Positions 1 through 64,000 of a stretch of DNA of 64,000 bases are shown here, one piece after another (the stretch's first letter is position 1; each line of letters starts with the position of its first letter). The stretch is taken from positions 186,001-250,000 of the forward strand of contig JAJFVF010000002.1 in assembly GCA_021371935.1 (NCBI GenBank). Direction: 5' to 3'. Under the pieces are notes generated by a model. The model ran no database searches. It worked only from the letters and a program-made list of their open reading frames with translations, and was not told the origin of the DNA. Source of the stretch: a bacterium. GTDB taxonomy: Bacteria > Armatimonadota > UBA5829. Made by a program: the position numbers and the translations under genes.

Positions 1-365
1 CCGAGCGAAGCCCTGATAAGCGGACAGGCGCCCTCTGGAATAAGGCCGCCGGCATCCGGTATGGCAAAATCGGCTCCCGCACACAGGCCGACCTGGATAG
101 CTCCGGCAGCTATCACGATGTCCTCCGGCACAAAGACGCAAAACGCGCCTATCACTTTTCCACCGGCCTTTCGATGTTCATTCAACTCTTGAATGCGCAG
201 ACCATGAGCTTCACTGACGACGAAGTCGAAGTATTTCATCGTCTCGGGGCGGTTATGCTGCGATAGAAAATACTGGCTGTAGGCTCCTCCCAGGATTTCG
301 AGAAGCTGATCGTGGCGCTTGAGGTCCATCCCCAAGTCTGTCCACATCTGTCTGTAGTCTGACAT
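1..365 (-). CDS. 2-hydroxyacyl-CoA dehydratase family protein, N-terminal part
   Basis: The reading frame runs off the left edge of the window, so only the first 121 residues are seen. It starts at ATG 365 behind a clear GGAGG. The protein begins MSDYRQMWTDLGMDLKRHD, and residues 70-100 (GGKVIGAFCVFVPEDIVIAA and following) match the N-terminal pattern of the 2-hydroxyacyl-CoA dehydratase / benzoyl-CoA reductase subunit family (HgdB, FldB, double-cubane proteins), including the conserved Cys after GxF. In that family the Cys helps hold an iron-sulfur cluster used in radical dehydration or reductive reactions in anaerobes. The exact substrate cannot be told from this fragment. Confidence 0.75.
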   Translation of the reverse strand, partial: MSDYRQMWTDLGMDLKRHDQLLEILGGAYSQYFLSQHNRPETMKYFDFVVSEAHGLRIQELNEHRKAGGKVIGAFCVFVPEDIVIAAGAIQVGLCAGADFAIPDAGGLIPEGACPLIRASL

Positions 366-616
366 GCATATTCCTCCTTGATCTGCGGCCCCCAATCACG
401 CATGCTTGTATTACCGCTTTGTCCAGAGAGGAACAATCGGCAGGGCGTGGTCGCGGCCAATATTAATCACTTGATACAACCCGTGCACCGCTGTTGCGGA
501 TACTCACGTTTTGCAGCGTGTAAATACCACTGCCCTGCCTCCTTTCATTTAGTTGAGAGTGGAGGGTGGAGAGTTAAGAGCCGCCAGATATTAAGCCAGC
601 GGCTTCTCCTTACTAA
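366..616. other. Intergenic region without a recognised gene
   Basis: This is the leader region of the leftward dehydratase gene. Several short open frames occur on both strands but none has a ribosome binding site or familiar sequence. I see no convincing structured RNA. Confidence 0.4.
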
Positions 617-663
617 TCCCTCCAGGTAAGATACCTGTAGTGATAAAATCTTACCTGGAGGGA
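617..663. repeat. Hairpin repeat, CCTCCAGG family, copy 1
   Basis: Perfect 16-bp inverted repeat (arms TCCCTCCAGGTAAGAT and its complement) around a 15-nt loop, just beyond the valS stop codon. The left arm and loop contain the shorter motif CCTCCAGG-TAAGATACCTG that is seen at 3367 and 25716. It could terminate valS transcription, but no clear T-run follows on the minus strand. Confidence 0.7.
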
Positions 664-685
664 CAAAGCTAATAATATATAGAAG

Positions 686-3346
686 CTAAGACAACGACCT
701 CTTCCTATCCTCCAGCTTTTGTTTCTTTTCAGAGAGTTCGGCTATTATCCTCTTTTCTTTCTCTATAATAGCAGCAGGAGCCTTTGAGACGAAACCTTCA
801 TTTGAGAGCTTGCCTTGCGACCTGGATAGGTCCTTTTCGATAGATTTCAATTCATTATCTATCCTGGCTAGTTCCGCTTTGCACTCTTCGTCGCTGAGTT
901 TGGGAACACTCATAAAGAACGTCCCGAAGTTTGGAACAGTCCCTGCTATATGGCTCTCAAGGTCACAAGGAACGTCAGTCAGCTCGATCACAGCGCCGGA
1001 GAGGCTCTCGATGAGAGTCTTTTCATGCTCGGTCAGCTCCCTGCCGGAGGACGGCTGGAACGCCATTACAGTCGACTGACGGATCGGAATATTCTTCGAC
1101 GCTTTCAGCTCTCTGGCAGTCCTGGTACCGTCCATAACAGCATTCATCTGCGCTTCAGCCTCACCATCAAACATACTCGAATCAGCTTCAGGATACGGCG
1201 CAAGCATTATGCTCTCGCCCTCATGAGGCAGAGCCTGCCATATCTGCTCGGTGATAAAAGGCATGATCGGGTGCAGCAGCCGCAGAGTGGATTCCAGCAC
1301 GTAATACAAAACTGACTGTACCTGACGCTTCTGATCATCGCTGTCCCTGAGCCTCGGCTTGGCCAGCTCTATATACCAGTCACAATACTCGCTCCAGAGG
1401 AACTCATATATTGCGCGGGCGGCTACGTCCATGTTGTATGTCACCAGACTGGAGTTGACTGTCTCGATCACACGGTTCAGTCGAGAGAGTATCCATCTGT
1501 CCTCTAATCGGAGAGCATCCTTATCAAAACTCTGTCCATCATAGTCCTCAAGGTTCATAATCACGAACCGGCTGGCGTTCCAAATCTTGTTGCCGAAGTT
1601 GCGTGTATCCTCCACGCGCTTATCGGAGAACTTGATGTCCTGGTTCATACCTGTCTGCTGAATCAGAGCGAACCTGAGAGCGTCCGCCCCGAATCTGTCT
1701 ATGAGATCGAGCGGGTCAACACCCGTCCCAAGCGACTTGCTCATACGTTTGCCCTCTTCATTGAGCACCGTAGCGTAGATATACACATCCTTAAAAGGAA
1801 TCTCGCCCAAATACTCCATGCCCGAAAAGATCATTCTTGCGACCCACAGGTATATGATCTCGCGCGAGGTCACCAGCACATCCGTCGGATAGAAATAATC
1901 GAGTTCCGGCGTCTGCTTCGGCCAGCCCATTGTCGCGAAAGGCCAGAGAGCAGATGAAAACCATGTGTCGAGCACGTCCGTATCCTGGGTCACGCCGGAG
2001 TGGCCGCATTTGAGCTTGCTTATAGCATCCGACTGGCTCCTGGCGGCGACAACCTCACCGCACTCGTCGCACTTATAGATCGGGATCCTGTGACCCCACC
2101 AGAGCTGGCGGGATATGCACCAGTCGCGGACGTTCTCCATCCACTCGATAAATATCTTCTCATAGCGATCCGGGTGGAACTTGACCTTACCTTGCTTCAC
2201 CACATCTATAGCCGGACCGGCAAGCTCTTTCATCTTGCAGAACCACTGCTCAGAGAGCAGAGGCTCGATTGTGGTGTGGCAGCGCTCACATGTGCCTACT
2301 GAGTGCGAATAGTCCTCTATGTGATCGAGCAGACCGAGTTTGTCCAAGTCATCGACCACTTTCTGGCGGGTCTTGAACCTGTCCAGACCTTCGTAATCCG
2401 TTCCAGCTTCCTGGGTCATCGAGCCGTCGGGACCTATCACAACAATCTGCTGCAGCTTGTGGCGCATGCCTATCTCGAAGTCATTGGGGTCATGCGCGGG
2501 AGTGACCTTCACAGCGCCTGTTCCGAACTCAATATCCACATGCTCATCTGCTACAATCGGGATCAAGCGGTCAGTAAGTGGCAGCCTGACATTCTTGCCT
2601 ACCATATCCGCATATCGCTCGTCTCTTGGGTTCACGGCAACTGCCGTATCACCCAGCATTGTCTCAGGCCGAGTGGTCGCCACTATGACATATCCAGAAC
2701 CGTCTTCGAGGGGATATCGCAGGTGCCAGAGATGGCTGTGCTGCTCAACATATTCGACCTCGATATCCGATATGGCTGTGTGGCAGCGCGGACACCAATT
2801 GATTACTCGCGCGCCGCGATATATATAGCCCTTGTCGAAGAGCCGGATGAACGATTCCAGAACAGCGTCGGTGTATCCGGCGTCCATCGTAAAACGCTCA
2901 CGCTCCCAGTCGAAGGAGAAACCCATAGTCTTGAACTGGTGAATGATCTGGCCGCCGTATTCTTTTTTCCAAGCCCATACGCGCTCAAGGAACTTCTCCC
3001 GACCCAGATCATGACGGGTCAGACCCTCCTTGGCAAGCGCCTGCTCCACCTTGTTCTGAGTGCCGATGCCGGCATGGTCGGTGCCTGGCAGGCAGAGAGT
3101 ATTGAACCCCTGCATCCTTTTCCATCGGGTCAGGACATCCTGGATGCTGTAACAGAGCGCATGGCCTATATGCAGCGAGCCGGTGACATTGGGTGGCGGG
3201 ATAGTGATGCAGTATTTATCCCTGCCCTCGTCCGGCTCGGCATGGAAATAGTTCTTGTCCAGCCAGAACTTATACCATTTATTCTCGACATTTGTCGGGT
3301 CGTATACTTTCGGCAGCTCTGCCGCCTGTTTTATGTTATCATTCAT
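686..3346 (-). CDS. valS: Valine--tRNA ligase
   Basis: Class I aminoacyl-tRNA synthetase that charges tRNA-Val in the cytoplasm. The 886-residue length is normal for ValRS. HIGH is at residues 59-62 (PPPNVTGSLHIGHA) and the KMSKS loop reads KRMSKSLGTGVDP near residue 531. The editing domain follows ATTRPETMLGDTAVAV, and a C-terminal coiled coil of about 65 residues, typical of ValRS, closes the protein. Upstream on the same strand is a small membrane-protein gene and, before that, a T-box leader with a GUC specifier, so valS is very likely induced by uncharged tRNA-Val. The 91-bp gap to the upstream gene holds a short hairpin. Confidence 0.98.
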   Translation of the reverse strand: MNDNIKQAAELPKVYDPTNVENKWYKFWLDKNYFHAEPDEGRDKYCITIPPPNVTGSLHIGHALCYSIQDVLTRWKRMQGFNTLCLPGTDHAGIGTQNKVEQALAKEGLTRHDLGREKFLERVWAWKKEYGGQIIHQFKTMGFSFDWERERFTMDAGYTDAVLESFIRLFDKGYIYRGARVINWCPRCHTAISDIEVEYVEQHSHLWHLRYPLEDGSGYVIVATTRPETMLGDTAVAVNPRDERYADMVGKNVRLPLTDRLIPIVADEHVDIEFGTGAVKVTPAHDPNDFEIGMRHKLQQIVVIGPDGSMTQEAGTDYEGLDRFKTRQKVVDDLDKLGLLDHIEDYSHSVGTCERCHTTIEPLLSEQWFCKMKELAGPAIDVVKQGKVKFHPDRYEKIFIEWMENVRDWCISRQLWWGHRIPIYKCDECGEVVAARSQSDAISKLKCGHSGVTQDTDVLDTWFSSALWPFATMGWPKQTPELDYFYPTDVLVTSREIIYLWVARMIFSGMEYLGEIPFKDVYIYATVLNEEGKRMSKSLGTGVDPLDLIDRFGADALRFALIQQTGMNQDIKFSDKRVEDTRNFGNKIWNASRFVIMNLEDYDGQSFDKDALRLEDRWILSRLNRVIETVNSSLVTYNMDVAARAIYEFLWSEYCDWYIELAKPRLRDSDDQKRQVQSVLYYVLESTLRLLHPIMPFITEQIWQALPHEGESIMLAPYPEADSSMFDGEAEAQMNAVMDGTRTARELKASKNIPIRQSTVMAFQPSSGRELTEHEKTLIESLSGAVIELTDVPCDLESHIAGTVPNFGTFFMSVPKLSDEECKAELARIDNELKSIEKDLSRSQGKLSNEGFVSKAPAAIIEKEKRIIAELSEKKQKLEDRKRSLS

Positions 3347-3366
3347 CGCCTACTCCTCAGTATCTT

Positions 3367-3393
3367 TCCCTCCAGGCAGGATACCCGGAGGGA
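3367..3393. repeat. Hairpin repeat, CCTCCAGG family, copy 2
   Basis: Arms TCCCTCCAGG and CCCGGAGGGA with one mismatch and a 7-nt loop, located between the upstream membrane-protein gene and valS (which starts at 3346). Sequence shared with copies at 617-663 and 25716-25744. Confidence 0.6.
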
Positions 3394-3437
3394 TAAATTA
3401 CTTATCTGTTGCCTGTACCTGTGCTCTGTTACCTACT

Positions 3438-3926
3438 CTATATCTGCTCAATAAAATATTTGTCACGCCTCATGGCAAACCAACTGCCGAATATAAACCC
3501 CCAGAACATAGATGCGCCTATGCCGAACTGCATCAACATATATGTGGTCTGAACCTCTGCCTGAGACATCGGGTTATATGCATCGTTTTGCAATGTACTC
3601 AGGATTGCCCCACACAGCAAGAACGCCGCAATGCCCGATATCACCGCGCATATCGGTCCATTTATTACATAGCCATAGAGACGTCCCAGTCTCATCCACA
3701 CAAACTCCAGAGAAATTTTGGCTCCCAGAAGACCGATTAGTACAGTCCCGACTCCTCCCCCAATCGATACCCATAACTTCAACGAGGATGAGCCGACCAG
3801 TTTATAGTAATTCCAAAAGAGATACAGGCCAATTGCTGTAATTATGATCGCGGGTACTATCCAGACAAATGTGCGCGTCCAAAACCATGACCTGGCTTCA
3901 TAATAGTCCAGCTCTTCATCGACCAT
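3438..3926 (-). CDS. Membrane protein of unknown function, T-box controlled
   Basis: 162 residues with four hydrophobic segments (near residues 20-40, 50-70, 90-110 and 130-150) and charged N- and C-termini; no family recognised. The start is taken as ATG 3926 because AGAGGTGATC lies correctly before it; an upstream TTG at 3944 is less likely. It is the first gene behind the valine T-box and precedes valS, so it is predicted to be expressed when valine-charged tRNA is scarce. That suggests, but does not show, a role linked to valine or branched-chain amino acid supply. With so few transmembrane segments it is unlike the usual large amino acid permeases. Confidence 0.7.
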   Translation of the reverse strand: MVDEELDYYEARSWFWTRTFVWIVPAIIITAIGLYLFWNYYKLVGSSSLKLWVSIGGGVGTVLIGLLGAKISLEFVWMRLGRLYGYVINGPICAVISGIAAFLLCGAILSTLQNDAYNPMSQAEVQTTYMLMQFGIGASMFWGFIFGSWFAMRRDKYFIEQI

Positions 3927-3946
3927 CAGATCACCTCTGAGCAAAT

Positions 3947-4176
3947 AAAAAGCCCCGCCATCCCACTACAAGGACGACAGGACTCGTGATACCACCTTGA
4001 TTTCTCTGCTTAAATCAAGCAAAGCTCATGTTGCTGTAACGGGCACACCCGGCAGGTTCTAATAGGAATAAATCCGTTCTTCCCGCGGCAAGCGAGGCGA
4101 CGTTCGAGCGGCACCTGCCGGAAGCTTTCACCGACCGCTTCCTCTCTACGGACATTTACCGCCTACTCTTCCCCGC
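3947..4176 (-). promoter_or_regulatory. T-box riboswitch, valine specifier (GUC)
   Basis: On the minus strand the leader shows the T-box landmarks in order: stem I with AGAGUAGGCGG, AGAGAGGAAGC and the GGUGAAAGCUUCC hairpin; a specifier loop GAAC-GUC-GCC; the T-box sequence AAGGTGGTATCACGAG (3984-3999); and an intrinsic terminator made of a 10-bp stem (arms 3972-3981 and 3954-3963) followed by TTTTT. GUC codes valine, and the UGGU bulge would pair with the ACCA end expected for tRNA-Val, which agrees with valS downstream. The T-box core has U in place of one usual C (GGUAUCACG instead of GGUACCACG). Confidence 0.92.
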
Positions 4177-4304
4177 GCCTATATGTTCAATTATTGCTCT
4201 TATTCTAGCGCGTTTAGGCTGACTTGTAAAGCTGACGCAATTCGTACATCACCAATGCATTCGTGGTATCATAATATAAATGTTCACAAAGATAACGAGG
4301 CAAA

Positions 4305-5504
4305 ATGGAAACACATAGGCTCGCAGGATATCGCATTATATCATTCTCTGAAGCAAACAAAAGCTCTCTTCAAGAAATTGCTGAGCAACTATTGCCTCAG
4401 CAAAACAAAATCCTTGATGAATGGCTGCGCTTGCAGAGCCGGGCATGGCAACCACCCGGATTCAGCCGGAGTGACTTACGCAACCTCTTCGACAAAATCC
4501 TGAGTGTCATACTTACACGTATGGCTGGCCGTGAAATTGAGTTGTGTATTACCGAACTTGAAGATATCGGCACAAACCTGGCTAAGCATAGGTATCCGTT
4601 CCAAGGTTTGATAGTCAGCATCCACTTTCTGGAACAAAGCTATACGCCTTTTCTGCTCACAGAGCGCTGCGAGAAGACACAGGAATGGTTCATAGCAATG
4701 GACGAGTTCCTGCACGCTGCGCTGGCGGCAATGGCAACCTCTTACTTTGAATCATATAGAAAAGAACTCATAGAGGAAGCTGAGGTCGGCCGTATTGTGC
4801 AGGAGGGACTGCTGGCGGAGATTCCGAAAAAGACTTTTGACCTTGAAGTGGCTCATATATATATTTCCGCACGAGAAAAGGCGCGTCTGGGCGGTGACTT
4901 CCTGGACTTTTTCACTCTTGACGGGGGTGGAGCGGCGTTCATAATAGGCGATCTCGCCGGTCATGGGCTGGATGCTGCAGCAGATTCGGTAATGCTGCGA
5001 TCCCTCTTCAGAGGCTTTGTGCGCGAAAACGCTGATTTGGCAGATGCAATGACCCGAGTCAACCGTGTCTCTGATTCCGAACTCAAGTCCGGCCTTTTTG
5101 CGACGGCTCTGGCTGTCAAATACGAACCTTGCGGACGACTGTCCCTGGTAAACGCGGGGCACTGCCATCCCATTGTCTGCGACGGCAAATGTCATCTTCT
5201 GGAACTCGGAGGCAACGCTCTTGCAATAAGGGATGACTCGAAATATGAACTTGCAAGATTTGATCTTAAGCCGGGCGGTGTGTTTGTTGCATACACAGAC
5301 GGTTTGATAGAGGCTCGCAACAAAAAACGCGAATTTTTCGGCGAATCGGGGATAATGACGGCTTTGTCAGAAGCTCATGATGCAACTGCAAGAGCTATTG
5401 CTGAGCATATAGTTGACAGGTCACTTGCATTTGCCGGAGGAAAGTTTGCCGACGATGTCGCGATATTGGTCTTCAAACGTAAGAAGGATGATTGTCGTGG
5501 ATAG
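4305..5504 (+). CDS. PP2C-type (SpoIIE/RsbU) serine phosphatase with N-terminal helical sensor
   Basis: 399 residues. The C-terminal half (about 185-395) is a SpoIIE-type PPM phosphatase domain with LGGDFLDFF, GDLAGHGLDAA, NAGHCHPI, YTDGLIEARN and FADDVAILV, which carry the metal-binding Asp residues. These enzymes dephosphorylate anti-sigma antagonists in partner-switching or act in similar signalling. The first 150 residues are helical and soluble and resemble RsbR/RsbU-type N-terminal domains only loosely. No RsbV or RsbW gene lies nearby. GAGG precedes ATG 4305. Its stop overlaps the likely start of the next gene. Confidence 0.85.
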   Translation: METHRLAGYRIISFSEANKSSLQEIAEQLLPQQNKILDEWLRLQSRAWQPPGFSRSDLRNLFDKILSVILTRMAGREIELCITELEDIGTNLAKHRYPFQGLIVSIHFLEQSYTPFLLTERCEKTQEWFIAMDEFLHAALAAMATSYFESYRKELIEEAEVGRIVQEGLLAEIPKKTFDLEVAHIYISAREKARLGGDFLDFFTLDGGGAAFIIGDLAGHGLDAAADSVMLRSLFRGFVRENADLADAMTRVNRVSDSELKSGLFATALAVKYEPCGRLSLVNAGHCHPIVCDGKCHLLELGGNALAIRDDSKYELARFDLKPGGVFVAYTDGLIEARNKKREFFGESGIMTALSEAHDATARAIAEHIVDRSLAFAGGKFADDVAILVFKRKKDDCRG

Positions 5505-6027
5505 ACAAGTGGAGGTCATAGAGTCTTCAGATATACAAGATATCGAAAGACGCATTGGCGCAGCCACTGAAGAGGGCAGAAACTGGACCTATCGTGAGGT
5601 CCAAAGCCCTGTTTGGATTAACTTCATTATCTCCATTACTATCGTCGTGTTTTATGCCGGTGCGGTCTTTACCCCGGAGAAAGTGCTGCCAGTTATAATA
5701 GGGTCGTTTTGCATTGCCTTGCTTGGCGGGCTGAGAATACGCGTCAGCTCCAAAAGTGTGCAGGTCCGACTGGGAATATTTGATATCCCGCTGCTCACAC
5801 TAAAGATGGAGGATATCGAGCAAGTCGACGTTCATCGGCTCCCGCCGCTTGTCAATATCGGTGATTGGAAAATACACCTTTGCAGGCAGATGAAAACCTA
5901 TTGTCTCTGTGGAAAACGTGGGGTCAAACTCACATCCACTCGCTCGAAACAATATCTGATCGGCTCTGACAACCCGGAGCTATTGGCTGAAGTCATACGG
6001 ATCGCGCGGCGGATGACCGGGTACTGA
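5497..6027 (+). CDS. Membrane protein with PH-like domain
   Basis: 176 residues. GTG 5497 is preferred because AAGGA precedes it at normal distance and it overlaps the phosphatase stop by 8 bp, which suggests translational coupling. Two hydrophobic segments (about residues 45-65 and 68-85) are followed by a beta-rich part, RIRVSSKSVQVRLGIFDIPL to LIGSDNPELLAEVI, which has the look of bacterial PH (YdbS/bPH) domains. Function unknown; likely works with the phosphatase. Its 3' end overlaps the opposite-strand PEP-synthase-like gene by 35 bp. Confidence 0.65.
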   Translation: MDRQVEVIESSDIQDIERRIGAATEEGRNWTYREVQSPVWINFIISITIVVFYAGAVFTPEKVLPVIIGSFCIALLGGLRIRVSSKSVQVRLGIFDIPLLTLKMEDIEQVDVHRLPPLVNIGDWKIHLCRQMKTYCLCGKRGVKLTSTRSKQYLIGSDNPELLAEVIRIARRMTGY

Positions 6028-8284
6028 TCTCAATCACACCCGCAGAGCAGTCCAGAGTCACATGATCGCCGTTTTGAAGCGCGTCCACCACCCCTTTGCA
6101 TCCAATTATGGACGGAACACCATATGTTCTCATCACCGATTCGACTCCCGGCTGCAGGCATTCTCCCTGAGCAATAAACCCTCCAGCGGTTGCAAGGAAT
6201 GGAGTCCATGCCAAGGTTGGCGATTCAACCACAAGAACCTCACCGTGCTCAATCTCGCCCGCATCTTCAACACTTAGTGCTTTTCGCACTCTGCCGGTAA
6301 CAGAACCAGAACAAATGCTTGTTCCAGTAAATACCGATGCAAGAGATGGAGCCGTTTCCACGTCATCATGCAGAATATCAGGGGGACTGAGCCGGTCTTC
6401 AAGCCAGATGTCATGCTTACGCTGAGCCACAAGTGCTGCCATTTCTTTCTCGCGGTTTGCACCTTGCTGTTCGATAAGTTCGGCAATTTCTGATAGGATG
6501 AGATAAAATACATCATGCTTGTCTGCCATCACATTTGCATTTTTCAGTTTGCGTCCAAGCTCGATAATCGTAAGTCTTAACTGGGCTTCCGCTTTTGCAA
6601 GCGCGATTTCGCACTCATTTCCGAGTGAAAGCCACCCTCTGGTGAGGCGGAGAGTTTTTTCAAAACCAGCCTTTTTAGCCGCCCCTATCACTTTTTGAGC
6701 CTCCGCTACGGCTAGACGGTAATCATCTTCCGTTGCACAATGAAGTGTTATCAGGCTGGCGCAATCCTGTCGACGGCTCATGGCCGCAATCATTCTGAAG
6801 ACTGTATCGCCGTTTTCGATCCAACTCTCCCAGGAAGCGATGTCATATGCATCATCAACACAAGTGAATGAGTGGCCATATTCCAGGGCAAATCTCTCGA
6901 CATCTGCTTTGTAGCTCTTGCGCCACGATGGATCATCCAACTTGCCGGACTTCTGAGCAAAGCAGAACTGATCTGCAAGCTCCTGCAGATGCGCATCACG
7001 CATTATCGCATCTCCCGGCAGCCATCCTAACAATCTGCTAAATGTGTCTATATCGCATTGATCGATTATTTGGCGAAGATGCTCAACAAACAGATATCCA
7101 TAGTGCCTTGCGTCTGACATCCACTTTAGCAGGCTGCTCACGTCACCGGCCAGCTTTTGGGCACGTGCGATCAAATCAGTGTCGCCTGAGAAGTCAAGTC
7201 TCTTTAGCGACTTGCCTGTTTTGGTCTGCCAGTCTTCAAGCAGCCTGAAACCCTCAGCCATCTGTCTGCCGGCATTGTCTAGTCCACAGCGCTGCTGCTC
7301 GTAGACATATCCATTGACAACACGGACTTGCCCCGACGCCAACAGGCTCTGTCTTGAAAAGTTCGACACAGGAAATGATGCCAGTCTTTTCCACACACCA
7401 TCATGCTCATCATCGCCATTGTCGGGAAAGTATGGAGGAATATTGCTCATCGGTCTTGCCTGCAAGAACCACAGCTGGTCCAGGTCGTATGTCCATTCAA
7501 GCTCAACAGAAGAGCCAAGTGTCTTTTCTACTACAATTGCCTTTTCAGCAAGCAGGGTTATGACACTCTCTCCAGGTGAGTTTGCCAGGTCATCACCACT
7601 TGCCACGGCGGACGGATTGTGTAAATCCACTGTGAAACACGAAAGGTCGGCTGCATCTGCGGATGATGAGCAGGAAATTATGATACGGTTTCGGTTGCCG
7701 GTCACCAGGTCTGCAGTCAGGGCAGTGCCTGACCATTTGCCTTCCATCATCTGCTGGATGATTATCGCCATAGCCGGCTCGGATGTTATGGCGTGGCGCG
7801 CTCGATATGCGGCTGCCTTACCACTCCACAGCGATGCCCATACACGCTTGATCGCCGCTTTGAGAGCATCCTGGCCTGATACGTTCAAAATGCTTTCGTA
7901 TGCGCCGGGGAAACTTACCTGCGCCTGACTATCCTCGATTGCCGAAGACCTGACTGCGACCACAGGATTCTCAAAACCCAGTTGCAGCGACAAGCGCTGA
8001 TAAGCATCCGCAATCGCCTGCCACACATCTGCCGGGATTTCGGCGGAGATGATGGCCTCGCGGATCTTTTCCCTGTCTTCAGCTTCGGCCAGGGTGGAGG
8101 CAATTTCACGTGCGCCGCTTGCCCATAGGTGGCAGCGATATGCATCGGCGCTGATGACAAACCCTCTCGGGACGACAAAATGCGCTGCGATCAGCCTGGA
8201 TAAGTCGGTCGCTTTCCTGCCTGCCCTGCGCAGAGGTCCTGCTTCAACGAGCGGTATTATCAGTGAAACATTGGATGATGTCAT
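5993..8284 (-). CDS. PEP synthase-like / phosphotransferase-like protein lacking the catalytic His
   Basis: 763 residues from ATG 8284 (a TTG at 8326 that overlaps the upstream stop is an alternative). Residues about 5-290 form the PEP/pyruvate-binding ATP-grasp half: VPRGFVISADAY, VAVRSSAIEDSQAQVSFPGAYE, the YRARHA segment, and an ending WFLQARPM. A long helical linker follows. The C-terminal swivelling domain (about 665-755) shows ESPTLAWTPFLATAGG and TYGVPSIIGCKGVV, but where PEP synthases and rifampin phosphotransferases have GGxxSHG the protein reads GECLQPG (Gln711-Pro712). The phosphorylated His is therefore absent. The product may be an inactive or repurposed relative. It forms a unit with the amidase gene upstream. 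Confidence 0.8.
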   Translation of the reverse strand: MTSSNVSLIIPLVEAGPLRRAGRKATDLSRLIAAHFVVPRGFVISADAYRCHLWASGAREIASTLAEAEDREKIREAIISAEIPADVWQAIADAYQRLSLQLGFENPVVAVRSSAIEDSQAQVSFPGAYESILNVSGQDALKAAIKRVWASLWSGKAAAYRARHAITSEPAMAIIIQQMMEGKWSGTALTADLVTGNRNRIIISCSSSADAADLSCFTVDLHNPSAVASGDDLANSPGESVITLLAEKAIVVEKTLGSSVELEWTYDLDQLWFLQARPMSNIPPYFPDNGDDEHDGVWKRLASFPVSNFSRQSLLASGQVRVVNGYVYEQQRCGLDNAGRQMAEGFRLLEDWQTKTGKSLKRLDFSGDTDLIARAQKLAGDVSSLLKWMSDARHYGYLFVEHLRQIIDQCDIDTFSRLLGWLPGDAIMRDAHLQELADQFCFAQKSGKLDDPSWRKSYKADVERFALEYGHSFTCVDDAYDIASWESWIENGDTVFRMIAAMSRRQDCASLITLHCATEDDYRLAVAEAQKVIGAAKKAGFEKTLRLTRGWLSLGNECEIALAKAEAQLRLTIIELGRKLKNANVMADKHDVFYLILSEIAELIEQQGANREKEMAALVAQRKHDIWLEDRLSPPDILHDDVETAPSLASVFTGTSICSGSVTGRVRKALSVEDAGEIEHGEVLVVESPTLAWTPFLATAGGFIAQGECLQPGVESVMRTYGVPSIIGCKGVVDALQNGDHVTLDCSAGVIEISTRSSAARSV

Positions 8285-8322
8285 TTGATGCTCAGTAATT
8301 ATATGAACGGCTGCGCTGGGTG

Positions 8323-9066
8323 TCAACCGTCGGCATGCTTTGAAGCATTCTCAATCAACCAGTCGAAGAAACGTTGGAAAAGTGGATAATCGGCAGCGAT
8401 TTCTTCCGGGTGGCACTGCATGGCAAGTATCGGTTTACCTTCATCGGACTCGACGCCCTCAATCACTCCATCAGTCGCATGGCAGTTGACTTTAAGCCCC
8501 CTGCCAATCTCTTTTATGGATTGATGGTGCCAACTGTTCACCGCCATAGACGTGGACCCGACTATACCGGCCAAAAGCGAACCCGGCACAATTGCCACAT
8601 CATGCAAAAGCATTGGAGCAAGTCCTGCAGAAAAATGTTTTACTGAATCAGGGACTTGAGAGGCAATATCCTGGACCAATGACCCACCTAAGGCAACATT
8701 GATGACCTGAATCCCACGACAGATGCCCAGTATCGGCAGACCTAACTCCATGGCCGTCCGAACCGCCTCGAACTCCATCTCATCCCTGGCCGGGTCCTGC
8801 AGAGCGCTTTTCGGATGAGGCTGCTCGCCATATGCTGTCGATATGACATCTCCCCCGCCGGTGAAGATTATTCCATCGGCAGCTTCCAGCAATTTATGGA
8901 TCGATTCCTTGTCGGCAATGTGCGGCATGAGTATTGGCGCGCCGCCTGAGCGCAGGACCGCCTTTACATAGTCAATATCACAGCCGGCCCATACGGTCTG
9001 GACCTCTTTGCGCGGCGTATATAGGTTCTGCCTTCCGGCTGTCAGAATTATGATCGGTTTGGACAT
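8323..9066 (-). CDS. Gamma-glutamyl-gamma-aminobutyrate hydrolase family protein (class I glutamine amidotransferase, C26)
   Basis: 247 residues, normal for PuuD-type amidases. The nucleophile elbow GICRG places Cys116, and the catalytic dyad is His219-x-Glu221 in QCHPEE; the family marker FTGGGDVISTAYGE is at 69-81. PuuD hydrolyses gamma-glutamyl-GABA; relatives act on other gamma-glutamyl amides, so the substrate is uncertain. It is followed within a few bases by the PEP-synthase-like gene on the same strand, so the two probably share a transcript. Confidence 0.88.
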   Translation of the reverse strand: MSKPIIILTAGRQNLYTPRKEVQTVWAGCDIDYVKAVLRSGGAPILMPHIADKESIHKLLEAADGIIFTGGGDVISTAYGEQPHPKSALQDPARDEMEFEAVRTAMELGLPILGICRGIQVINVALGGSLVQDIASQVPDSVKHFSAGLAPMLLHDVAIVPGSLLAGIVGSTSMAVNSWHHQSIKEIGRGLKVNCHATDGVIEGVESDEGKPILAMQCHPEEIAADYPLFQRFFDWLIENASKHADG

Positions 9067-9135
9067 TGCTGGACCTCTTTGCGTTGTTACCTTAGTATCT
9101 CACAGATGGGTGTCGCTAGTCCAGTTATGATAGGA

Positions 9136-10107
9136 TCAGTAAATACACTTTTTGATCTCATCAATCATCGCATCAAGGTTTTTCTGTGGGCAGTAACCGG
9201 GAATATCGTGGGTCGAAAAAATATATCCGCCATTTACCCCGGCTATCTCGAATCGGCTGCGGACATGCTCTCGAACCTGCTCCACTGTCCCATCAGGAAT
9301 CACACCGCAGTTGTCTCCGCCGCCATAGAGCATCAGCTTGTTTCCGAATTTGTCCGCAAACGTTTTCAAATCATTATAGCGAGGCTCCAGGGGATTACAG
9401 CCGTCGATTCCATACTCGACATATATGTCGAGCACAGGCAAGATGTAGCCGTCTGAGTGATAGAGGACCTTTTTGTTCGCCTCATGCGCTACGTCTATAA
9501 TAGGCTTCATGTAATCGAAATGAAACTCCCTGAGATGCTTGGGAGATATCATTGCTCCATCGCGACTGCAGATGTCATGCGCAAGGTAGAGCGCATCTAT
9601 GTCCGATGCGCACACTCGCTTTGCCGCTTCCACCATAACCGGCGTCACCCGGCTGAGTATATGATGAATCTCGTCGGCGCTGTCGTAGAGTTCCAGAAAC
9701 AGGTTTTCCGGCATACGAAGAGGCTCGATTACAGCAAACGGAGGCAGCAGCATCGCAAATATTGCCTTGTCGGGATACTTGGTTCTTTTGGCCTGAATAT
9801 CGGCCAACAAATCTGCCCCCAGCGGGTCGGGCATCGGGTAATCGGACACTTCCTTGAGCGAACTTACCATCGGCTCCAATTGCCAAGATGTTTTTCCGTC
9901 GAAGTGAGTCTTCATAGGAATGGAGGACCAGAACTTCATTATTGCAAATGCTTCAACAACATCTGCACCATAGTGAGTGAGTCTAAAATCAGCCCCCCAC
10001 TTCTTGTCCAGCGCCGCCATTTTGTCGCGATCCATCCAAAAATTAAACGGCAATCGGTCAGGCAGTTCACCCTGTAAAACCAACTGCACACGCTCTCGCG
10101 AACTCAT
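9136..10107 (-). CDS. Uroporphyrinogen decarboxylase (UroD) family protein, MtaA/CmuA-like
   Basis: 323 residues from ATG 10107 (TTG 10119 possible). It starts MSSRERVQLVLQGELPDRLP, the opening of the UroD/MtaA/CmuA family, and later has HDICSRDGAMISPKHLREF, LYHSDGYILPVLD and a DGCNPLEP-like ending strand. In MtaA-type enzymes a zinc held by His-x-Cys activates a thiol for methyl transfer to or from a corrinoid; here the motif reads HSDG, with Asp in place of Cys, so the chemistry may differ. It lacks the Arg-rich N-terminus needed for true uroporphyrinogen binding. No corrinoid protein gene is in the window. Confidence 0.8.
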   Translation of the reverse strand: MSSRERVQLVLQGELPDRLPFNFWMDRDKMAALDKKWGADFRLTHYGADVVEAFAIMKFWSSIPMKTHFDGKTSWQLEPMVSSLKEVSDYPMPDPLGADLLADIQAKRTKYPDKAIFAMLLPPFAVIEPLRMPENLFLELYDSADEIHHILSRVTPVMVEAAKRVCASDIDALYLAHDICSRDGAMISPKHLREFHFDYMKPIIDVAHEANKKVLYHSDGYILPVLDIYVEYGIDGCNPLEPRYNDLKTFADKFGNKLMLYGGGDNCGVIPDGTVEQVREHVRSRFEIAGVNGGYIFSTHDIPGYCPQKNLDAMIDEIKKCIY

Positions 10108-10194
10108 TTTCCCTGTCAATTTCCTAGAGTGCTCCCATTATCAAGCGTTTTGTATCAGAATATCGCGAGGTATGGTGGAAGTCAACCCTTTTTG

Positions 10195-10626
10195 CTAATG
10201 CCGAACTAACATTATCACAAAAATTGTGGCCAGGCTGAGATTGATCGCGTGGGCTGTGAAACAAAGCGGGCACAGTATCTGTATTTGAAAGACAAGAGTA
10301 TATGCAAGATACAAGCTTACGACTGCAGATGCAACCGATACTGCCGCCAATATTTGCGGCAAAGGCCAGAACCCGAACATAAGTCTCATTCCTGCCGCAG
10401 CAAGTACCGCCCCGTAGAACGCCAGTCCGAACAAGCTGCTGGGCACGCCAAAAAATTCCGACTGAGGCGAACGTGCCACGGTTGCACACGTGCCGTGCCC
10501 ATCGTCAGGACATAATGGAACTTCCGGGGGTTCGGCATCAGTGAATCCATAATGCACCATTACAAAATAGAGGCTGTCTGCGAAGCCAACCAGAGCCAGA
10601 ATTATGACCAAGACTATAATTGCCAT
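10195..10626 (-). CDS. Vitamin K epoxide reductase (VKOR) family protein
   Basis: 143 residues with four transmembrane helices. It has the VKOR cysteine set: a loop pair (Cys39 and Cys47 in CPDDGHGTC), the conserved Ser after VPSS, and the redox CPLC motif at 119-122 in the last helix. Bacterial VKOR reoxidises a DsbA-like protein with quinone as acceptor, at the cytoplasmic membrane. No thioredoxin-like domain is fused and no DsbA gene is adjacent, so its partner must be elsewhere. Its presence suggests that secreted proteins form disulfides, which fits the Cys-containing exported proteins in this window. Confidence 0.9.
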   Translation of the reverse strand: MAIIVLVIILALVGFADSLYFVMVHYGFTDAEPPEVPLCPDDGHGTCATVARSPQSEFFGVPSSLFGLAFYGAVLAAAGMRLMFGFWPLPQILAAVSVASAVVSLYLAYTLVFQIQILCPLCFTAHAINLSLATIFVIMLVRH

Positions 10627-10703
10627 TTCACCCCTCCGCTACATGCATAGTTTACCCGTGATAACACACGTCATTCACACGATATATGCATATTGTGCAG
10701 GGT

Positions 10704-11348
10704 CTAGTTCATTCCCTCTACTGCGATCATGCGTATCGGCGAACCGTCAAGCCCGGCCAGAGGCAACCCGAGAGCTGTTATATACACTCTATCTTGAGTG
10801 ATTTGATCCATGTTGGCAGCCGATTCGATCAGAACAACTCCATTTGAAAGCAGTGTCTTGTGGATTTCTAAATGATTCTCGCGATGCACCGACGGCTGCT
10901 CAAGAGCAAGCAGCGAGATCTTTCTTTTCGTCAGCCACAGCGCCGCTCCCGCGCTCAGTCCCGGAAAGCTGGTGAAAAAACTCGGATCGCCGAAACGTCT
11001 GCCCCAGCCGGTCTTTATGAGCACCCTTGAACCTTCACTGACTCTTTCAGCATATGCGTCCAGATCGGCAGACGTTATCTCTGAGCCGTCAGTCTTCTCC
11101 CCCACGTCCAGTACTTCAGCCCAGCCGACCATTGCCTCAAGCCTTAGAGAGTCTATTCCACGATCGATGTGAATGCAATGCGAAGGTGCGTCCATGTGCG
11201 TTCCGGTATGCGTCCCCATAACAACCTCGGTGACATTGTATCCGCCATCCTTGATTGTATGTACACGGTTAAACCGGACTTGTGGGTCGCCCGGGTAGAC
11301 AGGCATACCGGCCGTTATTTTGTATGAAAGATCGATTATACGTTTCAA
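10704..11348 (-). CDS. Cyclase family protein (kynurenine formamidase-like)
   Basis: 214 residues. TTG 11348 is chosen since AAAGGAAG lies 8 nt before it and the conserved opening LKRIIDLSYKITAGMPVYPGDP begins there. HTGTHMDAPSHC (His47, His51, Asp53) is the metal-binding motif of the cyclase family (PF04199), which includes KynB formamidase and isatin hydrolase. A later His in the LEQPSVHRENH stretch is also typical. These are manganese or zinc hydrolases of amides or cyclic compounds; the substrate cannot be assigned. No tryptophan catabolic genes are adjacent. Confidence 0.85.
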   Translation of the reverse strand: MKRIIDLSYKITAGMPVYPGDPQVRFNRVHTIKDGGYNVTEVVMGTHTGTHMDAPSHCIHIDRGIDSLRLEAMVGWAEVLDVGEKTDGSEITSADLDAYAERVSEGSRVLIKTGWGRRFGDPSFFTSFPGLSAGAALWLTKRKISLLALEQPSVHRENHLEIHKTLLSNGVVLIESAANMDQITQDRVYITALGLPLAGLDGSPIRMIAVEGMN

Positions 11349-11521
11349 AATGTTCGCTTCCTTTGGCTGATGTGGCAAATATAGTCAAGTATACCCGGAA
11401 AGACGTCTATCGCCAAATATGCCGGTTTTGATAATTGCAGGCTCAAATGCTCTACAGGAGAGAGCGGAACACGCCGAAATATAAGTATGAGTCGATAGTA
11501 TGAACCGGAGGTAGCTCTGTA

Positions 11522-12955
11522 ATGGCCTCTGACAAAGGCGCTCCCAAGGATGGTATGGACGAACGCCTCGCCCAGGCGCGCGACACCGCGCTTCAGGACG
11601 GGGAAGAAATTGTTGCCCAGGAGACTGGCGACCAGGGCCAGGCCATCGTAATTACAAATTCCCGAATCCTTATAATCAAGGCAGGACTGACCGCAACTGG
11701 CACCCTTAACGGACTGAGTGTCGGCGAGTATGCATACGCCGATGTCATAAATGTTAATGTGCGCAAAGGCCCAATGGGCGCAGTCATTCAAATACAGACA
11801 GACGGCACACCAAAGACAAATGTATCCGGTCCGCCGGATAATGTCATTGTTTTCAGCGGCGATCAGCGGGTCACAAAATGTGATGCAATAGCTGAAAAGA
11901 TAGAGTCCGCAATCGGGAAAAAGGTGGAGCGTATAGAGCCTAATATTGGTAATAGCGCTCTGGCAACTGAAACAAAACCTGTTGAAGAAATAGCGGATAT
12001 CGAAGCACCCAAAGACGACGCCGAACAGACACCAAAACCAATGAAGGGCGGCCGTCAGGCAAAGTCATTGGCTGAGGAAATGTTCGAGGAGATGACAGGT
12101 GCTCAGACCGAAGAGGCTAAACCTGAACCGGTGGTTGTCGAGTCTGCTGCCGTAACGGACAGTGAACCTGACGTCAAACCGGTGGAAGAGCCGGTAATAG
12201 AACCCATAGCCTCAGTGCCTGTGACAGAACTTTCGGTTGAGCCTGAAGCAGTATCAAACACAACTGACGAAGAGGCTGTCTATAAGAGCGTTGAAGAACT
12301 GGGCTACGAGACGTCGGCAGAAGAAATCAATGATGAGCAACCCGACGACGAGACTTTTCGCCCAAATCCAAACCTCCCAAAACCGGTCAAGAAGAGAAAC
12401 AGGTCTCGAAATTCATTCGTATTGATCGGCGGGCTGATGCTGCTGGTATTGACCGGTGTGGCGGTCACAACACCTCTGCGAAATCCGAAGCCGGTGCCCA
12501 AGGTCGAGATTAATGTTGACAAGCTCACACGCAACGCTAAGGCTGTGCGACTGCAGATTAGTGAAATAGATGATTACCGCAGCAAGGTCGTAGACGCACT
12601 TGTCGCATCCGATAAGGAAGCTGCATCGCTCTGCCGGTCGGTTCATTCAGGACATCAGGCAATAGTTGCTGCTGCGGGCAAAAATGCATCAGAGGAAGCC
12701 TGGCAAAATCTCACCAAACTAAAAGCGCCCTCCGGGCTTGTGGATGCGCAGGATAATATTGTCCTTGGTGCGTTCACACGCAAGAATGCCGTGGCGGCTG
12801 CTTTGAGTGTCGGGACTGTTAATGCAGAGAGCATCCTGAAACGTCTAAATGAGGCTGACGGAATCATCAAGAAGGCACTCGAGAGCATCGACAAGATGAA
12901 GTCTGATCTCAACAAACAACTTCAGCCCACACAGGAAAAATCGGCTGCCGAGTAA
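11522..12955 (+). CDS. Membrane-anchored protein with N-terminal PH-like domain and acidic linker
   Basis: 477 residues behind a good GGAGGT. Residues about 15-140 form a beta-rich PH-like domain (EEIVAQETGDQGQAIVITNS, later YADVINVNVRKGP), as in bacterial PH/YokE proteins. Residues 145-285 are an acidic, Pro/Glu/Val-rich linker. One transmembrane helix (about 300-320) follows a basic KKRNRSRN segment, so the PH part is cytosolic. The last 150 residues are helical and probably coiled coil, and outside. No known family covers the whole protein. It stands alone, tail to tail with the O-antigen-ligase-like gene. Confidence 0.75.
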   Translation: MASDKGAPKDGMDERLAQARDTALQDGEEIVAQETGDQGQAIVITNSRILIIKAGLTATGTLNGLSVGEYAYADVINVNVRKGPMGAVIQIQTDGTPKTNVSGPPDNVIVFSGDQRVTKCDAIAEKIESAIGKKVERIEPNIGNSALATETKPVEEIADIEAPKDDAEQTPKPMKGGRQAKSLAEEMFEEMTGAQTEEAKPEPVVVESAAVTDSEPDVKPVEEPVIEPIASVPVTELSVEPEAVSNTTDEEAVYKSVEELGYETSAEEINDEQPDDETFRPNPNLPKPVKKRNRSRNSFVLIGGLMLLVLTGVAVTTPLRNPKPVPKVEINVDKLTRNAKAVRLQISEIDDYRSKVVDALVASDKEAASLCRSVHSGHQAIVAAAGKNASEEAWQNLTKLKAPSGLVDAQDNIVLGAFTRKNAVAAALSVGTVNAESILKRLNEADGIIKKALESIDKMKSDLNKQLQPTQEKSAAE

Positions 12956-12962
12956 TTTGGCT

Positions 12963-14747
12963 TCATCTGCTATTTTTGTGAAATAGACTTCTCAGGTAAT
13001 CGAGTCTTGCACGGCTGTCTGGCAGGCCGTCCTGTTCGTGAGCAATAGTCATTTCACGCTCTGCTTCGATATATCTGCCAAGGTTATAAAGGCTTGTGGC
13101 TTTGTTGAAATGTACTCTGCCATAGTCGGGAGAGAGCTTTTCAACGACTTTATATGCATCGAGAGCCTCGTAATGCCGGCCAGATACAGCAAGGGCATTT
13201 CCAAGTTCGTAGCATGCGCCTGGGTCAAATGGAGTCAGCCTGCAGGCAATTTTGAACTCTTCCGCTGCCGCGGCAGATCCGGCTGTGTTATATGGATCGG
13301 TGAGCAGCGCCTCACCTCTGGTAAGGTATATGCTCGATCTTAGCTCAGTCAGGCTCGACCATCCGATTATCAGCAGCAGTGCACATACCGCCGATATTGC
13401 TGCAAGCAGAAATGTACGCTTGGATTTTCTCACCGGCCGCCAAAATTCACTTTGCGCATGCATAGAAGCCAATACGGCAAGCAAGATGTAATAATAAGCC
13501 GTTTCGCCCGGCACTCTCGCAGACCTGCCGACCATATTCGCCGCCAAAAAACCGACCATACCCGCCAAAAGCGCAATCGCAAGCCGCTTATCGTTAAGTG
13601 ATACGTCTTTTTGTTTTTGTAGGACCAAAATAGCCCATGCGGCGGCTATCGGCATCGACAAAAATGCAACCAGACCAATTATACCCAACTCGGCAAATAC
13701 CTCCAGGAACTCGTTGTGGGCATGTGCAATAATGACCGGGCCATTTACTGACGGGTCCCTGAGGATGTTTGCATAGCAGGAATGAGGTGCATTCTGAGGT
13801 GCATAGATGCCGAAAGTCCCTGCTCCTTTTCCCAATATTGGACTACAGCACCCAATATGCAAAGCAGTCGTCATCAGGCCAAGACGTTCGCTGTTGCTTG
13901 CGTCCGATGCGGAAAATGCTCTCGCAATCACACCAGTGGGCGAGAGAGTGGGACACCAGTGCAATGAAGCAAATTGATATGCACCGATAAGAACAACACA
14001 CGCCACCGCAAACTCTGCGAGCTTTTTCTTTTTGTCGGCAGCAAGCAAAGGCCATGCTCCAACCAGTGCGACCAAAAGAATGGGCACAACGCCGACCCAG
14101 GCGATTACGGTGGAAGTAAACAACAGTGCCGGCGCGCCGGTGAGCAGTGCCGCAATCCCCGCAGAACGGAATGGATGTCTCTTCTCAAAAGCCGCCCAGG
14201 CTGCAAGAGGCATTACAGTAAGAAGATAGGCCGCCAGGTATGTGGGGTTAAACCATGTTGAAGAGACAGCCGACATGTTGCCCCATGGCAAGCCGCCAAG
14301 CCTCTCATATATTCCTGCCAGCGAGACAGCAGTGCATCCCAAGAGCAGCGTATATATCAGCTTTGCGCGGGTGCGTTCATCTGTGAGAATGAGTCTTGTG
14401 GTGAAGTAAAGCATCGCGTACAGTATGCCTGATCGCATTGCGATTACGGTCTGGCTGCGATAGTCCGAGTATATCCAGGAGGTGCACAACACAAGTGTAT
14501 AAATGCCCACGCAAAGGTCAATCGCACTATAGCCCAAATGTATATGTTCGCCTCTGGCATATCTTGCAAAAAGCAGAAAGTTTATCGCTATCAGCCCTGC
14601 AACAAGCAGAACCGGCTTTGCCAGGTTCGCATTATTTGCCGTTGGCCAGAAAACTAGTGCAAGCACACCAAATGTAAGTGTGAGCACCCATCTGCCTGCA
14701 CGTTGATATATGCTTTCATCTGGTGTTGACTTGATCTTGCGCCGCAT
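12963..14747 (-). CDS. O-antigen ligase/polymerase-like membrane protein with C-terminal TPR repeats
   Basis: 594 residues. About ten to twelve hydrophobic helices fill residues 15-460, with a large extracytoplasmic loop containing ILGKGAGTFGIYAP and HAHNEFLEVFAELGIIGL, the latter being the hallmark H-N-E-F/Y-L motif of the Wzy_C / WaaL family. The last 110 residues (LTPFDPGACYELGNALAVSG and following) are TPR repeats. Such proteins polymerise or ligate surface glycans, or glycosylate proteins such as pilins. No glycan cluster lies beside it. It starts ten bases from a copy of the double-hairpin repeat. Confidence 0.85.
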   Translation of the reverse strand: MRRKIKSTPDESIYQRAGRWVLTLTFGVLALVFWPTANNANLAKPVLLVAGLIAINFLLFARYARGEHIHLGYSAIDLCVGIYTLVLCTSWIYSDYRSQTVIAMRSGILYAMLYFTTRLILTDERTRAKLIYTLLLGCTAVSLAGIYERLGGLPWGNMSAVSSTWFNPTYLAAYLLTVMPLAAWAAFEKRHPFRSAGIAALLTGAPALLFTSTVIAWVGVVPILLVALVGAWPLLAADKKKKLAEFAVACVVLIGAYQFASLHWCPTLSPTGVIARAFSASDASNSERLGLMTTALHIGCCSPILGKGAGTFGIYAPQNAPHSCYANILRDPSVNGPVIIAHAHNEFLEVFAELGIIGLVAFLSMPIAAAWAILVLQKQKDVSLNDKRLAIALLAGMVGFLAANMVGRSARVPGETAYYYILLAVLASMHAQSEFWRPVRKSKRTFLLAAISAVCALLLIIGWSSLTELRSSIYLTRGEALLTDPYNTAGSAAAAEEFKIACRLTPFDPGACYELGNALAVSGRHYEALDAYKVVEKLSPDYGRVHFNKATSLYNLGRYIEAEREMTIAHEQDGLPDSRARLDYLRSLFHKNSR

Positions 14748-14756
14748 TTTGGATCA

Positions 14757-14836
14757 CTAACCCGGATTACACACTGCCCGCATAATCCGGGTCTCCGAGA
14801 GCATCATTCACGAGGAACGTGAATAATGCGGGCTAA
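14757..14836. repeat. Double-hairpin intergenic repeat (DHR), copy 1
   Basis: Hairpin A, with the left arm partly decayed (CCCGGATTA/TAATCCGGG), then linker TCTCCGAGAG, then hairpin B (GCATCATTCAC/GTGAATAATGC), flanked by CTAA and GCTAA. See the repeat family in findings. Confidence 0.9.
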
Positions 14837-14838
14837 AC

Positions 14839-14866
14839 AGCGCCCGGATATTAACTGCCGGGCGCT
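14839..14866 (-). terminator. Possible intrinsic terminator
   Basis: 9-bp GC-rich stem AGCGCCCGG / CCGGGCGCT with a 10-nt loop, 35 bp beyond the stop of the leftward DUF2267-BON gene. Only a short T-run (TGTTT) follows on the minus strand, so terminator function is moderately supported. Confidence 0.5.
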
Positions 14867-14900
14867 ATTCGTTATATCCAACTGCTGCGCTTTTTAACCA

Positions 14901-15737
14901 CTACCTGCCGCCGGCTGCTTTCTCGCTTATTACTTCAAGCTCACTGCGGATCTCCCCAACCCCTAGAGCTTCCGAAGCTATCTCAATTGCAACCTCGCGT
15001 TCCTGAGAAGTCTTGACACTGCCTCGCAATGTGACATTTCCTCTCTCGACAAAGACCTCAATATGCTCAGGGTCCAGCTCATCACTTTCTGCTAGCATTT
15101 CTCCTATTTCTTCGGCAAGCTGCGAATCAGAACGATAGTGCTCTACGCTTGCGGGGCCTTGCACACCCGCATGCTCCGAAGCCATTGTCACCCTGTCCAT
15201 TGCAGGCGGATGAACTGATGGAGACGTCTCTTGCCCAGCCTTGATTTCTTCCTCTGTTTCAGCAAGAACTATAGTCTCCTGCTCCATTGTCTCCACAGGT
15301 GCTTCCCATTCGTAGGGAAAAGTCTGTTGAGCGACCGATGATTCCCAAAAAATACGTATATCCTGCGGAAGCTGGTGGGATATTGACTGGGCCGCACCCT
15401 GCGTTATCTGTTCGTGCATAGACATAAAGACTGCCTTTGTCACGGTCTCGGCCTGAGAAATGTCGTCAAGCCCGAGTTTTTGGGCTACGCTGGCCAAGAA
15501 CCCGCCTAAATCAAAACGTTCGCCGCCCATAACTTTTCGCTGCACATGCTCGAACACATTGCTTTCCCAAAGGTCCTTGAGTTCCTTTGGCAGCTGGGCT
15601 GCCACGTTATCGCCGCCTTCGTGAGAAATACGTGCTCGCAAGGTCTCGAACACTGCTTCGCTTGCACGTTTGGCACTATTGTTGTCTATAAGGCCGGCAC
15701 GCTGCTTGACTTTCTTCAGAAATTCTTCTGTTTGCAT
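14901..15737 (-). CDS. DUF2267 and BON domain protein
   Basis: 278 residues without signal peptide. Residues 1-135 hold two DUF2267-type halves (VFETLRARI, LPKELKDLWES and a second QLPQDIRIFWESS), a helical domain of unknown role often found in stress-related proteins. An acidic linker follows, and residues about 200-270 form a BON domain (SQLAEEIGEMLAESDELD, VFVERGNVTLRGSVKTSQER), a small phospholipid- or envelope-associated fold. The pair of domains is a known arrangement. It is the second gene after the secreted barrel-like protein and both are leftward, 34 bp apart. Confidence 0.85.
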   Translation of the reverse strand: MQTEEFLKKVKQRAGLIDNNSAKRASEAVFETLRARISHEGGDNVAAQLPKELKDLWESNVFEHVQRKVMGGERFDLGGFLASVAQKLGLDDISQAETVTKAVFMSMHEQITQGAAQSISHQLPQDIRIFWESSVAQQTFPYEWEAPVETMEQETIVLAETEEEIKAGQETSPSVHPPAMDRVTMASEHAGVQGPASVEHYRSDSQLAEEIGEMLAESDELDPEHIEVFVERGNVTLRGSVKTSQEREVAIEIASEALGVGEIRSELEVISEKAAGGR

Positions 15738-15770
15738 CTATCTCTCCTATCTCTTGTTCCCTACTACCAA

Positions 15771-16742
15771 TTACCTGATCGTGACACCCATATCAGCAAG
15801 CCAGTAGTCCGTGGTGGTTATGCCTCTAAACCTGACCGCACCCCTGCCGCCTCCAAACCTGACTTCACCTGAATATGCCGGCCTGCCGATTACCCCAAGT
15901 GTGCCATAATCGCTGATATATTCCGGGATGTAGCCTGCAGATACAGAAAAACGTTTGAAAGGCCTCACGATGAAGCCATACTCCATGCCTTTGAACTGGA
16001 CTATGCCTCTTTCATTGTCCGAGGCTGCATCGAATTTTGTGCCACCCAGGTGCTTGACAAGTGTTTCCCATTTTTCATCGTCACCACGCGCCTGGTTCCA
16101 ACGATAACCAGTATAGACGGCAAAGCCTTTGCAAAGGTCAACTCGCAGGCGACCATTAAGGCTTTTGATCAACTGATCCGCGTTCAAACTATCCCCACTC
16201 TGACTGTCAAGGTTTCCTACTCCAGTCACGCCGCCGTCCAACTCAAGCGAAATAGCCTTATAGAGCCTTACCGAACGCTCATAACCAAGTCCGAATGCAC
16301 CGTAGCCGACTGTCTGTCCGGCTGCATAGTAGTAGAGTTTTAAATCCTGATCTGACGGCGGTTTGTAAAACGGAGCAGGTTTTACTGCGGCGGGAGGATC
16401 AATACTGCTGGGAGCCGCACCCGCATTAAAGGAGTTTACATACACTTTCTTGCCTGCAGAGACGGCAACCGCATCCATCGTGAAATAAAGTGCTCCCGTC
16501 ACGTCATAAGGAGGAGCATCACCGTTGCATTTTTGGGCGATTGCCAGCCCTGCCACACTATCGCCATCGCCTTTCAGAATAGTCATCAGTGCTCGCGGAT
16601 GGACCGGAACGGGGAAGCTGGCAACAATAACATCGTTGCTGACTTGATATACCTCGCCCATGACTCGCTCGGCATCAGCCGGGCAATATGGGGCAAACAA
16701 AAGAACGATCAGACACATTGCACAAATTACTGTGTGGCGCAT
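15771..16742 (-). CDS. Secreted protein, possible outer-membrane beta-barrel
   Basis: 323 residues from ATG 16742, which follows CTGGAGGG; a longer start adds ten residues without a ribosome site. A signal peptide is plain (MRHTVICAMCLIVLLFAPYC, then cleavage near PADA). Residues 25-120 are beta-rich and end in a Pro-rich linker. The last 200 residues alternate polar and hydrophobic residues with aromatic belts (YYYAAGQTVGYGAFGLGYER, FAVYTGYRWNQ, FSVSAGYIPEYI) and end in MGVTIR, which looks like a small outer-membrane barrel. The final residue is Arg and not Phe, so this is tentative. No family recognised. Confidence 0.65.
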   Translation of the reverse strand: MRHTVICAMCLIVLLFAPYCPADAERVMGEVYQVSNDVIVASFPVPVHPRALMTILKGDGDSVAGLAIAQKCNGDAPPYDVTGALYFTMDAVAVSAGKKVYVNSFNAGAAPSSIDPPAAVKPAPFYKPPSDQDLKLYYYAAGQTVGYGAFGLGYERSVRLYKAISLELDGGVTGVGNLDSQSGDSLNADQLIKSLNGRLRVDLCKGFAVYTGYRWNQARGDDEKWETLVKHLGGTKFDAASDNERGIVQFKGMEYGFIVRPFKRFSVSAGYIPEYISDYGTLGVIGRPAYSGEVRFGGGRGAVRFRGITTTDYWLADMGVTIR

Positions 16743-16856
16743 ATTTATCCCTCCAGCTGATAATACGCCCACGGTGAAAATGCCGACCGAACTCGCCCCT
16801 TGCCGACATAAAGTGCCGGCGTTTACTTGTTCCCGCCCTTAGGAGAGGCTAAACCA

Positions 16857-16892
16857 GTAAAAAAACGGCGGAGCCAATAAGCTCCGCCGTTA
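16857..16892 (-). terminator. Intrinsic terminator
   Basis: 11-bp stem AACGGCGGAGC / GCTCCGCCGTT with a 6-nt loop, followed on the minus strand by a run of T. It ends transcription coming from the leftward phosphatase gene. Confidence 0.88.
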
Positions 16893-16917
16893 TTCATCGT
16901 GGTATGCCCATCACTGG

Positions 16918-17100
16918 CTATGGGCTGGGAGTGAAGTCGGTCATATCGTTGACGAAGTCTCTCGGCACCAACAGCCTGACAACATCACCAGTAGGACTCT
17001 GGATTGCCTTGAGAATACCTGTAACTGCCCAGAAGCCCGAAGGCGTCAGGAAAGCTGCGACTTGGAAATAAAGTGTATGGCTACCATCGTGATATCATCA
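16918..17100 (-). pseudogene. Possible 3' remnant of a lost gene
   Basis: An open frame of about 60 codons without a usable start reads HDGSHTLYFQVAAF, then TPSGFWAVTGILKAIQSPTG, then VVRLLVPRDFV, ending in TPSP and TAG. The wording is protein-like, and the stop lies 26 bp before the terminator stem. It overlaps the end of the phosphatase gene in another frame, so its 5' half must be chance or the result of a deletion that joined two genes. Confidence 0.25.
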
Positions 17101-18326
17101 ACTTGATCCGGCGCCTTTATACACTCCATCATACGCTCTCCCCAACTGGATATGCTGCTTCCGGCAACTTCTTTCAAAAAGCCCTGGAACATCTCCAGGC
17201 CTTCAGTTTTTGAAAAGGCGTCTGTGACTCCATCACTGTAGAGGACAAGCACATCTCCGGGTTCCAAAGTTATGCTACGCTGTGCATATTCTGCAGCTTC
17301 CAGCACTCCCAAAGGGATATCTGCTTGTATGCCGCTCAAAACCCCACCATCGGGTTTTACAACCATAATGGGCATATGGCCTGCATTGAAATAGCGGAAC
17401 CGGCCAGTATTTACCGCCAGAATTCCATAGGTCATGGTTACGAATGTTTCACTTGTGGTGACAGACAGAAGGTGATAATTTAGGTCTGCGGCCATTTTGG
17501 ACAGGTTTTCATTGTAGTGTTCGTATATGCCATACTTGGCACCCGATATCAAGAGAGCGGCTGGGACACCCTTGCCCGCAACATCAGCAACGCCGATCCC
17601 AAGTCGATCATTCTCAATAGGGAAGAATTCATACAAATCCCCACCGACTTCCCGCGCCGGGTTATACAGCACCGATATCTTCATGCCATTAATTTCAGGG
17701 ATTTCCTGTGGAAGCTGGGCCTGTTGAACTTGCCTTGCCACTTCCAATTCTCGATCCATCGCTGCCTGCTGTGCCATTAATTCCGAGGCCGTTGAATCGA
17801 GAGCTTGGATGCGGTCACGCAGCGCACCAGTAATCAAGGCGATCAGAAACAGATATGGAAAAGTCTGTGTTATATCATCAACCAACAAAAATTCAGAAAG
17901 CGCCCAGTGCTTCAGTGAGGCCTGGACACACAATGAAACAATGCCTATTGCCAGTGCGCTCAACATCGAGCCTTGCGTGCCGAAAGTGACGGCAGCCGTG
18001 ATAAGCGTCACATAATAGAGTGGATAAAACGGACTGGCAAGACCTCCGCTGTAGTATACGACCACCGTGACGAACAAAATATCGGTTGTCGTAACAACGA
18101 TGTCGGATACACGGCCAAGACGCCTTCCAATGGTGAGAGGAAATATAAGTGTGCCAACGGCTATTGCAACCACTGCCCAGAATATCTCTGCTCGTTCAAT
18201 TTGGACAGTTGCATACTTCAGTTGGGATTCAATAAGGACCCCAATGATAATCAGCCATCTTATAACATAAAGGCCGACCCTCACTCGTTTCGGTACTGCT
18301 TCCAGGCTCTCATTATCCACGTGCAT
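17046..18326 (-). CDS. Membrane-bound PP2C-type (SpoIIE) serine phosphatase
   Basis: 426 residues from ATG 18326, behind AGGAG (TTG 18353 is the alternative). About five or six transmembrane helices (residues 15-175, MASE-like) precede a short coiled coil (MAQQAAMDRELEVARQVQQA), the linker typical of RsbU-like phosphatases, and then a PPM domain with VGGDLYEFF, GVADVAGKGVPAAL, FNAGHMPIMVV, LYSDGVTDAF and VDDITMVAIHF. It likely senses something at the membrane and dephosphorylates an anti-anti-sigma-type protein. It is the second such phosphatase in the window and is divergent from dnaA. Confidence 0.9.
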   Translation of the reverse strand: MHVDNESLEAVPKRVRVGLYVIRWLIIIGVLIESQLKYATVQIERAEIFWAVVAIAVGTLIFPLTIGRRLGRVSDIVVTTTDILFVTVVVYYSGGLASPFYPLYYVTLITAAVTFGTQGSMLSALAIGIVSLCVQASLKHWALSEFLLVDDITQTFPYLFLIALITGALRDRIQALDSTASELMAQQAAMDRELEVARQVQQAQLPQEIPEINGMKISVLYNPAREVGGDLYEFFPIENDRLGIGVADVAGKGVPAALLISGAKYGIYEHYNENLSKMAADLNYHLLSVTTSETFVTMTYGILAVNTGRFRYFNAGHMPIMVVKPDGGVLSGIQADIPLGVLEAAEYAQRSITLEPGDVLVLYSDGVTDAFSKTEGLEMFQGFLKEVAGSSISSWGERMMECIKAPDQVDDITMVAIHFISKSQLS

Positions 18327-18463
18327 CTGACTCCTGATTAGAGCATTACTCAAACATTCTTCCCATAATAACGACTATACTCTATTTGTTACGCAATTTT
18401 GTGGCAACAAGTTCAGGCATATAAGCTGGGTAATTTTGGGACACAAAAAATTTGCTCATGGTG

Positions 18464-18493
18464 TTGATGAATTACCTGGCCGAGTGCTATAAT
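18464..18493 (+). promoter_or_regulatory. Sigma-70-type promoter of dnaA
   Basis: TTGATG and TATAAT separated by 18 bp, 50 bp before the GTG start of dnaA. Confidence 0.65.
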
Positions 18494-18542
18494 CCCTGAT
18501 ACTATAGACCTCGTTTCTTTCTACTTTTAGCTCACAAGATGG

Positions 18543-19946
18543 GTGAATGGTTTGACCGATAAGCAGCTCCAACTAGGTGAAGATGATGCTTTTCTTGCAC
18601 TGCAGAATGCATGGCTGCACGCATTGGAAGTGCTGGAAATGCAGGTCAACAAGCCGTCTTTCGAGAGTTGGATAAAGACTGCCCGACCTCTGTCTATTGA
18701 CGGTGGGTTGGTAAAGATAGCCACAAACAGCCGGTTTGCAAAACATTGGCTGGAAAGCAAGCATATCGGACACATCAAGGAAATTCTCGAAAGCGATCTG
18801 GGCACAAAGCTGAGCGTGCGTGTCGAGCTTATTGAGAGCAATGAGCCTGCCATACTCGCCGAAAAGCTGCCCACAAAACCAAAACCCAAGTCCAAAGAAG
18901 AAGATGAGTCGATCTCGCTGCCTATCAACAGCCAGTATAACTTCGAAAATTTTGTTGTCGGCCCCACAAACAGGCTTGCTCATGCCTGCGCTATGGCTAT
19001 TGCCGAAAACCCGGGCAAGATGTATAACCCGCTCTTCGTCTATGGCGGACCCGGACTTGGCAAGACGCATCTGATGCATGCTCTGGGTCAGTCGGCAATG
19101 ACCAACTTCCCGGGAATGAAAGTGGCCTATGTGTCTGGGGAAGCATTTACTTACCACTACGTAAACTCACTGCGTGAGCACAAGGCCGCCGAATTTAGGC
19201 GCAAATATCGCAGTATAGATGTCTGGCTGGTGGACGACATTCAGTTCCTGGTGGGAAAAGAACGCACCGAAGAAGAGTTTTTCCATACATATAACGCTAT
19301 ATATGAGATGGGCAAACAGATTGTGCTCACAAGCGACCGTGCGCCAAGGGACCTTAAGCTGGATACACGGCTGCTCTCACGTTTTGAATGTGGAATGATA
19401 GCCGACATCGCTCCACCGGACCTTGAAACCCGAATGGCTATATTGGAAACAAAAGCCGAGTATGAGAATATCACACTTTCCAACGATGTGATATTGTACA
19501 TTGCGAAGCTCATAACCTCCAACGTCAGAAGGCTGGAAAGTGCGCTCATACAACTGCATGCATATGCTTCGTTGATGAAAACCTCGGTCACACCCACTCT
19601 TGCCCAGGAAGTCCTGAGCAAGCACTTTGGAGAAGAGGCGGCGCAGGTGATTGATGCGCAGAAAGTGCAGCTTGAGGTTGCGAAGAAGTTCAATGTGGAA
19701 CTGAGCGATCTGAAAGGCAAATGCAGGAGCGCGGATATAGTTGTTCCCAGGCAGATCGCGATGTACCTTATCCGCGAGCTTACCAATTATTCCCTGCCGT
19801 CAATAGGCAAGGCTTTTGGCGGAAGAGATCACTCGACAGTGCTTCATGCATGCAAAAAGATCGAAGAGAAGATGGCTGAGGATAAAGGTTTCAATTCCAT
19901 GGTCGCGGAACTTGAGCGTCAAATCAAGATGGGGAAAACCTGTTAG
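18543..19946 (+). CDS. dnaA: Chromosomal replication initiator protein DnaA
   Basis: 467 residues, GTG start. Domain I contains WLHALEVLEMQVNKPSFESW, followed by a short linker. The AAA+ domain begins at SQYNFENFVVGPTNRLAHA, with Walker A GGPGLGKTH near 168-176 and Walker B VWLVDDIQFL near 230. Domain IV carries the DnaA-box-binding helix-turn-helix and signature (PSIGKAFGGRDHSTVLHACK). DnaA opens the origin. The downstream gap has DnaA boxes. dnaN does not follow; recF is about 30 kb away, so the usual dnaA-dnaN-recF order is broken. Confidence 0.98.
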   Translation: MNGLTDKQLQLGEDDAFLALQNAWLHALEVLEMQVNKPSFESWIKTARPLSIDGGLVKIATNSRFAKHWLESKHIGHIKEILESDLGTKLSVRVELIESNEPAILAEKLPTKPKPKSKEEDESISLPINSQYNFENFVVGPTNRLAHACAMAIAENPGKMYNPLFVYGGPGLGKTHLMHALGQSAMTNFPGMKVAYVSGEAFTYHYVNSLREHKAAEFRRKYRSIDVWLVDDIQFLVGKERTEEEFFHTYNAIYEMGKQIVLTSDRAPRDLKLDTRLLSRFECGMIADIAPPDLETRMAILETKAEYENITLSNDVILYIAKLITSNVRRLESALIQLHAYASLMKTSVTPTLAQEVLSKHFGEEAAQVIDAQKVQLEVAKKFNVELSDLKGKCRSADIVVPRQIAMYLIRELTNYSLPSIGKAFGGRDHSTVLHACKKIEEKMAEDKGFNSMVAELERQIKMGKTC

Positions 19947-20200
19947 CTCAACAGGTAAACAAGCTGTGGAAAAAACTGTTCATTGTAATGTGGACTAATT
20001 ATTTGTTGGTAACTGATGCTTTCTCCACTTTCCGGTCACCGTGAAACAGCCACGACCGGTATTTTGTCCACAGACATTCCTGAGCTTGTATTCCGCACGA
20101 AAAAAAGTGTTTTCCACAGTATCCACAACCCCTATTACAACCACAACAATTTTCTATATAATAATATTATAGAGTAATACGTTATCGAGCAAAGGAATGT
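19947..20200. other. Probable chromosomal origin (oriC)
   Basis: Five near-matches to TTATCCACA cluster in this gap: TGTGGAAAA (19965, minus), TGTGGACTA (19989, minus), TTGTCCACA (20064), TTTTCCACA (20110) and GTATCCACA (20119). Each differs from consensus by one or two bases. An AT-rich tract with TATATAATAATATTATA-like sequence follows at about 20150-20180 and could be the unwinding element. Position directly after dnaA supports the call. Confidence 0.8.
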
Positions 20201-20298
20201 TTCTGCTCATGGAGCACCCTTGAATTTGCCCGCATGTTTTCATGCATTTCGGCGCGTTCGCTTGAGTTATCTCTGAAAAACTTATCTTTCTTACACCT

Positions 20299-21123
20299 AT
20301 GAGTCAATATAAAATAATCAATACTCAATCTAAAATTATAGATACTCATGCTCATTTGAATGATCCAAAGTTTGCTGAAGATTTGGACAAGGTGATCGAA
20401 CGGGCAAACGATGCGGAAATAGGTGAAATAATCGTCTGTGGGTATGACCTGGCATCGAGTGTGGATGCTGTGTATCTTGCCGAGCGTTATTCTTGCATAT
20501 TTGCCACTGTGGGAGTCCATCCTCACGATTCAAAAAGTTACGATGATGAGACGGCAAATAGGCTGATGGAACTTTCGGAGCACAATAAAGTCTTAGCAAT
20601 TGGTGAAGTGGGATTGGACTTCCATTATGACTTTAGCCCGCGAGCCGACCAGTTCAGAGCATTTGAAGCTCAGATTGACCTTGCGGGAAAATTGGAAATG
20701 CCTATTGTAGTCCACAGCCGCGATTCAAATCCAGAGGCATTGCAGGTAATAAAGTCACACGCAGCGAATATCATTGGAGGAGTGTTTCACTACTTCTCGG
20801 GTGATGTCGACTTTGCAAGACATGTGCTCGATTTGGGCTTGTATATAGGCGTCGATGGGCCTGTAACATATAAGACATCAGAAGTGCAGCGGCAAGTCGT
20901 AAAATATTGCCCGCTTGATCGAATTCTGATTGAGACCGACTGCCCTTATCTGGCTCCTATACCAAAGCGCGGCAAGCGCAACGAACCTGCTTACGCGCGA
21001 ATTGTGGCAGAGGAAGTGGCACGGCTAAAGGGAATATCAATCGAGGAACTGGCCGAAGTTACAACACAAAATGCACGGAGGTTGTTTTCAGAGAAACTGA
21101 ACGCAACTTTTTCGGGCTCTTAG
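20299..21123 (+). CDS. tatD: TatD family metal-dependent hydrolase
   Basis: 274 residues. The metal-binding set of the TatD/YcfH family is complete: DTHAH (His17, His19), VGVHPHD, GEVGLDFHYD, VVHSRD, FHYFSG and ETDCPYLAP. Members are 3'-5' DNA exonucleases or deacylases of D-aminoacyl compounds. The assignment as TatD-type nuclease is by family. It starts about 100 bp after the likely origin. A less likely in-frame start lies a few codons later at the conserved IIDTHAH. Confidence 0.93.
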   Translation: MSQYKIINTQSKIIDTHAHLNDPKFAEDLDKVIERANDAEIGEIIVCGYDLASSVDAVYLAERYSCIFATVGVHPHDSKSYDDETANRLMELSEHNKVLAIGEVGLDFHYDFSPRADQFRAFEAQIDLAGKLEMPIVVHSRDSNPEALQVIKSHAANIIGGVFHYFSGDVDFARHVLDLGLYIGVDGPVTYKTSEVQRQVVKYCPLDRILIETDCPYLAPIPKRGKRNEPAYARIVAEEVARLKGISIEELAEVTTQNARRLFSEKLNATFSGS

Positions 21124-21163
21124 CTCTACACTTTCTGCTGTGAGCTATGTAAAGGAGGCTGTA

Positions 21164-22144
21164 ATGAACAATCGAAACCGTCGTCTCAGGCCGCTCGGCA
21201 TTACGGATATTCTGGACGAGACAGTAGACCTCTACAAGACCAACTTTGCTCTCTTGATCGGTATCTCCGCCGTGCTTTATGTGCCGTATATTCTTTTATC
21301 CTCACTTCTGCCTCAGCCGAAAGATGAAGCAATGTTCAACCCATATAACTGGTTGGGGATTGCGATATTAGGTGTGCTGTTTTATGTGGTTATAAATCCA
21401 TTGGTCACAGGTGCGCTGACTTTTGCGATATCGGAGAGGTATCTTGACAGACAGACGACGATTTCTGATTGCTACAGGCGTGTTTCGAGGCCGGGTGTGT
21501 TATTGCGGTTTATTGGTGCAACGGTTATAACGGGGCTTGCAATATTGGGCGCATGCCTGCTGCCGATTTTAATGATCGGAGCATCTGCGGCACTGATGGC
21601 TTGGCTCAAGACCGGTATGGCAATCGGGATCGGAGCAATACTAATAATAGCTGGTTTTGCTGCGTTTATTCTGCCTATATGGTTGGGTTTGAGGTTCACC
21701 CTTGTGTCGCCCGCATTTTTTATCGAGTCTGAACATGCTATGTTGGCAATAGACAGGAGCTGGCGTTTGATGAAAGGCAATGCTCTGAAGGCGCTTGGCC
21801 TGCTTGCCATTGCCGGGATAGTTGTGGCGGTGATACAGGGGATAGTGGTGGGTCCGGTAAGTCTTTTGGCTGCTTTCAGCTCAAGGGGTGGAGCCGATCC
21901 GAATTGGTGGATGACGGCTATCAGTGCAATTCTAAACACAGTGGTAAGCACACTGCTGCTGCCTGTGTCATCGATAGTAATGATTCTGCTTTACTACGAT
22001 GTGCGGATCCGCAAAGAGGGCTTCGATCTGGAGCTTCTGGCAAATGAACTCGATCAGAAGACTCGCGAACTCTCTGCGCACGATATTACCAGCCTGCCTC
22101 AGGAACAGACATATCCGTCTGTCGAACCGGAGAAGCGGGACTGA
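21164..22144 (+). CDS. Polytopic membrane protein, GPDPase_memb-like (first paralog)
   Basis: 326 residues from ATG 21164, behind AAAGGAGG. It opens RRLRPLGITDILDETVDLYKTNFALLIGIS, the typical start of the glycerophosphodiester-phosphodiesterase membrane-domain family (PF10110), and has about six transmembrane helices and the family motif SWRLMKGNALKAL. The C-terminus is cytosolic and charged. Catalytic residues are not present. It overlaps by one base with a clear paralog and heads an operon ending in MoxR, so it may form a membrane complex with the DUF4129 and DUF4350 proteins. Confidence 0.8.
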   Translation: MNNRNRRLRPLGITDILDETVDLYKTNFALLIGISAVLYVPYILLSSLLPQPKDEAMFNPYNWLGIAILGVLFYVVINPLVTGALTFAISERYLDRQTTISDCYRRVSRPGVLLRFIGATVITGLAILGACLLPILMIGASAALMAWLKTGMAIGIGAILIIAGFAAFILPIWLGLRFTLVSPAFFIESEHAMLAIDRSWRLMKGNALKALGLLAIAGIVVAVIQGIVVGPVSLLAAFSSRGGADPNWWMTAISAILNTVVSTLLLPVSSIVMILLYYDVRIRKEGFDLELLANELDQKTRELSAHDITSLPQEQTYPSVEPEKRD

Positions 22145-22974
22145 TGACCAAGGTCAGGACAGAAGAGTCGCGAATTCTTCCATTGGGCAGTATGGAGATA
22201 CTCACTGTAGCGATCACTCTGTACAAATCTCATTTCTTGCTGCTTGCTGGAATATCCGCTGTGGTCAGTGTTCCTTATTTTATCTTATACTATGCGCTTA
22301 CAGATGTTGGATGCAATTCTACTATAGCCTACATGTCTACTTTTATAAGAAACCCTATTTTGAGTGCCGCCCTTGTCTTCGCAGTTTATGAGACGTGCCT
22401 TTCAAGAGAGGTGTCAGTAATCAAAAGCTATCAACACATATTGCACTCATCACTTGTATTGCCACTTATGGGAGCTTATTCGATTCCTTTTGCCCTATGT
22501 ATGTTGCTTATGTGGGTAGTGTCTCTAGACATTTCAAAATTAGTTTTTTGCATGCCGGCAATGCTGATATATTTTCCGTTTATGATCTACGTAGGCATTC
22601 GCCTTCTACTAATTGTGCCGATATGTGTGTTGGAAAGAACCGGCGCCAGAGCAACACTCACAAGAAGCTGGAACCTTATGAAAGGCAGCATGGGAAAAGC
22701 GTTTTGGCTGTATGCAGCAATTTTATTTATGTTCGGCGGAGCTTATTGCATACTATTGCAATTTGGACATATGCTATCATCCACAGGGGATAATATGCTG
22801 ACGAATACAACATTGGGACATGTCATTACATCTATTATTGGCCTGCTAATAGCTCCGGTGTTTACACTTACAAATGTCTTCCTTTATTATGACATCCGTG
22901 CCAGACAAGAAGGCTTTGATAAGAAGGCGCTCTTGACTAAGCTCGACAACAATTTCGGTGGAGTCGGACAATGA
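22144..22974 (+). CDS. Polytopic membrane protein, GPDPase_memb-like (second paralog)
   Basis: 276 residues with six hydrophobic segments. Shared motifs with the preceding gene (ITLYKSHFLLLAGISAVV, LTRSWNLMKGSMGKAF, FLYYDIRARQEGFD) show tandem duplication. The start overlaps the previous stop (TGATG), and its own stop overlaps the next start (ATGA), so translation is coupled. Function unknown. Confidence 0.78.
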   Translation: MTKVRTEESRILPLGSMEILTVAITLYKSHFLLLAGISAVVSVPYFILYYALTDVGCNSTIAYMSTFIRNPILSAALVFAVYETCLSREVSVIKSYQHILHSSLVLPLMGAYSIPFALCMLLMWVVSLDISKLVFCMPAMLIYFPFMIYVGIRLLLIVPICVLERTGARATLTRSWNLMKGSMGKAFWLYAAILFMFGGAYCILLQFGHMLSSTGDNMLTNTTLGHVITSIIGLLIAPVFTLTNVFLYYDIRARQEGFDKKALLTKLDNNFGGVGQ

Positions 22975-23729
22975 AGCGTCTTGCCGCCATACTAATGCTG
23001 CTTCTGTTTGTGTACGCTTCGTCTTGCACTGCACAAAATACCATTGCATCAGAGAACAAAGGCATTTCCAACAAGACGGAAACTGTCAATCCATCTGTAA
23101 TAAGCCGCCAAATCAAGCAAATTTTATCCCAGCCCGAATACAATCGAGTCTACGCCAAAGATAGTGTGCCTAAATGGTGGAAGGACTTTTGGAAAAAGGT
23201 CATAGATGTGGCGGGCAAGTTTTTCGCGTGGTTTTACAGATCGATTAGTCTGCACAGTGAGCAGGCGGGCAGGCTGACATCGTTTGTATTCGCATGCCTT
23301 GTTATAATAGCGTTTTTTGCGCTGCTGGCTCTGATAATTAACAGGATATCTCGCGGCATCAGGACAAATGTCGAGAGTGGTATTGAACTAGACTCGGGCG
23401 ACTATGATATCCTATCGTCACGTCCGCTTATATCCGAGGCGCAAAAGCTGGCGGATTCGAGTGACTGGCGCGGGGCATTTCGGTGTGTGTATCTGGCCTC
23501 TATATCGCATTTGGATGAGATAGGCGTGCTGAGGTATGAGAAGAGCCGGACAAACTGGGAGTATCTGGGTGAGCTGGACAAGAACGGCAAACCGGATATC
23601 CGCGATCAACTCCGGCCTTTGACTTCTGACTTCGACCGCAAATTCTATGGGCGCGAGAGCTGCGACAAGACTGACTATCTTAACGCTATGGCCGTATACG
23701 AGCGCATCAAGTGCGAGGCGGCGGTATGA
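22971..23729 (+). CDS. DUF4129 domain-containing membrane protein
   Basis: 252 residues. An N-terminal signal sequence or lipoprotein-like leader (LLLFVYASSCTAQ) precedes a predicted outside segment, and a transmembrane helix lies near 100-122. The C-terminal DUF4129 domain (PF13559) contains AQKLADSSDWRGAFRCVYLA and LTSDFDRKFYGRE. DUF4129 proteins regularly accompany MoxR ATPases and transglutaminase-like or DUF58 proteins in envelope operons. Translationally coupled on both sides. Confidence 0.85.
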   Translation: MKRLAAILMLLLFVYASSCTAQNTIASENKGISNKTETVNPSVISRQIKQILSQPEYNRVYAKDSVPKWWKDFWKKVIDVAGKFFAWFYRSISLHSEQAGRLTSFVFACLVIIAFFALLALIINRISRGIRTNVESGIELDSGDYDILSSRPLISEAQKLADSSDWRGAFRCVYLASISHLDEIGVLRYEKSRTNWEYLGELDKNGKPDIRDQLRPLTSDFDRKFYGRESCDKTDYLNAMAVYERIKCEAAV

Positions 23730-24727
23730 AAAAAGATTCGATGATTATCATAGTCCTGCTTGCAATGCTGGTTATAGGCGGGATATTTATAGCAAACCCG
23801 CAAAAGCGCGAAGAGTCAAAGATCAGCACAACATATAATGCCGACCCGATGGGTGTAAAAGCATTTCACACTCTCCTCAATCGGGCTGGATACAATGCGG
23901 ACAGGCTTACCAGGCCATACACCGAACTGCCGGACAACACAAGACTTTTGATTGTCGTCCAACCTCAAAATGGCAAGTTTTCCAGTAGCGCCACTGCTTC
24001 GGGGATATCGTATAAAGAGCAGGAGTATCTTGCCAAATGGGTCAGCCGCGGTGGAGTCGTAATTTTCCTGGCAGATGACCTGAATGGTGTTCCTGCATCT
24101 TTCGGCTCTACACACAGACAAGGTAAAGGCTATATATACGCATATCCTTCCCGGAAGATGATTACAAACAAGGGCATGCGCAACTCCAAAAATGCAGTCG
24201 AGCTTATTGATATCATAAACAAACACACTGCCAAAGGTAATTTGATCTTGTTCGACGAGTATCACCACGGCGTTATAGACTCCAAGCCTCTCTGGTCATA
24301 TATCAGCAGACAAGTATGGATCGCAATTTGGATCATTGTATTTGCCGGGGTCCTGCTCATCTACAGCAGGGGCAGGCGGTTTGGGGCAGTGAGAAACATT
24401 TCGACTGACGAAAATGTGAGACCCGGGTTTGAATATGTAGAGTCCGTGGCCAGGCTCTACCGGCGCTCTCATGCGTCAGATATGGCCGCAGGGATACTGT
24501 GCGATTCGTTCAGGCAGAGCCTGTGTGCAAAACTGGGAGTCTCAGCAGATGACAAAACAGACAGGATAGTTTTCCGCCTGTCCGAAGAAGTGGGCAGCGA
24601 GACTGTTGGCAGAGCGGAAAAGCTGCTTACAGGGTTGCCGGCAGGAGAGAGCCTTACCGAGGAAGAACTTGTCGATATAGCTGTAGAAGTCCGTAGACTG
24701 GAGAAGGAGCTTGGCATTGGAAATTAA
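23726..24727 (+). CDS. DUF4350 domain-containing membrane protein
   Basis: 333 residues from ATG 23726, which overlaps the previous stop as ATGA. A signal anchor (SMIIIVLLAMLVIGGIFIA) is followed by the DUF4350 fold: DPMGVKAFHTLLNRAGYNADRL, LAKWVSRGGVVIFLADD and LILFDEYHHGV. A second transmembrane helix lies near 198-215, and a helical cytosolic tail follows. The fold resembles a ThuA/GATase-like extracytoplasmic sensor. Family members sit in MoxR operons, as here. Confidence 0.85.
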   Translation: MKKDSMIIIVLLAMLVIGGIFIANPQKREESKISTTYNADPMGVKAFHTLLNRAGYNADRLTRPYTELPDNTRLLIVVQPQNGKFSSSATASGISYKEQEYLAKWVSRGGVVIFLADDLNGVPASFGSTHRQGKGYIYAYPSRKMITNKGMRNSKNAVELIDIINKHTAKGNLILFDEYHHGVIDSKPLWSYISRQVWIAIWIIVFAGVLLIYSRGRRFGAVRNISTDENVRPGFEYVESVARLYRRSHASDMAAGILCDSFRQSLCAKLGVSADDKTDRIVFRLSEEVGSETVGRAEKLLTGLPAGESLTEEELVDIAVEVRRLEKELGIGN

Positions 24728-25682
24728 TGTTTCTGCAGTAACACAAACGGCTGATAGAGTGCGAAATGAGATGGCGAAGGTGGTGGTCGGCCAGCGGGAA
24801 GTGATCGACCAGATGCTGGTGGCGCTTTTGTGCGAGGGGCATGTGCTCCTTGAAGGTGTTCCCGGGATCGCAAAGACACTGATGGTCCGCACCCTGTCAC
24901 TGGCTATAAAAGCAGACTTCAACCGCATTCAGTTCACCCCTGACCTGATGCCTTCTGATGTGATAGGCACAAACGTGTTCGATCCTTCTTCCGGCGCTTT
25001 CAAGCTGCGCAAAGGCCCTGTGTTTACCGGCCTGCTCCTGGCTGATGAGATAAACCGCACACCACCCAAAACTCAGGCAGCACTACTCGAAGCCATGCAG
25101 GAGCGGCGCGTTACCATAGACGGCGAAAACCATACACTCGACCCGATATTTACAGTCTTTGCGACTCAAAACCCTATCGAGTATGAGGGCACATACCCCT
25201 TGCCGGAGGCTCAGCTGGACAGGTTTATGTTCAAGACAATAGTCGGATACCCTGCGTATGAGACTGAGATAGAGATGCTCTCGCGATGTAACTCCGGTTT
25301 CAGGTCTGTCAATATAGAGCAGGCCGGTATAGAGCCTGTGATCGATATAGAACAGATATCGCATCTGCGCAAGATAGTATCGGATGTCAATGTCGAGCAG
25401 CCGGTTGTGGACTATACAGCCAAGCTGGTTCGCAAGACCCGCGAAAACCGCAACCTGGTCCTTGGCGCAAGCCCAAGAGCATCGATATTTCTGCTGCTCG
25501 GCTCGAAAGCAGTTGCGGCAATGAGTGGCAGGTCATATGTAATACCGGACGATATCAAGCAGCTCGCCGCACCTGTATTAAGACATAGACTGATCCTCCG
25601 CCCAGAGGCCGAGATAGAAGGCCTCACACACGACAGAGTGGTTGAGTCCACAGTCTCAGAGGTCGAAGTGCCGCGGATTTAG
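24717..25682 (+). CDS. MoxR family AAA+ ATPase
   Basis: 321 residues. TTG 24717 follows AAGGAG by 7 nt and overlaps the DUF4350 gene. Walker A is GVPGIAKT (about 47-54), Walker B is LLLADEINR (about 107-115), followed by sensor 1 (FATQNPIEYEGTYPLPEAQLDRF, the MoxR signature) and sensor 2 (GASPRASI). MoxR ATPases act as chaperones in the assembly of metal-containing or membrane complexes. It is the last gene of the operon. The DUF58 gene that usually follows MoxR is missing here. Confidence 0.95.
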   Translation: MEINVSAVTQTADRVRNEMAKVVVGQREVIDQMLVALLCEGHVLLEGVPGIAKTLMVRTLSLAIKADFNRIQFTPDLMPSDVIGTNVFDPSSGAFKLRKGPVFTGLLLADEINRTPPKTQAALLEAMQERRVTIDGENHTLDPIFTVFATQNPIEYEGTYPLPEAQLDRFMFKTIVGYPAYETEIEMLSRCNSGFRSVNIEQAGIEPVIDIEQISHLRKIVSDVNVEQPVVDYTAKLVRKTRENRNLVLGASPRASIFLLLGSKAVAAMSGRSYVIPDDIKQLAAPVLRHRLILRPEAEIEGLTHDRVVESTVSEVEVPRI

Positions 25683-25715
25683 TAATTGATATTGAGTATT
25701 TTATATTTTGTTTTT

Positions 25716-25744
25716 ATGCCTCCAGGAAAGATTCCTGGAGGCAT
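25716..25744. repeat. Hairpin repeat, CCTCCAGG family, copy 3
   Basis: Perfect 13-bp stem ATGCCTCCAGGAA / TTCCTGGAGGCAT with loop AGA, 33 bp after the moxR stop. It may terminate the operon, though only ATGTTTATT follows. Confidence 0.65.
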
Positions 25745-25979
25745 ATGTTTATTATTGCCCATTCGGTCATGTATCGTACCGTTGTCTATACGGCAAAAAC
25801 CTCACTTACTAGAGAGCGTATCATATATTTAGCCATGAGACAACAAAATATATCATATTTAATAGTATAAAATATATTTAATATAAACTCCACAATAAGT
25901 TACTTTTGGTATATAATGCTGCTTAATGCATGTGTGCTAAACATGCAATTGTTTGATTATCAAAGGAGGGAAATGAGAA

Positions 25980-26933
25980 ATGAACTACGGAAAGTGTTTT
26001 TTGTTTGTTGTATTGCTCTGTATGTTTGTCGTTACAGGTGTTGGGGCAACTGATTTCTACATGTTGCAGACGTCGGACACTCATTACATCGGTGGGATGA
26101 TCTGCAACGGAAGCCGGGCATGCGTTCAGGCAATGAATAACATGCCGGGCATGTCATGGCCATATGGGACTATTGGAACTCCAACCGGACTGATTGTTTG
26201 TGGCGACTTGTGTGATGGCGGTGCTTGGGGAACAACCTATGCCAGCGACCTTGATGCGTGGTATACCAATCGCGATTATGAACACCAATGGAATGGGTTC
26301 GATTATAACTTCCCGCAATATGGAGTGCAGGGCGACAACAATCGCTGCAGGTATCCGAGCTATTCCGTGGGCGGCAATCACGACTACTGGAGATGGTGTG
26401 GTTACACACTGGGCACTTCGACCTATGTGGCAAATAAGCTCTATACCCGCCACGGTGGCGGCGTCTCAGGTGAGGGCAACAACTATTACGCATATAACAT
26501 CAATGGTATTCGTTTTGTTGCGCTGGGTCGTTATCCGGATGCGACTGTTCGCAGTTGGCTTGCGTCCTACCTGGCGAGTATCGGCACGACAACACCGGTC
26601 GTCCTCTTTTTGCACTATGCGCTCAACGATGATGAAGAGTGGTGGAGTTATGCAGTTCGTGATGCGCTTGCCGATGTTTTAGACGGCTACAACATTATTG
26701 CAATATTGCACGGCCACACACACAACACCATGCATTACACCTGGGAAGGCTATGATGTGTATGATGATGGGTCGGCGACATATTTTGGCGGTATAAATGT
26801 TCTGCACATAACAGACGATACGCTGGAAGTGGCGCATTATTATGCCATATGTTCGGGCGGTGACCCGGATGAAACTGCCGGCGGCTATTGGGATGGCGGA
26901 TATTTCACTTGGTCATATTCCAAGAGCTATTAG
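25980..26933 (+). CDS. Secreted calcineurin-like metallophosphoesterase
   Basis: 317 residues behind AAAGGAGGG. The signal peptide is residues 1-23 (CFLFVVLLCMFVVTGVGA). The metallophosphatase motifs are in order: SDTHY (32-36), GDLCDGG (75), GNHDYW (132-135), FLHYAL (210) and GHTHN (245-248), giving the full two-metal site. It is rich in Tyr, Trp and Gly, as exported enzymes often are. The substrate is unknown. It is alone on its transcript, and its stop codon TAG is the first part of a half-copy of the double-hairpin repeat. Confidence 0.88.
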   Translation: MNYGKCFLFVVLLCMFVVTGVGATDFYMLQTSDTHYIGGMICNGSRACVQAMNNMPGMSWPYGTIGTPTGLIVCGDLCDGGAWGTTYASDLDAWYTNRDYEHQWNGFDYNFPQYGVQGDNNRCRYPSYSVGGNHDYWRWCGYTLGTSTYVANKLYTRHGGGVSGEGNNYYAYNINGIRFVALGRYPDATVRSWLASYLASIGTTTPVVLFLHYALNDDEEWWSYAVRDALADVLDGYNIIAILHGHTHNTMHYTWEGYDVYDDGSATYFGGINVLHITDDTLEVAHYYAICSGGDPDETAGGYWDGGYFTWSYSKSY

Positions 26934-26969
26934 CCCGGATTATGCGCCCGCCGCATAATGTGGGTTAGC
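26930..26969. repeat. Double-hairpin intergenic repeat, copy 2 (half)
   Basis: Only hairpin A is present (TTAGCCCGGATTATGC / GCATAATGTGGGTTA). The TAG at its left end is the stop codon of the phosphoesterase gene. Confidence 0.8.
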
Positions 26970-26986
26970 CGATACTTGATAAGACA

Positions 26987-27023
26987 AAAGACCGGAGTCT
27001 GATTATAGCAGGCTCCGGTCTTT
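26987..27023. terminator. Bidirectional terminator
   Basis: Stem AAAGACCGGAG / CTCCGGTCTTT with a loop containing CTGATTATAGCAG, between two convergent genes; A/T runs on both sides. Confidence 0.85.
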
Positions 27024-27050
27024 CAATTACTTAATATAAAATATCAAATA

Positions 27051-28415
27051 CTAATTTTTTTTGGGTTTGCCGTTGGCGGTGGCAGGGTCTTCATCGGTCT
27101 CTTTGGGTCTGTCTGTTCGGGTCACACAGATAGTGTGGAGCCTGCCTCCTTCTATTTTTTCAACCGTGAAGTCCAAGTTTTCATAGCTTATCATCTCACC
27201 TTCGGTAGGCTGCCTGCCGAAAAGATCGAAAACAAACCCGCCGATTGTCTCGTATTCCTCACTTAAGGGGATTTCGAGGTTCATTTCATCGTTGAGTTCG
27301 TCTATGTTCATGCGGGCGCTTACCTTTGCGTGGTCATCATCAATGACCTGAATAAGCGGTTCTTCGACATCGTACTCATCTCTGATCTCGCCGACAATCT
27401 CTTCCAACAAATCTTCCACTGTCACCAGGCCGGCTGTCCCGCCATATTCGTCTCTGACGATAGCCATCTGGATATTACCGCGCTTGAACTCTGCCAGAAG
27501 TTCATCTACGTCCTTGGTTTCAGGAATATAATAAGCCTCACGCATCACTGTTTTGATGTCCAGCAGGCGTTTATCCTGACGCAGAATCGGTAGCAGGTCC
27601 TTGGCATGGACAATGCCGACAATATTGTCTATGTTTTCCTCATAAATGGGAATGCGCGAGTGTCCGGTGGTCGTTATGATATCAAGCAGCTCATCGAGAG
27701 TGCTGGTGATGGGAGCTGCATGGATATCGGTCCGCGGCTTCATTACTTGACGTGCAACTGTGTCGGTGAAGTCGAAGATGGAATGGATCATCTCCTTTTC
27801 TTCGACCTCGATCACGCCTTCTTCTTCACCTGCCTCGACCAGCATTTTGAGTTCTTCTTCAGTGAGGACCGGCGCAGAGAAAGTTGCGCGCAGACCGAAC
27901 GGTCGCACGGCGAGGTCGGCGAAAAATCCAACTATTTTCACAGCGGGCAGCATCAGGTATGATAACAAGCGGATCGTCCCCGCCACGGAAAGAGCAAATT
28001 TTTCTGCGCGCTGCATAGCCAGGTTCTTTGGCGCGATTTCGCCCAGTACTAGGGTGAAAAATCCTATCAACATCGTGATAACAAACACCGACACGGCGCG
28101 TGCAGTCGCATAAGATATGCCCAGCAGGCTGAGCCATCGTGCAGGATAGTCTGAAAGGTTCACGGCGGCAAACGCGGAGGCAAGGAATCCAACAAGTGTG
28201 ATCCCTATCTGTATCGTGGCCATGAAGTTCGTCGGTTTGTCCAGTAGAGCCTGGACGACCTTCGCCTTAGCATCGCCCTCATCGGCGAGTTGTTTGATGC
28301 GCGTTCTTCTGACTGAAACCAATGCGATTTCGGCAGCGGAAAAGAACGCATTCAATAGCACCAATATGGCTATCAGTGCAAGCTGTGTAATAATACGGTT
28401 TGGGTCTTCGTCCAC
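27051..28415 (-). CDS. CNNM/HlyC/CorC family transporter-like protein with CBS pair
   Basis: 454 residues from GTG 28415, with GAGGG ten bases before; an ATG at 28475 would lie inside the upstream gene. The N-terminal CNNM (DUF21) domain has four hydrophobic segments (ITQLALIAILVLLNAFFSAAE). Two CBS domains follow (MKPRTDIHAAPIT; VMREAYYIPETKDVDELL with a DEYGGTAGLVTVEDLLEE ending), and a C-terminal CorC_HlyC domain binds nucleotide or acts in ion export. Relatives are implicated in magnesium and cobalt efflux. It is the last gene of the leftward cluster running from pgpH. Confidence 0.9.
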   Translation of the reverse strand: MDEDPNRIITQLALIAILVLLNAFFSAAEIALVSVRRTRIKQLADEGDAKAKVVQALLDKPTNFMATIQIGITLVGFLASAFAAVNLSDYPARWLSLLGISYATARAVSVFVITMLIGFFTLVLGEIAPKNLAMQRAEKFALSVAGTIRLLSYLMLPAVKIVGFFADLAVRPFGLRATFSAPVLTEEELKMLVEAGEEEGVIEVEEKEMIHSIFDFTDTVARQVMKPRTDIHAAPITSTLDELLDIITTTGHSRIPIYEENIDNIVGIVHAKDLLPILRQDKRLLDIKTVMREAYYIPETKDVDELLAEFKRGNIQMAIVRDEYGGTAGLVTVEDLLEEIVGEIRDEYDVEEPLIQVIDDDHAKVSARMNIDELNDEMNLEIPLSEEYETIGGFVFDLFGRQPTEGEMISYENLDFTVEKIEGGRLHTICVTRTDRPKETDEDPATANGKPKKN

Positions 28416-28429
28416 TTGTGTGTTACCCT

Positions 28430-29152
28430 CTATCCCAATGGAAAGACCGGTGAGAGCACAATATATACTACGCATGCAATTCCCGTAGCAAGCAATGCTC
28501 CGGCTATTACTTCCCTGAGGGTATGTATACCTCCTTCAACTCTACTTTGTGCAATTAATACAGCCAACAAAAACGCCATAATTGCTACGGCGATTTTTTG
28601 CGTCATGAACATTATGGTTGTTGCCAGGAAAAACCCTATAGCTGTGTGGCCGCTGACGACTCCGCCTTTTAGCAGTTTTCCCTTTCCACCCGCCACTTTC
28701 CACATGGTAATCATAACAGCAAGCAGCAGGAAAGTAACTACCATTATGGTTGTCCAGTCAGGTGTGTGCAGACCTATCTCACTGCCCATCATCTGAAGTC
28801 TGTCTCCACCTGGAAAGAGCAGGAAACCCACCGCCAGCGCGTTGATTGTGGTAATCAGAACTGCGCCCGCCGCTATATCTTTTGCGAATTTCGCCAAAGG
28901 ATGATAGGTCTGTGTGACCAAATCGACCACAGCCTCGATAGCCGTATTAAACATTTCGGCCATGAGCACAAGGCTGATGGTAAAAAGCAGTATGATCACT
29001 TCTTCGCGACTGAGCTTGAATACCAGGCTGACAACCAATACCAGCACCAGCGTCAGAAAGTGAAAACGCATGTGGCGCTGAGTGCGAAATACATGCACCA
29101 CACCTTCTATGGCATATTTGAACCCATTGGCAGGGTTTTTAAAAAGTCTCAT
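28430..29152 (-). CDS. Fusion of diacylglycerol kinase (DgkA-type) with a PAP2-like phosphatase domain
   Basis: 240 residues. Residues 1-120 are a DgkA/undecaprenol kinase domain with three helices and the motif AEMFNTAIEAVVDLV carrying the catalytic Glu. Residues 125-240 are a PAP2-like membrane domain: KGGVVSGHTAIGF corresponds to the PSGH motif and SRVEGGIHTLREVIAG to the SRxxxxxHxxxD motif, with Glu at the place of the usual Asp. The first motif K-x6-RP is only partly kept. In many bacteria these two activities, kinase and phosphatase on lipid carriers, are adjacent or joined; here one polypeptide has both. It sits between ybeY and the CNNM gene, as in many Gram-positive gene orders. Confidence 0.88.
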   Translation of the reverse strand: MRLFKNPANGFKYAIEGVVHVFRTQRHMRFHFLTLVLVLVVSLVFKLSREEVIILLFTISLVLMAEMFNTAIEAVVDLVTQTYHPLAKFAKDIAAGAVLITTINALAVGFLLFPGGDRLQMMGSEIGLHTPDWTTIMVVTFLLLAVMITMWKVAGGKGKLLKGGVVSGHTAIGFFLATTIMFMTQKIAVAIMAFLLAVLIAQSRVEGGIHTLREVIAGALLATGIACVVYIVLSPVFPLG

Positions 29153-29195
29153 CTATAATCCTATGCAACTAATAATCAATATCAAATAATCACTA

Positions 29196-29630
29196 CTAAA
29201 TCCGAAGTATTTCGTTTTGGCGGGCGAACATAGCTTTTTCTTCTTCCGGTTTGGCATGATCGTAGCCCAATAGATGGAGTATGCCGTGGACCAGGAGCAT
29301 ATCTATCTCTTCGTCAAGGGTATTGCCCTGCGCCTGGGACTGCGCCAGTGCCCTCTCCACTGATATTACGACATCTCCCAGCACTCCGTCATCCACTTCT
29401 TGAGTGAAATCATCATCACCTTCTATTTGGGAGAAGCTGAGTACATCTGTGGGACCTTCCACGTCGCGATACTGCTTGTTTAGCCCGGCAATCTGCTTGT
29501 CATCAGTGAGCAGTACGCTTACTTCGGTATTATACGGGCAGCCCTCAGCTTTCAGCAGCTTTTGAGCTATGCTCCGCATCCGGCTCACTTTCACCGGTAT
29601 TTTCTGTGAGTTCTGAATCAGAATCTTCAT
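29196..29630 (-). CDS. ybeY: Endoribonuclease YbeY
   Basis: 144 residues. The zinc motif HGxLHLxGYDH is exact (HGILHLLGYDH, near residue 115-125), and the ending of the family is present. YbeY matures 16S rRNA 3' ends and takes part in ribosome quality control. It starts 86 bp inside the end of pgpH in another frame, and that order (pgpH-ybeY-dgkA) is conserved in many bacteria. Confidence 0.95.
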   Translation of the reverse strand: MKILIQNSQKIPVKVSRMRSIAQKLLKAEGCPYNTEVSVLLTDDKQIAGLNKQYRDVEGPTDVLSFSQIEGDDDFTQEVDDGVLGDVVISVERALAQSQAQGNTLDEEIDMLLVHGILHLLGYDHAKPEEEKAMFARQNEILRI

Positions 29631-31782
29631 CTGCAGTGGGCTTTCTGTCTTCGACGCTCATAGCGTCGGCATAATCTATCCTTGCATGCATGATACTTGT
29701 AAGGCCGCGCACAAAGCAATCTGTAATGCGGCTTAAGTCTTTGAATGTCAATTCGCATTCGTCGAGCTGACCGTCACGCAGCTTGTCGGCCACAATATTA
29801 TTTACCAGCAGTTCGATCTTGGCGAGTGTTGGTTTGGAAAGCCCGCGGGAAGCAGCCTCCACCGAGTCCGCCAGCATCACCACCGCGGCTTCCTTGGTCT
29901 GCGGCTTGGGACCAGGGTATCTGAACTGCTGCTCCAGTGCAGTCGACGGTTCCTGTTCGCCGGTATATTGGTTATAGAAATACTGCACCAGTGAGGTGCC
30001 GTGATGCTGGTTAATTATGTCCAGCACGACCCTGGGCACTCGAAACTCCTGAGCAATTTCCAGACCATCTTTTATGTGTGAAGTAATTACCAGTGCCGAT
30101 AGTGTCGGGTTCATGCGGTCATGGACGTTCTCAATATTTTGATTTTCAATAAAAAAGTGCGGTCGACAGATTTTGCCAATATCATGATAATACGATGCCA
30201 CCCTCGCTACCAGAGAGTCTGCCCCTATCTTTTCTGCGGCGGCTTCGGCGAGGTGTCCAACGATCATACTGTGAGTATATGTGCCCGGAGCTTCGACCAC
30301 CAGTCTGCGTAGCAGTGGCTTGTTTGTGTCGGCCAACTCCAGCAGTGAGATGTGCGTTGTCCTGTCGAATGGCCTTTCCAATGGAGCAATTCCGAAGAAA
30401 AATAATGAGGTCGCCACCAGCGGCACCACCACTCCTGCCCATATGGTGCCTTCGATTAGTGTCTGCAGTGGGTCGTTGGCTATTCCGCCGGTGATCCATA
30501 CGAGCATGATTCCGACAGCTGATATGGCCCCGCCTGCGCGTATAACATCATTGCGGTCACGGATATTGGCTACGCTGTAGATGCCGACCATTGCGGTGAC
30601 CAGCGCGCTGGTTGCGTATTTGAGTTCGTTGTTTAGCAGCAGCGAGAGCACTATCGAAAGCATTGCCACTATGACAACGGATACCTGCGGATTGATAAGC
30701 ACTGAGATAAACATCCCCGCCGCCACGACCCACAAGATTCCCAGATAACCGACCTGTGTGGGGCTGAGATTAAGGCCAAGGGTGCTTCCACCGAGCCGCA
30801 GGGCAAGAGTGCTGAACATAACGATCAGCGCCAGCAGCCACATCGCTTTTGTGTTGGAGTAGACATCGTTGTGATATCGCCACAAATATGCGACTACGAT
30901 CCACACCATCAGGATCATAAGCAGCGTGTATGAGAACACAGAAACATAATCGAGTTTTGGATGCCTGAGTTTGAGGGCATCGAACTTATCCAGGTGTTCG
31001 CGCGAGACCTGCTCGCCTTTTTCTATGACCGGTTCTCCCCGTGTGATAATCTTATTGGCCGGCACCACACTTTTTGCCGCCTGTCTCCCGAGCGCCATGG
31101 TCTGCTCTTTGTTGTATATTCTGTTTGGTTCGAGTGACGCAGCAGCAGCTTGCCCCGCAAGCGCTGCTGCGGAGGAATCTTTGAATATCCTCTTCGCCGC
31201 TCCAACCACATCGCGGCGGGCAGCCAGCATATCGGACTGGTCTGCACGCAGCTGCCTGTCCATGGCAATACTGACCAGCCGTGTTGTGCCATCTTCGATC
31301 TCTTTAGTTGACTTAGCATTCAGATCAAGCAGCCGTTTGATAGTTTCGTCGGATAGTTTTGAGTTAAGTTCCTTACCCAACTTCTCTCGCGCATGCCCAA
31401 TAGACTGTTTCTGGGTGGGCTTGGACCTTGCACTGTTGACTGCGCCGAATAGAATTTTTACCGATTTGATGGCATCGGTTTTTGCATTTGGCATGCTGTC
31501 ATAGACTGCACCCACACTCCGGATGGCAGCTTTAACTCGTCGAGCTGTTTCGGCTGAGTCCACATAACGTACAGTGCGGTGCGCATAGATGGTTTCTGGA
31601 GCAATGTCTCTAAGCTTGAGCGTAACCTTGCCCGGCATCAGGTGTATGGAAAGCAGGAATGAGAGCACCAGCACTGTGGCGACTGCCAGCCCAGCCCTTT
31701 GAAAATCCAGGAGTGGACGTCCGGCGGGTTTGTCTGAGTTTTTCTTTGCGCTCCGCTTAATTCGAGGCAAGTGTGGTTTCAT
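29545..31782 (-). CDS. pgpH: 7TM-HD family phosphohydrolase, PgpH-type (c-di-AMP phosphodiesterase family)
   Basis: 745 residues. One N-terminal membrane anchor (FQRAGLAVATVLVLSFLLSI), a long outside helical domain of about 220 residues (7TMR-HDED), seven transmembrane helices (about 285-475) and a cytosolic HD domain with HSMIVGHLAEAAA, ASYYHDIGKICRPHFF and INQHHGTSLVQYFY. This matches PgpH proteins, which degrade c-di-AMP in Firmicutes. The acidic C-terminal tail is longer than usual. phoH, the usual upstream neighbour, is absent; yqeY and rpsU take its place. Confidence 0.92.
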   Translation of the reverse strand: MKPHLPRIKRSAKKNSDKPAGRPLLDFQRAGLAVATVLVLSFLLSIHLMPGKVTLKLRDIAPETIYAHRTVRYVDSAETARRVKAAIRSVGAVYDSMPNAKTDAIKSVKILFGAVNSARSKPTQKQSIGHAREKLGKELNSKLSDETIKRLLDLNAKSTKEIEDGTTRLVSIAMDRQLRADQSDMLAARRDVVGAAKRIFKDSSAAALAGQAAAASLEPNRIYNKEQTMALGRQAAKSVVPANKIITRGEPVIEKGEQVSREHLDKFDALKLRHPKLDYVSVFSYTLLMILMVWIVVAYLWRYHNDVYSNTKAMWLLALIVMFSTLALRLGGSTLGLNLSPTQVGYLGILWVVAAGMFISVLINPQVSVVIVAMLSIVLSLLLNNELKYATSALVTAMVGIYSVANIRDRNDVIRAGGAISAVGIMLVWITGGIANDPLQTLIEGTIWAGVVVPLVATSLFFFGIAPLERPFDRTTHISLLELADTNKPLLRRLVVEAPGTYTHSMIVGHLAEAAAEKIGADSLVARVASYYHDIGKICRPHFFIENQNIENVHDRMNPTLSALVITSHIKDGLEIAQEFRVPRVVLDIINQHHGTSLVQYFYNQYTGEQEPSTALEQQFRYPGPKPQTKEAAVVMLADSVEAASRGLSKPTLAKIELLVNNIVADKLRDGQLDECELTFKDLSRITDCFVRGLTSIMHARIDYADAMSVEDRKPTADEDSDSELTENTGESEPDAEHSSKAAES

Positions 31783-31794
31783 AATAAAGGGATT

Positions 31795-32241
31795 TTACCC
31801 TCGCAGCACATTTTCGACGATTTGGCTGACGAGCTTTCCGTCGGCTCGGCCTTTGACTTTTTGCATCAATGGACCCATAACCTTGCCTCGGTCCTTGATG
31901 TCGGTCGCGCCGACCTCTGCAACAATCTGTCTGACGATTGTTTCGATTTCAGTCTGGTCAAGCTGTTGGGGAAGGTAAGTTTGCAGAATGTCGAGTTCAG
32001 CTTTTTCACGGTCCGCAATATCTTTACGCCCACCGCTTATTGCCGACTCTATTGTCTCACGGCGCTGTTTTGCTTCTTTGACAATTACGCCGATAACCTC
32101 ATCATCGGTGAGCTGGCTGCCCTTTGCGATCCGGGCATAGCTCACCGATGATAGAATAAGCCGGATGGTTGACAGTGTCAATTCATCCTTACTCTTTAGA
32201 GCCTGCTTCATATTCTGTTGAAGCGTATCAATTAGCGACAT
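31795..32241 (-). CDS. GatB/YqeY domain-containing protein
   Basis: 148 residues: MSLIDTLQQNMKQALKSKDE, then TLSTIRLILSSV, LDILQTYLPQQL and a KGRADGKLVSQIV end. This is the YqeY family, a free-standing version of the tRNA-binding tail domain of GatB. Its precise role is unknown; it is very often found directly after rpsU, as here (18-bp gap). Confidence 0.93.
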   Translation of the reverse strand: MSLIDTLQQNMKQALKSKDELTLSTIRLILSSVSYARIAKGSQLTDDEVIGVIVKEAKQRRETIESAISGGRKDIADREKAELDILQTYLPQQLDQTEIETIVRQIVAEVGATDIKDRGKVMGPLMQKVKGRADGKLVSQIVENVLRG

Positions 32242-32259
32242 AGTCCAGAATCCTGAATC

Positions 32260-32442
32260 TTAGCTCTTTCGGCTCAATTTGCGACGCCTTGCGGCTTCCG
32301 CCTTGCGGCGCTTATCGCTTGGTTTTTCATAGTGCTCATGCTCTCTGGCTTCTTTGAGAACACCAGTCTGCTGAAGCACTTTCTTGAACCGCTTCAGAGC
32401 GCTATCCAGGCTTTCATTGGGTTTTACCTGAACCTGTGCCAA
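32260..32442 (-). CDS. rpsU: 30S ribosomal protein S21
   Basis: 60 residues. The start is TTG 32442, preceded by GGAGGG at 8 nt; upstream in-frame codons do not match the family. The protein reads [20 protein letters not shown] and ends in a basic tail ([17 protein letters not shown]), typical of bS21. It binds the 30S subunit near the anti-Shine-Dalgarno region. Confidence 0.95.
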
Positions 32443-32642
32443 CCATAATCCCTCCTCCATCGACAGCGTTCGGCTGGAATTGCGCGTCACTGCGTTTTTC
32501 AGCGGCGGGAAAGGTTTGGCAACGCTGCTATTATTGCTAGCTACATAGCCAAATCTGCTAAACCCACTTACTGTTAGCCGTTCATAAAATCTTAGTCTGT
32601 AGAGATTATACCCTTTGGTTCTATTTTGTGTCAAGGCGAGCC

Positions 32643-32945
32643 TTATCTTATTCTATCGGCTTCCAGACGTCTGATCATCATCTCAGCGACTTCTTTGCCG
32701 TCGATTTTATACTCGCCCTTTGCAATCTGGTCTTTCAGCTTGTTGACGATATCCTCCCGGATATCGGGGACATCCGCCATAGCCGCTTCGGCCACGGCCA
32801 TCCCCTGCTCCAAAGGAGACAGATTCTTTGCATCCTGTGCTCTTGTGGATACCAGTCCCCTTGGCCTGTCCTTAGGCAATATGCGAGATTGCGGCGCAGT
32901 GGTTTTTAGTGCTGCTTTGCCTGATTCTACTTGAGAGATTTTCAT
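32643..32945 (-). CDS. flgM: Negative regulator of flagellin synthesis FlgM (anti-sigma-28)
   Basis: 100 residues. The C-terminal half ([20 protein letters not shown], then [15 protein letters not shown]) is the FlgM pattern that binds and holds FliA/SigD; the N-terminal half is disordered-like and begins MKISQVES. FlgM is exported when the hook is complete. No flagellar genes lie next to it, only rpsU downstream. Its leader has a sigma-28-like promoter, a c-di-GMP-I aptamer and a hairpin covering the ribosome binding site GGGGGAT. Confidence 0.88.
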
Positions 32946-32948
32946 TTT

Positions 32949-33104
32949 GTGATCCCCCTACTGCTTCGGAGATCACCTTAGTCAGACACACAAAAAGGCA
33001 AACCCGAAGCTTGGAAACGGCAGCCCGGCCGACTTGTTCCACATGCGCGGAATGTAGTCCCGAAGGCTTTGCGTCCCCTTCTTTCGAAGAGTTTGCCCTT
33101 ATCG
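32949..33104 (-). promoter_or_regulatory. c-di-GMP-I (GEMM-I) riboswitch with ribosome-site-sequestering platform
   Basis: On the minus strand the aptamer (about 33104-33019) has GGGCAAAC, a CUUC-GAAA-GAAG tetraloop hairpin, the invariant GGGGACGCAAAGCCUUCGGG and the closing CCGGGCUGCCG: the complete GEMM-I consensus. Downstream, GUGAUCUCC pairs with GGGGAUCAC (32976-32949) in a 9-bp stem that covers the ribosome binding site of flgM. A competing helix GCUUCGG (33010-33004) with CCGAAGC (32969-32963) overlaps that stem. This points to translational control; which state binds ligand is inferred only. Confidence 0.92.
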
Positions 33105-33126
33105 CCTATATTATCTTCAATATTGA

Positions 33127-33154
33127 TTATTGGACTCCTGCATCAGGATCTTTA
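33127..33154 (-). promoter_or_regulatory. Candidate sigma-28 (FliA/SigD) promoter
   Basis: TAAAGATC, 12 bp, then TCCAATAA on the minus strand: the TAAA box and 6 of 8 positions of GCCGATAA at a permitted distance. A start near 33120 would place the 5' end about 16 nt before the c-di-GMP aptamer. Confidence 0.5.
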
Positions 33155-33625
33155 GCCCCAATCTCAAAAAAATTAAAATATTTTTTGCTCCCAAACAGAT
33201 TGAACCTGCACGGCAAGTCCTACCACAAAGAAAGTTGGTGTTGTGCTTATCCACCTTTTGATTATTGCAATATTTATGCCTGTCTGCAGCAGGAAAAGAA
33301 TTCTCGAATTGTTCTTTTATAGATGAGGCATTGGCAGCATCATAAGTTTCGGGATGCCAAATGGGAGTTGTCCTAATGCGACACAAACACGAATTGTTCG
33401 TCAAAAATGCATTATAGGCTCCTCGGTATACCTAAACACAGCCACAATATGCTCGCCTGCTGTCAAAATATCCGCAGTAAATGCCTGCCAATCACGCTGA
33501 GTAGACTGCCGGGCATATAGATAATGTTGACTAATTGACAGCTCGACTATATTCTATCACTATACGGCACAACAATAAAGCACCATGGACGGCCGTTTTC
33601 CAAGATAAAGGAGGATAAAGGTCAG
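33155..33625. other. Intergenic region, no gene seen
   Basis: AT-rich spacer between the divergent flgM and protease genes. Short open frames lack ribosome sites. No RNA motif recognised beyond the flgM leader. Confidence 0.4.
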
Positions 33626-36600
33626 TTGTACAAGCTGGTGGTTACGCTGTTCGCATTCGCGGCATGTGTGTCGCCCGTATGGGCGGACACGATATCGGTG
33701 CCGCTGCCGGAATGCACAGCCTCATTTCAACAAACTCTCTCCGGCACCCGGATATCGATCCCCGAATATGCAGTCTCTGCTTCCCCCGGTAATCCCGCAC
33801 TTCCATGTAAGGAAATGCATGTGCTGCTCCCGCTTAGCGCCGATCCTTCGTCGGTTGTTGTCTTATTGAGTGTAGTAACATCGACACGGGTCGATGGCGA
33901 ATATGATGTCGCACCGTCGCCGCCTGTTATGACGAGTGTCGACGGTAAGATCGTCACCGATTGGGGAACAGGCAAGGTGATAGAAAATGGCCGGAACACT
34001 CTGGTTTATGGCCTAGACTGCCGGTATCCGGCATCAAATGTTGAACTGTCAAGTGTCGGCAATATGCGTCAGTGGCGGCTTGTGCGGATTAAATACTATC
34101 CTTTCACCTATAACCCGTCCACCAAACGCCTGGAACAAATTACCGACGGCATGATACAAATATCTTACCATCTGACTGCGTCAGTCTCGGCTTATTCCGC
34201 CGCGCCTGCATATCCGGTGGATACCACGGCGGAAAAGAGTCTGGCGGCTCTTGCGGTCAACTATGACCAGGCCAGTGAATGGTATGCAACTTCATCATCC
34301 AAAGATGTGCACCTGCTTGGCGCAACCGACGACTCTGAGCCTCAGGCGATCACTGATTATGTAATCCTCACTACCACGGACGTCGTCTCGGCCAGTTCCA
34401 AGCTGCAGGCATTCGTAAACCACAAGACCAACCGCGGCTACAGCGTTGCAGTGGTCACTCAGAGTGCATGGGGCGGCGGCACTGGAGACACGGCCGCAAA
34501 TAACATAAGAGCATACCTGAAGGCCAATTATCTATCCAAAGGCATTCACTACGTCCTTTTGATCGGAGATCCCAATCCAAGCACTGGCGCAGTGCCGATG
34601 AAGATGCTATGGCCAAGGCACAACTCCAGCACATACCAAGAAGCGCCGTCCGATTACTTCTATGCCGACCTCACGGGGAACTGGGACCTCGACGGTGACG
34701 GATATTACGGTGAGGATGGCCAGGACTTCGGCACAGGCGGCATTGATATTTATCCCGAGATCATCGTGGGCCGCATTCCATACTATGGCACCATCTCCGA
34801 ACTCGATTCAATACTTCAAAAAATAATCGACTATGAATCGGGCACTTACGGCGGGACTTGGGTACGCAACGTGCTTCTGAGCATGAAACCTTCAGACTCC
34901 AGCACGCCGGGCTATTATCTGGGGGAGGCAATAAAAGATGATATAGCCGAACCTAGTGATCTTGAGGCTACCAGAGTATATGATGATACATACAATCTGA
35001 GCCCTGCGCCCGACTATACACCCTGCAGCTATGATAATGTGCTATCTGCATGGAAGCAGTATGCGGGGTTCCATTTCTGGTGGACGCATGGCAATGCGAC
35101 GACGGCTGCTTATATAATGACCACGACACAGGCTCCGTATCTGGATAACAATCATCCGTCGATCGTGTTTCAGTGCTCATGTCTCAATGGCTACCCGGAG
35201 TCATCGAGTAACCTGGGATATGCGCTCCTCAAAAACGGCGCTGTCGCAACAGACTGTGCGACCAGGGTTTCCTGGTATTATCCGGGCGAGGCGACCTACA
35301 CAGCAACCGACTCCAATGCGTCGATGACATACAATTATGCCAAGCAGCTCATTACAAACGGTCTCGCATGTGGAGATGCACACTACGCGATGATGGTTGA
35401 TGTGCCCAACGGCATATGGATGAACCACTGCGTGTTCAATCTTTATGGAGACCCGTCGGTCGTATGCGCCACCGGTCCCACCATTTCACATACTCAATTG
35501 ACCGATACAGATGTCACCACCGGCTATTACACTGTCCAGGCTGATATAGAAGCGCGCAATACACTTGTGAGCGGCATGCCCGTGGTCAAATGGAATACCA
35601 CCGGCGGCACTGCGTTCAGCTCAATTGTGATGACCAAGACCGGAGCAATCAGCTATACAGCCAGTATCCCAGCCCAGCCGGACGGCACGACTGTCTACTA
35701 TTATATCGAGGCTGTCGATACGACCGGCCAGCAGGCGTTGAGCCCTTCACTTGCTCCCACCGAACTCTACAGTTTTGATGTGCGCGCAGACAATGAGGCT
35801 CCTGATATCGACCACACGCCACTGAGCAACACCGGTGACACTACTGGGCCATACACAGTCAGCGCCACTGTGACTGACAATACCGGCGTAGGCAGCATCA
35901 CGCTCTATTATCATAAGAACAGTGGGTCTGACACGGCACTGGTTATGACGGCTCAGGGCTCGGGCGTCTATGAAGCTCAGATACCCGGCGGCACAACTGC
36001 GGGCGATACGATAAGTTATTACATCATCGCAGTGGATACGTCACTATCCAAAAACACAAGCCGCAGCCCGAATACGGCGGGCTACTACTCATTTGCCATC
36101 TCCTCAAAGAAGAACGTGGCAGTCCTCGACTGCGCAACCGCGCCGTCCTACTTCTATGGCAGCAATAACAATGCATATACCAGCCTGGTTTCAATTTTGA
36201 ATACTGATGCGAGCCAGCGGTTCCAAGTGACAGTTGTGACCAGTTTAACTGCGGCCGACCTCGCAGGTCAGGACACTCTGGTCCTGCCAGACAACGGTCC
36301 TCTTGCAGCCGATATGGCCAGCGTATCCAACTGGTTTACGACCGGCAAGACAATTGTGCTGATGGACACATCAGTCTGCTACGGCGCGTATACGGGTTTG
36401 CTATGGCCTGACTGCGCCGGGTCGAACGGCTACGGCACATATTGGGACTATAATGCGGGCGTGGACGACCAGCTCATATCTCTTGCCGACCCGATCACAT
36501 CGGGATATACCGTCGGAGAAGTGATCCAGTCCAGAGGTTATCATGTCCAGTTGATAGCGGGCAAGCTGCCGTCTGACGCAAAAGTGTTATCCGTGCGGCA

Positions 36601-37693
36601 GGCTAATTCTGTTTACGCTTATGCTGTATATAGAGATGTTCCTGGCCATGGACGCATAGTCGCTCTCGGACCGTTCATTCCCGTTGAGGCTGACCATTAT
36701 TCAATGATTCGTGAAGCATGTATGGGCCCGAGCGCGACTGTCACCAAAGCAATTGCCGTCACCTCGCCGAATGGAGGAGAAAAATACACAGCCGGTGAGC
36801 GAGTGACGATCAAATTCCAGACTTCGGGCACATGGCAGGCAGCGGATAAGATAAAACTGGAGTATACCACAGGTCTGGACAGTGTCTGGCGTCCGATTTC
36901 AGGCGCGGACTCATTGGCATATTCGGCAGGTTCTTTTACATGGGATACGACCGGGCTGCCCGGCAGTCATAATTATATGGTCAGGGCAAGCCTGGTTGGC
37001 GGGAGTGTCACTGATGCATCAGACTCAACATTTACGATTGTGAACAAAATAAAGATTATCAAAGCTAAGTCTCTGGGCGATGGCGAGCTTGTTGAGATAT
37101 CGGATGCAGTGGTGACATGCAGCAACGGTTCATATATATATGTCGAAGACGCAAATCGGCTTGGCGGAATACGCATAGTCTCATCGGTTTCACCAACAAT
37201 ATCCGACCTATTGACTGTAACCGGCACCGTCGGCACTGTTGATGGTGAACGATGTATCAATGCCGAGTCGTTTGAGGTTGCAGGTGTTTCATCGACACTG
37301 GCACCGTTTGTAATGAAGAATACCGATTTGGGAGGCAGCGTGTTCGGCGGCCAGCAGGCAGTAATGGAGTATCGAAAGATTACAGATACTGTCAGCCACG
37401 TAACTTCAAGAGTCTTTATGTCAGCAGTCGGGCTCAATAATGTTGGTATGCTTGTAAGGGTGGCCGGTGAAGTGACTTACGTCGGTTCTGACTATTTTTA
37501 TATAAATGACGGCAGCAACTGTGAGGATGATTCAGGCAATATAGGTGTCAGAGTAATCAGCGGCACACTGACAAAGCCTGCATTGGGCGGATATGTCGTA
37601 ATGAATGCAATCAGCTCGACATATTACAACAACGAGAGTCTGTTCAGGGCTCTGGTTCTGCCGACGCAAGACGACATGGTAATAATCCAATAG
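33626..37693 (+). CDS. Secreted gingipain-like cysteine protease (peptidase C25 family)
   Basis: 1355 residues. TTG 33626 lies after AAAGGAGG (11 nt) and starts a signal peptide (LVVTLFAFAACVSPVWA). An N-terminal propeptide-like domain spans residues 20-230. The C25 caspase-like domain (about 240-610) begins DYVILTTTDVVSASSKLQAF and holds the catalytic His488 in FWWTHGN and Cys519 in FQCSCLNG. Then come two Ig-like repeats (YTVQADIEARN and YTVSATVTDNTG, each with YYYIEAVDT or YYIIAVDT strands), a Rossmann-like segment, a Ser/Thr-rich region with SPNGGEKYTAGERV, and a beta-rich OB-like tail. No type IX sorting domain is clear. It probably degrades proteins outside the cell. A bidirectional terminator follows. 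Confidence 0.9.
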   Translation: MYKLVVTLFAFAACVSPVWADTISVPLPECTASFQQTLSGTRISIPEYAVSASPGNPALPCKEMHVLLPLSADPSSVVVLLSVVTSTRVDGEYDVAPSPPVMTSVDGKIVTDWGTGKVIENGRNTLVYGLDCRYPASNVELSSVGNMRQWRLVRIKYYPFTYNPSTKRLEQITDGMIQISYHLTASVSAYSAAPAYPVDTTAEKSLAALAVNYDQASEWYATSSSKDVHLLGATDDSEPQAITDYVILTTTDVVSASSKLQAFVNHKTNRGYSVAVVTQSAWGGGTGDTAANNIRAYLKANYLSKGIHYVLLIGDPNPSTGAVPMKMLWPRHNSSTYQEAPSDYFYADLTGNWDLDGDGYYGEDGQDFGTGGIDIYPEIIVGRIPYYGTISELDSILQKIIDYESGTYGGTWVRNVLLSMKPSDSSTPGYYLGEAIKDDIAEPSDLEATRVYDDTYNLSPAPDYTPCSYDNVLSAWKQYAGFHFWWTHGNATTAAYIMTTTQAPYLDNNHPSIVFQCSCLNGYPESSSNLGYALLKNGAVATDCATRVSWYYPGEATYTATDSNASMTYNYAKQLITNGLACGDAHYAMMVDVPNGIWMNHCVFNLYGDPSVVCATGPTISHTQLTDTDVTTGYYTVQADIEARNTLVSGMPVVKWNTTGGTAFSSIVMTKTGAISYTASIPAQPDGTTVYYYIEAVDTTGQQALSPSLAPTELYSFDVRADNEAPDIDHTPLSNTGDTTGPYTVSATVTDNTGVGSITLYYHKNSGSDTALVMTAQGSGVYEAQIPGGTTAGDTISYYIIAVDTSLSKNTSRSPNTAGYYSFAISSKKNVAVLDCATAPSYFYGSNNNAYTSLVSILNTDASQRFQVTVVTSLTAADLAGQDTLVLPDNGPLAADMASVSNWFTTGKTIVLMDTSVCYGAYTGLLWPDCAGSNGYGTYWDYNAGVDDQLISLADPITSGYTVGEVIQSRGYHVQLIAGKLPSDAKVLSVRQANSVYAYAVYRDVPGHGRIVALGPFIPVEADHYSMIREACMGPSATVTKAIAVTSPNGGEKYTAGERVTIKFQTSGTWQAADKIKLEYTTGLDSVWRPISGADSLAYSAGSFTWDTTGLPGSHNYMVRASLVGGSVTDASDSTFTIVNKIKIIKAKSLGDGELVEISDAVVTCSNGSYIYVEDANRLGGIRIVSSVSPTISDLLTVTGTVGTVDGERCINAESFEVAGVSSTLAPFVMKNTDLGGSVFGGQQAVMEYRKITDTVSHVTSRVFMSAVGLNNVGMLVRVAGEVTYVGSDYFYINDGSNCEDDSGNIGVRVISGTLTKPALGGYVVMNAISSTYYNNESLFRALVLPTQDDMVIIQ

Positions 37694-37706
37694 ACGATAT
37701 ATGGAA

Positions 37707-37737
37707 AAAGCCTCCGGTAATCTTTGCCGGAGGCTTT
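37707..37737. terminator. Bidirectional terminator
   Basis: Stem AAAGCCTCCGG / CCGGAGGCTTT with a 9-nt loop between convergent genes, A- and T-runs on both sides. Confidence 0.9.
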
Positions 37738-37761
37738 CTCATAAGCGAGTCAGGTGGATTG

Positions 37762-38724
37762 TTATTTCTTGCCGAGGATTTTGTTCAGGTCCGCGGAAAA
37801 CTTGGCGACGCTGCTCTTGTCGACGACCTGAACCCCCGTATCGACGATTTTATTCTTTGGTATGACATTCTTGTCTCCCCGAGCAAGAGCAGCAAGAATG
37901 CGTACCGATTCATAGCCGAACTTATATGGCTGCTGGACTACCGTTGCAAATATTGTGCCTTTCTTGACGCCTTCAAGAGTGGCAGGGTCCTCATCGAAGC
38001 AGACAATTTTGACCTTGCCGGATTTACCTGCGCTTTCTACGGCTTTATATATAGCCGGGCCATTATAGCTCCAGAGACCGACAAGACCTGCAATATCGCT
38101 GTATTTGACCAGCGTGTCTTCGACATTTCTGCGAGCCTTGGCGTGGTCGGCATTATCGGTCATAATGGAAAGGATTTTGATTTTACTTTTGCCTTCCTTA
38201 AGAGCATCGACTATACCCTTATAACGGTCTGCCGCATTCTGGGCGTCCATCGTGCCCACGTAGACCATTACCTTCCCGCCGTTTGGCAGCGCTTTCATAA
38301 GCTGTGTCCCTGCGACTTTGCCGGCGTCATAGTTGCTGGTGCCGACGTAGCAGAGCCTCTTGCTCTTAGGTGCATCGGAGTCCATACAAATCAAGTTCAC
38401 TTGACCAGCAGCCTTATCGAGCATATCGACCTTTTCAGGGTTCACCGGAGAAATTGCGATGCCCGAGACGCCCTTTACGATCAAGTCTTCGAGTATTCTC
38501 TTTTGTTCACCAGCGGTTCCCTGCACGGGCATCTGGACCAGACATTTGCACTCGAAGTCTGTGGAGCCCTGCTGGGCACCTGCCTGAGCAATTTTCCAGA
38601 AGTCGGAGACATTGTTTGTGACAAACGCAACAGTTACGTTTTCGGCTCCATTCTTTGGTCCGCATGAGGCAAATGCGACTATTAGGATCGATAACAATAT
38701 GATTACTACAAATATCCTTTTCAA
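37762..38724 (-). CDS. Sugar-type periplasmic binding lipoprotein
   Basis: 320 residues. The lipoprotein signal ends in AFASCG, so Cys is lipidated. The mature part is a type I periplasmic binding fold of the ribose/autoinducer group: VTVAFVTNNVSDFWKIAQAG, GVSGIAISPVNPEKVD, YVGTSNYDAGKVAG, GGKVMVYVGTMDAQNAADR and VVQQPYKFGYESV. Such proteins deliver sugars to an ABC importer, but no permease or ATPase gene lies in the window, so the partner is elsewhere. The ligand is unknown. Confidence 0.9.
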   Translation of the reverse strand: MKRIFVVIILLSILIVAFASCGPKNGAENVTVAFVTNNVSDFWKIAQAGAQQGSTDFECKCLVQMPVQGTAGEQKRILEDLIVKGVSGIAISPVNPEKVDMLDKAAGQVNLICMDSDAPKSKRLCYVGTSNYDAGKVAGTQLMKALPNGGKVMVYVGTMDAQNAADRYKGIVDALKEGKSKIKILSIMTDNADHAKARRNVEDTLVKYSDIAGLVGLWSYNGPAIYKAVESAGKSGKVKIVCFDEDPATLEGVKKGTIFATVVQQPYKFGYESVRILAALARGDKNVIPKNKIVDTGVQVVDKSSVAKFSADLNKILGKK

Positions 38725-38745
38725 TACATTATCCCCTTCCCCGAT

Positions 38746-39042
38746 CTATAAATTTAGTTTTCTAGACTGATCAACCTCTTGTCTTAACTGAGATACTGCC
38801 TGCCTGAGCTGGCGCACCTCTTCCACGAGACTATTTATCTCGGCTGCTGAAATTTCAAGATCGTCCATGTGTATAATTCGCGCATTAAGATCGTCTGTAC
38901 GCAGCTTTTCATCTACGCTTAGTTGCTTTTCTTTTAGCTTGAGTTCGCGATTTTTCAACCACCATTCGCGGAGTTCTTCAATAATAGCAACTTATATCCC
39001 TGCACCAACCACAATTGCAACTATTAATACGACAGTATTCAT
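38746..39042 (-). pseudogene. Small membrane-anchored coiled-coil protein interrupted by an in-frame TAA
   Basis: Read from ATG 39042 the frame gives a transmembrane start MNTVVLIVAIVVGAGI, then TAA, then VAIIEELREWWLKNRELKLK and a heptad-rich coiled coil to SRKLNL at 38746. The hydrophobic helix clearly continues across the stop, so a single change broke a gene of about 98 codons of PspB-like layout. The second part could restart at TTG 38958 (70 residues) but without a good ribosome site. Sequencing error, pseudogene and readthrough are all possible. Confidence 0.6.
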
Positions 39043-39106
39043 ATGCATTCGATTCGGCGCGAAGGCGGGCTATTCCTTCCAGAATTAATTGCGGTAAGAT
39101 TGGGAT

Positions 39107-39186
39107 CTAGCGCGCATTATTCACGAGGAGTGCGAATAATGCTATCAGAGCCATGGGTTATGCGCTTCCCGCATAATCCGGGCTAG
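39107..39186. repeat. Double-hairpin intergenic repeat, copy 3 (inverted order)
   Basis: CTAGCGCGCATTATTCAC hairpin B first, then hairpin A (GGGTTATGC / GCATAATCC), ending GGGCTAG. The terminal CTAG supplies the stop codon of the leftward gene at 39183. Confidence 0.88.
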
Positions 39187-39503
39187 TCTGAGTCTTGGAA
39201 AAGAGTTGCAAAGCGATCGGCATATTGGGACTCTATCGCTGAAAAAGCGAGGTACAGAGACAGTGTCCAGAGTGAGACGATTGCTTCGTCCGAAGGCATT
39301 TCCAATATCTGGGCAAAGAAGTCGCGAATGACCTCTTCGTATGAGTTGCACGGCTCATTGAGCACAATGCGATTGGAAAATCTGTCGGGCAGCAGGTCGC
39401 TCTCCATGCGGTCCATAAACTCTCGGACATTGGCTGGTGTGGCGTGCGCAAGGTTTTCACCAAACTCCGAGAGCACGATTTTTCTGAATTCACCCAGTTT
39501 CAC
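39183..39503 (-). CDS. Hypothetical protein
   Basis: 106 residues from GTG 39503, which has AGGAG nine bases ahead (GTG 39530 is an alternative). It is helical and soluble, with FRKIVLSEFGENLAHAT and a hydrophobic C-terminal helix; no family recognised. It is the third leftward gene after fba and the PfkB kinase. Its stop TAG comes from the repeat element, so the original C-terminus may have been different. Confidence 0.55.
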   Translation of the reverse strand: MKLGEFRKIVLSEFGENLAHATPANVREFMDRMESDLLPDRFSNRIVLNEPCNSYEEVIRDFFAQILEMPSDEAIVSLWTLSLYLAFSAIESQYADRFATLFQDSD

Positions 39504-39595
39504 GTGTTCGCACTCCTGGTTCTTTCCCACCCATAATCAATTTAGCCGCAAGAACGCTATATGTCAATGGGTAGCGGAGGCAATATTTCGTGGTT

Positions 39596-40546
39596 TTACT
39601 GGTCACGAGGTGCAGGCTGGACGACTGTTACCTTAACCTCTCCAATAAGGTTATCAATATCTTCCTTACTGCCTATATCGGTGCCGCTGCTCATTGCGGT
39701 TGCAGCACCTGCTGCACAGCCTGCTTTAAGTGCATCTTGGACACTCTGGCCGTTTTCCAAAGCCCACAGCATTCCAGAGATCAGCGAATCCCCCGAACCA
39801 ATAGTGCTGAGGACTTTTATTTCAGGAGGAACCGCGTAATAGATTACATTTTCATAGCAGGCAATAGCTCCCTGTTTGCCCAATGAAATGACCACAAGCT
39901 CGATATCCCGTTCAGCTAATGAAAGAGCGCCGCGAGCCGCGTCTGCAATACTCTCAAACTTGACGCCCAGTATTCGCTCGGCTTCGTCACGGTTCGGCTT
40001 GATCATAAAAGGCTTGGCCTTGAGTCCTTCGGACAATGCTTCACCATCGGCATCCAGCACGGTTTTTGCTCCACCAGCCTGAGCAATCTCGATCAACACC
40101 TTGTATACGTCCTGGTTTATTCCTGTGGGAACGCTTCCACCGAAGACGACATACTTGCTCTTTCGTGAGATATCCTTTACTTTTTCGATCATGTCCACCA
40201 GTTCGCTGTGTTCGATCGGACCGCCGCGTTCATTGAATGTGGTTGGGGGAACATTTGAGGACTCTTCGACGGCTATGCATGTTCGAGTGGGTCGCGCGGT
40301 CGGCACAACATCAACATCGATGCCCGCTTTCTCGAGAACCATACGGATGAAATTGCCTGTATCGCCGCCCAAATACGTCACTGCCAGGTTTTCAACCCCG
40401 AGACGATTGAGCATTCTGCTGCAATTTATTCCCTTGCCGCCTGCGTCTACCTCGATGCTGATGACGCGGTTGGTGTCATTTGGAATGAGTTTAGATATGT
40501 AAATGGTTTTATCAAGTGCCGGATTGAGCGTAACGGTCGATATCAT
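39596..40546 (-). CDS. 1-phosphofructokinase / tagatose-6-phosphate kinase family (PfkB)
   Basis: 316 residues. It starts MISTVTLNPALDKTIYI and has the PfkB first signature (GGKGINCSRMLNRLG), GGSVPTGI, and the second signature with the catalytic Asp (STIGSGDSLISGML). This is the FruK/LacC branch, which phosphorylates a sugar phosphate to the 1,6-bisphosphate. The class II aldolase is directly upstream in the same unit, which supports a role in fructose-1-phosphate or tagatose-6-phosphate breakdown. No PTS gene is in the window. Confidence 0.9.
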   Translation of the reverse strand: MISTVTLNPALDKTIYISKLIPNDTNRVISIEVDAGGKGINCSRMLNRLGVENLAVTYLGGDTGNFIRMVLEKAGIDVDVVPTARPTRTCIAVEESSNVPPTTFNERGGPIEHSELVDMIEKVKDISRKSKYVVFGGSVPTGINQDVYKVLIEIAQAGGAKTVLDADGEALSEGLKAKPFMIKPNRDEAERILGVKFESIADAARGALSLAERDIELVVISLGKQGAIACYENVIYYAVPPEIKVLSTIGSGDSLISGMLWALENGQSVQDALKAGCAAGAATAMSSGTDIGSKEDIDNLIGEVKVTVVQPAPRDQ

Positions 40547-40640
40547 ATAAGTGCCGCCCCTTGTGGAAATGCGCGTCGAGTGCTTGGAGTGGAGAGCACA
40601 GCCACCTCAGACTGCCGCTCCCCACTTTGATATACGGTTT

Positions 40641-41588
40641 TTATTTTAGTGCTGCCCGGACTTCCTCGAGATGGCCAGCTGAGCCGAGCAGTTCATTGCG
40701 GCTGGCGATGAACTTGGCATATTCTTCCATAAAGACCTTGCCGATTGGTCTGAAATCGAAGACTTCGGGCTTATCGCGGAAGAATTCTCGATAGACTCTT
40801 GTCCAGACAAGTCGTCCGTCAGTATCAATGTTGATTTTGCACACGCCGAGCTTTGCTGCTGGGAAATACTGTGTAGGATCAACGCCCTTCGCGCCCTTCA
40901 GGGCTCCGCCGGCAGCATTGATTCTCTCGACCTCGTCCTGTGGGACCGATGAGGAGCCATGCAAAACAAGCGGGAAGCCTGGGACCAACTTCTGAATAGC
41001 CTCTACGACCTCAAAGTGCAGACCCTGGCCGCCGGTGAACTTGAATGCGCCGTGGCTTGTGCCGATTGCACATGCAAGGCTGTCACAGCCGGAACGCTCA
41101 ATGAACTCTGCTGCCTGCTTGGGATCAGTAAGATGAGCTTTGTCTTCGTCTACGCTGATATCTTCTTCAACTCCACCGAGCTGACCAAGTTCAGCTTCAA
41201 CACTGATGCCCTTTGCATGGGCCTTGTCGACCACTCTTTTGGTGGCGGCTATATTTTCCTCGAATGATTCGTGGCTGGCATCGATCATAACTGACGAATA
41301 GAAACCGCTTTCAATGCAGTCATAGCAAGTTGCTTCGTCGCCATGATCGAGATGGACCGCAAAGACTGCATCAGGAAATATCTGATCGGCGGCTCGGATC
41401 ATACCTTCGAGCATAAGCTTGTTGGTGTATGAGCGTGCGCCTTTGGATATCTGGATAATGAATGGCGCATTGCTGTCCATGTTGCCTTTGAAAAGGCCCA
41501 TTGTCTGTTCGGCGTTGTTGATATTATAAGCGCCGAGTGCGTACTTACCGTAGGCTTGCTCGAAGAGTTGCTTGGTAGTAACTATCAT
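40641..41588 (-). CDS. fba: Class II fructose-bisphosphate aldolase
   Basis: 315 residues. Zinc-binding and catalytic motifs are present: VHLDHGDEATCYDCIESGF (Asp and His), SVEAELGQLGGVEED, GTSHGAFKF and LVLHGSSSVPQDEV, then KINIDTDGRLVWT. It cleaves fructose-1,6-bisphosphate (or tagatose-1,6-bisphosphate) into two triose phosphates. It is followed by the PfkB kinase on the same strand. Confidence 0.93.
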   Translation of the reverse strand: MIVTTKQLFEQAYGKYALGAYNINNAEQTMGLFKGNMDSNAPFIIQISKGARSYTNKLMLEGMIRAADQIFPDAVFAVHLDHGDEATCYDCIESGFYSSVMIDASHESFEENIAATKRVVDKAHAKGISVEAELGQLGGVEEDISVDEDKAHLTDPKQAAEFIERSGCDSLACAIGTSHGAFKFTGGQGLHFEVVEAIQKLVPGFPLVLHGSSSVPQDEVERINAAGGALKGAKGVDPTQYFPAAKLGVCKINIDTDGRLVWTRVYREFFRDKPEVFDFRPIGKVFMEEYAKFIASRNELLGSAGHLEEVRAALK

Positions 41589-41708
41589 TTTCTTTTCCCC
41601 TTATTTTAATGACGGGAATGGTCCCCGCCTGACCTTCCGTACACCAAAAACCGCCGTCCAGGCCGTACCAGGATGGCTTGCGTGTTTATATTCTCATAGA
41701 TAAAAGCC

Positions 41709-41788
41709 CTAACACGCATTATTCACGAGAAATGTGAATAATGCTCTCGGAGACTCGTATTATGCGCAAAGCGCATAATACGAGCTAA
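41709..41788. repeat. Double-hairpin intergenic repeat, copy 4
   Basis: CTAACACGCATTATTCAC hairpin B, linker CTCTCGGAGA, hairpin A (CGTATTATGC / GCATAATACG). Both arms of hairpin A changed together (CCCGGATT to CTCGTATT-like with matching right arm), so pairing is kept. It abuts the second repeat family. Confidence 0.88.
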
Positions 41789-41881
41789 GTAAATCACGGC
41801 CTTGAACTTGCATCAGAGATACGTGTTCTGAATATACGAAATTCAGACCGATACGTACAATTTACATGCGTCAATTGTTTA
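41783..41881. repeat. 98-bp inverted-terminus element, copy 1
   Basis: About 80% identical to 54032-54131. It starts AGCTAAGTAAATCACGGCC and ends in CAATTGTTTAG. An inner hairpin TTCTGAATATACGAAATTCAG is kept. The right end contains the stop codon of the HPF gene. Confidence 0.85.
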
Positions 41882-42442
41882 GAGCGGCTCTATAAGGCCG
41901 TAGTTTCCATCATTTCTCTTATAGACTACGTTGACATCTTCAGTCTGTGCATTCCTGAAGACAAAGAAGTCATGATGGAGCAATTCCATTTGTTGAGCTG
42001 CTTCTTCCGGGGTCATAGGCTTCATCGCGAATTTTTTTGTGCGAACCACCATTGGCAGCTCTTCGGTTTCACCTTCATAGCCCTCCGTACCCAGAGCCTC
42101 AGACCTAATTGCCTCACGAATAGTCTCCTTTTCCTTTGGGCCTTCGGAGATGGTCTTATCGTAGAGCTTGCCTTTATACTTCTTGACACGGGATTCCAGT
42201 TTTTCGATGACTTGGTCAATTGAACCATACATGTCGGTGCCACGGCGCTCTTCACCCCTGAGAAGAATACCGTCGCCTTCAAGTTGGACCTCAACTACAT
42301 GCAGGCCGCGCTGTACACTCATTATGATGACAGCACCCTTCAGGTCATGAAAATATTTCTCGAGCTTTGGAAGTTTTTTTTCGACATATGCTTTAAGGGC
42401 ATCAGTTACCTCGAAGTTTTTGCCCTTAATCTGTATCAGCAT
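41879..42442 (-). CDS. hpf: Ribosome hibernation promoting factor, long form
   Basis: 187 residues, the long form. The N-terminal YfiA domain (MLIQIKGKNFEVTDALKAYV, KYFHDLKGAVIIMSVQRG) binds the 30S subunit, and the C-terminal dimerisation domain contains RTKKFAMKPMTPEEAAQQME, LLHHDFFVFRNAQTEDVNVV and YKRNDGNYGLIEP. Long HPF joins two 70S ribosomes into inactive 100S dimers. It stands alone. Confidence 0.95.
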   Translation of the reverse strand: MLIQIKGKNFEVTDALKAYVEKKLPKLEKYFHDLKGAVIIMSVQRGLHVVEVQLEGDGILLRGEERRGTDMYGSIDQVIEKLESRVKKYKGKLYDKTISEGPKEKETIREAIRSEALGTEGYEGETEELPMVVRTKKFAMKPMTPEEAAQQMELLHHDFFVFRNAQTEDVNVVYKRNDGNYGLIEPL

Positions 42443-42762
42443 TAGGTGTAATGCTCCTTTCGTGCACCCTTTTCCAGTCTCGAAAGTCTATCATAATTTC
42501 TATATGACTGTCAACGAACACGGTGCGTTGCTCACATCTAATATTTGGCATGTTATCGTGTGATCTAACCAAAAATTTGCTATAGACTCTTAAAGTTATA
42601 TAGCGAGTCGAGTGTGCATAAACAAACACAATGTGTGTGGAAAGGCTGACGGTAGCAAACATCATAAAAAAATCACAACCAAGACAATGATAATGTGTAG
42701 CACGGGAGGAGGAATTTTGCAGATTCTCAGTTGTCGTTTTATTTCCAGATGTATAGTATTCG

Positions 42763-42791
42763 TTGACTGCATAATTAACCTGTTCTATAAT
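42763..42791 (+). promoter_or_regulatory. Sigma-70-type promoter of the CBM9-like gene
   Basis: TTGACT and TATAAT separated by 17 bp. A start near 42798 would give a leader of about 114 nt that contains the conserved leader element. Confidence 0.7.
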
Positions 42792-42830
42792 CACTACAAA
42801 TACTGGATGGCTTTAAGAATTGCGGCATGA

Positions 42831-42911
42831 ACGCTCTCGCGACTGTTTCGCAGCGCTGTGTGTTCGCCACGAAGGGAACGAAAATGCCCGCATTTTCAAA
42901 GGAGGAGATTA
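42831..42911 (+). ncRNA. Conserved 5' leader element, copy A
   Basis: CTCTCGCGACTGTTTCGCAG, then GCTGTGTGTTCGCCACGAAGG and AAAATGCCCGCATTTT, ending at CAAAGGAGG. About 80% identical over some 75 nt to the leader of the HIT gene (46488-46580, minus). It contains a possible UUUCG/CGAAG stem enclosing GUG-UUCGC-CAC, and an AAAAUG/CAUUUU hairpin two nucleotides before AAGGAGG. No known riboswitch class was recognised. Confidence 0.6.
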
Positions 42912-44252
42912 ATGCGAAACAAGATTACGGCTCTGACTATTATGGTCCTGTTTGGCTTAGCGATTGGTCAGATTTTTGCTGACGAGGCAATGAGCGCAGC
43001 GCCTGCGGAGGGTGCAAATGTGACGGAGTTTAAATATGATATTCCTGCAATTGATCCCGATACACAAATCTTCAGGCGAACGCCAACAATCGATGGAGTT
43101 GTAGATGACGGTGAATGGGATGCTTATTATACCTTTTCTGTGCAGGGTTGGAATGCCACCACATTTGCTGACTGGGACTCAAATTACTTATATGCGGCGG
43201 TAAAATCGAGCAGACCTTTGGACTTTTTGGTTGTGGTTGATTGTTACAACGATGGCTGGTTCCATGGCGAAGACAATTTCGAGTTTAGGACTATACGTAG
43301 CTCTGACGAAAGCATGAATGTTGCAGTCAGTAGGTATGAATCTCGAAATACTAAATTGCCCATAGCAGTGCCGGTTTCTTCTCAAGATGCCTCAATGGTT
43401 GAAGCGAAATGCAGCCAGTCCAGTGGCTCGTATATCATAGAGATGAGGGTTCCGGTCAAGCTCCTTAATGGCTTTAGGCCGAATGTGGGCAACAATATAG
43501 GTTTACAGCTGGCTGTGAACGCTGGTTCGGACGAAACAGGCTGGGTCCCAAATAATGAGCTTGGTGACACGAAAGAATGCACATTAGTGTCTAAGAAAAT
43601 AGCATCTCTTAAACCATTGCAATTGGGTTTTGACTTGCGGGATAGCGTAATTGCGCGCGGTGACGATATCGTGGCTAAATTCCATTTAACTAATAATGGC
43701 AATGAGACGGTTGATGTGAAGAGCTTCATTATTGCTGGTGAGGGTAGGTCTGGGAAATATCTTAGCAGTGAGATGGTTCGTGTTGATAATTTGCCGCCAG
43801 GCAAACATATAGCGAATGAGTATAGGACTAAGCTATTGTCGGGAATGAGCGTTGGAAGCTGGGCATTGGGAGCTGAAGTTAAATCCGGCAATGGAAGGCT
43901 GGGGAGTGCTCTCGTAAGTTTTGATGTTGTCGAACCGTTTGATATCGACTTAAAGCTTCCCAATAAGGATGTGCGTGCTGACGTAAAGGATGTGACTGTT
44001 GGAGTAAAAATACACAACAACCGCCGTGAGGGAATATCAGGCGTCGCAAAAATCGTTTTCCCAACCGGATGGGAAATGTGGAGAGACATTGACACGAGAG
44101 ATTTTAGAGCAGCGGCTCGTAGTGATGCTGGGGTTTCATTCAAGGCAAAACCACCGCTCGGAGCGATCGGTGATGTGCCGGTAAAAGTGGTGGTCGAATG
44201 CAATGGTGAGACAAAAACAACAGATGGGACTATTAGAATAGTTAATCCATAG
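42912..44252 (+). CDS. Secreted protein with CBM9-like N-terminal domain
   Basis: 446 residues from ATG 42912, behind AAAGGAGGAG. Signal peptide residues 1-22 (LTIMVLFGLAIGQIFA). Residues about 45-230 resemble a carbohydrate-binding family 9 / DOMON-type sandwich (RRTPTIDGVVDDGEWDAYYT, YLYAAVKSSRPLD, DNFEFRTI). The rest has two or three Ig-like or NEW3-type repeats (AKFHLTNNGNETVDV; KDVTVGVKIHNNRREGISG). It has no catalytic motif, so it may be a surface glycan-binding or structural protein. It has its own promoter, leader element and terminator. Confidence 0.8.
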   Translation: MRNKITALTIMVLFGLAIGQIFADEAMSAAPAEGANVTEFKYDIPAIDPDTQIFRRTPTIDGVVDDGEWDAYYTFSVQGWNATTFADWDSNYLYAAVKSSRPLDFLVVVDCYNDGWFHGEDNFEFRTIRSSDESMNVAVSRYESRNTKLPIAVPVSSQDASMVEAKCSQSSGSYIIEMRVPVKLLNGFRPNVGNNIGLQLAVNAGSDETGWVPNNELGDTKECTLVSKKIASLKPLQLGFDLRDSVIARGDDIVAKFHLTNNGNETVDVKSFIIAGEGRSGKYLSSEMVRVDNLPPGKHIANEYRTKLLSGMSVGSWALGAEVKSGNGRLGSALVSFDVVEPFDIDLKLPNKDVRADVKDVTVGVKIHNNRREGISGVAKIVFPTGWEMWRDIDTRDFRAAARSDAGVSFKAKPPLGAIGDVPVKVVVECNGETKTTDGTIRIVNP

Positions 44253-44257
44253 TGCTA

Positions 44258-44295
44258 TAAAAAAGGGGGGCTTTATCAGCCTCCCTCTTTTTTTG
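44258..44295. terminator. Bidirectional terminator
   Basis: Stem AAAAGGGGGGCT..AGCCTCCCTCTTTT with A- and T-runs of seven on either side, between convergent genes. Confidence 0.88.
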
Positions 44296-44342
44296 ACTAA
44301 ATAGATATCAGAGATGCAATACAAATCATCTCTGTAATATTA

Positions 44343-45218
44343 TCAAGAGTTACAAAGTAGAAGCATGATACGCTCTAAATCATCGTCAGTATAAAACTCA
44401 ATTTCAATCCTACCCCGGTCCTTGTTTCGCACCACATTAATTTTTGTCCCCAGAGCCTCTCGAAGTCGCGTTTCAATTTCGGCAATATTAGGGTCCTTGG
44501 CAGGGGGAAATGTTTCACGTGAAACATTTCTGATGCTGCGAGAAGATTTGTATTTTGACCACTCACGCACAAGCCGCTCAGCTTCTCTGACTGAAAGATT
44601 TCCCTCTGCGATCCTTTTAGCACATTCTATCTGCTCTTCTTCAGACTCTATCGAAAGGACTGCTCTTGCATGTCCCTCAGATATCTTTCCTGCCTTCAGA
44701 TAACTTCTTACCGCCTCGGGCAGATTCAGCAGACGCATAGTGTTTGCGACGGCTGACCTGCTCTTGCCCAACCCAAAAGCTATGTCTTCTTGAGAAAGAC
44801 CAAATTCATCACAGAGTCTCTTGTATGCGATGGCAGCGTCAACAGGACTGATGTCTTCGCGTTGAATGTTTTCTATGAGGGCAACCTCAAGGCTCTGCTC
44901 ATTTGTTAGTTCCTTGACCATGGCCGGTATTCTTGTGAGACCTGCAGCAGTGGCAGCACGCAGACGCCTCTCTCCTGCCACGAGTTCATATTCGCCTTCA
45001 CCCTTTGTCCGAACTACAATAGGCTGAAGCACACCGTGAACACGAATGGAGTTTACGAGTTCTTGGAACTTTTCGTCATTCATGGACTCCCGAGGCTGAT
45101 ATGGGTTGAAAGTAATCTGTCCGATTTCAATCTCTGTGTCGGGTTTTCTTTCTTCTCGTTCAGCACCAGGTATCAGTGCGCCAAGTCCCTTACCGAGAGA
45201 CTTCTTCTCCAAATTCAA
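44343..45218 (-). CDS. parB: Chromosome partitioning protein ParB (Spo0J)
   Basis: 291 residues. It opens KKSLGKGLGALIPGAE (the ParA-stimulating tail), then IGQITFNPYQPRESM, the CTPase box GEYELVAGERRLRAA, box ENIQREDISPVDAA, and the helix-turn-helix GLSQEDIAFGLGKSRSAVAN. The C-terminal dimer domain ends at LLLCNS. It binds parS, slides as a CTP-bound clamp and works with ParA; its start lies within the end of parA. A perfect parS lies inside its own coding sequence. Confidence 0.97.
   Translation of the reverse strand: MNLEKKSLGKGLGALIPGAEREERKPDTEIEIGQITFNPYQPRESMNDEKFQELVNSIRVHGVLQPIVVRTKGEGEYELVAGERRLRAATAAGLTRIPAMVKELTNEQSLEVALIENIQREDISPVDAAIAYKRLCDEFGLSQEDIAFGLGKSRSAVANTMRLLNLPEAVRSYLKAGKISEGHARAVLSIESEEEQIECAKRIAEGNLSVREAERLVREWSKYKSSRSIRNVSRETFPPAKDPNIAEIETRLREALGTKINVVRNKDRGRIEIEFYTDDDLERIMLLLCNS
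44511..44526. promoter_or_regulatory. parS centromere site
   Basis: TGTTTCACGTGAAACA, an exact match to the consensus parS palindrome, with three further palindromic bases (AAA/TTT) on each side. It encodes part of NVSRETF in ParB. Confidence 0.97.
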
Positions 45219-45966
45219 TTACCTCCGCCGCAAACTTTGTATATGCTTCCGCGCCCCTGGATTTAGGGTCATAACTGATTATCGGCTTTCCATGGCTCGG
45301 AGCTTCACTCAGTCGCACATTTCTTGGTACCACAACAGAGGATACCTTGTCTCCAAAAAATTTCCTGACTTCCTCAACTACTTGCATCGATAGATTTGTT
45401 CTGTAATCAAACATTGTTAGCAGCACTTTTGCAATTTCCAGGTCTGGATTCAAATGCTGTCTTACCAACTCAATTGTTCTCAATAGCTGGCTTAACCCCT
45501 CGAGCGCATAATACTCACACTGTATTGGCAAAACAACATAACCGGCGGCTGCAAGGACATTTACCGTGAGAAGCCCCAGCGAAGGAGGACAGTCGATGAT
45601 AATAAAATCATAATTATCCTCTACATGCGCCAGAGACTGTTTGAGCTTTGTCTCGCGGGACATCATTGACATTAGTTCAATATCTGCTCCCGCGAGGTCG
45701 AGTCGCGCAGGTACTAGGTCAAGCCCGTTGGAATCAGTGCGCACAATCACATTCTTGATATCTTCGTCGTTGATTAATACATCATATATGCATTTATTCA
45801 ATTCTGACTTGACTACGCCAACTCCGCTTGTTGCATTTCCTTGTGGGTCGGTATCAACAAGCAATACATGCTTGCCTGCCGCGCCAAGACATGCTGCAAG
45901 ATTAACTGATGTGGTTGTTTTTCCCACACCGCCCTTTTGATTTACAACTGCCAGTATCTGTGTCAT
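45190..45966 (-). CDS. parA: Chromosome partitioning ATPase ParA (Soj)
   Basis: 258 residues. The deviant Walker A KGGVGKTTT is at 11-19, Walker A' VLLVDTDPQGNAT and Walker B DFIIIDCPPSLGLLT follow, as in Soj. It drives origin segregation with ParB and may influence DnaA. The gene overlaps parB by 29 bp. Confidence 0.97.
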   Translation of the reverse strand: MTQILAVVNQKGGVGKTTTSVNLAACLGAAGKHVLLVDTDPQGNATSGVGVVKSELNKCIYDVLINDEDIKNVIVRTDSNGLDLVPARLDLAGADIELMSMMSRETKLKQSLAHVEDNYDFIIIDCPPSLGLLTVNVLAAAGYVVLPIQCEYYALEGLSQLLRTIELVRQHLNPDLEIAKVLLTMFDYRTNLSMQVVEEVRKFFGDKVSSVVVPRNVRLSEAPSHGKPIISYDPKSRGAEAYTKFAAEVIEFGEEVSR

Positions 45967-46143
45967 TATCCCTGCCTAAGTTTCATTCATCCATGTCTTA
46001 ACCATTCATATCCCCAACTCCTTCGATAAGTGCAATAAAACCAGAACTGCTTGCGCCAGTTCTGTTTTATGTCTCCAAAACGCCTTTCTCAATAATGCGG
46101 GGACTGTCAACCAATTTTTTGCATATAGCAAAACAATATTACA

Positions 46144-46488
46144 CTATCCGGGTGGCCATCCAAGTTTTCTTCCGCCGAGCAGATGAAAATGTATATGCCA
46201 GACAGATTGGCCAGCGCCTTCATTGCAATTGGTGACTATCCTGTATCCATCGTCAGAAACGCCGCGCTCAGACGCAATTTTATTTGCGACCACAAGAATG
46301 TGCCCCATTAAACACGCGTCCTCGCCCTCGAAAACATCAGAAATACGCGCAATGTGTTTTTTGGGGATAACCAGAACATGGACAGGCGCCTGCGGATTAA
46401 GATCGTCAAATGCGACGACACTATCGTCTTCATAGACCAGTTTGCCCATCTCCTTGTTTGCAATTTTGCAGAAAATGCAATCACTCAT
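46144..46488 (-). CDS. HIT family (histidine triad) nucleotide-binding protein
   Basis: 114 residues from ATG 46488, behind AAAGGAGG at 8 nt. It begins MSDCIFCKIANKEMGKLVYE and contains the triad WHIHFHLLGG. Closest in layout to the HinT group, purine nucleoside phosphoramidases that act in the cytoplasm. It is preceded by the conserved leader element also found at 42831, and lies downstream of mtaB. Confidence 0.94.
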   Translation of the reverse strand: MSDCIFCKIANKEMGKLVYEDDSVVAFDDLNPQAPVHVLVIPKKHIARISDVFEGEDACLMGHILVVANKIASERGVSDDGYRIVTNCNEGAGQSVWHIHFHLLGGRKLGWPPG

Positions 46489-46580
46489 TCCTCTCACCTC
46501 CTTTGAAAATGCAGTGCATTTTTGTCTCCTTCGTGGCGATCACAACAGCACTGCGAAGCAGCCGCGAGACTGTCCATTCC
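46489..46580 (-). ncRNA. Conserved 5' leader element, copy B
   Basis: On the minus strand: AGTCTCGCGGCTGCTTCGCA, then GTGCTGTTGTGATCGCCACG, AAGGAGACAAAAATGCACTG and CATTTTCAAAGGAGG. Stems GUCUC/GAGAC, CUUCG/CGAAG, GUG-AUCGC-CAC and AAAAUGC-ACU-GCAUUUU can form. It fills almost the whole gap between the mtaB stop and the HIT start. Confidence 0.6.
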
Positions 46581-46598
46581 ACGCATCCTGAGACACAT

Positions 46599-47906
46599 TT
46601 AGCCGAGACTGCCGACCACACATCCATCACTGTCAGTATCAACAATCTTTACTTTCACTATATTACCCTTGAGAAAAATATCACCTGTAAACGTGACACT
46701 TATATAGTTGCCAGTAAATCCAACGAGCCTCGCCTGCTCTCCATCATACCTATTATCGTAACTGCTTACAATTGGAGCACCCGTTTCGACCAGCACATCC
46801 ATGAACTTGCCCACATGAGCAACCGCGAATTTGTGCATCGTGCTCCTGCCGATCTCCGTCAATTTCTCAGCGCGTGCTTTTCTTGTATCACTATCTATCT
46901 GGTCGGGCATATTTGCTGCTTTTGTTCCGGGTCTGCGAGAATATCTAAACACATGGAGCCTTGAGAAACCGACTGCATCGATCAAAGAACATGTGTTTGC
47001 AAATTCGTCATCACTCTCACCAGGAAACCCTACGATGACATCGGTTGTGATGCCTATATCCTCAATTCGTTCTCGCACACGAGTGATGATTTGTTTATAT
47101 TCATCCGCATCATATGGACGGTTCATACATGTCAAAACACGGCTGTCGCCGCTCTGCAGCGGAATATGAAGGTGCTTGCAGACCTTGGGATGATTCATAA
47201 CGTCCAAAAGATGGTCGTTTACCTCCCAGGGCTCTATTGAGCTGAGCCTTATCCTCTCGATCCCGTCTATGTCGGCTGCGCGTATTATAAGCTCAGGGAG
47301 GTTCAAACCTTTGTCTTCATATGAGCCTAACCTGATCCCGGCAAGCACGATCTCCTTATATCCGAAATCTGCCAGGGACTTCAACTCATCGATTACATCT
47401 CCAACCTGCCTCGACGTCATGCCCACCCTGGCATATGGTATCACGCAGTATGAACAAAAATTATCGCAGCCGTCCTGGACTTTCACCACGGCTCTGGTCC
47501 GACTTCGCGGACGTGGATGCAATTCACTTTCAGATGCTGATTTCTCAGAAATTCCGAAATGTGCCGCCAGCCGTTCAGGGATGTCATTTTTGTCCTTGTG
47601 CGCGACAATCAGGTCGACACCCTCTATAGAGCTTATCTTTGCGGGTCCGAGTTCAGCATAACACCCCGCGACCACTACAAAAGCTTCGGGATTCGATCTG
47701 AGAGCTTTGCGAACAGCAGCACGCGACTTAGCATCCGCAACTGCAGTTACACTGCAAGTGTTAATAATATAAGCATCCGCACGCGCAGAAAACGGGACTG
47801 TGGTGAATCCCATGCTTTCCAGCGACTGGCGTATCTTCTCTGTTTCATATTGATTGACCTTGCAGCCAAGTGTATGGTAAGCAATTGTAGGCATATCTGT
47901 AGTCAT
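46599..47906 (-). CDS. mtaB: tRNA (N6-threonylcarbamoyladenosine(37)-C2)-methylthiotransferase MtaB
   Basis: 435 residues from ATG 47906 (ATG 47894 or TTG 47933 also possible). N-terminal UPF0004 domain with three Cys (TLGCKVNQYE, NTCSVT, AGCYAE), radical SAM motif CDNFCSYCVIPYARV, and a C-terminal TRAM-like domain (RLVGFTGNYISVTFTG). The TLGCKVN start and SSIEPWEV place it in the MtaB branch and not MiaB. It adds a methylthio group to t6A37 in ANN-decoding tRNAs. Confidence 0.92.
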   Translation of the reverse strand: MTTDMPTIAYHTLGCKVNQYETEKIRQSLESMGFTTVPFSARADAYIINTCSVTAVADAKSRAAVRKALRSNPEAFVVVAGCYAELGPAKISSIEGVDLIVAHKDKNDIPERLAAHFGISEKSASESELHPRPRSRTRAVVKVQDGCDNFCSYCVIPYARVGMTSRQVGDVIDELKSLADFGYKEIVLAGIRLGSYEDKGLNLPELIIRAADIDGIERIRLSSIEPWEVNDHLLDVMNHPKVCKHLHIPLQSGDSRVLTCMNRPYDADEYKQIITRVRERIEDIGITTDVIVGFPGESDDEFANTCSLIDAVGFSRLHVFRYSRRPGTKAANMPDQIDSDTRKARAEKLTEIGRSTMHKFAVAHVGKFMDVLVETGAPIVSSYDNRYDGEQARLVGFTGNYISVTFTGDIFLKGNIVKVKIVDTDSDGCVVGSLG

Positions 47907-47937
47907 GGTAGCATCAGCATGAAGTGAGGTCAATTAT

Positions 47938-48012
47938 CGCGCATTATTCAAGAGAAACGTGAATAATGCGCGTCCCGGACCCGAATTGTGCTCGACGAGC
48001 AAATTCGGGTTA
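47938..48012. repeat. Double-hairpin intergenic repeat, copy 5 (diverged)
   Basis: Hairpin B GCGCATTATTCA / TGAATAATGCGC, then a changed hairpin A (ACCCGAATTGTGCTCG / CGAGCAAATTCGGGTT). Pairing is kept despite sequence change. Confidence 0.8.
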
Positions 48013-48073
48013 TGTGGGAGTACTATCCAGAGCAGTAACTATAAAATTCTCCGGCCGCCATTGGGAGAATTAG

Positions 48074-49528
48074 CTATCCCTTAACTACGCCCAAAGGTCT
48101 CATTTTTGCAACTAATCTTGAAATTCCCGCACCGTCGCATGTGCCGACCACATCCGCCACGTCCTTATACGCATAGGATGCCTCTTCAGAGAGTGTGTCA
48201 CGTCCTTTGGCCTTCACCAATATTCCTCGTTCGGCAAGCTCATCCTGCACTTGCCTGCCGCGCATCTTCTTAATGGCCTCATGGCGGCTCATTACACGAC
48301 CTGCGCCATGGCATGTCGAACCCCATGTCTGTTTCATTGCAGTATCGGTCCCAACCAGCAGGAATGAGTATCTGCCCATATCACCCGGCACTATCACAGG
48401 TTGACCGACCTTGCGATATTGCTGTGGCACATATGCATTGTCCGGTCCAAATGCCCTTGTCGCTCCCTTGCGGTGAACGCAGAGCTTCTTTATTTTCTTG
48501 TCCACAGGGTGCTCTTCGATCTTGGCCATATTGTGAGCCACATCATATACCTGGCTCATTCCCAGTTTATGCGAACCTGCGCCCATAACTTTCTCAAAGC
48601 TCTCACGGACCCAATGAGCTATAGCCTGTCGGTTTGCCCAGGCGAAGTTGGCCGCACATGCCATAGACGCCAGATATGCCTGACCCTCCTCAGACTTAAT
48701 CGGAGCGCAGGCAAGCTGCCTGTCCGGTAATGAAATTCCGTATTTGACCATTGCGCGCTGCATGACATTTAGATTATCTTGGCAAACCTGATGACCGAAC
48801 CCCCGGCTGCCCGTGTGGATCATAATTGTAATCTGCCCAGGCTCGGTGATCCCAAACATGCCGGCTACATCCTCATCATAGATATACTCGACAGCCTGTA
48901 TTTCCAGGAAATGATTTCCAGCGCCAAGCGTGCCGAGCTGAGGCCGACCACGTTTGATGGCTTCTTTGCTGATATTAATCGGGTCGGCCATCGATATTGC
49001 GCCGCCTTCTTCACTTACCTCCAAATCCTCCGCCCAGCCAAAACCGCGCTCGACCATCCATTTGGCGCCTTTGACCATCACCTGTTTGAGTTCTTGCTCA
49101 TCGACCCTGATATTGCCCTCACTGCCGACACCTGATGGTATGTTTATATACAGCTGATCGATCAGTTCGCCTATTTTGCCCTTAATATCATTCACAGTGA
49201 GGTCTGTGCATAGCAGGCGCACACCGCAGTTGATATCGAAACCGACTCCACCCGGTGAGACCACGCCTGACTCATAATCCATAGCGGCGACCCCGCCTAT
49301 AGGAAAGCCATAGCCCCAGTGGATATCCGGCATTGCCATAGACGGTCCGACTATACCCGGCAGAAATGCGACATTGGCCACTTGCTCGAGTGACTCATCC
49401 AGATTCTCAAGCATTTTCTCGGTGGAGTAGATAATCCCGGCCGTGCGCATCCCGGATTTATATGACTGGGGAATCCTCCATCGGAAATCATCTATCTTTT
49501 GGAGTATATGGGACCATTTGTTATCCAT
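48074..49528 (-). CDS. rtcB: RNA-splicing ligase RtcB
   Basis: 484 residues. The metal and GMP-binding motifs are present: GGVGFDINCGVRLL, GTLGAGNHFLEIQ, HTGSRGFGHQV, VDKKIKKLCVHRKGATRAFG and TCHGAGRVMSRHEA (guanylylated His). The protein ligates 2',3'-cyclic phosphate and 5'-OH RNA ends using GTP. No archease gene is adjacent. It stands alone leftward. Confidence 0.96.
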   Translation of the reverse strand: MDNKWSHILQKIDDFRWRIPQSYKSGMRTAGIIYSTEKMLENLDESLEQVANVAFLPGIVGPSMAMPDIHWGYGFPIGGVAAMDYESGVVSPGGVGFDINCGVRLLCTDLTVNDIKGKIGELIDQLYINIPSGVGSEGNIRVDEQELKQVMVKGAKWMVERGFGWAEDLEVSEEGGAISMADPINISKEAIKRGRPQLGTLGAGNHFLEIQAVEYIYDEDVAGMFGITEPGQITIMIHTGSRGFGHQVCQDNLNVMQRAMVKYGISLPDRQLACAPIKSEEGQAYLASMACAANFAWANRQAIAHWVRESFEKVMGAGSHKLGMSQVYDVAHNMAKIEEHPVDKKIKKLCVHRKGATRAFGPDNAYVPQQYRKVGQPVIVPGDMGRYSFLLVGTDTAMKQTWGSTCHGAGRVMSRHEAIKKMRGRQVQDELAERGILVKAKGRDTLSEEASYAYKDVADVVGTCDGAGISRLVAKMRPLGVVKG

Positions 49529-49567
49529 CTTTATGTAACCTGCGTTGGTTGTATCGAATTACTATTC

Positions 49568-50077
49568 TCAATTAGTTTCTTTCTTAACCTTCTCCAACCT
49601 TTTGCTCGTCATTACAGCGCTCTGAATCTTTTGTGCAAGCTCGGGCGAAGAAGCAGTGGATGCTATCTTTTCAGCTATTGCAGCTGCGTTTGCATCCAAT
49701 TCCACCTTTTCAAGACCCATAGACCCGCTGTTGTCATCCTTTCGAGATTCAACTATCTTGCGATATCCTCTGGCAGTAAACCTGATATCCTTTACAATCT
49801 GCTTGCCGGCAGCTGAGTTTAGCCTCTTCATAATTCGTTCTTTATGGAATGAAAGCTCGTTTGCCCATGTGCTGCTCTTGCAGCAGACGAATAGGACACC
49901 GTCACGTAACTTATCTGCCATACTCGCCGCGGCAATGTTTGGACCAACAACCTCAGCCCATCGCGAGACAGTCTGCTGCTCCATCACCTTCTTGCGGATT
50001 CCCAGGTCATTGAGCGAAGCGTTCAACAGCCCGCCGAGTCTACTAATGCCGCCGCCTCTATACATCGGTCGTCTCAT
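49568..50077 (-). CDS. DUF721 protein, DciA-like
   Basis: 169 residues from ATG 50077, overlapping the recF stop as ATGA. The DUF721 core is TVSRWAEVVGPNIAAASMAD, then GVLFVCCKSSTWANELSFHK and RLNSAAGKQIVKDIRFTARG. DciA proteins load the replicative helicase in bacteria without DnaC or DnaI. The C-terminal 60 residues are helical. recF-dciA is a common pairing near origins in Actinobacteria and other phyla. Confidence 0.85.
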   Translation of the reverse strand: MRRPMYRGGGISRLGGLLNASLNDLGIRKKVMEQQTVSRWAEVVGPNIAAASMADKLRDGVLFVCCKSSTWANELSFHKERIMKRLNSAAGKQIVKDIRFTARGYRKIVESRKDDNSGSMGLEKVELDANAAAIAEKIASTASSPELAQKIQSAVMTSKRLEKVKKETN

Positions 50078-51192
50078 ACAGCAGTCACCTTGCCCGCACA
50101 AACATTAAATACCCTGGCCTTATCTGTGGCCGACTTATCTATTTCGTCCAGAGACGTTGTGGTGATAAATGTCTGGCACCTGCCCAGTGTAACTTCCAAA
50201 ACTTTTGCGCGCCTGGCATCATCGAGTTCGGCCATTACATCATCCAACAGCACGACCGGGCTTTCCCCCGCAGAGTCCAGCATGAGATCGATCTCAGCCA
50301 GTTTGAGAGCAATCGCAATACTTCTCTGCTGTCCCTGAGACGCAAACTCTCTTGCGGCCATCCCATTGACGCTTAGAGCCATGTCGTCTCTATGAGGTCC
50401 TGATGTTGTTGTCCCGCGCATAATGTCTATGTACCGCCGTCCAATAAGTGCATTTGCGAATTTTTCAGCGATCTCTTTTTCCGAATGCAGCGATGCGGGG
50501 TCAATATTCGGTTTATATGTCACTTTCAACTCTTCAGTGTTGTCTGTTAATGATGAATATATGTTGGCGGCACATTCAGCCAGAAAACCTATAAACTTGG
50601 CCCTTCGCGAGATGATCGCGGACCCATACTCAACTAGTTGGCTGTCCCATGCGTCAATATCGGCGCTCTGAATCTTGCTTGCCTTAATATCTCTAAGGAG
50701 GTTATTTCTCTGGCTCAACACCCTTTTATATCTGCCGAGGGCGTATATATACTGTGGGCTGACCTGAGATATCTCTAGGTTCAAAAACCTCCTGCGCAGT
50801 GACGGTTCCCCGCGGACCATTTCAATGTCCGAATTGCTGAATATGACAGCGTTGAGCTGGCCAACAATATCGCCTATCTTCGGGTGCCTGACTTTGTTTA
50901 TCTTGACTGTTTTGGGTTCTGTCCTGCTCAGTGCAATCTCCAATAGGGCATCGTTTCTTTCAGAGCGAACAACTTCAGCGCATATCCATGCGACGCTCTC
51001 GCCGAGCCGGATCAGGTCCATATCGCGCGACGTTCTATGTGACTTGCTGGTCGCAAGCAGATATATGGCTTCCAGTATGGCGCTCTTGCCCTGAGCATTC
51101 ATCCCGACGAGCACGTTCAGACCGTTGTCGGGCTTTACCTCCAGATTTTCGTAATTGCGAAAGTTTGTCAGGTTCAGTGTTTTTATATGCAT
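50074..51192 (-). CDS. recF: DNA replication and repair protein RecF
   Basis: 372 residues from ATG 51192; the longer frame adds 22 unrelated residues. It starts MHIKTLNLTNFRNYENLEV, with Walker A GMNAQGKS at 30-37, the ABC signature in EFASQGQQRSIAIALKLAEI, and Walker B SPVVLLDDVMAELDDARR. RecF helps load RecA at single-strand gaps with RecO and RecR. Confidence 0.95.
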   Translation of the reverse strand: MHIKTLNLTNFRNYENLEVKPDNGLNVLVGMNAQGKSAILEAIYLLATSKSHRTSRDMDLIRLGESVAWICAEVVRSERNDALLEIALSRTEPKTVKINKVRHPKIGDIVGQLNAVIFSNSDIEMVRGEPSLRRRFLNLEISQVSPQYIYALGRYKRVLSQRNNLLRDIKASKIQSADIDAWDSQLVEYGSAIISRRAKFIGFLAECAANIYSSLTDNTEELKVTYKPNIDPASLHSEKEIAEKFANALIGRRYIDIMRGTTTSGPHRDDMALSVNGMAAREFASQGQQRSIAIALKLAEIDLMLDSAGESPVVLLDDVMAELDDARRAKVLEVTLGRCQTFITTTSLDEIDKSATDKARVFNVCAGKVTAV

Positions 51193-51311
51193 ATCGGGTC
51201 TGTCTGAAGTGGTGTGGTGTCGATAGAACAGCTTGCTTGCAGGCGGTTCTTGATACAAATCTTATCAGTTTGATATTATACGCGCAAGCTGTCACTGTGG
51301 GGAGGATGCCT

Positions 51312-51386
51312 GAGGGTCGGCGGTTTGCCGTTGTTTGCAGGGGTGAGCGCGAATCACTGTCTGTTCCATTAGCCGTGCCGACCCTC
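51312..51386. repeat. Long inverted repeat upstream of recF
   Basis: Arms GAGGGTCGGC and GCCGACCCTC, 10 bp perfect, around a 55-nt loop with further short pairings (CGGTTTGCCG). No gene. Function unknown. Confidence 0.5.
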
Positions 51387-51388
51387 CT

Positions 51389-51466
51389 GCCCGGATTATG
51401 CACTTCGCGCATAATCCGGGTCTCCGAGAGCATTATTCACGTCCCTCGTGAATAATGCTGGCCAAG
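51389..51466. repeat. Double-hairpin intergenic repeat, copy 6
   Basis: GCCCGGATTATGC / GCATAATCCGGG, linker TCTCCGAGA, GCATTATTCAC / GTGAATAATGC. Close to the family consensus. Confidence 0.92.
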
Positions 51467-51506
51467 TGCATCCATAGTGATTTTAGCCTGAAGCTGACGG
51501 CCGGCC

Positions 51507-51524
51507 ATGAGTCTGCAGACTCAT
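51507..51524. promoter_or_regulatory. Palindrome, possible operator
   Basis: ATGAGTCTGCAGACTCAT, a perfect 18-bp palindrome 87 bp before the sigma factor gene. It could bind a dimeric regulator; no direct support. Confidence 0.3.
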
Positions 51525-51610
51525 TTGTAAGCTGATATGGTCCTATCTTTTTCGGGCAGTGAACCCTTTTGCTCTTTTGCGCAACTAATCTCCATGATAG
51601 AGGGATAATG

Positions 51611-52159
51611 ATGACATCCTTTGATGAGAGACAATTGATCAGCGACCTGCAAGCGGGAGAGCGCGGCGCTTTTGAAAAACTGTTGGACCTTTACGAGGAC
51701 CGTGTCTACAACGTCGTCCGCGCGATGATCGGAACACATGACGCGGAGGATGTTGCTCAGGAGGCGCTGATCGAAATATGCAATTCGGTCCGCAGTTTTC
51801 GGGGCAGATCAAAGCTGAACACTTGGATTTATCGTGTAGCCGTAAATGTCTGCCTTGAGCACAGACGCAAGCGCCGGGTCCTTTGCGTTCCATTAGAGGA
51901 CGATCTTGTTGAGGCACAGCTCGACACGCATATTGATCCGGCTGTGGCCGTTATCCGGAATGAAGTCAAGGGTGATGTGGATGCAGCGCTTGAAATGCTG
52001 CCGGAGAAGCACAGAGATGCTGTCATTCTTCATGAAATACAGGGGCTGACTTATCGCGAATGTGCGCAGGTGCTCAACTGCCCTGTCGGAACTGTCAAAT
52101 CCCGTTTGTCCAATGCGTTTATAAAGCTCAGAGAACTTCTTGGAGGCTATTGCTCATAA
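51611..52159 (+). CDS. RNA polymerase sigma factor, ECF type
   Basis: 182 residues from ATG 51611, since AGGG lies six bases before it (ATG 51608 is adjacent). Region 2: DRVYNVVRAMIGTHDAEDVA then FRGRSKLNTWIYRVAVNVCL. Region 4: LPEKHRDAVILHEIQGLTYR then VLNCPVGTVKSRLSNAFIKL. It is followed by its likely anti-sigma gene, but the pair is separated by a repeat element of 80 bp. Confidence 0.92.
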   Translation: MTSFDERQLISDLQAGERGAFEKLLDLYEDRVYNVVRAMIGTHDAEDVAQEALIEICNSVRSFRGRSKLNTWIYRVAVNVCLEHRRKRRVLCVPLEDDLVEAQLDTHIDPAVAVIRNEVKGDVDAALEMLPEKHRDAVILHEIQGLTYRECAQVLNCPVGTVKSRLSNAFIKLRELLGGYCS

Positions 52160-52168
52160 GCAATTTAC

Positions 52169-52248
52169 TTAGCCCGGATTATGCACTTCCCGCATAATCC
52201 GGGTCTCCAAGAGCATTATTCATGAGGAACGTGAATAATGCGGATTAG
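52169..52248. repeat. Double-hairpin intergenic repeat, copy 7
   Basis: TTAGCCCGGATTATGC / GCATAATCCGGG, linker TCTCCAAGA, GCATTATTCAT / GTGAATAATGC, ending CGGATTAG. It sits between a sigma and an anti-sigma gene, so it would be transcribed within their operon. Confidence 0.92.
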
Positions 52249-52271
52249 GACTCGAAAAGCGAGGCTGTAAT

Positions 52272-53480
52272 ATGAAATGCCCAAAAGTAAGAGACAATAT
52301 TAAGGCGTTTATCGATGGTGAACTAAACCCCATATCACGTACACTCATTGCCCGCCATATCAGGCAATGCGCAGGGTGTCGGGCTGAGGAGGCCGCGATG
52401 AGAGAGTTATCCGGCCAGGTCAAGAATTCCAAAACTTACTCTGCCCCAAAAGGGCTGCGCGAAAAGGTTCTCAGCAGTATCAACTTTGAACCTGCGGAAA
52501 GACCGCGCCTGAGGTGGCCATACACTACAAGACCAGTGAGTGTTGCCCTGGTTATGCTTGTAACAATCGCTTTGGCAGCAGTAGTGGTACCGATGTTCAA
52601 CAATGGTCAGAGCCGCTCGTCGGAAGCAAAAAAATATAGTCTTGCAGACCGAAAACTATGTAATCAGGCTGTGCCTGCCGCATTACCTCCACCGGCGCAG
52701 CCCAGGTCAAAGATTGCTGCCAAACAGTCACGAGCTTATGAAAAGAAAGTCGGGGCTGTTCGTGATATGGACTTGAATATAGTTGGACGGATAGACAACA
52801 GTAATGCTGATGTCGGAATCAGCCAGGTAATTGTTAAGACGGCCAATATGAGCATGCGAGTCAAAAACGCCGAGTCGGCCGGCGATAAGGCCGTTGATAT
52901 TGCAAAGTCTCTGGGGGGCTATGTCTCGGATTCTTCATTGACAAGGGATGCAGGCTCATCGACCTCGGAAACCATGATAATCCGTGTGCCGGTCAGTTCG
53001 TTTGAGCGTGCTATAGAAAGACTGAGCGCACTCGGTAAGATTACTTCAAAGAGCATCAACGGTGAAGATGTGACTGGTGAACTAGTCGATCTTGAATCCC
53101 GCCTGCGAAACAAACGCGCTGAGGAGCGTCAATACCTGGAAATAATGAATAAAGCACATCGTATAAACGACATCATTACTGTTTCAAATGAGTTATACCG
53201 TGTGCGCGGAGAGATAGAGGAGACGGCAGGACGCATCAAATATCTGAAGTCCACAGCAGCCATGTCCACAATTGACCTGACGTTGGATGAAAAAGCGAAA
53301 GCAAAGCCGGTGCAATCACAAATTCATAAGAGTATGACCGGCGCTGTCGCCTCACTCGGCAGGACAATCAGCAGCATAGCCGGTTTATTGATCTGGCTGG
53401 CTGTCTACTCACCGTTCTGGGCAATACCGATATTGGTGGCTCTGTATTATCGCAGGCGAAATCTTGCCGCTCAAGATTAA
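52272..53480 (+). CDS. Anti-sigma factor: zinc-finger (zf-HC2) fused to DUF4349
   Basis: 402 residues. The N-terminal zinc-binding anti-sigma motif is Cys3, His29, Cys33 and Cys36 (RHIRQCAGC). A transmembrane helix lies near 90-112. The outside part (about 185-355) is a DUF4349 domain: VIVKTANMSMRVKNAESAGD, SLGGYVSDSSLTRD, VPVSSFERAIERL and a coiled coil with DLESRLRNKRAEERQYLEIM. A second membrane helix lies near 365-390. It most likely holds the upstream sigma factor at the membrane until an envelope signal is sensed. Its stop overlaps that of smpB by 4 bp. Confidence 0.88.
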   Translation: MKCPKVRDNIKAFIDGELNPISRTLIARHIRQCAGCRAEEAAMRELSGQVKNSKTYSAPKGLREKVLSSINFEPAERPRLRWPYTTRPVSVALVMLVTIALAAVVVPMFNNGQSRSSEAKKYSLADRKLCNQAVPAALPPPAQPRSKIAAKQSRAYEKKVGAVRDMDLNIVGRIDNSNADVGISQVIVKTANMSMRVKNAESAGDKAVDIAKSLGGYVSDSSLTRDAGSSTSETMIIRVPVSSFERAIERLSALGKITSKSINGEDVTGELVDLESRLRNKRAEERQYLEIMNKAHRINDIITVSNELYRVRGEIEETAGRIKYLKSTAAMSTIDLTLDEKAKAKPVQSQIHKSMTGAVASLGRTISSIAGLLIWLAVYSPFWAIPILVALYYRRRNLAAQD

Positions 53481-53953
53481 TCTCGTCTGGATGCCTCCTC
53501 ACGGCGGCGCTCACGCTCTACGTCTTTGGCAGCGATTGACTCGCGCTTGTCATAGAGTTTCTTGCCCCGTCCAAGACCGACATTGAGCTTGGCGTAGCCA
53601 CGAGTGAAGTAGAGCTTAAGGGGTATTAGTGTAAAGCCTTTTTCCTGGAGCTTCCGGTTGATCTTCTCGATCTCAGCCTTTCGTATGAGCAATTTGCGCG
53701 GGCGCAGTGGGTCCACATTGAACCGGTTGCCCTGTTCATACGGTGCAATGTGCATCCCATGTATCCAGAGTTCGCCGTTTTCAATCTTGCAAAAAGCCTC
53801 TGTTATGCTGGCTTTGCCCAGGCGCAGAGACTTGACTTCGGTGCCTACGAGCACGATCCCGGCCTCGAACTGATCGTCTATAAAATATTCATGCCAGGCT
53901 TTACGATTGGTGATCGAAACTTCCTGGGGTTTGGTTTTTGTGTCTTTTGCCAT
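53477..53953 (-). CDS. smpB: SsrA-binding protein SmpB
   Basis: 158 residues: ITNRKAWHEYFIDDQFEAGI, then VLVGTEVKSLRLGKASI, ENGELWIHGMHIAPYEQGN and RGYAKLNVGLGRGKKLYDKR. The basic C-terminal tail is typical. It brings tmRNA to stalled ribosomes. I did not find an ssrA gene in the window. Confidence 0.96.
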   Translation of the reverse strand: MAKDTKTKPQEVSITNRKAWHEYFIDDQFEAGIVLVGTEVKSLRLGKASITEAFCKIENGELWIHGMHIAPYEQGNRFNVDPLRPRKLLIRKAEIEKINRKLQEKGFTLIPLKLYFTRGYAKLNVGLGRGKKLYDKRESIAAKDVERERRREEASRRD

Positions 53954-53980
53954 AATCGCAATATTATACCACGGTAAGCC

Positions 53981-54009
53981 AAGAGCCGGGAGGCTAGCTC
54001 CCGGCTCTT
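53981..54009. terminator. Strong hairpin, possible terminator
   Basis: 12-bp perfect stem AAGAGCCGGGAG / CTCCCGGCTCTT with a 5-nt loop, 28 bp before the smpB start. The following T-runs are short, so its role is uncertain. Confidence 0.5.
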
Positions 54010-54031
54010 AGTCAAAGTATAAATAAATGAT

Positions 54032-54131
54032 AGCTAAGTAAATTACGGCCTTGAACTTGTATCAGAGATATGTGTTCTGAATACGGAATTCAGGCCGAGA
54101 CGTGCAATTTACACAGCATAAATTGCTTAGC
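54032..54131. repeat. 98-bp inverted-terminus element, copy 2
   Basis: Starts AGCTAAGTAAATTACGGCC and ends AATTGCTTAG(CT), so the outer 7-8 bases are inverted repeats. Inner inverted pairs GTAAATT/AATTTAC and CTGAAT/ATTCAG can fold the whole element. Its right end supplies the stop codon of the gene at 54127. Confidence 0.88.
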
Positions 54132-54351
54132 TTTGAGCAGTTAATATCCCGTTTGCTCTCTGCTCCGTCTCTCTTACGACCCTTTCGATATAGCTTTTGA
54201 TCTCATCATCGCAGGAGCTGCGTGCATCAGGACACATGCTGCCGCACCATGGGCAAGACAAACCCTCGGCAGAATCGGCAAAGAAATCGGAGACTAACTC
54301 AGTTCCACAACTTGGACACCTATAACGCCATTCGACCTTAATTTTGATCAT
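54127..54351 (-). CDS. Small zinc-ribbon protein
   Basis: 74 residues from ATG 54351, behind GGTGAG. Two Cys pairs (CPSCG and CPWCG, 21 residues apart) form a zinc ribbon; a helical tail follows. No specific family recognised. The last Ser codon and the stop are part of the repeat element. Confidence 0.6.
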   Translation of the reverse strand: MIKIKVEWRYRCPSCGTELVSDFFADSAEGLSCPWCGSMCPDARSSCDDEIKSYIERVVRETEQRANGILTAQS

Positions 54352-54426
54352 AGTGCTCACCGTCCCGCCTGTTTGACGACATTGCTGGCTCGTCGGTTCG
54401 CATCATGCGAAAAAAATTATGTCGAG

Positions 54427-55179
54427 TTATCCGGCAGCTTCCTGGAGGATATCATCGGGGATATCAAAATTGGCGTAAGCGTTCTGCACATCGTCGTTAT
54501 CTTCGAGCGCATCCATTAATCGAAGAATGCGACTTGCTTCTTTTATATCTTCCACCCGGACTGTGCTTTTCGGGATCATGGTCAATTCAGCAGAGGTGAA
54601 TTCAATTCCTTCCCCGGTCAGAGCATCACGAACCTTTGGCAGAGCATCCGGCGGGCATGTTACTTCAATGACATCTTCCTCAACTTTGATGTCTTCGGCG
54701 CCGGCGTCCATGGTTGCCATCATCACGCTGTCTTCATCAGATTTATCTGCAGCTATCTGTACCATGCCCTTCTGGTCGAACATCCAGCTCACGCAGCCCA
54801 TTTCACCTAAATTGCCGCCGTTTTTGGAGAAAATATTGCGAAGTTCGGCAACCGTCCGATTGCGGTTATCCGTGAGACATGGAACAAGGACCGCCACTCC
54901 GGCGGTACCATACCCTTCATAGGTAATCTCCTCGAAGTTGGCTCCCTCAATTTCGCCGGTGCCGCGCTGAATCGCGCGTTTGATGTTATCGGCGGGCATA
55001 GAGTTTTCTCGTGCCTTTTGAACAGCCATTCGCAGCCGCAGGTTGGCTTCCGGGTTGCCGCCGCCCTCTTTTGCCGCAACGATTATTTCGCGGGCGAGCT
55101 TTGTGAATATTTTACCTCGCTGCAGGTCCTGTTTGCCCTTGCGAAGTCTTATATTATGCCATTTGGAATGACCGGACAT
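54427..55179 (-). CDS. yebC: YebC/PmpR family regulator (TACO1-like)
   Basis: 250 residues. It opens MSGHSKWHNIRLRKGKQDLQ and contains FTKLAREIIVAAKEGGGNPE, then YEGYGTAGVAVLVPCLTDNR and GCVSWMFDQKG. Members act as transcription regulators or assist translation of difficult peptide runs. It lies downstream of the ACT and paaK genes but 190 bp away. Confidence 0.95.
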   Translation of the reverse strand: MSGHSKWHNIRLRKGKQDLQRGKIFTKLAREIIVAAKEGGGNPEANLRLRMAVQKARENSMPADNIKRAIQRGTGEIEGANFEEITYEGYGTAGVAVLVPCLTDNRNRTVAELRNIFSKNGGNLGEMGCVSWMFDQKGMVQIAADKSDEDSVMMATMDAGAEDIKVEEDVIEVTCPPDALPKVRDALTGEGIEFTSAELTMIPKSTVRVEDIKEASRILRLMDALEDNDDVQNAYANFDIPDDILQEAAG

Positions 55180-55371
55180 TTATGTTTTCACCTCGGGATT
55201 GTTTGTGGTTGCGGAGGCAAGGAGTCAGTCGCACAAGGGCATGCTGACATAGCCCAAACCCGATGTAGTATAGCGCAAAAATAAGGCAGGGTCAACTTCT
55301 TGCCGGGATGATCATATGTAGAGGGTGCCATCAGGCTGCTGGCAACAAGCCACCGGTCACTCATATAATGA

Positions 55372-55788
55372 CTATTCCAGTGAATCCAAAACCTTCAGCC
55401 CCGCGCCTTTTGCGGCAGACTCTATCGCTTCCAGGTTATCGCCTTTCACGACAAATATGGCACGTTTGCCCCTGTCGAGGATGCAGCCATAGGCATCCTG
55501 CACACTCATTCCCTCATTTTCGAGTGCCTTTGCAAGTTTGACCAGGCTGCCAGGCTGATCGGCAATCTCGATTACGGCCACTTTGTTGAATGCGACAGTC
55601 ATCCCCGCATTCTCAAGGGCCTGCTTTGCTTTTTGTGGATCGGCAGTAAGAAGTTTGAAGACGCCAAACTGACCTTCGTCCGCAAGCTCAATGTTTATGA
55701 TATCAATTCCCGCGTTGCCGAGCGCACCGGCCACCTTAGCCAGCTTGCCGGACTTATTTTCTACAAATACTCTAATTTCATTATACAT
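55372..55788 (-). CDS. Tandem ACT domain protein
   Basis: 138 residues with two ACT domains (IRVFVENKSGKLAKVAGALG at 5-70 and VIEIADQPGSLVKLAKALEN at 70-138). Such proteins bind amino acids. They are regularly found after phenylacetate-CoA ligase homologues, as here, and may sense aromatic amino acids. AGAGGT precedes ATG 55788. Confidence 0.92.
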   Translation of the reverse strand: MYNEIRVFVENKSGKLAKVAGALGNAGIDIINIELADEGQFGVFKLLTADPQKAKQALENAGMTVAFNKVAVIEIADQPGSLVKLAKALENEGMSVQDAYGCILDRGKRAIFVVKGDNLEAIESAAKGAGLKVLDSLE

Positions 55789-55831
55789 ATCGATTACCTC
55801 TGATTCGCCCGCTAAATACTCAATATAAAAT

Positions 55832-57139
55832 CTAAGATCTCAAATCAACGACTCTTTTGGCTTTGCCTTCGCTTGCCGGCAGGCTGCCCGGTTCAGTGAC
55901 TTCGACTGCTGCGGTAAAGCCGATCTGCTCTTTGAGTTGACGCTGAAGGTCGCCGCGCAGCTTGCGCAGTGTCTCGACGGTTCCATCAAAGCCGTCTTTG
56001 GACAGTTCCACTTTGATGTTCATCTGATCGAGAGCGGCGGATTTGGTGAGTTCTATCACATAATTGCCGCCCAGCCACTTGTTGCGCATGAGCACTTCTT
56101 CGATCTGGCTGGGAAAGACGTTTACTCCCCGGATGATGAGCATATCGTCCGATCTGCCTACAAACCGCGACAGCCGTGAGTGCTTGCAGCCACATGGGCA
56201 TTCATCGGTGATTAGTCGCGTAAGATCGCGGGTGCGATATCTGATCAGTGGCATGGCGGTGCGCCGGAGTGTGGTCAGGACAAGTTCTCCTACCTCACCT
56301 TCGGCGGCAGGCTGGAGTGTGTCTGGATTTATGACTTCGACCAGGTATGAGTCTTCCCAGATGTGCATGCCGTTTTGATATTTGCATTCAAACGCCACGC
56401 CGGGACCGTTCATCTCGCTAAGTCCGTAGCTGTTCATCGCCTTGAAACCGTAGAGGTCCTGCAGTTTATGGCGCATTTCTTCGGTATAAGGCTCTGCTCC
56501 CAAAGCGGCTATCTTGATGCCGAGGCTTCGCGGATCGTCACCTTCCGCGATCATGCGCTCGGCTACATGCATGGCATAGCTCGGGGTCGCATGAATGACG
56601 GTTACATGAAAGTCGCGTATCAGCAATATCTGGCGCGCAGTGTTGCCGGGTCCCGCGGGAATAACCCACATCCCAAGTCTTTCGGCACCGTAATGAAGAC
56701 CCAGGCCGCCTGTAAACAGACCATAGCCGGACATGTTTTGAAAGACGTCATCGGGTCTTGCACCTGCGAGATACAATGATCGAGCCATCAGCTCTGCCCA
56801 GTTTGCGACATCTTGGGCAGTATGAAAGATGGCGGTGGGTTTGCCTGTGGTTCCACTGGAAGTGTGCATCCGTATGATATCGACCGGGTCTACGGTCAGC
56901 ATTTGAGCAGGATAACTCAGCCGAAGATCATTTTTTGTGGTGAAAGGCAGCCGGGTTACATCGTCTCTGGACTTGATATCCCCAGGCTCGATGCCCATTT
57001 CCTTAAATTTGGCTGCAAACCATGGCGACTTTGCAGCCTGTGCGACTGTTTTTGGCAGTGCTTCAGATTGAAAGGCCTCAATCTGGTCGCGCGACATGTT
57101 TTTGAATCGTTCGCCAATTCGTTCTGAGATATCTATCAT
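55832..57139 (-). CDS. paaK: Phenylacetate-CoA ligase family protein
   Basis: 435 residues. The AMP-forming signature HTSSGTTGKPTAIFHT is near 92-107, followed by NMSGYGLFTGGLGLHYGAE, AMNSYGLSEMNGPGVAFEC, YRTRDLTRLITDECPCGCKH and GRSDDMLIIRGVNVFPSQIE. It activates aryl acids such as phenylacetate or indoleacetate with CoA. No aerobic paa genes are present; the pairing with ACT suggests work with 2-oxoacid:ferredoxin oxidoreductases in amino acid fermentation. Confidence 0.92.
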   Translation of the reverse strand: MIDISERIGERFKNMSRDQIEAFQSEALPKTVAQAAKSPWFAAKFKEMGIEPGDIKSRDDVTRLPFTTKNDLRLSYPAQMLTVDPVDIIRMHTSSGTTGKPTAIFHTAQDVANWAELMARSLYLAGARPDDVFQNMSGYGLFTGGLGLHYGAERLGMWVIPAGPGNTARQILLIRDFHVTVIHATPSYAMHVAERMIAEGDDPRSLGIKIAALGAEPYTEEMRHKLQDLYGFKAMNSYGLSEMNGPGVAFECKYQNGMHIWEDSYLVEVINPDTLQPAAEGEVGELVLTTLRRTAMPLIRYRTRDLTRLITDECPCGCKHSRLSRFVGRSDDMLIIRGVNVFPSQIEEVLMRNKWLGGNYVIELTKSAALDQMNIKVELSKDGFDGTVETLRKLRGDLQRQLKEQIGFTAAVEVTEPGSLPASEGKAKRVVDLRS

Positions 57140-57383
57140 GGTAAATCCCTCTATATGAAAAGCAATTATGCCTCAGCAACTAATGCATACATGAGCTTCT
57201 TCTTGCTCTGCGCACATTCTCCTCCCTTGTTAACAAATCATGACTCTCGATTGGAAAGATACAGCGAATATACACGTCTATTTTTATATAAGGTTTTTAC
57301 ATATCCAACACTTGGCCGAGCGGCAGCAGCCATGGCTCTCGATTTGCCGCTTTGGGCTTTATATACGTTGGGAGGGCATAGCT

Positions 57384-59222
57384 ATGCGTAATCGCAATCT
57401 CATAATACCAATGCTCTTTTTTACGATGGCATGCTCGAGTGCGTACGCATCAAAAGTGACGGTATCAAGGATCCTGCGCGAGCACAAAATCCAAGTCGTC
57501 ACCACCGAAAAGTTGGAGTCCATCAGCAAATATCTCTTCAGGCTCGGCGTACGCAATGAAAGCTACATTACCACTACCAATCTGCTGATCGGCAAGGGAC
57601 GCCTTAAGGACAAAGACAGCCTGCTCTTTGTGATCGACCGCGAGAAAGCGCGCCGGCTGATAGACGAGGAGAAGAAGCTGCTGCCATATCCGCCCGCAGC
57701 TGTTGATGCTGGTGAAGTATTGCTCTATGCAGCTAAAGCCTCGGGGCGTAACGGCTGGGAAATCATCGTAAGTGCTCCGAATGAGAAGTGGCTAAATTGG
57801 GAACTGGACAGGCTGTGCAAATCCAATCTGGACTTAATGCGTTTGGAGGAGCGCGGCAGCATACTGGACAGATACCAGGTAAAACGGCTCTGCGTGATAT
57901 CCAATGCAAGCAGGCAGCTTGCGGATGACTGGGTGTCACGTCAGCTAAAGCCGGGGCGTGACACCATCGACTGGCAGTATATCCAGCTTGATTCGGGCTT
58001 GGACAATATCGATCCTGATATGGACCTGTTATATATCATCAATAAAGGTGTTCTGGGCAAAAACAGCAAGTCGGACTTGCCGGATTTACCTGTGGCGATG
58101 CGGTCCTGGCTCGACTCGGATGAAAGCACAGACACATGTGGAGCAGCAAAGCAATCGATCGTCAAAGAAACCGGCAATATACGCACGATCAGCGCACTGG
58201 CAGCTCCATGTGAGCGCCAGCTAAAGAGTGTGCTTGCCGGATACCCCTCGGTCGATTCAATCCCCCAGGCTCTGTCTACAACTGCCCTTGCTGACCTTGG
58301 CAAGTATAGACAAATGATTGTAATTTCCCGCGCCGGTGACAGGAGTGATAAGATACCGACATCGGCAATTGATGATCTGGCGGGCAAGATGACCTCGGCT
58401 TTGGCGGAGGGGACCGGTTTTGAATGTGTTGGCCGCCAGGACCTCAAGGAACTCATATATATGGCGCTGCTGCACCAAAAGGACGGCAACCTGGACAGCG
58501 ATGATATTATGCAGATTCGCAAGGCTGCGGATGGAGCGCGCGCACTTGCTGTTGTGGATGTGGCGGCATATACCACTCAGACAGACTACAGTGCAAACAC
58601 TCCGAGATGCCGCACTTCTGCTCTGGCGCCGTTTAGCGAATCTGAACCTAGTCGACCGCATGAACCGGACCCCAACGAACGCAAGTTCGGCATCTTTGGC
58701 GCTCACAAATATAGTGAGGTGGACGGCAGCCGGTCGAACGACCCTGATTTTATTCGCGACCATAGGCGATGGGAAGAAGACATGCACGATTACCGCCGTG
58801 ATCATGATCGATGGGAGCATCGTAAACGTGATTATGAACAGGCTCGGTTATATCATCAGATGGACTGGGAAGTCTCTATAGACTCTACGCAGACCGTGCG
58901 TGTTTCGGGGAATTTGCGCATATACGATATCGGTGAACTTGACTCGGACTGTGCAGGCAAGGTGATTTTCTCTTGTTCGCTGGACGGGGTGGGATCACGA
59001 AGCGGTCTTTATTGGTCTGACCATGTAAATATCCAGGGCGAACAGAACAAACCTTCAACACCGAGCGTGCCGCGATCGACGACCTGTATTCTGGATCAGA
59101 CAGTGGCCTCGGAAGCATTTGGCGATGCATGCAAAAATGCGGTGGACGAAATGTTCGCCCGCGCGATATTGCCAATGGATACTATTAATGTGGTGGCTGG
59201 AGGGAGCGTGACTGCTCAATGA
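57384..59222 (+). CDS. Secreted protein, possibly CsgG-like in its middle domain
   Basis: 612 residues from ATG 57384, behind GGGAGG; the longer frame lacks a ribosome site. The signal sequence is NLIIPMLFFTMACSSAYAS. Residues 30-340 have no recognised family. Residues about 350-430 (DLAGKMTSALAEGTGFECVG, RQDLKELIYMALLHQKDGNL, ADGARALAVVDVAAYTTQTD) have the order of a CsgG/FlgP-like domain. A charged, Arg/Asp/His-rich segment follows (RRWEEDMHDYRRDHDRWEHR), then a beta-rich end. The stop overlaps the next start (ATGA), so the two work together. Confidence 0.65.
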   Translation: MRNRNLIIPMLFFTMACSSAYASKVTVSRILREHKIQVVTTEKLESISKYLFRLGVRNESYITTTNLLIGKGRLKDKDSLLFVIDREKARRLIDEEKKLLPYPPAAVDAGEVLLYAAKASGRNGWEIIVSAPNEKWLNWELDRLCKSNLDLMRLEERGSILDRYQVKRLCVISNASRQLADDWVSRQLKPGRDTIDWQYIQLDSGLDNIDPDMDLLYIINKGVLGKNSKSDLPDLPVAMRSWLDSDESTDTCGAAKQSIVKETGNIRTISALAAPCERQLKSVLAGYPSVDSIPQALSTTALADLGKYRQMIVISRAGDRSDKIPTSAIDDLAGKMTSALAEGTGFECVGRQDLKELIYMALLHQKDGNLDSDDIMQIRKAADGARALAVVDVAAYTTQTDYSANTPRCRTSALAPFSESEPSRPHEPDPNERKFGIFGAHKYSEVDGSRSNDPDFIRDHRRWEEDMHDYRRDHDRWEHRKRDYEQARLYHQMDWEVSIDSTQTVRVSGNLRIYDIGELDSDCAGKVIFSCSLDGVGSRSGLYWSDHVNIQGEQNKPSTPSVPRSTTCILDQTVASEAFGDACKNAVDEMFARAILPMDTINVVAGGSVTAQ

Positions 59223-60328
59223 AACACTTGTCCTGCCTCGTCATATTGGGAATGCTGGTCTGCTGCACGGTATGCTGTGAATCGGCTGAAAAACATCCTG
59301 CCAAGACTGCAACTGTCATTGCCGAAGGTGAAGCTCCGGCTGATTTGCCAAACGCGAAAGAAAAGGCCGTTGCCGACGCTCTGCGAAACGCAATAATGAA
59401 AGGGCTTGGAACATATATAGACTCGGTGACGGTCGGCAGAAATTACAGCGTGGTGCGCGATGAGATACTACTCAAGCCGAACGGCTATGCAACTTGCGAC
59501 CAGGTGCTCTCTTCGTCAACGGAAAAAGGACTCTTTAAAGTAAAGGTCAAAGCGACTGTCAGCAACCGACCGTTAGCACAAATGTTGAAGGCACTTGGGC
59601 TCACTCGCCAGTGGCGGGTAGGTGTGCTGGTGTCCGATTCTATTGCCAAGTCCGCGGTCTGTAAGCAGTTGATTTCAGCGGGCTTCAGTGTAATCGACGA
59701 TAAACAGCAAAGGTGCCTTAAAGTAGATGCATCGGCTGCCGGCGCAGTCAATGGAGATGAGGACTCGCTGCGAACAATCGGCAGTGAGTTCGATGTGGAT
59801 ATACTGGTGACAGGCCAGGCAAGCGTCGATTATGTCGATCAGGACGATTATGGCGGCGTGACACTATATCGGAGCCGGGGACGCATGGATACAAAGGCAT
59901 ACTACACCGATACCGGCGAACTGCTCACATCAACCAGCGCATGCGCCGATGGTTTGGATCAGACGAAGAGCCTGTCTGCCGAGGCCGGACTGAACAGAGT
60001 GGGATTGAGGATCGGCACAATATTGGCGGAGGACCTTTTGGTGGCTCCAGCCGATATGATGCCATTTATATATGTGAAAATTACGGGTTTCAAGGGTATC
60101 ATGGCTGCAAACAGCCTTGAAGATGTGATTCGTGACCTGCCTGGTATTACTCAACTCAAACGCCGTCGCTATACGAGCGGTGTACTTGAACTTAATGTTT
60201 TTGTGAAGTCGGATTACAAGGATGATCTGCCCAAACTGATTGAAAACTGCTCGGCAGCAAAGAGACTCGGGCTAAAAGTGGAGAAGAGCACAAAAACCTG
60301 CTTGTTGGCTAGATTAACAAAGGGCTAA
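59219..60328 (+). CDS. Secreted FlgT-like / LPP20-like protein
   Basis: 369 residues. Signal peptide near 1-22 (LVILGMLVCCTVCCESA), possibly lipidated. Residues 30-115 read ATVIAEGEAPADLPNAKEKA, ADALRNAIMKGLGTYIDSVT and NYSVVRDEILLKPNGYATCD, which is the pattern of the FlgT N-terminal / DUF domain (ALRxAVE...V...N...RD.IL....GY). The middle resembles FlgT or TolB-like domain (TIGSEFDVDILVTGQASVDY), and the end has a repeat of about 70 residues. FlgT builds an outer flagellar ring in Vibrio, but such domains also occur outside flagella. Coupled to the previous gene. Confidence 0.65.
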   Translation: MKHLSCLVILGMLVCCTVCCESAEKHPAKTATVIAEGEAPADLPNAKEKAVADALRNAIMKGLGTYIDSVTVGRNYSVVRDEILLKPNGYATCDQVLSSSTEKGLFKVKVKATVSNRPLAQMLKALGLTRQWRVGVLVSDSIAKSAVCKQLISAGFSVIDDKQQRCLKVDASAAGAVNGDEDSLRTIGSEFDVDILVTGQASVDYVDQDDYGGVTLYRSRGRMDTKAYYTDTGELLTSTSACADGLDQTKSLSAEAGLNRVGLRIGTILAEDLLVAPADMMPFIYVKITGFKGIMAANSLEDVIRDLPGITQLKRRRYTSGVLELNVFVKSDYKDDLPKLIENCSAAKRLGLKVEKSTKTCLLARLTKG

Positions 60329-60385
60329 CTTGACTAGACGTTGCAGTCGGCTGCAGATTGGATCGACATTAAGCGTGCTTGCGTA

Positions 60386-60415
60386 TTGACAATCGAGAAA
60401 TCATAGTGTTAGAAT
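60386..60415 (+). promoter_or_regulatory. Sigma-70-type promoter
   Basis: TTGACA and TAGAAT separated by 18 bp, 125 bp before the CapD-type dehydratase gene. Confidence 0.7.
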
Positions 60416-60539
60416 ACCAAGCGCGTCTACCAGGTAAGATATTTATACAATTTCGAGACAATCATTATTTCCGGCCGAGATTTGGCGTGCAGATGGCGCA
60501 CCTTATTGCCGAAAAATCAAGGGAGGATGCAGTAGTAGG

Positions 60540-62462
60540 ATGAACGAAGCAACAGCTCGTGTATTTCGGCGCATTCGTTCTCGTGCAGGCCTACTCATGC
60601 TGATCTGTAGCGACCTACTGGCGCTGAGCGCTGCGCTCATACTCTCGCTGTGGCTGCGTTACGACACCCTCACTCTTTCACAGATTTTCGAGAAATTCAA
60701 TCAAGGCCACTCTGTTCGCTTTGCTCTGGTCCTCTGCCTTTACCTTCTTGTTTTTCATGCATTCCGGCTCTATAAGTATGCCTGGCGCTTTGCCAGTATT
60801 GAGACAATAGCGAGTGTAATAGGAGCAAATACCGTAGGGCTTTGTGCGCTGTTGGGTGTTCAATATGCCTGTGAGGGTAAGGCCTTTCCACTTTCAGTAA
60901 TCATAATATTCTGGATGTTCAGTATAGTACTGGTGGGTGGAGTAAGAATCCTGCTCCGAATGGCAAGTTTGAGCGCCAATTACGGCAGGGGAATGTTTCA
61001 GGTTATACCAAAGGATACCCGCCCACGGCGGGTAGTCATACTCGGCGGCGGTCCTGCTGGAGCAAGACTGCTGAATGCACTTACAGACGAAGTCAGTGTT
61101 CAGTATGATGTGAGAGGCTTTCTGGATGACGTTCCTGAAAGAAAAGGCCAGTATATCAGAAAAGTGCGTGTGCTTGGTCCACTAAAGCAACTCTATAGAA
61201 TGTTGGAAGAGCACAGCGTTGATGAAGTGTTAATTGCCATGCCCAGCGCGAGCGGAGCCAAAATACGCGAGTATGTCTTGGCATGCCGCAAGAAGAAAGT
61301 CCCGGTCAAGATAATCCCCGGTATGGAGGAAGTCCTCAACGGTAAAGCCTCGTTTCGTATGGAAGAGATCAGTGTCGAAGATCTGCTCCGACGTCAGCCG
61401 GTGCGCATAAATATAGACAGTGTTGGTGAGTGTTTGACCGGTGCCAGGGTAATGGTGACGGGCGCAGGCGGCTCCATAGGTTCTGAGTTGTGCCGCCAGA
61501 TTATGAAACAAAATCCTGCCACACTTGTGCTTCTTGGCCATGGCGAGAATTCAATCCATCAGATTTTTCAGGAGCTCGCGCATACTTTCCCTGACAAAGT
61601 GGATAGACTTCGCGTTATCATAGCGTCCGTGTCTGATGAAGTACGCATTGATCAGGTCTTTCGAGCACATCGTCCGCATATTGTATTTCATGCTGCTGCG
61701 CACAAGCACGTGCCTATTATGGAAAGCAACCTGCTTGAGGCAGTACAAAATAATGTCATAGGCACCAGTGTTGTGGCAGAATGCTGTGGGATTTACGCCT
61801 CCAAAAAAATGGTGCTGATCTCCACGGATAAAGCTGTAAGCCCATCCAGCGTGATGGGAGCCACAAAGTGGCTGTGCGAAGAAGTTGTCAGGGCGGCGAC
61901 TACACGGTATTCGTCAACGCAATATGTCACTGTGCGCTTTGGTAATGTTCTGGGCAGTAGGGGCAGTGTAGTGCCGATCTTCCATGAAGCAATTATGAAA
62001 AAAGAACCGGTCTATGTGACACACCCGGACATGACACGTTTCTTTATGTCCATACCTGAAGCAGTGCAGCTTGTGTTGCAGGCAAGTGCATCGGGCGATT
62101 CAGGCAAGCTGTATGTGCTGGATATGGGAGAACCGGTGCGGATTGTTGATCTTGCTCGCGATATGATTCGGCTGTGCGGATATGAGCCCAACGTTGATAT
62201 CCCCATTATATACAGTGGCTTGCGGCCCGGTGAGAAACTGTATGAGGCTCTTACTACACCCGATGAGATAATGGAGCCTGCCGACTGTGACGGATTTTTC
62301 ATAGTGCGAAGACCGCAGTATTTTGTTGGCGAAGAGGTAGGTGAGGTCATAAAAAGGCTGCGCAAGCTCATAAATGCGGGTGATACCGTTGAGATGCGCA
62401 ACCTGCTGGAAGAAATTGTGCCCGGCTTTGCCAGCAACACCCTGCTGGCAGAAGCCAAATGA
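60540..62462 (+). CDS. Polysaccharide biosynthesis nucleotide-sugar 4,6-dehydratase, CapD/WbpM type
   Basis: 640 residues. Four transmembrane helices (about 15-150) are followed by a first Rossmann domain (VVILGGGPAGARLLNA near 165) and a second, catalytic one (ARVMVTGAGGSIGSELCRQI near 303, then HAAAHKHVPIMESN, STDKAVSPSSVMGATKWLCE and VRFGNVLGSRGSVVPIF). This is the membrane-bound type that dehydrates UDP-GlcNAc for surface glycans or glycoproteins. The usual Tyr is replaced by Met (VMGATK), which is normal for this group. No other glycan gene lies beside it. Confidence 0.94.
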   Translation: MNEATARVFRRIRSRAGLLMLICSDLLALSAALILSLWLRYDTLTLSQIFEKFNQGHSVRFALVLCLYLLVFHAFRLYKYAWRFASIETIASVIGANTVGLCALLGVQYACEGKAFPLSVIIIFWMFSIVLVGGVRILLRMASLSANYGRGMFQVIPKDTRPRRVVILGGGPAGARLLNALTDEVSVQYDVRGFLDDVPERKGQYIRKVRVLGPLKQLYRMLEEHSVDEVLIAMPSASGAKIREYVLACRKKKVPVKIIPGMEEVLNGKASFRMEEISVEDLLRRQPVRINIDSVGECLTGARVMVTGAGGSIGSELCRQIMKQNPATLVLLGHGENSIHQIFQELAHTFPDKVDRLRVIIASVSDEVRIDQVFRAHRPHIVFHAAAHKHVPIMESNLLEAVQNNVIGTSVVAECCGIYASKKMVLISTDKAVSPSSVMGATKWLCEEVVRAATTRYSSTQYVTVRFGNVLGSRGSVVPIFHEAIMKKEPVYVTHPDMTRFFMSIPEAVQLVLQASASGDSGKLYVLDMGEPVRIVDLARDMIRLCGYEPNVDIPIIYSGLRPGEKLYEALTTPDEIMEPADCDGFFIVRRPQYFVGEEVGEVIKRLRKLINAGDTVEMRNLLEEIVPGFASNTLLAEAK

Positions 62463-62463
62463 T

Positions 62464-63837
62464 TTAGCTTTTCTGCTCCATTGATGTCGGCGCAGTTTCA
62501 TCCAGGTTGTTTTCCCACAAGTACTTACGTGTCTCCGCAACAATCACGCCGCTGAGCAGTAGAAGCGATAGCAAGTTTGGCAGAGCCATAAGAGCATTTG
62601 CAGCATCGGCGAACCCCCAGACGAGAGTGGGAGTGGATACTGAGCCGAACATAACCAGGCCTACCCAGATTATTCGATATGGCAAAATCGCCCGCCGCCC
62701 GACCAGATATTCCAACGCCTTCTCACCATAGTATGACCAGCCCAGTATTGTCGAGAACACGAATGTCGCGAGGGCAATAGTCAGCACAATTGGTCCAAGG
62801 CTGTGGACGGTGCCGAATGCGGCCGCAGTGAGAGCGCCCGCACCACCGTCGAAATGCATCTTCCAGACCCCCGTATTGACGAGTACCAAGCCGGTAATCG
62901 CGCAGACAACGACTGTATCCCAGAATGTGCCGGTGGATGATACCAGCGCCTGACGGACGGGGTTTTTTGTCTGTGCCGCAGCCGCGACTATCGGAGCGGA
63001 GCCAAGGCCGGACTCATTTGAGAACAATCCTCTGGCAATTCCCCATCTTGCGGCGACCATTATGGTGGACCCGAGAAAACCGCCTATTGCAGCCTGTCCG
63101 GTGAATGCCGATTTGAATATGAGTGCTATTGTATATGGGATATGAGCAAATCCTGTGGCGAGAATAATCAGGCTGCCGAGAATATAGACTACTGCCATAA
63201 ATGGAACTAACGCCGAGCAGACATTTGCTATAGACCTTATTCCACCAAGGATTACAACTGCTGTCAGAATAGTCATTATTATTCCCGACACCCAATACGG
63301 AGCGCCAAATGCACTATTGGCACGCTGCGCGAGTGCATTTGCCTGTACGATATTGCCTATTCCAAACGCCGCGATGGTGGTGAATATCGCAAAAAGCACG
63401 CCAGCCCATTTCATCTTGAGACCACGCTCAAGCGCATACATGGGTCCACCAAGCATGTGGCCATCTTTTGTTTGAACTCTGAATTTAACGGCCAGCAGTG
63501 CCTCGGAGTATTTTGTGGCGATCCCCAGCACGCCGGTCATCCAGCACCAAAACACGGCTCCCGGTCCACCCGCTGCAACCGCAGCAGCAACACCGATAAT
63601 ATTGCCAGTTCCGATTGTTGCGGCCAGTGCAGTCATGAGTGCTCCAAACTGGCTGACATCACCCTCACCCTCCTTCGATCTACCGAGAGACAATTTTATC
63701 GCCAGAGGAATATATCGCTGGACGCCGCGCAGCCTTATCGTAAGGAACAAATGTGTGCCCAGCAGCAGGACCAGCATAGGCGGTCCCCACAGGTAATTAT
63801 CGTTCAGATAACATATAAAGCATTCGATTGATTTCAT
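62464..63837 (-). CDS. Sodium:alanine symporter family (AGCS) protein
   Basis: 457 residues from ATG 63837; the longer frame adds 52 unrelated residues. About eleven transmembrane helices. Family motifs: LWGPPMLVLLLGTHLFLTIR, then ATIGTGNIIGVAAAVAAGGP, FWCWMTGVLGIATKYSEALL and FSNESGLGSAPIVAAAA. It imports alanine or glycine with sodium. No glycine riboswitch was seen in the short leader. Confidence 0.94.
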   Translation of the reverse strand: MKSIECFICYLNDNYLWGPPMLVLLLGTHLFLTIRLRGVQRYIPLAIKLSLGRSKEGEGDVSQFGALMTALAATIGTGNIIGVAAAVAAGGPGAVFWCWMTGVLGIATKYSEALLAVKFRVQTKDGHMLGGPMYALERGLKMKWAGVLFAIFTTIAAFGIGNIVQANALAQRANSAFGAPYWVSGIIMTILTAVVILGGIRSIANVCSALVPFMAVVYILGSLIILATGFAHIPYTIALIFKSAFTGQAAIGGFLGSTIMVAARWGIARGLFSNESGLGSAPIVAAAAQTKNPVRQALVSSTGTFWDTVVVCAITGLVLVNTGVWKMHFDGGAGALTAAAFGTVHSLGPIVLTIALATFVFSTILGWSYYGEKALEYLVGRRAILPYRIIWVGLVMFGSVSTPTLVWGFADAANALMALPNLLSLLLLSGVIVAETRKYLWENNLDETAPTSMEQKS

Positions 63838-64000
63838 ATTACTTCCGCACTCCAGATTTGCCATATGGCGATAAAACATTATACAATATCCGGTGAGCCC
63901 TGTATTGTACCGGGGTTCATAATACAAAAAATGCATTATAAGGTGATTTCGATTGAAAATCTGCTGCTGTATTAAGCAAGTGCCCGGCACCACCGAGGTC
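63838..64000. other. Upstream region at the window edge
   Basis: Leader of the AGCS gene. A weak minus-strand TATAAT lies near 63880. No gene can be identified in the last 160 bases. Confidence 0.3.

Follow-up and report, generated by a model that had tools for sequence, protein, structure and literature searches.

A palindromic repeat of about 90 nt in front of unrelated genes in Armatimonadota, very probably a mobile element with a preference for Shine-Dalgarno-like sites

Introduction

Mobile elements of compact genomes persist by using harmless landing sites, such as tRNA genes, terminators, REPs and attTn7. MITEs, Correia, ERIC, RUP and BOX elements are small mobile repeats that lie near genes and may alter their expression. 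REP/REPIN sequences, together with RAYT (TnpAREP), are short, palindromic, dispersed, non-autonomous and extragenic, and they form genome-specific subfamilies. PATEs, which are miniature elements derived from IS200/IS605, have a hairpin at each end, lack inverted repeats and insert 3' of a short fixed target that their right end resembles. Riboswitches and ribosomal-protein leaders (Rfam Cis-reg) are covarying structures directly 5' of a Shine-Dalgarno (SD) sequence. In the IS200/IS605 and REP systems a guide tetranucleotide stands at the foot of the hairpin, which is GTAG or GTGG in REPs (PMC6006769, PMC8266576).

Here, a stretch of 64 kb from an Armatimonadota genome (the window) was analyzed, in which an earlier note had described alike leaders of two genes as a candidate cis-regulatory RNA. 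The repeat found there shares the features listed above with REP/REPINs, and RAYT-like genes occur in its own genus, but it is about 90 nt long, has two unlike hairpins and lacks a GTAG/GTGG foot (PMC6006769, PMC8266576). Further differences are its location in AGG/SD sites, its single orientation, its copy number of 1 to about 20, and that it does not flank RAYT genes. The features of PATEs are also shared, but its target, AGG(R)G, resembles an SD, and neither a parent IS with the ends of the repeat nor recognisable guide tetranucleotides were found. With MITEs, Correia, ERIC, RUP and BOX it has in common that it is small, mobile and near genes; unlike them, it has neither terminal inverted repeats nor a TA-type target duplication, and it carries or restores a functional SD. 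In contrast to the Rfam leaders, it has no Rfam match, has spread by insertion, shows no gene theme, and its structure decays in single copies. Non-autonomous palindromic mobile elements are an already known kind, and the landing site is the notable part: an SD that is used as landing site and restored by the element would be a new safe-haven strategy. In the open-access literature no SD-targeting repeat was found to be described.

Results and Discussion

Structure of the two copies in the window

A covariance model matched the window exactly twice, at copy A and copy B (E 3e-21 and 4e-18), which are 3.7 kb apart, about 90 nt long each, share a common fold and end with their 3' end at an SD (Table 1). 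The similarity of the two leaders is real and far beyond chance, as a 72-nt query recovered 12 copies in the genome (G000), 11 of them near-full and one partial, with E-values from 1e-32 to 8e-7. The earlier note had placed the leaders correctly, but its bounds were slightly short on the 5' side: the repeat extends about 16 nt (A) and about 9 nt (B) beyond them, to the AAG or AGG that precedes 'AATYG'. It was also right that the two downstream genes are unrelated.

Table 1. Coordinates of the two copies, their parts and the neighbouring genes in the window
Feature	Position	Strand	Remark
Promoter of the CBM9-like gene, sigma-70-type	42763..42791	+	TTGACT-17 nt-TATAAT
Copy A, full repeat	42815-42905	+	model match
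AAG, putative decayed 5' AGG flank of copy A (target half or duplicated AGG)	42815..42817	+	judged from empty sites
Copy A, element body (P1, linker, P2, terminal AAGG)	42818..42902	+	
Copy A, P1 hairpin	42820..42872	+	outer helix, 2-nt bulge, UCUCGC/GCUGUY internal loop, apical hairpin
Copy A, P2, A/T-rich hairpin GAAAATGC CC GCATTTTC	42880..42897	+	
Restored SD of copy A (AGGAGG, 3' end)	42900..42905	+	
Gene of CBM9-like secreted protein, downstream of copy A	42912..44252	+	weak Pfam hit
Gene of HIT protein, downstream of copy B	46144..46488	-	
Copy B, full repeat	46497-46589	-	model match; 5' AGG flank 46589-46587 included
SD of copy B (AGGAGG, 3' end)	46497..46502	-	
tRNA methylthiotransferase-like gene, upstream of copy B	46599..47933	-	by sequence

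The genome consensus is AGG/AATCGTGGCATGAACACTCTCGCGACTGCTCCGCAGCGYTGTTGTGTTCGCCACGAAGGGAACGAAAATGCTCCGCATTTTCGAAGG/AGG (slashes mark the ends of the repeat). It folds into two hairpins. In the first, P1, UCGUGGC-(AU bulge)-GAACAC pairs with GUGUUC-GCCACGA, followed by a conserved internal loop (UCUCGC/GCUGUY) and an apical hairpin. The second, P2, is the A/T-rich hairpin CGAAAAUGC/GCAUUUUCG directly before the SD, and had already been noticed as an A/T hairpin in front of the ribosome site. The stem UUUCG/CGAAG that had also been proposed is not part of the fold; the main helix is P1, the 5' arm of which lies partly outside the interval considered before. Short deletion derivatives with perfect stems exist (L012, L051, L181), which could come from slippage at hairpins.

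Copies A and B are among the most decayed copies of the genome, with two and six broken pairs, respectively. Copy B separates the HIT gene from the methylthiotransferase-like gene, and because the stop codon of the latter lies about 10 nt before it, it is situated inside an apparent operon and is not a promoter-proximal leader.

The short distance between A and B would suggest that one leader was simply copied to a neighbouring gene by segmental duplication, but ten more copies exist, nine of them on other contigs, and A is no closer to B than either is to the genome consensus. This census refutes a recent duplication as the null explanation, and we regard the duplication reading as practically negligible.

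As in the earlier note, no known riboswitch class was recognised: when the window, the region (with a relaxed threshold) and eight loci of other subfamilies were scanned, no Rfam family matched the element, at either the gathering or the relaxed threshold. Elsewhere in the window, a T-box leader (3967-4182, minus strand; RF00230, 94.7 bits) and a c-di-GMP-I-GGC riboswitch aptamer (33015-33106, minus strand; RF03167, 61.5 bits) match Rfam.

Distribution and genomic context

Within the genus, model R1 detected 12 copies in G000, three in G001 (Armatimonadetes bacterium UBA5829), 15 in G003, where model R2 raised the number to about 20, and five in G004; no convincing copy was found in G002, the fourth congener. 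Two species of another genus (G008 and G009) have one copy each, before rpmB, and G244, from another family of the class, has 17 copies of its own subfamily. A scan of 291 genomes of the phylum found the element in seven and none in 284, with filters so strict that weak copies could escape. The E-values of models R1-R3 are rough, and matches below about 30 bits are regarded as uncertain (L042, L047, L048, L052, L165, L183, L197 and L198), of which L183, L197 and L198 are still counted among the 59 copies. The subfamilies are genome-specific, with G000, G003, G004 and G244 types.

One copy was found in a phage, at 7487-7585 (minus strand) of L080, a 65-kb IMG/VR contig (IMGVR_UViG_3300027863_001757). 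It is part of the structural operon of a contractile-tailed phage, where it separates two structural genes and occupies the SD of a small gene; sheath, capsid and recombinase genes of the contig were recognised by sequence. Such a phage is a possible vehicle of the element between hosts. Viral contigs scanned with three further patterns contained the element only in this phage.

The genes that follow the copies include lysS, nuoE, rplE, serA, fabZ, greA, groEL, selD, DegT and the CBM9 and HIT genes, and have no common function. Some copies stand within operons, others separate convergent genes (L008, L044), and one is that of the phage. Both observations argue against a new class of cis-regulatory RNA, i.e., a riboswitch or protein-responsive leader that would control translation via the SD-adjacent hairpin, since a coherent regulon is not seen. 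The genes lysS, rplE, rplS and groEL are usually essential in bacteria, and it is in front of such genes that a mobile repeat stands here.

The copy upstream of selD in G003 (L060 1501-1635, minus strand; G003:C23:8540-8674, minus strand) has an apical domain that is about 40 nt longer. The beginning of this selD contains an in-frame TGA in place of the Cys of relatives (HGAG-TGA-ACK), and this codon likely encodes selenocysteine. A tandem is present at L070 (1528-1660, minus strand), where a full copy is directly preceded by a solo P2 hairpin relic (GAGCGAAAATGCTCTGCATTTTCTAGGG); the AGG end of a first insertion might have served as the target of a second.

Empty sites in relatives

Orthologues of the downstream genes were retrieved from congeners with chimeric protein queries, and the upstream regions were compared. 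The empty orthologous sites have an intact SD (AGGAGG) and no insert. The nuoE site is empty in four congeners and reads gatAGGAGGtaa, versus gttAGG/AATCG...CGAAGG/AGGtaag in the occupied genome; with longer flanks, the empty site is ...cccgatAGGAGGtaaag-TTG (G004) and the occupied site is ...cccgttAGG/AATCG...TTTTCGAAGG/AGGtaag. The rplE site is occupied in G001 and empty in three congeners, i.e., gttAGGGAGT versus gttAGG/TATCG...CAAGG/GAGT, or, with longer flanks, ...gagagttAGGGAGTaactt-ATG (G000, G004) versus ...gagagttAGG/TATCG...TTTTCAAGG/GAGTtagcat-ATG (G001). For greA the site is empty in three congeners and a fourth has a deleted relic. This case and the sites of lysS, L004, a PRPP-synthase-like gene, L010, L003, serA, rplS and HIT agree, with some left flanks less alignable. 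One copy of G001 (L046) is inserted a few nucleotides 5' of the SD and not within it.

At the site of copy A, four congeners have the promoter (TTGAC..CTATAATCACTACAAAT) and the SD and no element; the match to the promoter is less exact in G003. The promoter in front of copy A had correctly been described as good; it lies outside the repeat and belongs to the CBM9-like gene, not to the element.

As most sites are occupied in one genome only, insertion and not loss is the simplest history. Conservation of copies before orthologous genes was seen only for DegT, occupied in both G000 and G004, with the G000 copy lacking the apical part, and for rpmB (G008/G009). The lineage-specific insertions and the empty sites of close relatives are strong evidence against a cis-regulatory RNA class. 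Both copies in the window are very probably insertions of a non-autonomous palindromic mobile repeat of about 90 nt with a layout like that of REP and IS200/IS605 elements.

Junctions and target preference

In an alignment of 49 copies the information falls to about zero just outside the AGG on the left and the AGGAG on the right, so that the boundaries are sharp. On the left an AGG directly precedes the element, and the AAGG at its right terminus re-forms the SD. Integration would thus occur directly 3' of AGG in AGGAGG-like, mostly SD, sequences, and the terminal AAGG, or equivalently a 3-nt AGG duplication, would restore the interrupted SD with its proper spacing to the start codon. Because the SD is left intact, the downstream gene is still translatable, and with the spacing preserved the insertion is probably near-neutral for translation.

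The AGG on both sides can also be read as a 3-bp target-site duplication, as expected for an ordinary MITE moved by a DDE-type transposase. Terminal inverted repeats are, however, absent from the ends of the element, which has two internal hairpins and unlike ends instead, and this reading is unlikely. Duplication of the 3-bp AGG by another enzyme gives the identical sequence outcome and fits the same data.

In 45 of the 59 copies, the start codon of an open frame follows 2-15 nt after the end of the repeat, and selD with its in-frame TGA is a 46th case. The baseline was drawn from the single 64-kb window, where, at non-coding or SD positions, 65 of 213 AGG and 19 of 35 AGGRG are SD-positioned. 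Against AGG the excess of the copies at SD positions is strong (p = 4e-10), and against AGGRG it is modest (p = 0.04), which leaves recognition of the SD as such unproven; targeting of AGGRG plus a survival bias may be the alternative to SD targeting. A preferential targeting of AGG(R)G/SD is the best explanation. Only tentatively, and with clearly less than even confidence, do we propose a mobile element that specifically recognises SD sequences, uses them as safe haven and rebuilds the SD when it inserts, is carried between genomes by phages, and is moved by an undescribed enzyme that possibly acts on a folded single strand and is guided to AGGAGG.

Covariation and decay of the stems

Further copies before other genes with covarying stems had been named in advance as support for an RNA class, and both were found. 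Double changes occur at 21 of the 29 pairs in 34 copies, and 120 cells were counted versus 36 +/- 4 in shuffles, a count that leans towards the model owing to the use of a model-fitted alignment (A5); in slid controls it collapses. The covarying two-hairpin structure, its conserved internal loop and its usual position upstream of an SD are what a cis-regulatory RNA would show. However, the double changes mostly separate subfamilies, as exemplified by the P1 arms UCGUGGC-GAACAC (G000/G004), UCGCCGAUGAACCU (G003) and UCGCCGGUGAGACU (G244), and the covariation is that between subfamilies of a mobile repeat. Within G000, none of the 33 paired-site substitutions is compensatory, and older copies have broken pairs. 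G.T pairs (33) are not in excess over A.C mismatches (28), and this speaks against the resident copies being selected as RNA. As single copies decay uncompensated, the structure would serve mobility rather than regulation.

Also in favour of a regulatory RNA are the orthologous rpmB leaders of the two species of another genus (L040 1501-1593 and L041 1501-1592, both minus strand), in which most of the pairing is kept and the differences are mostly pairing-compatible; these copies are possibly a local exaptation before a ribosomal-protein gene. Overall, with lineage-specific insertions, empty sites, no gene theme and uncompensated decay, the cis-regulatory class proposed by the earlier note is unsupported and very improbable. 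A mobile repeat can thus yield strong covariation and a near-constant position before the SD, which is a warning for the discovery of RNA classes.

Search for a mobilising enzyme

For the mobile repeat, the folded structure is presumably read by a mobilising enzyme acting in trans, most likely as single-stranded DNA, by analogy to HUH/Y1 transposases with REP or IS200/IS605 ends. A narrower form of this explanation holds that the repeat is moved specifically by a Y1 (HUH) transposase, either IS200/IS605-like or RAYT-like, and would then be a PATE/REP-like derivative. The hairpin near each end, the lack of terminal inverted repeats, the insertion 3' of a short fixed AGG, the 3' terminus AAGG that resembles the target and the single orientation relative to the target all fit. 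Y1 genes are also present in G000, G001, G003, G004 and G244 and absent from G002, which is without the element. But they occur in element-free genomes as well, G008 and G009 have the element and no Y1 hit, no Y1 locus has element-like ends, no GTAG/GTGG guide is seen at the P1 foot, and the target directly abuts the hairpin without an obvious guide tetranucleotide. This enzyme class is thus quite possible, somewhat short of an even chance.

The search for a mobilising enzyme or parent element, which covered the Y1 genes and longer forms bearing P1, found none. A P1-only model for a longer autonomous version returned known copies only, with no gene between P1 and P2, and no copy was seen in the act of moving. 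The Y1/RAYT genes of these genomes are not favoured as mobiliser, since their own hairpins flank them, element-like ends are absent and, across the genomes compared, their presence does not track that of the element.

Five RAYT-like Y1 transposase genes (L153, L156, L158, L159 and L164) each lie between palindromic repeats of their own, and this Armatimonadota genus seems to have a REP/RAYT system.
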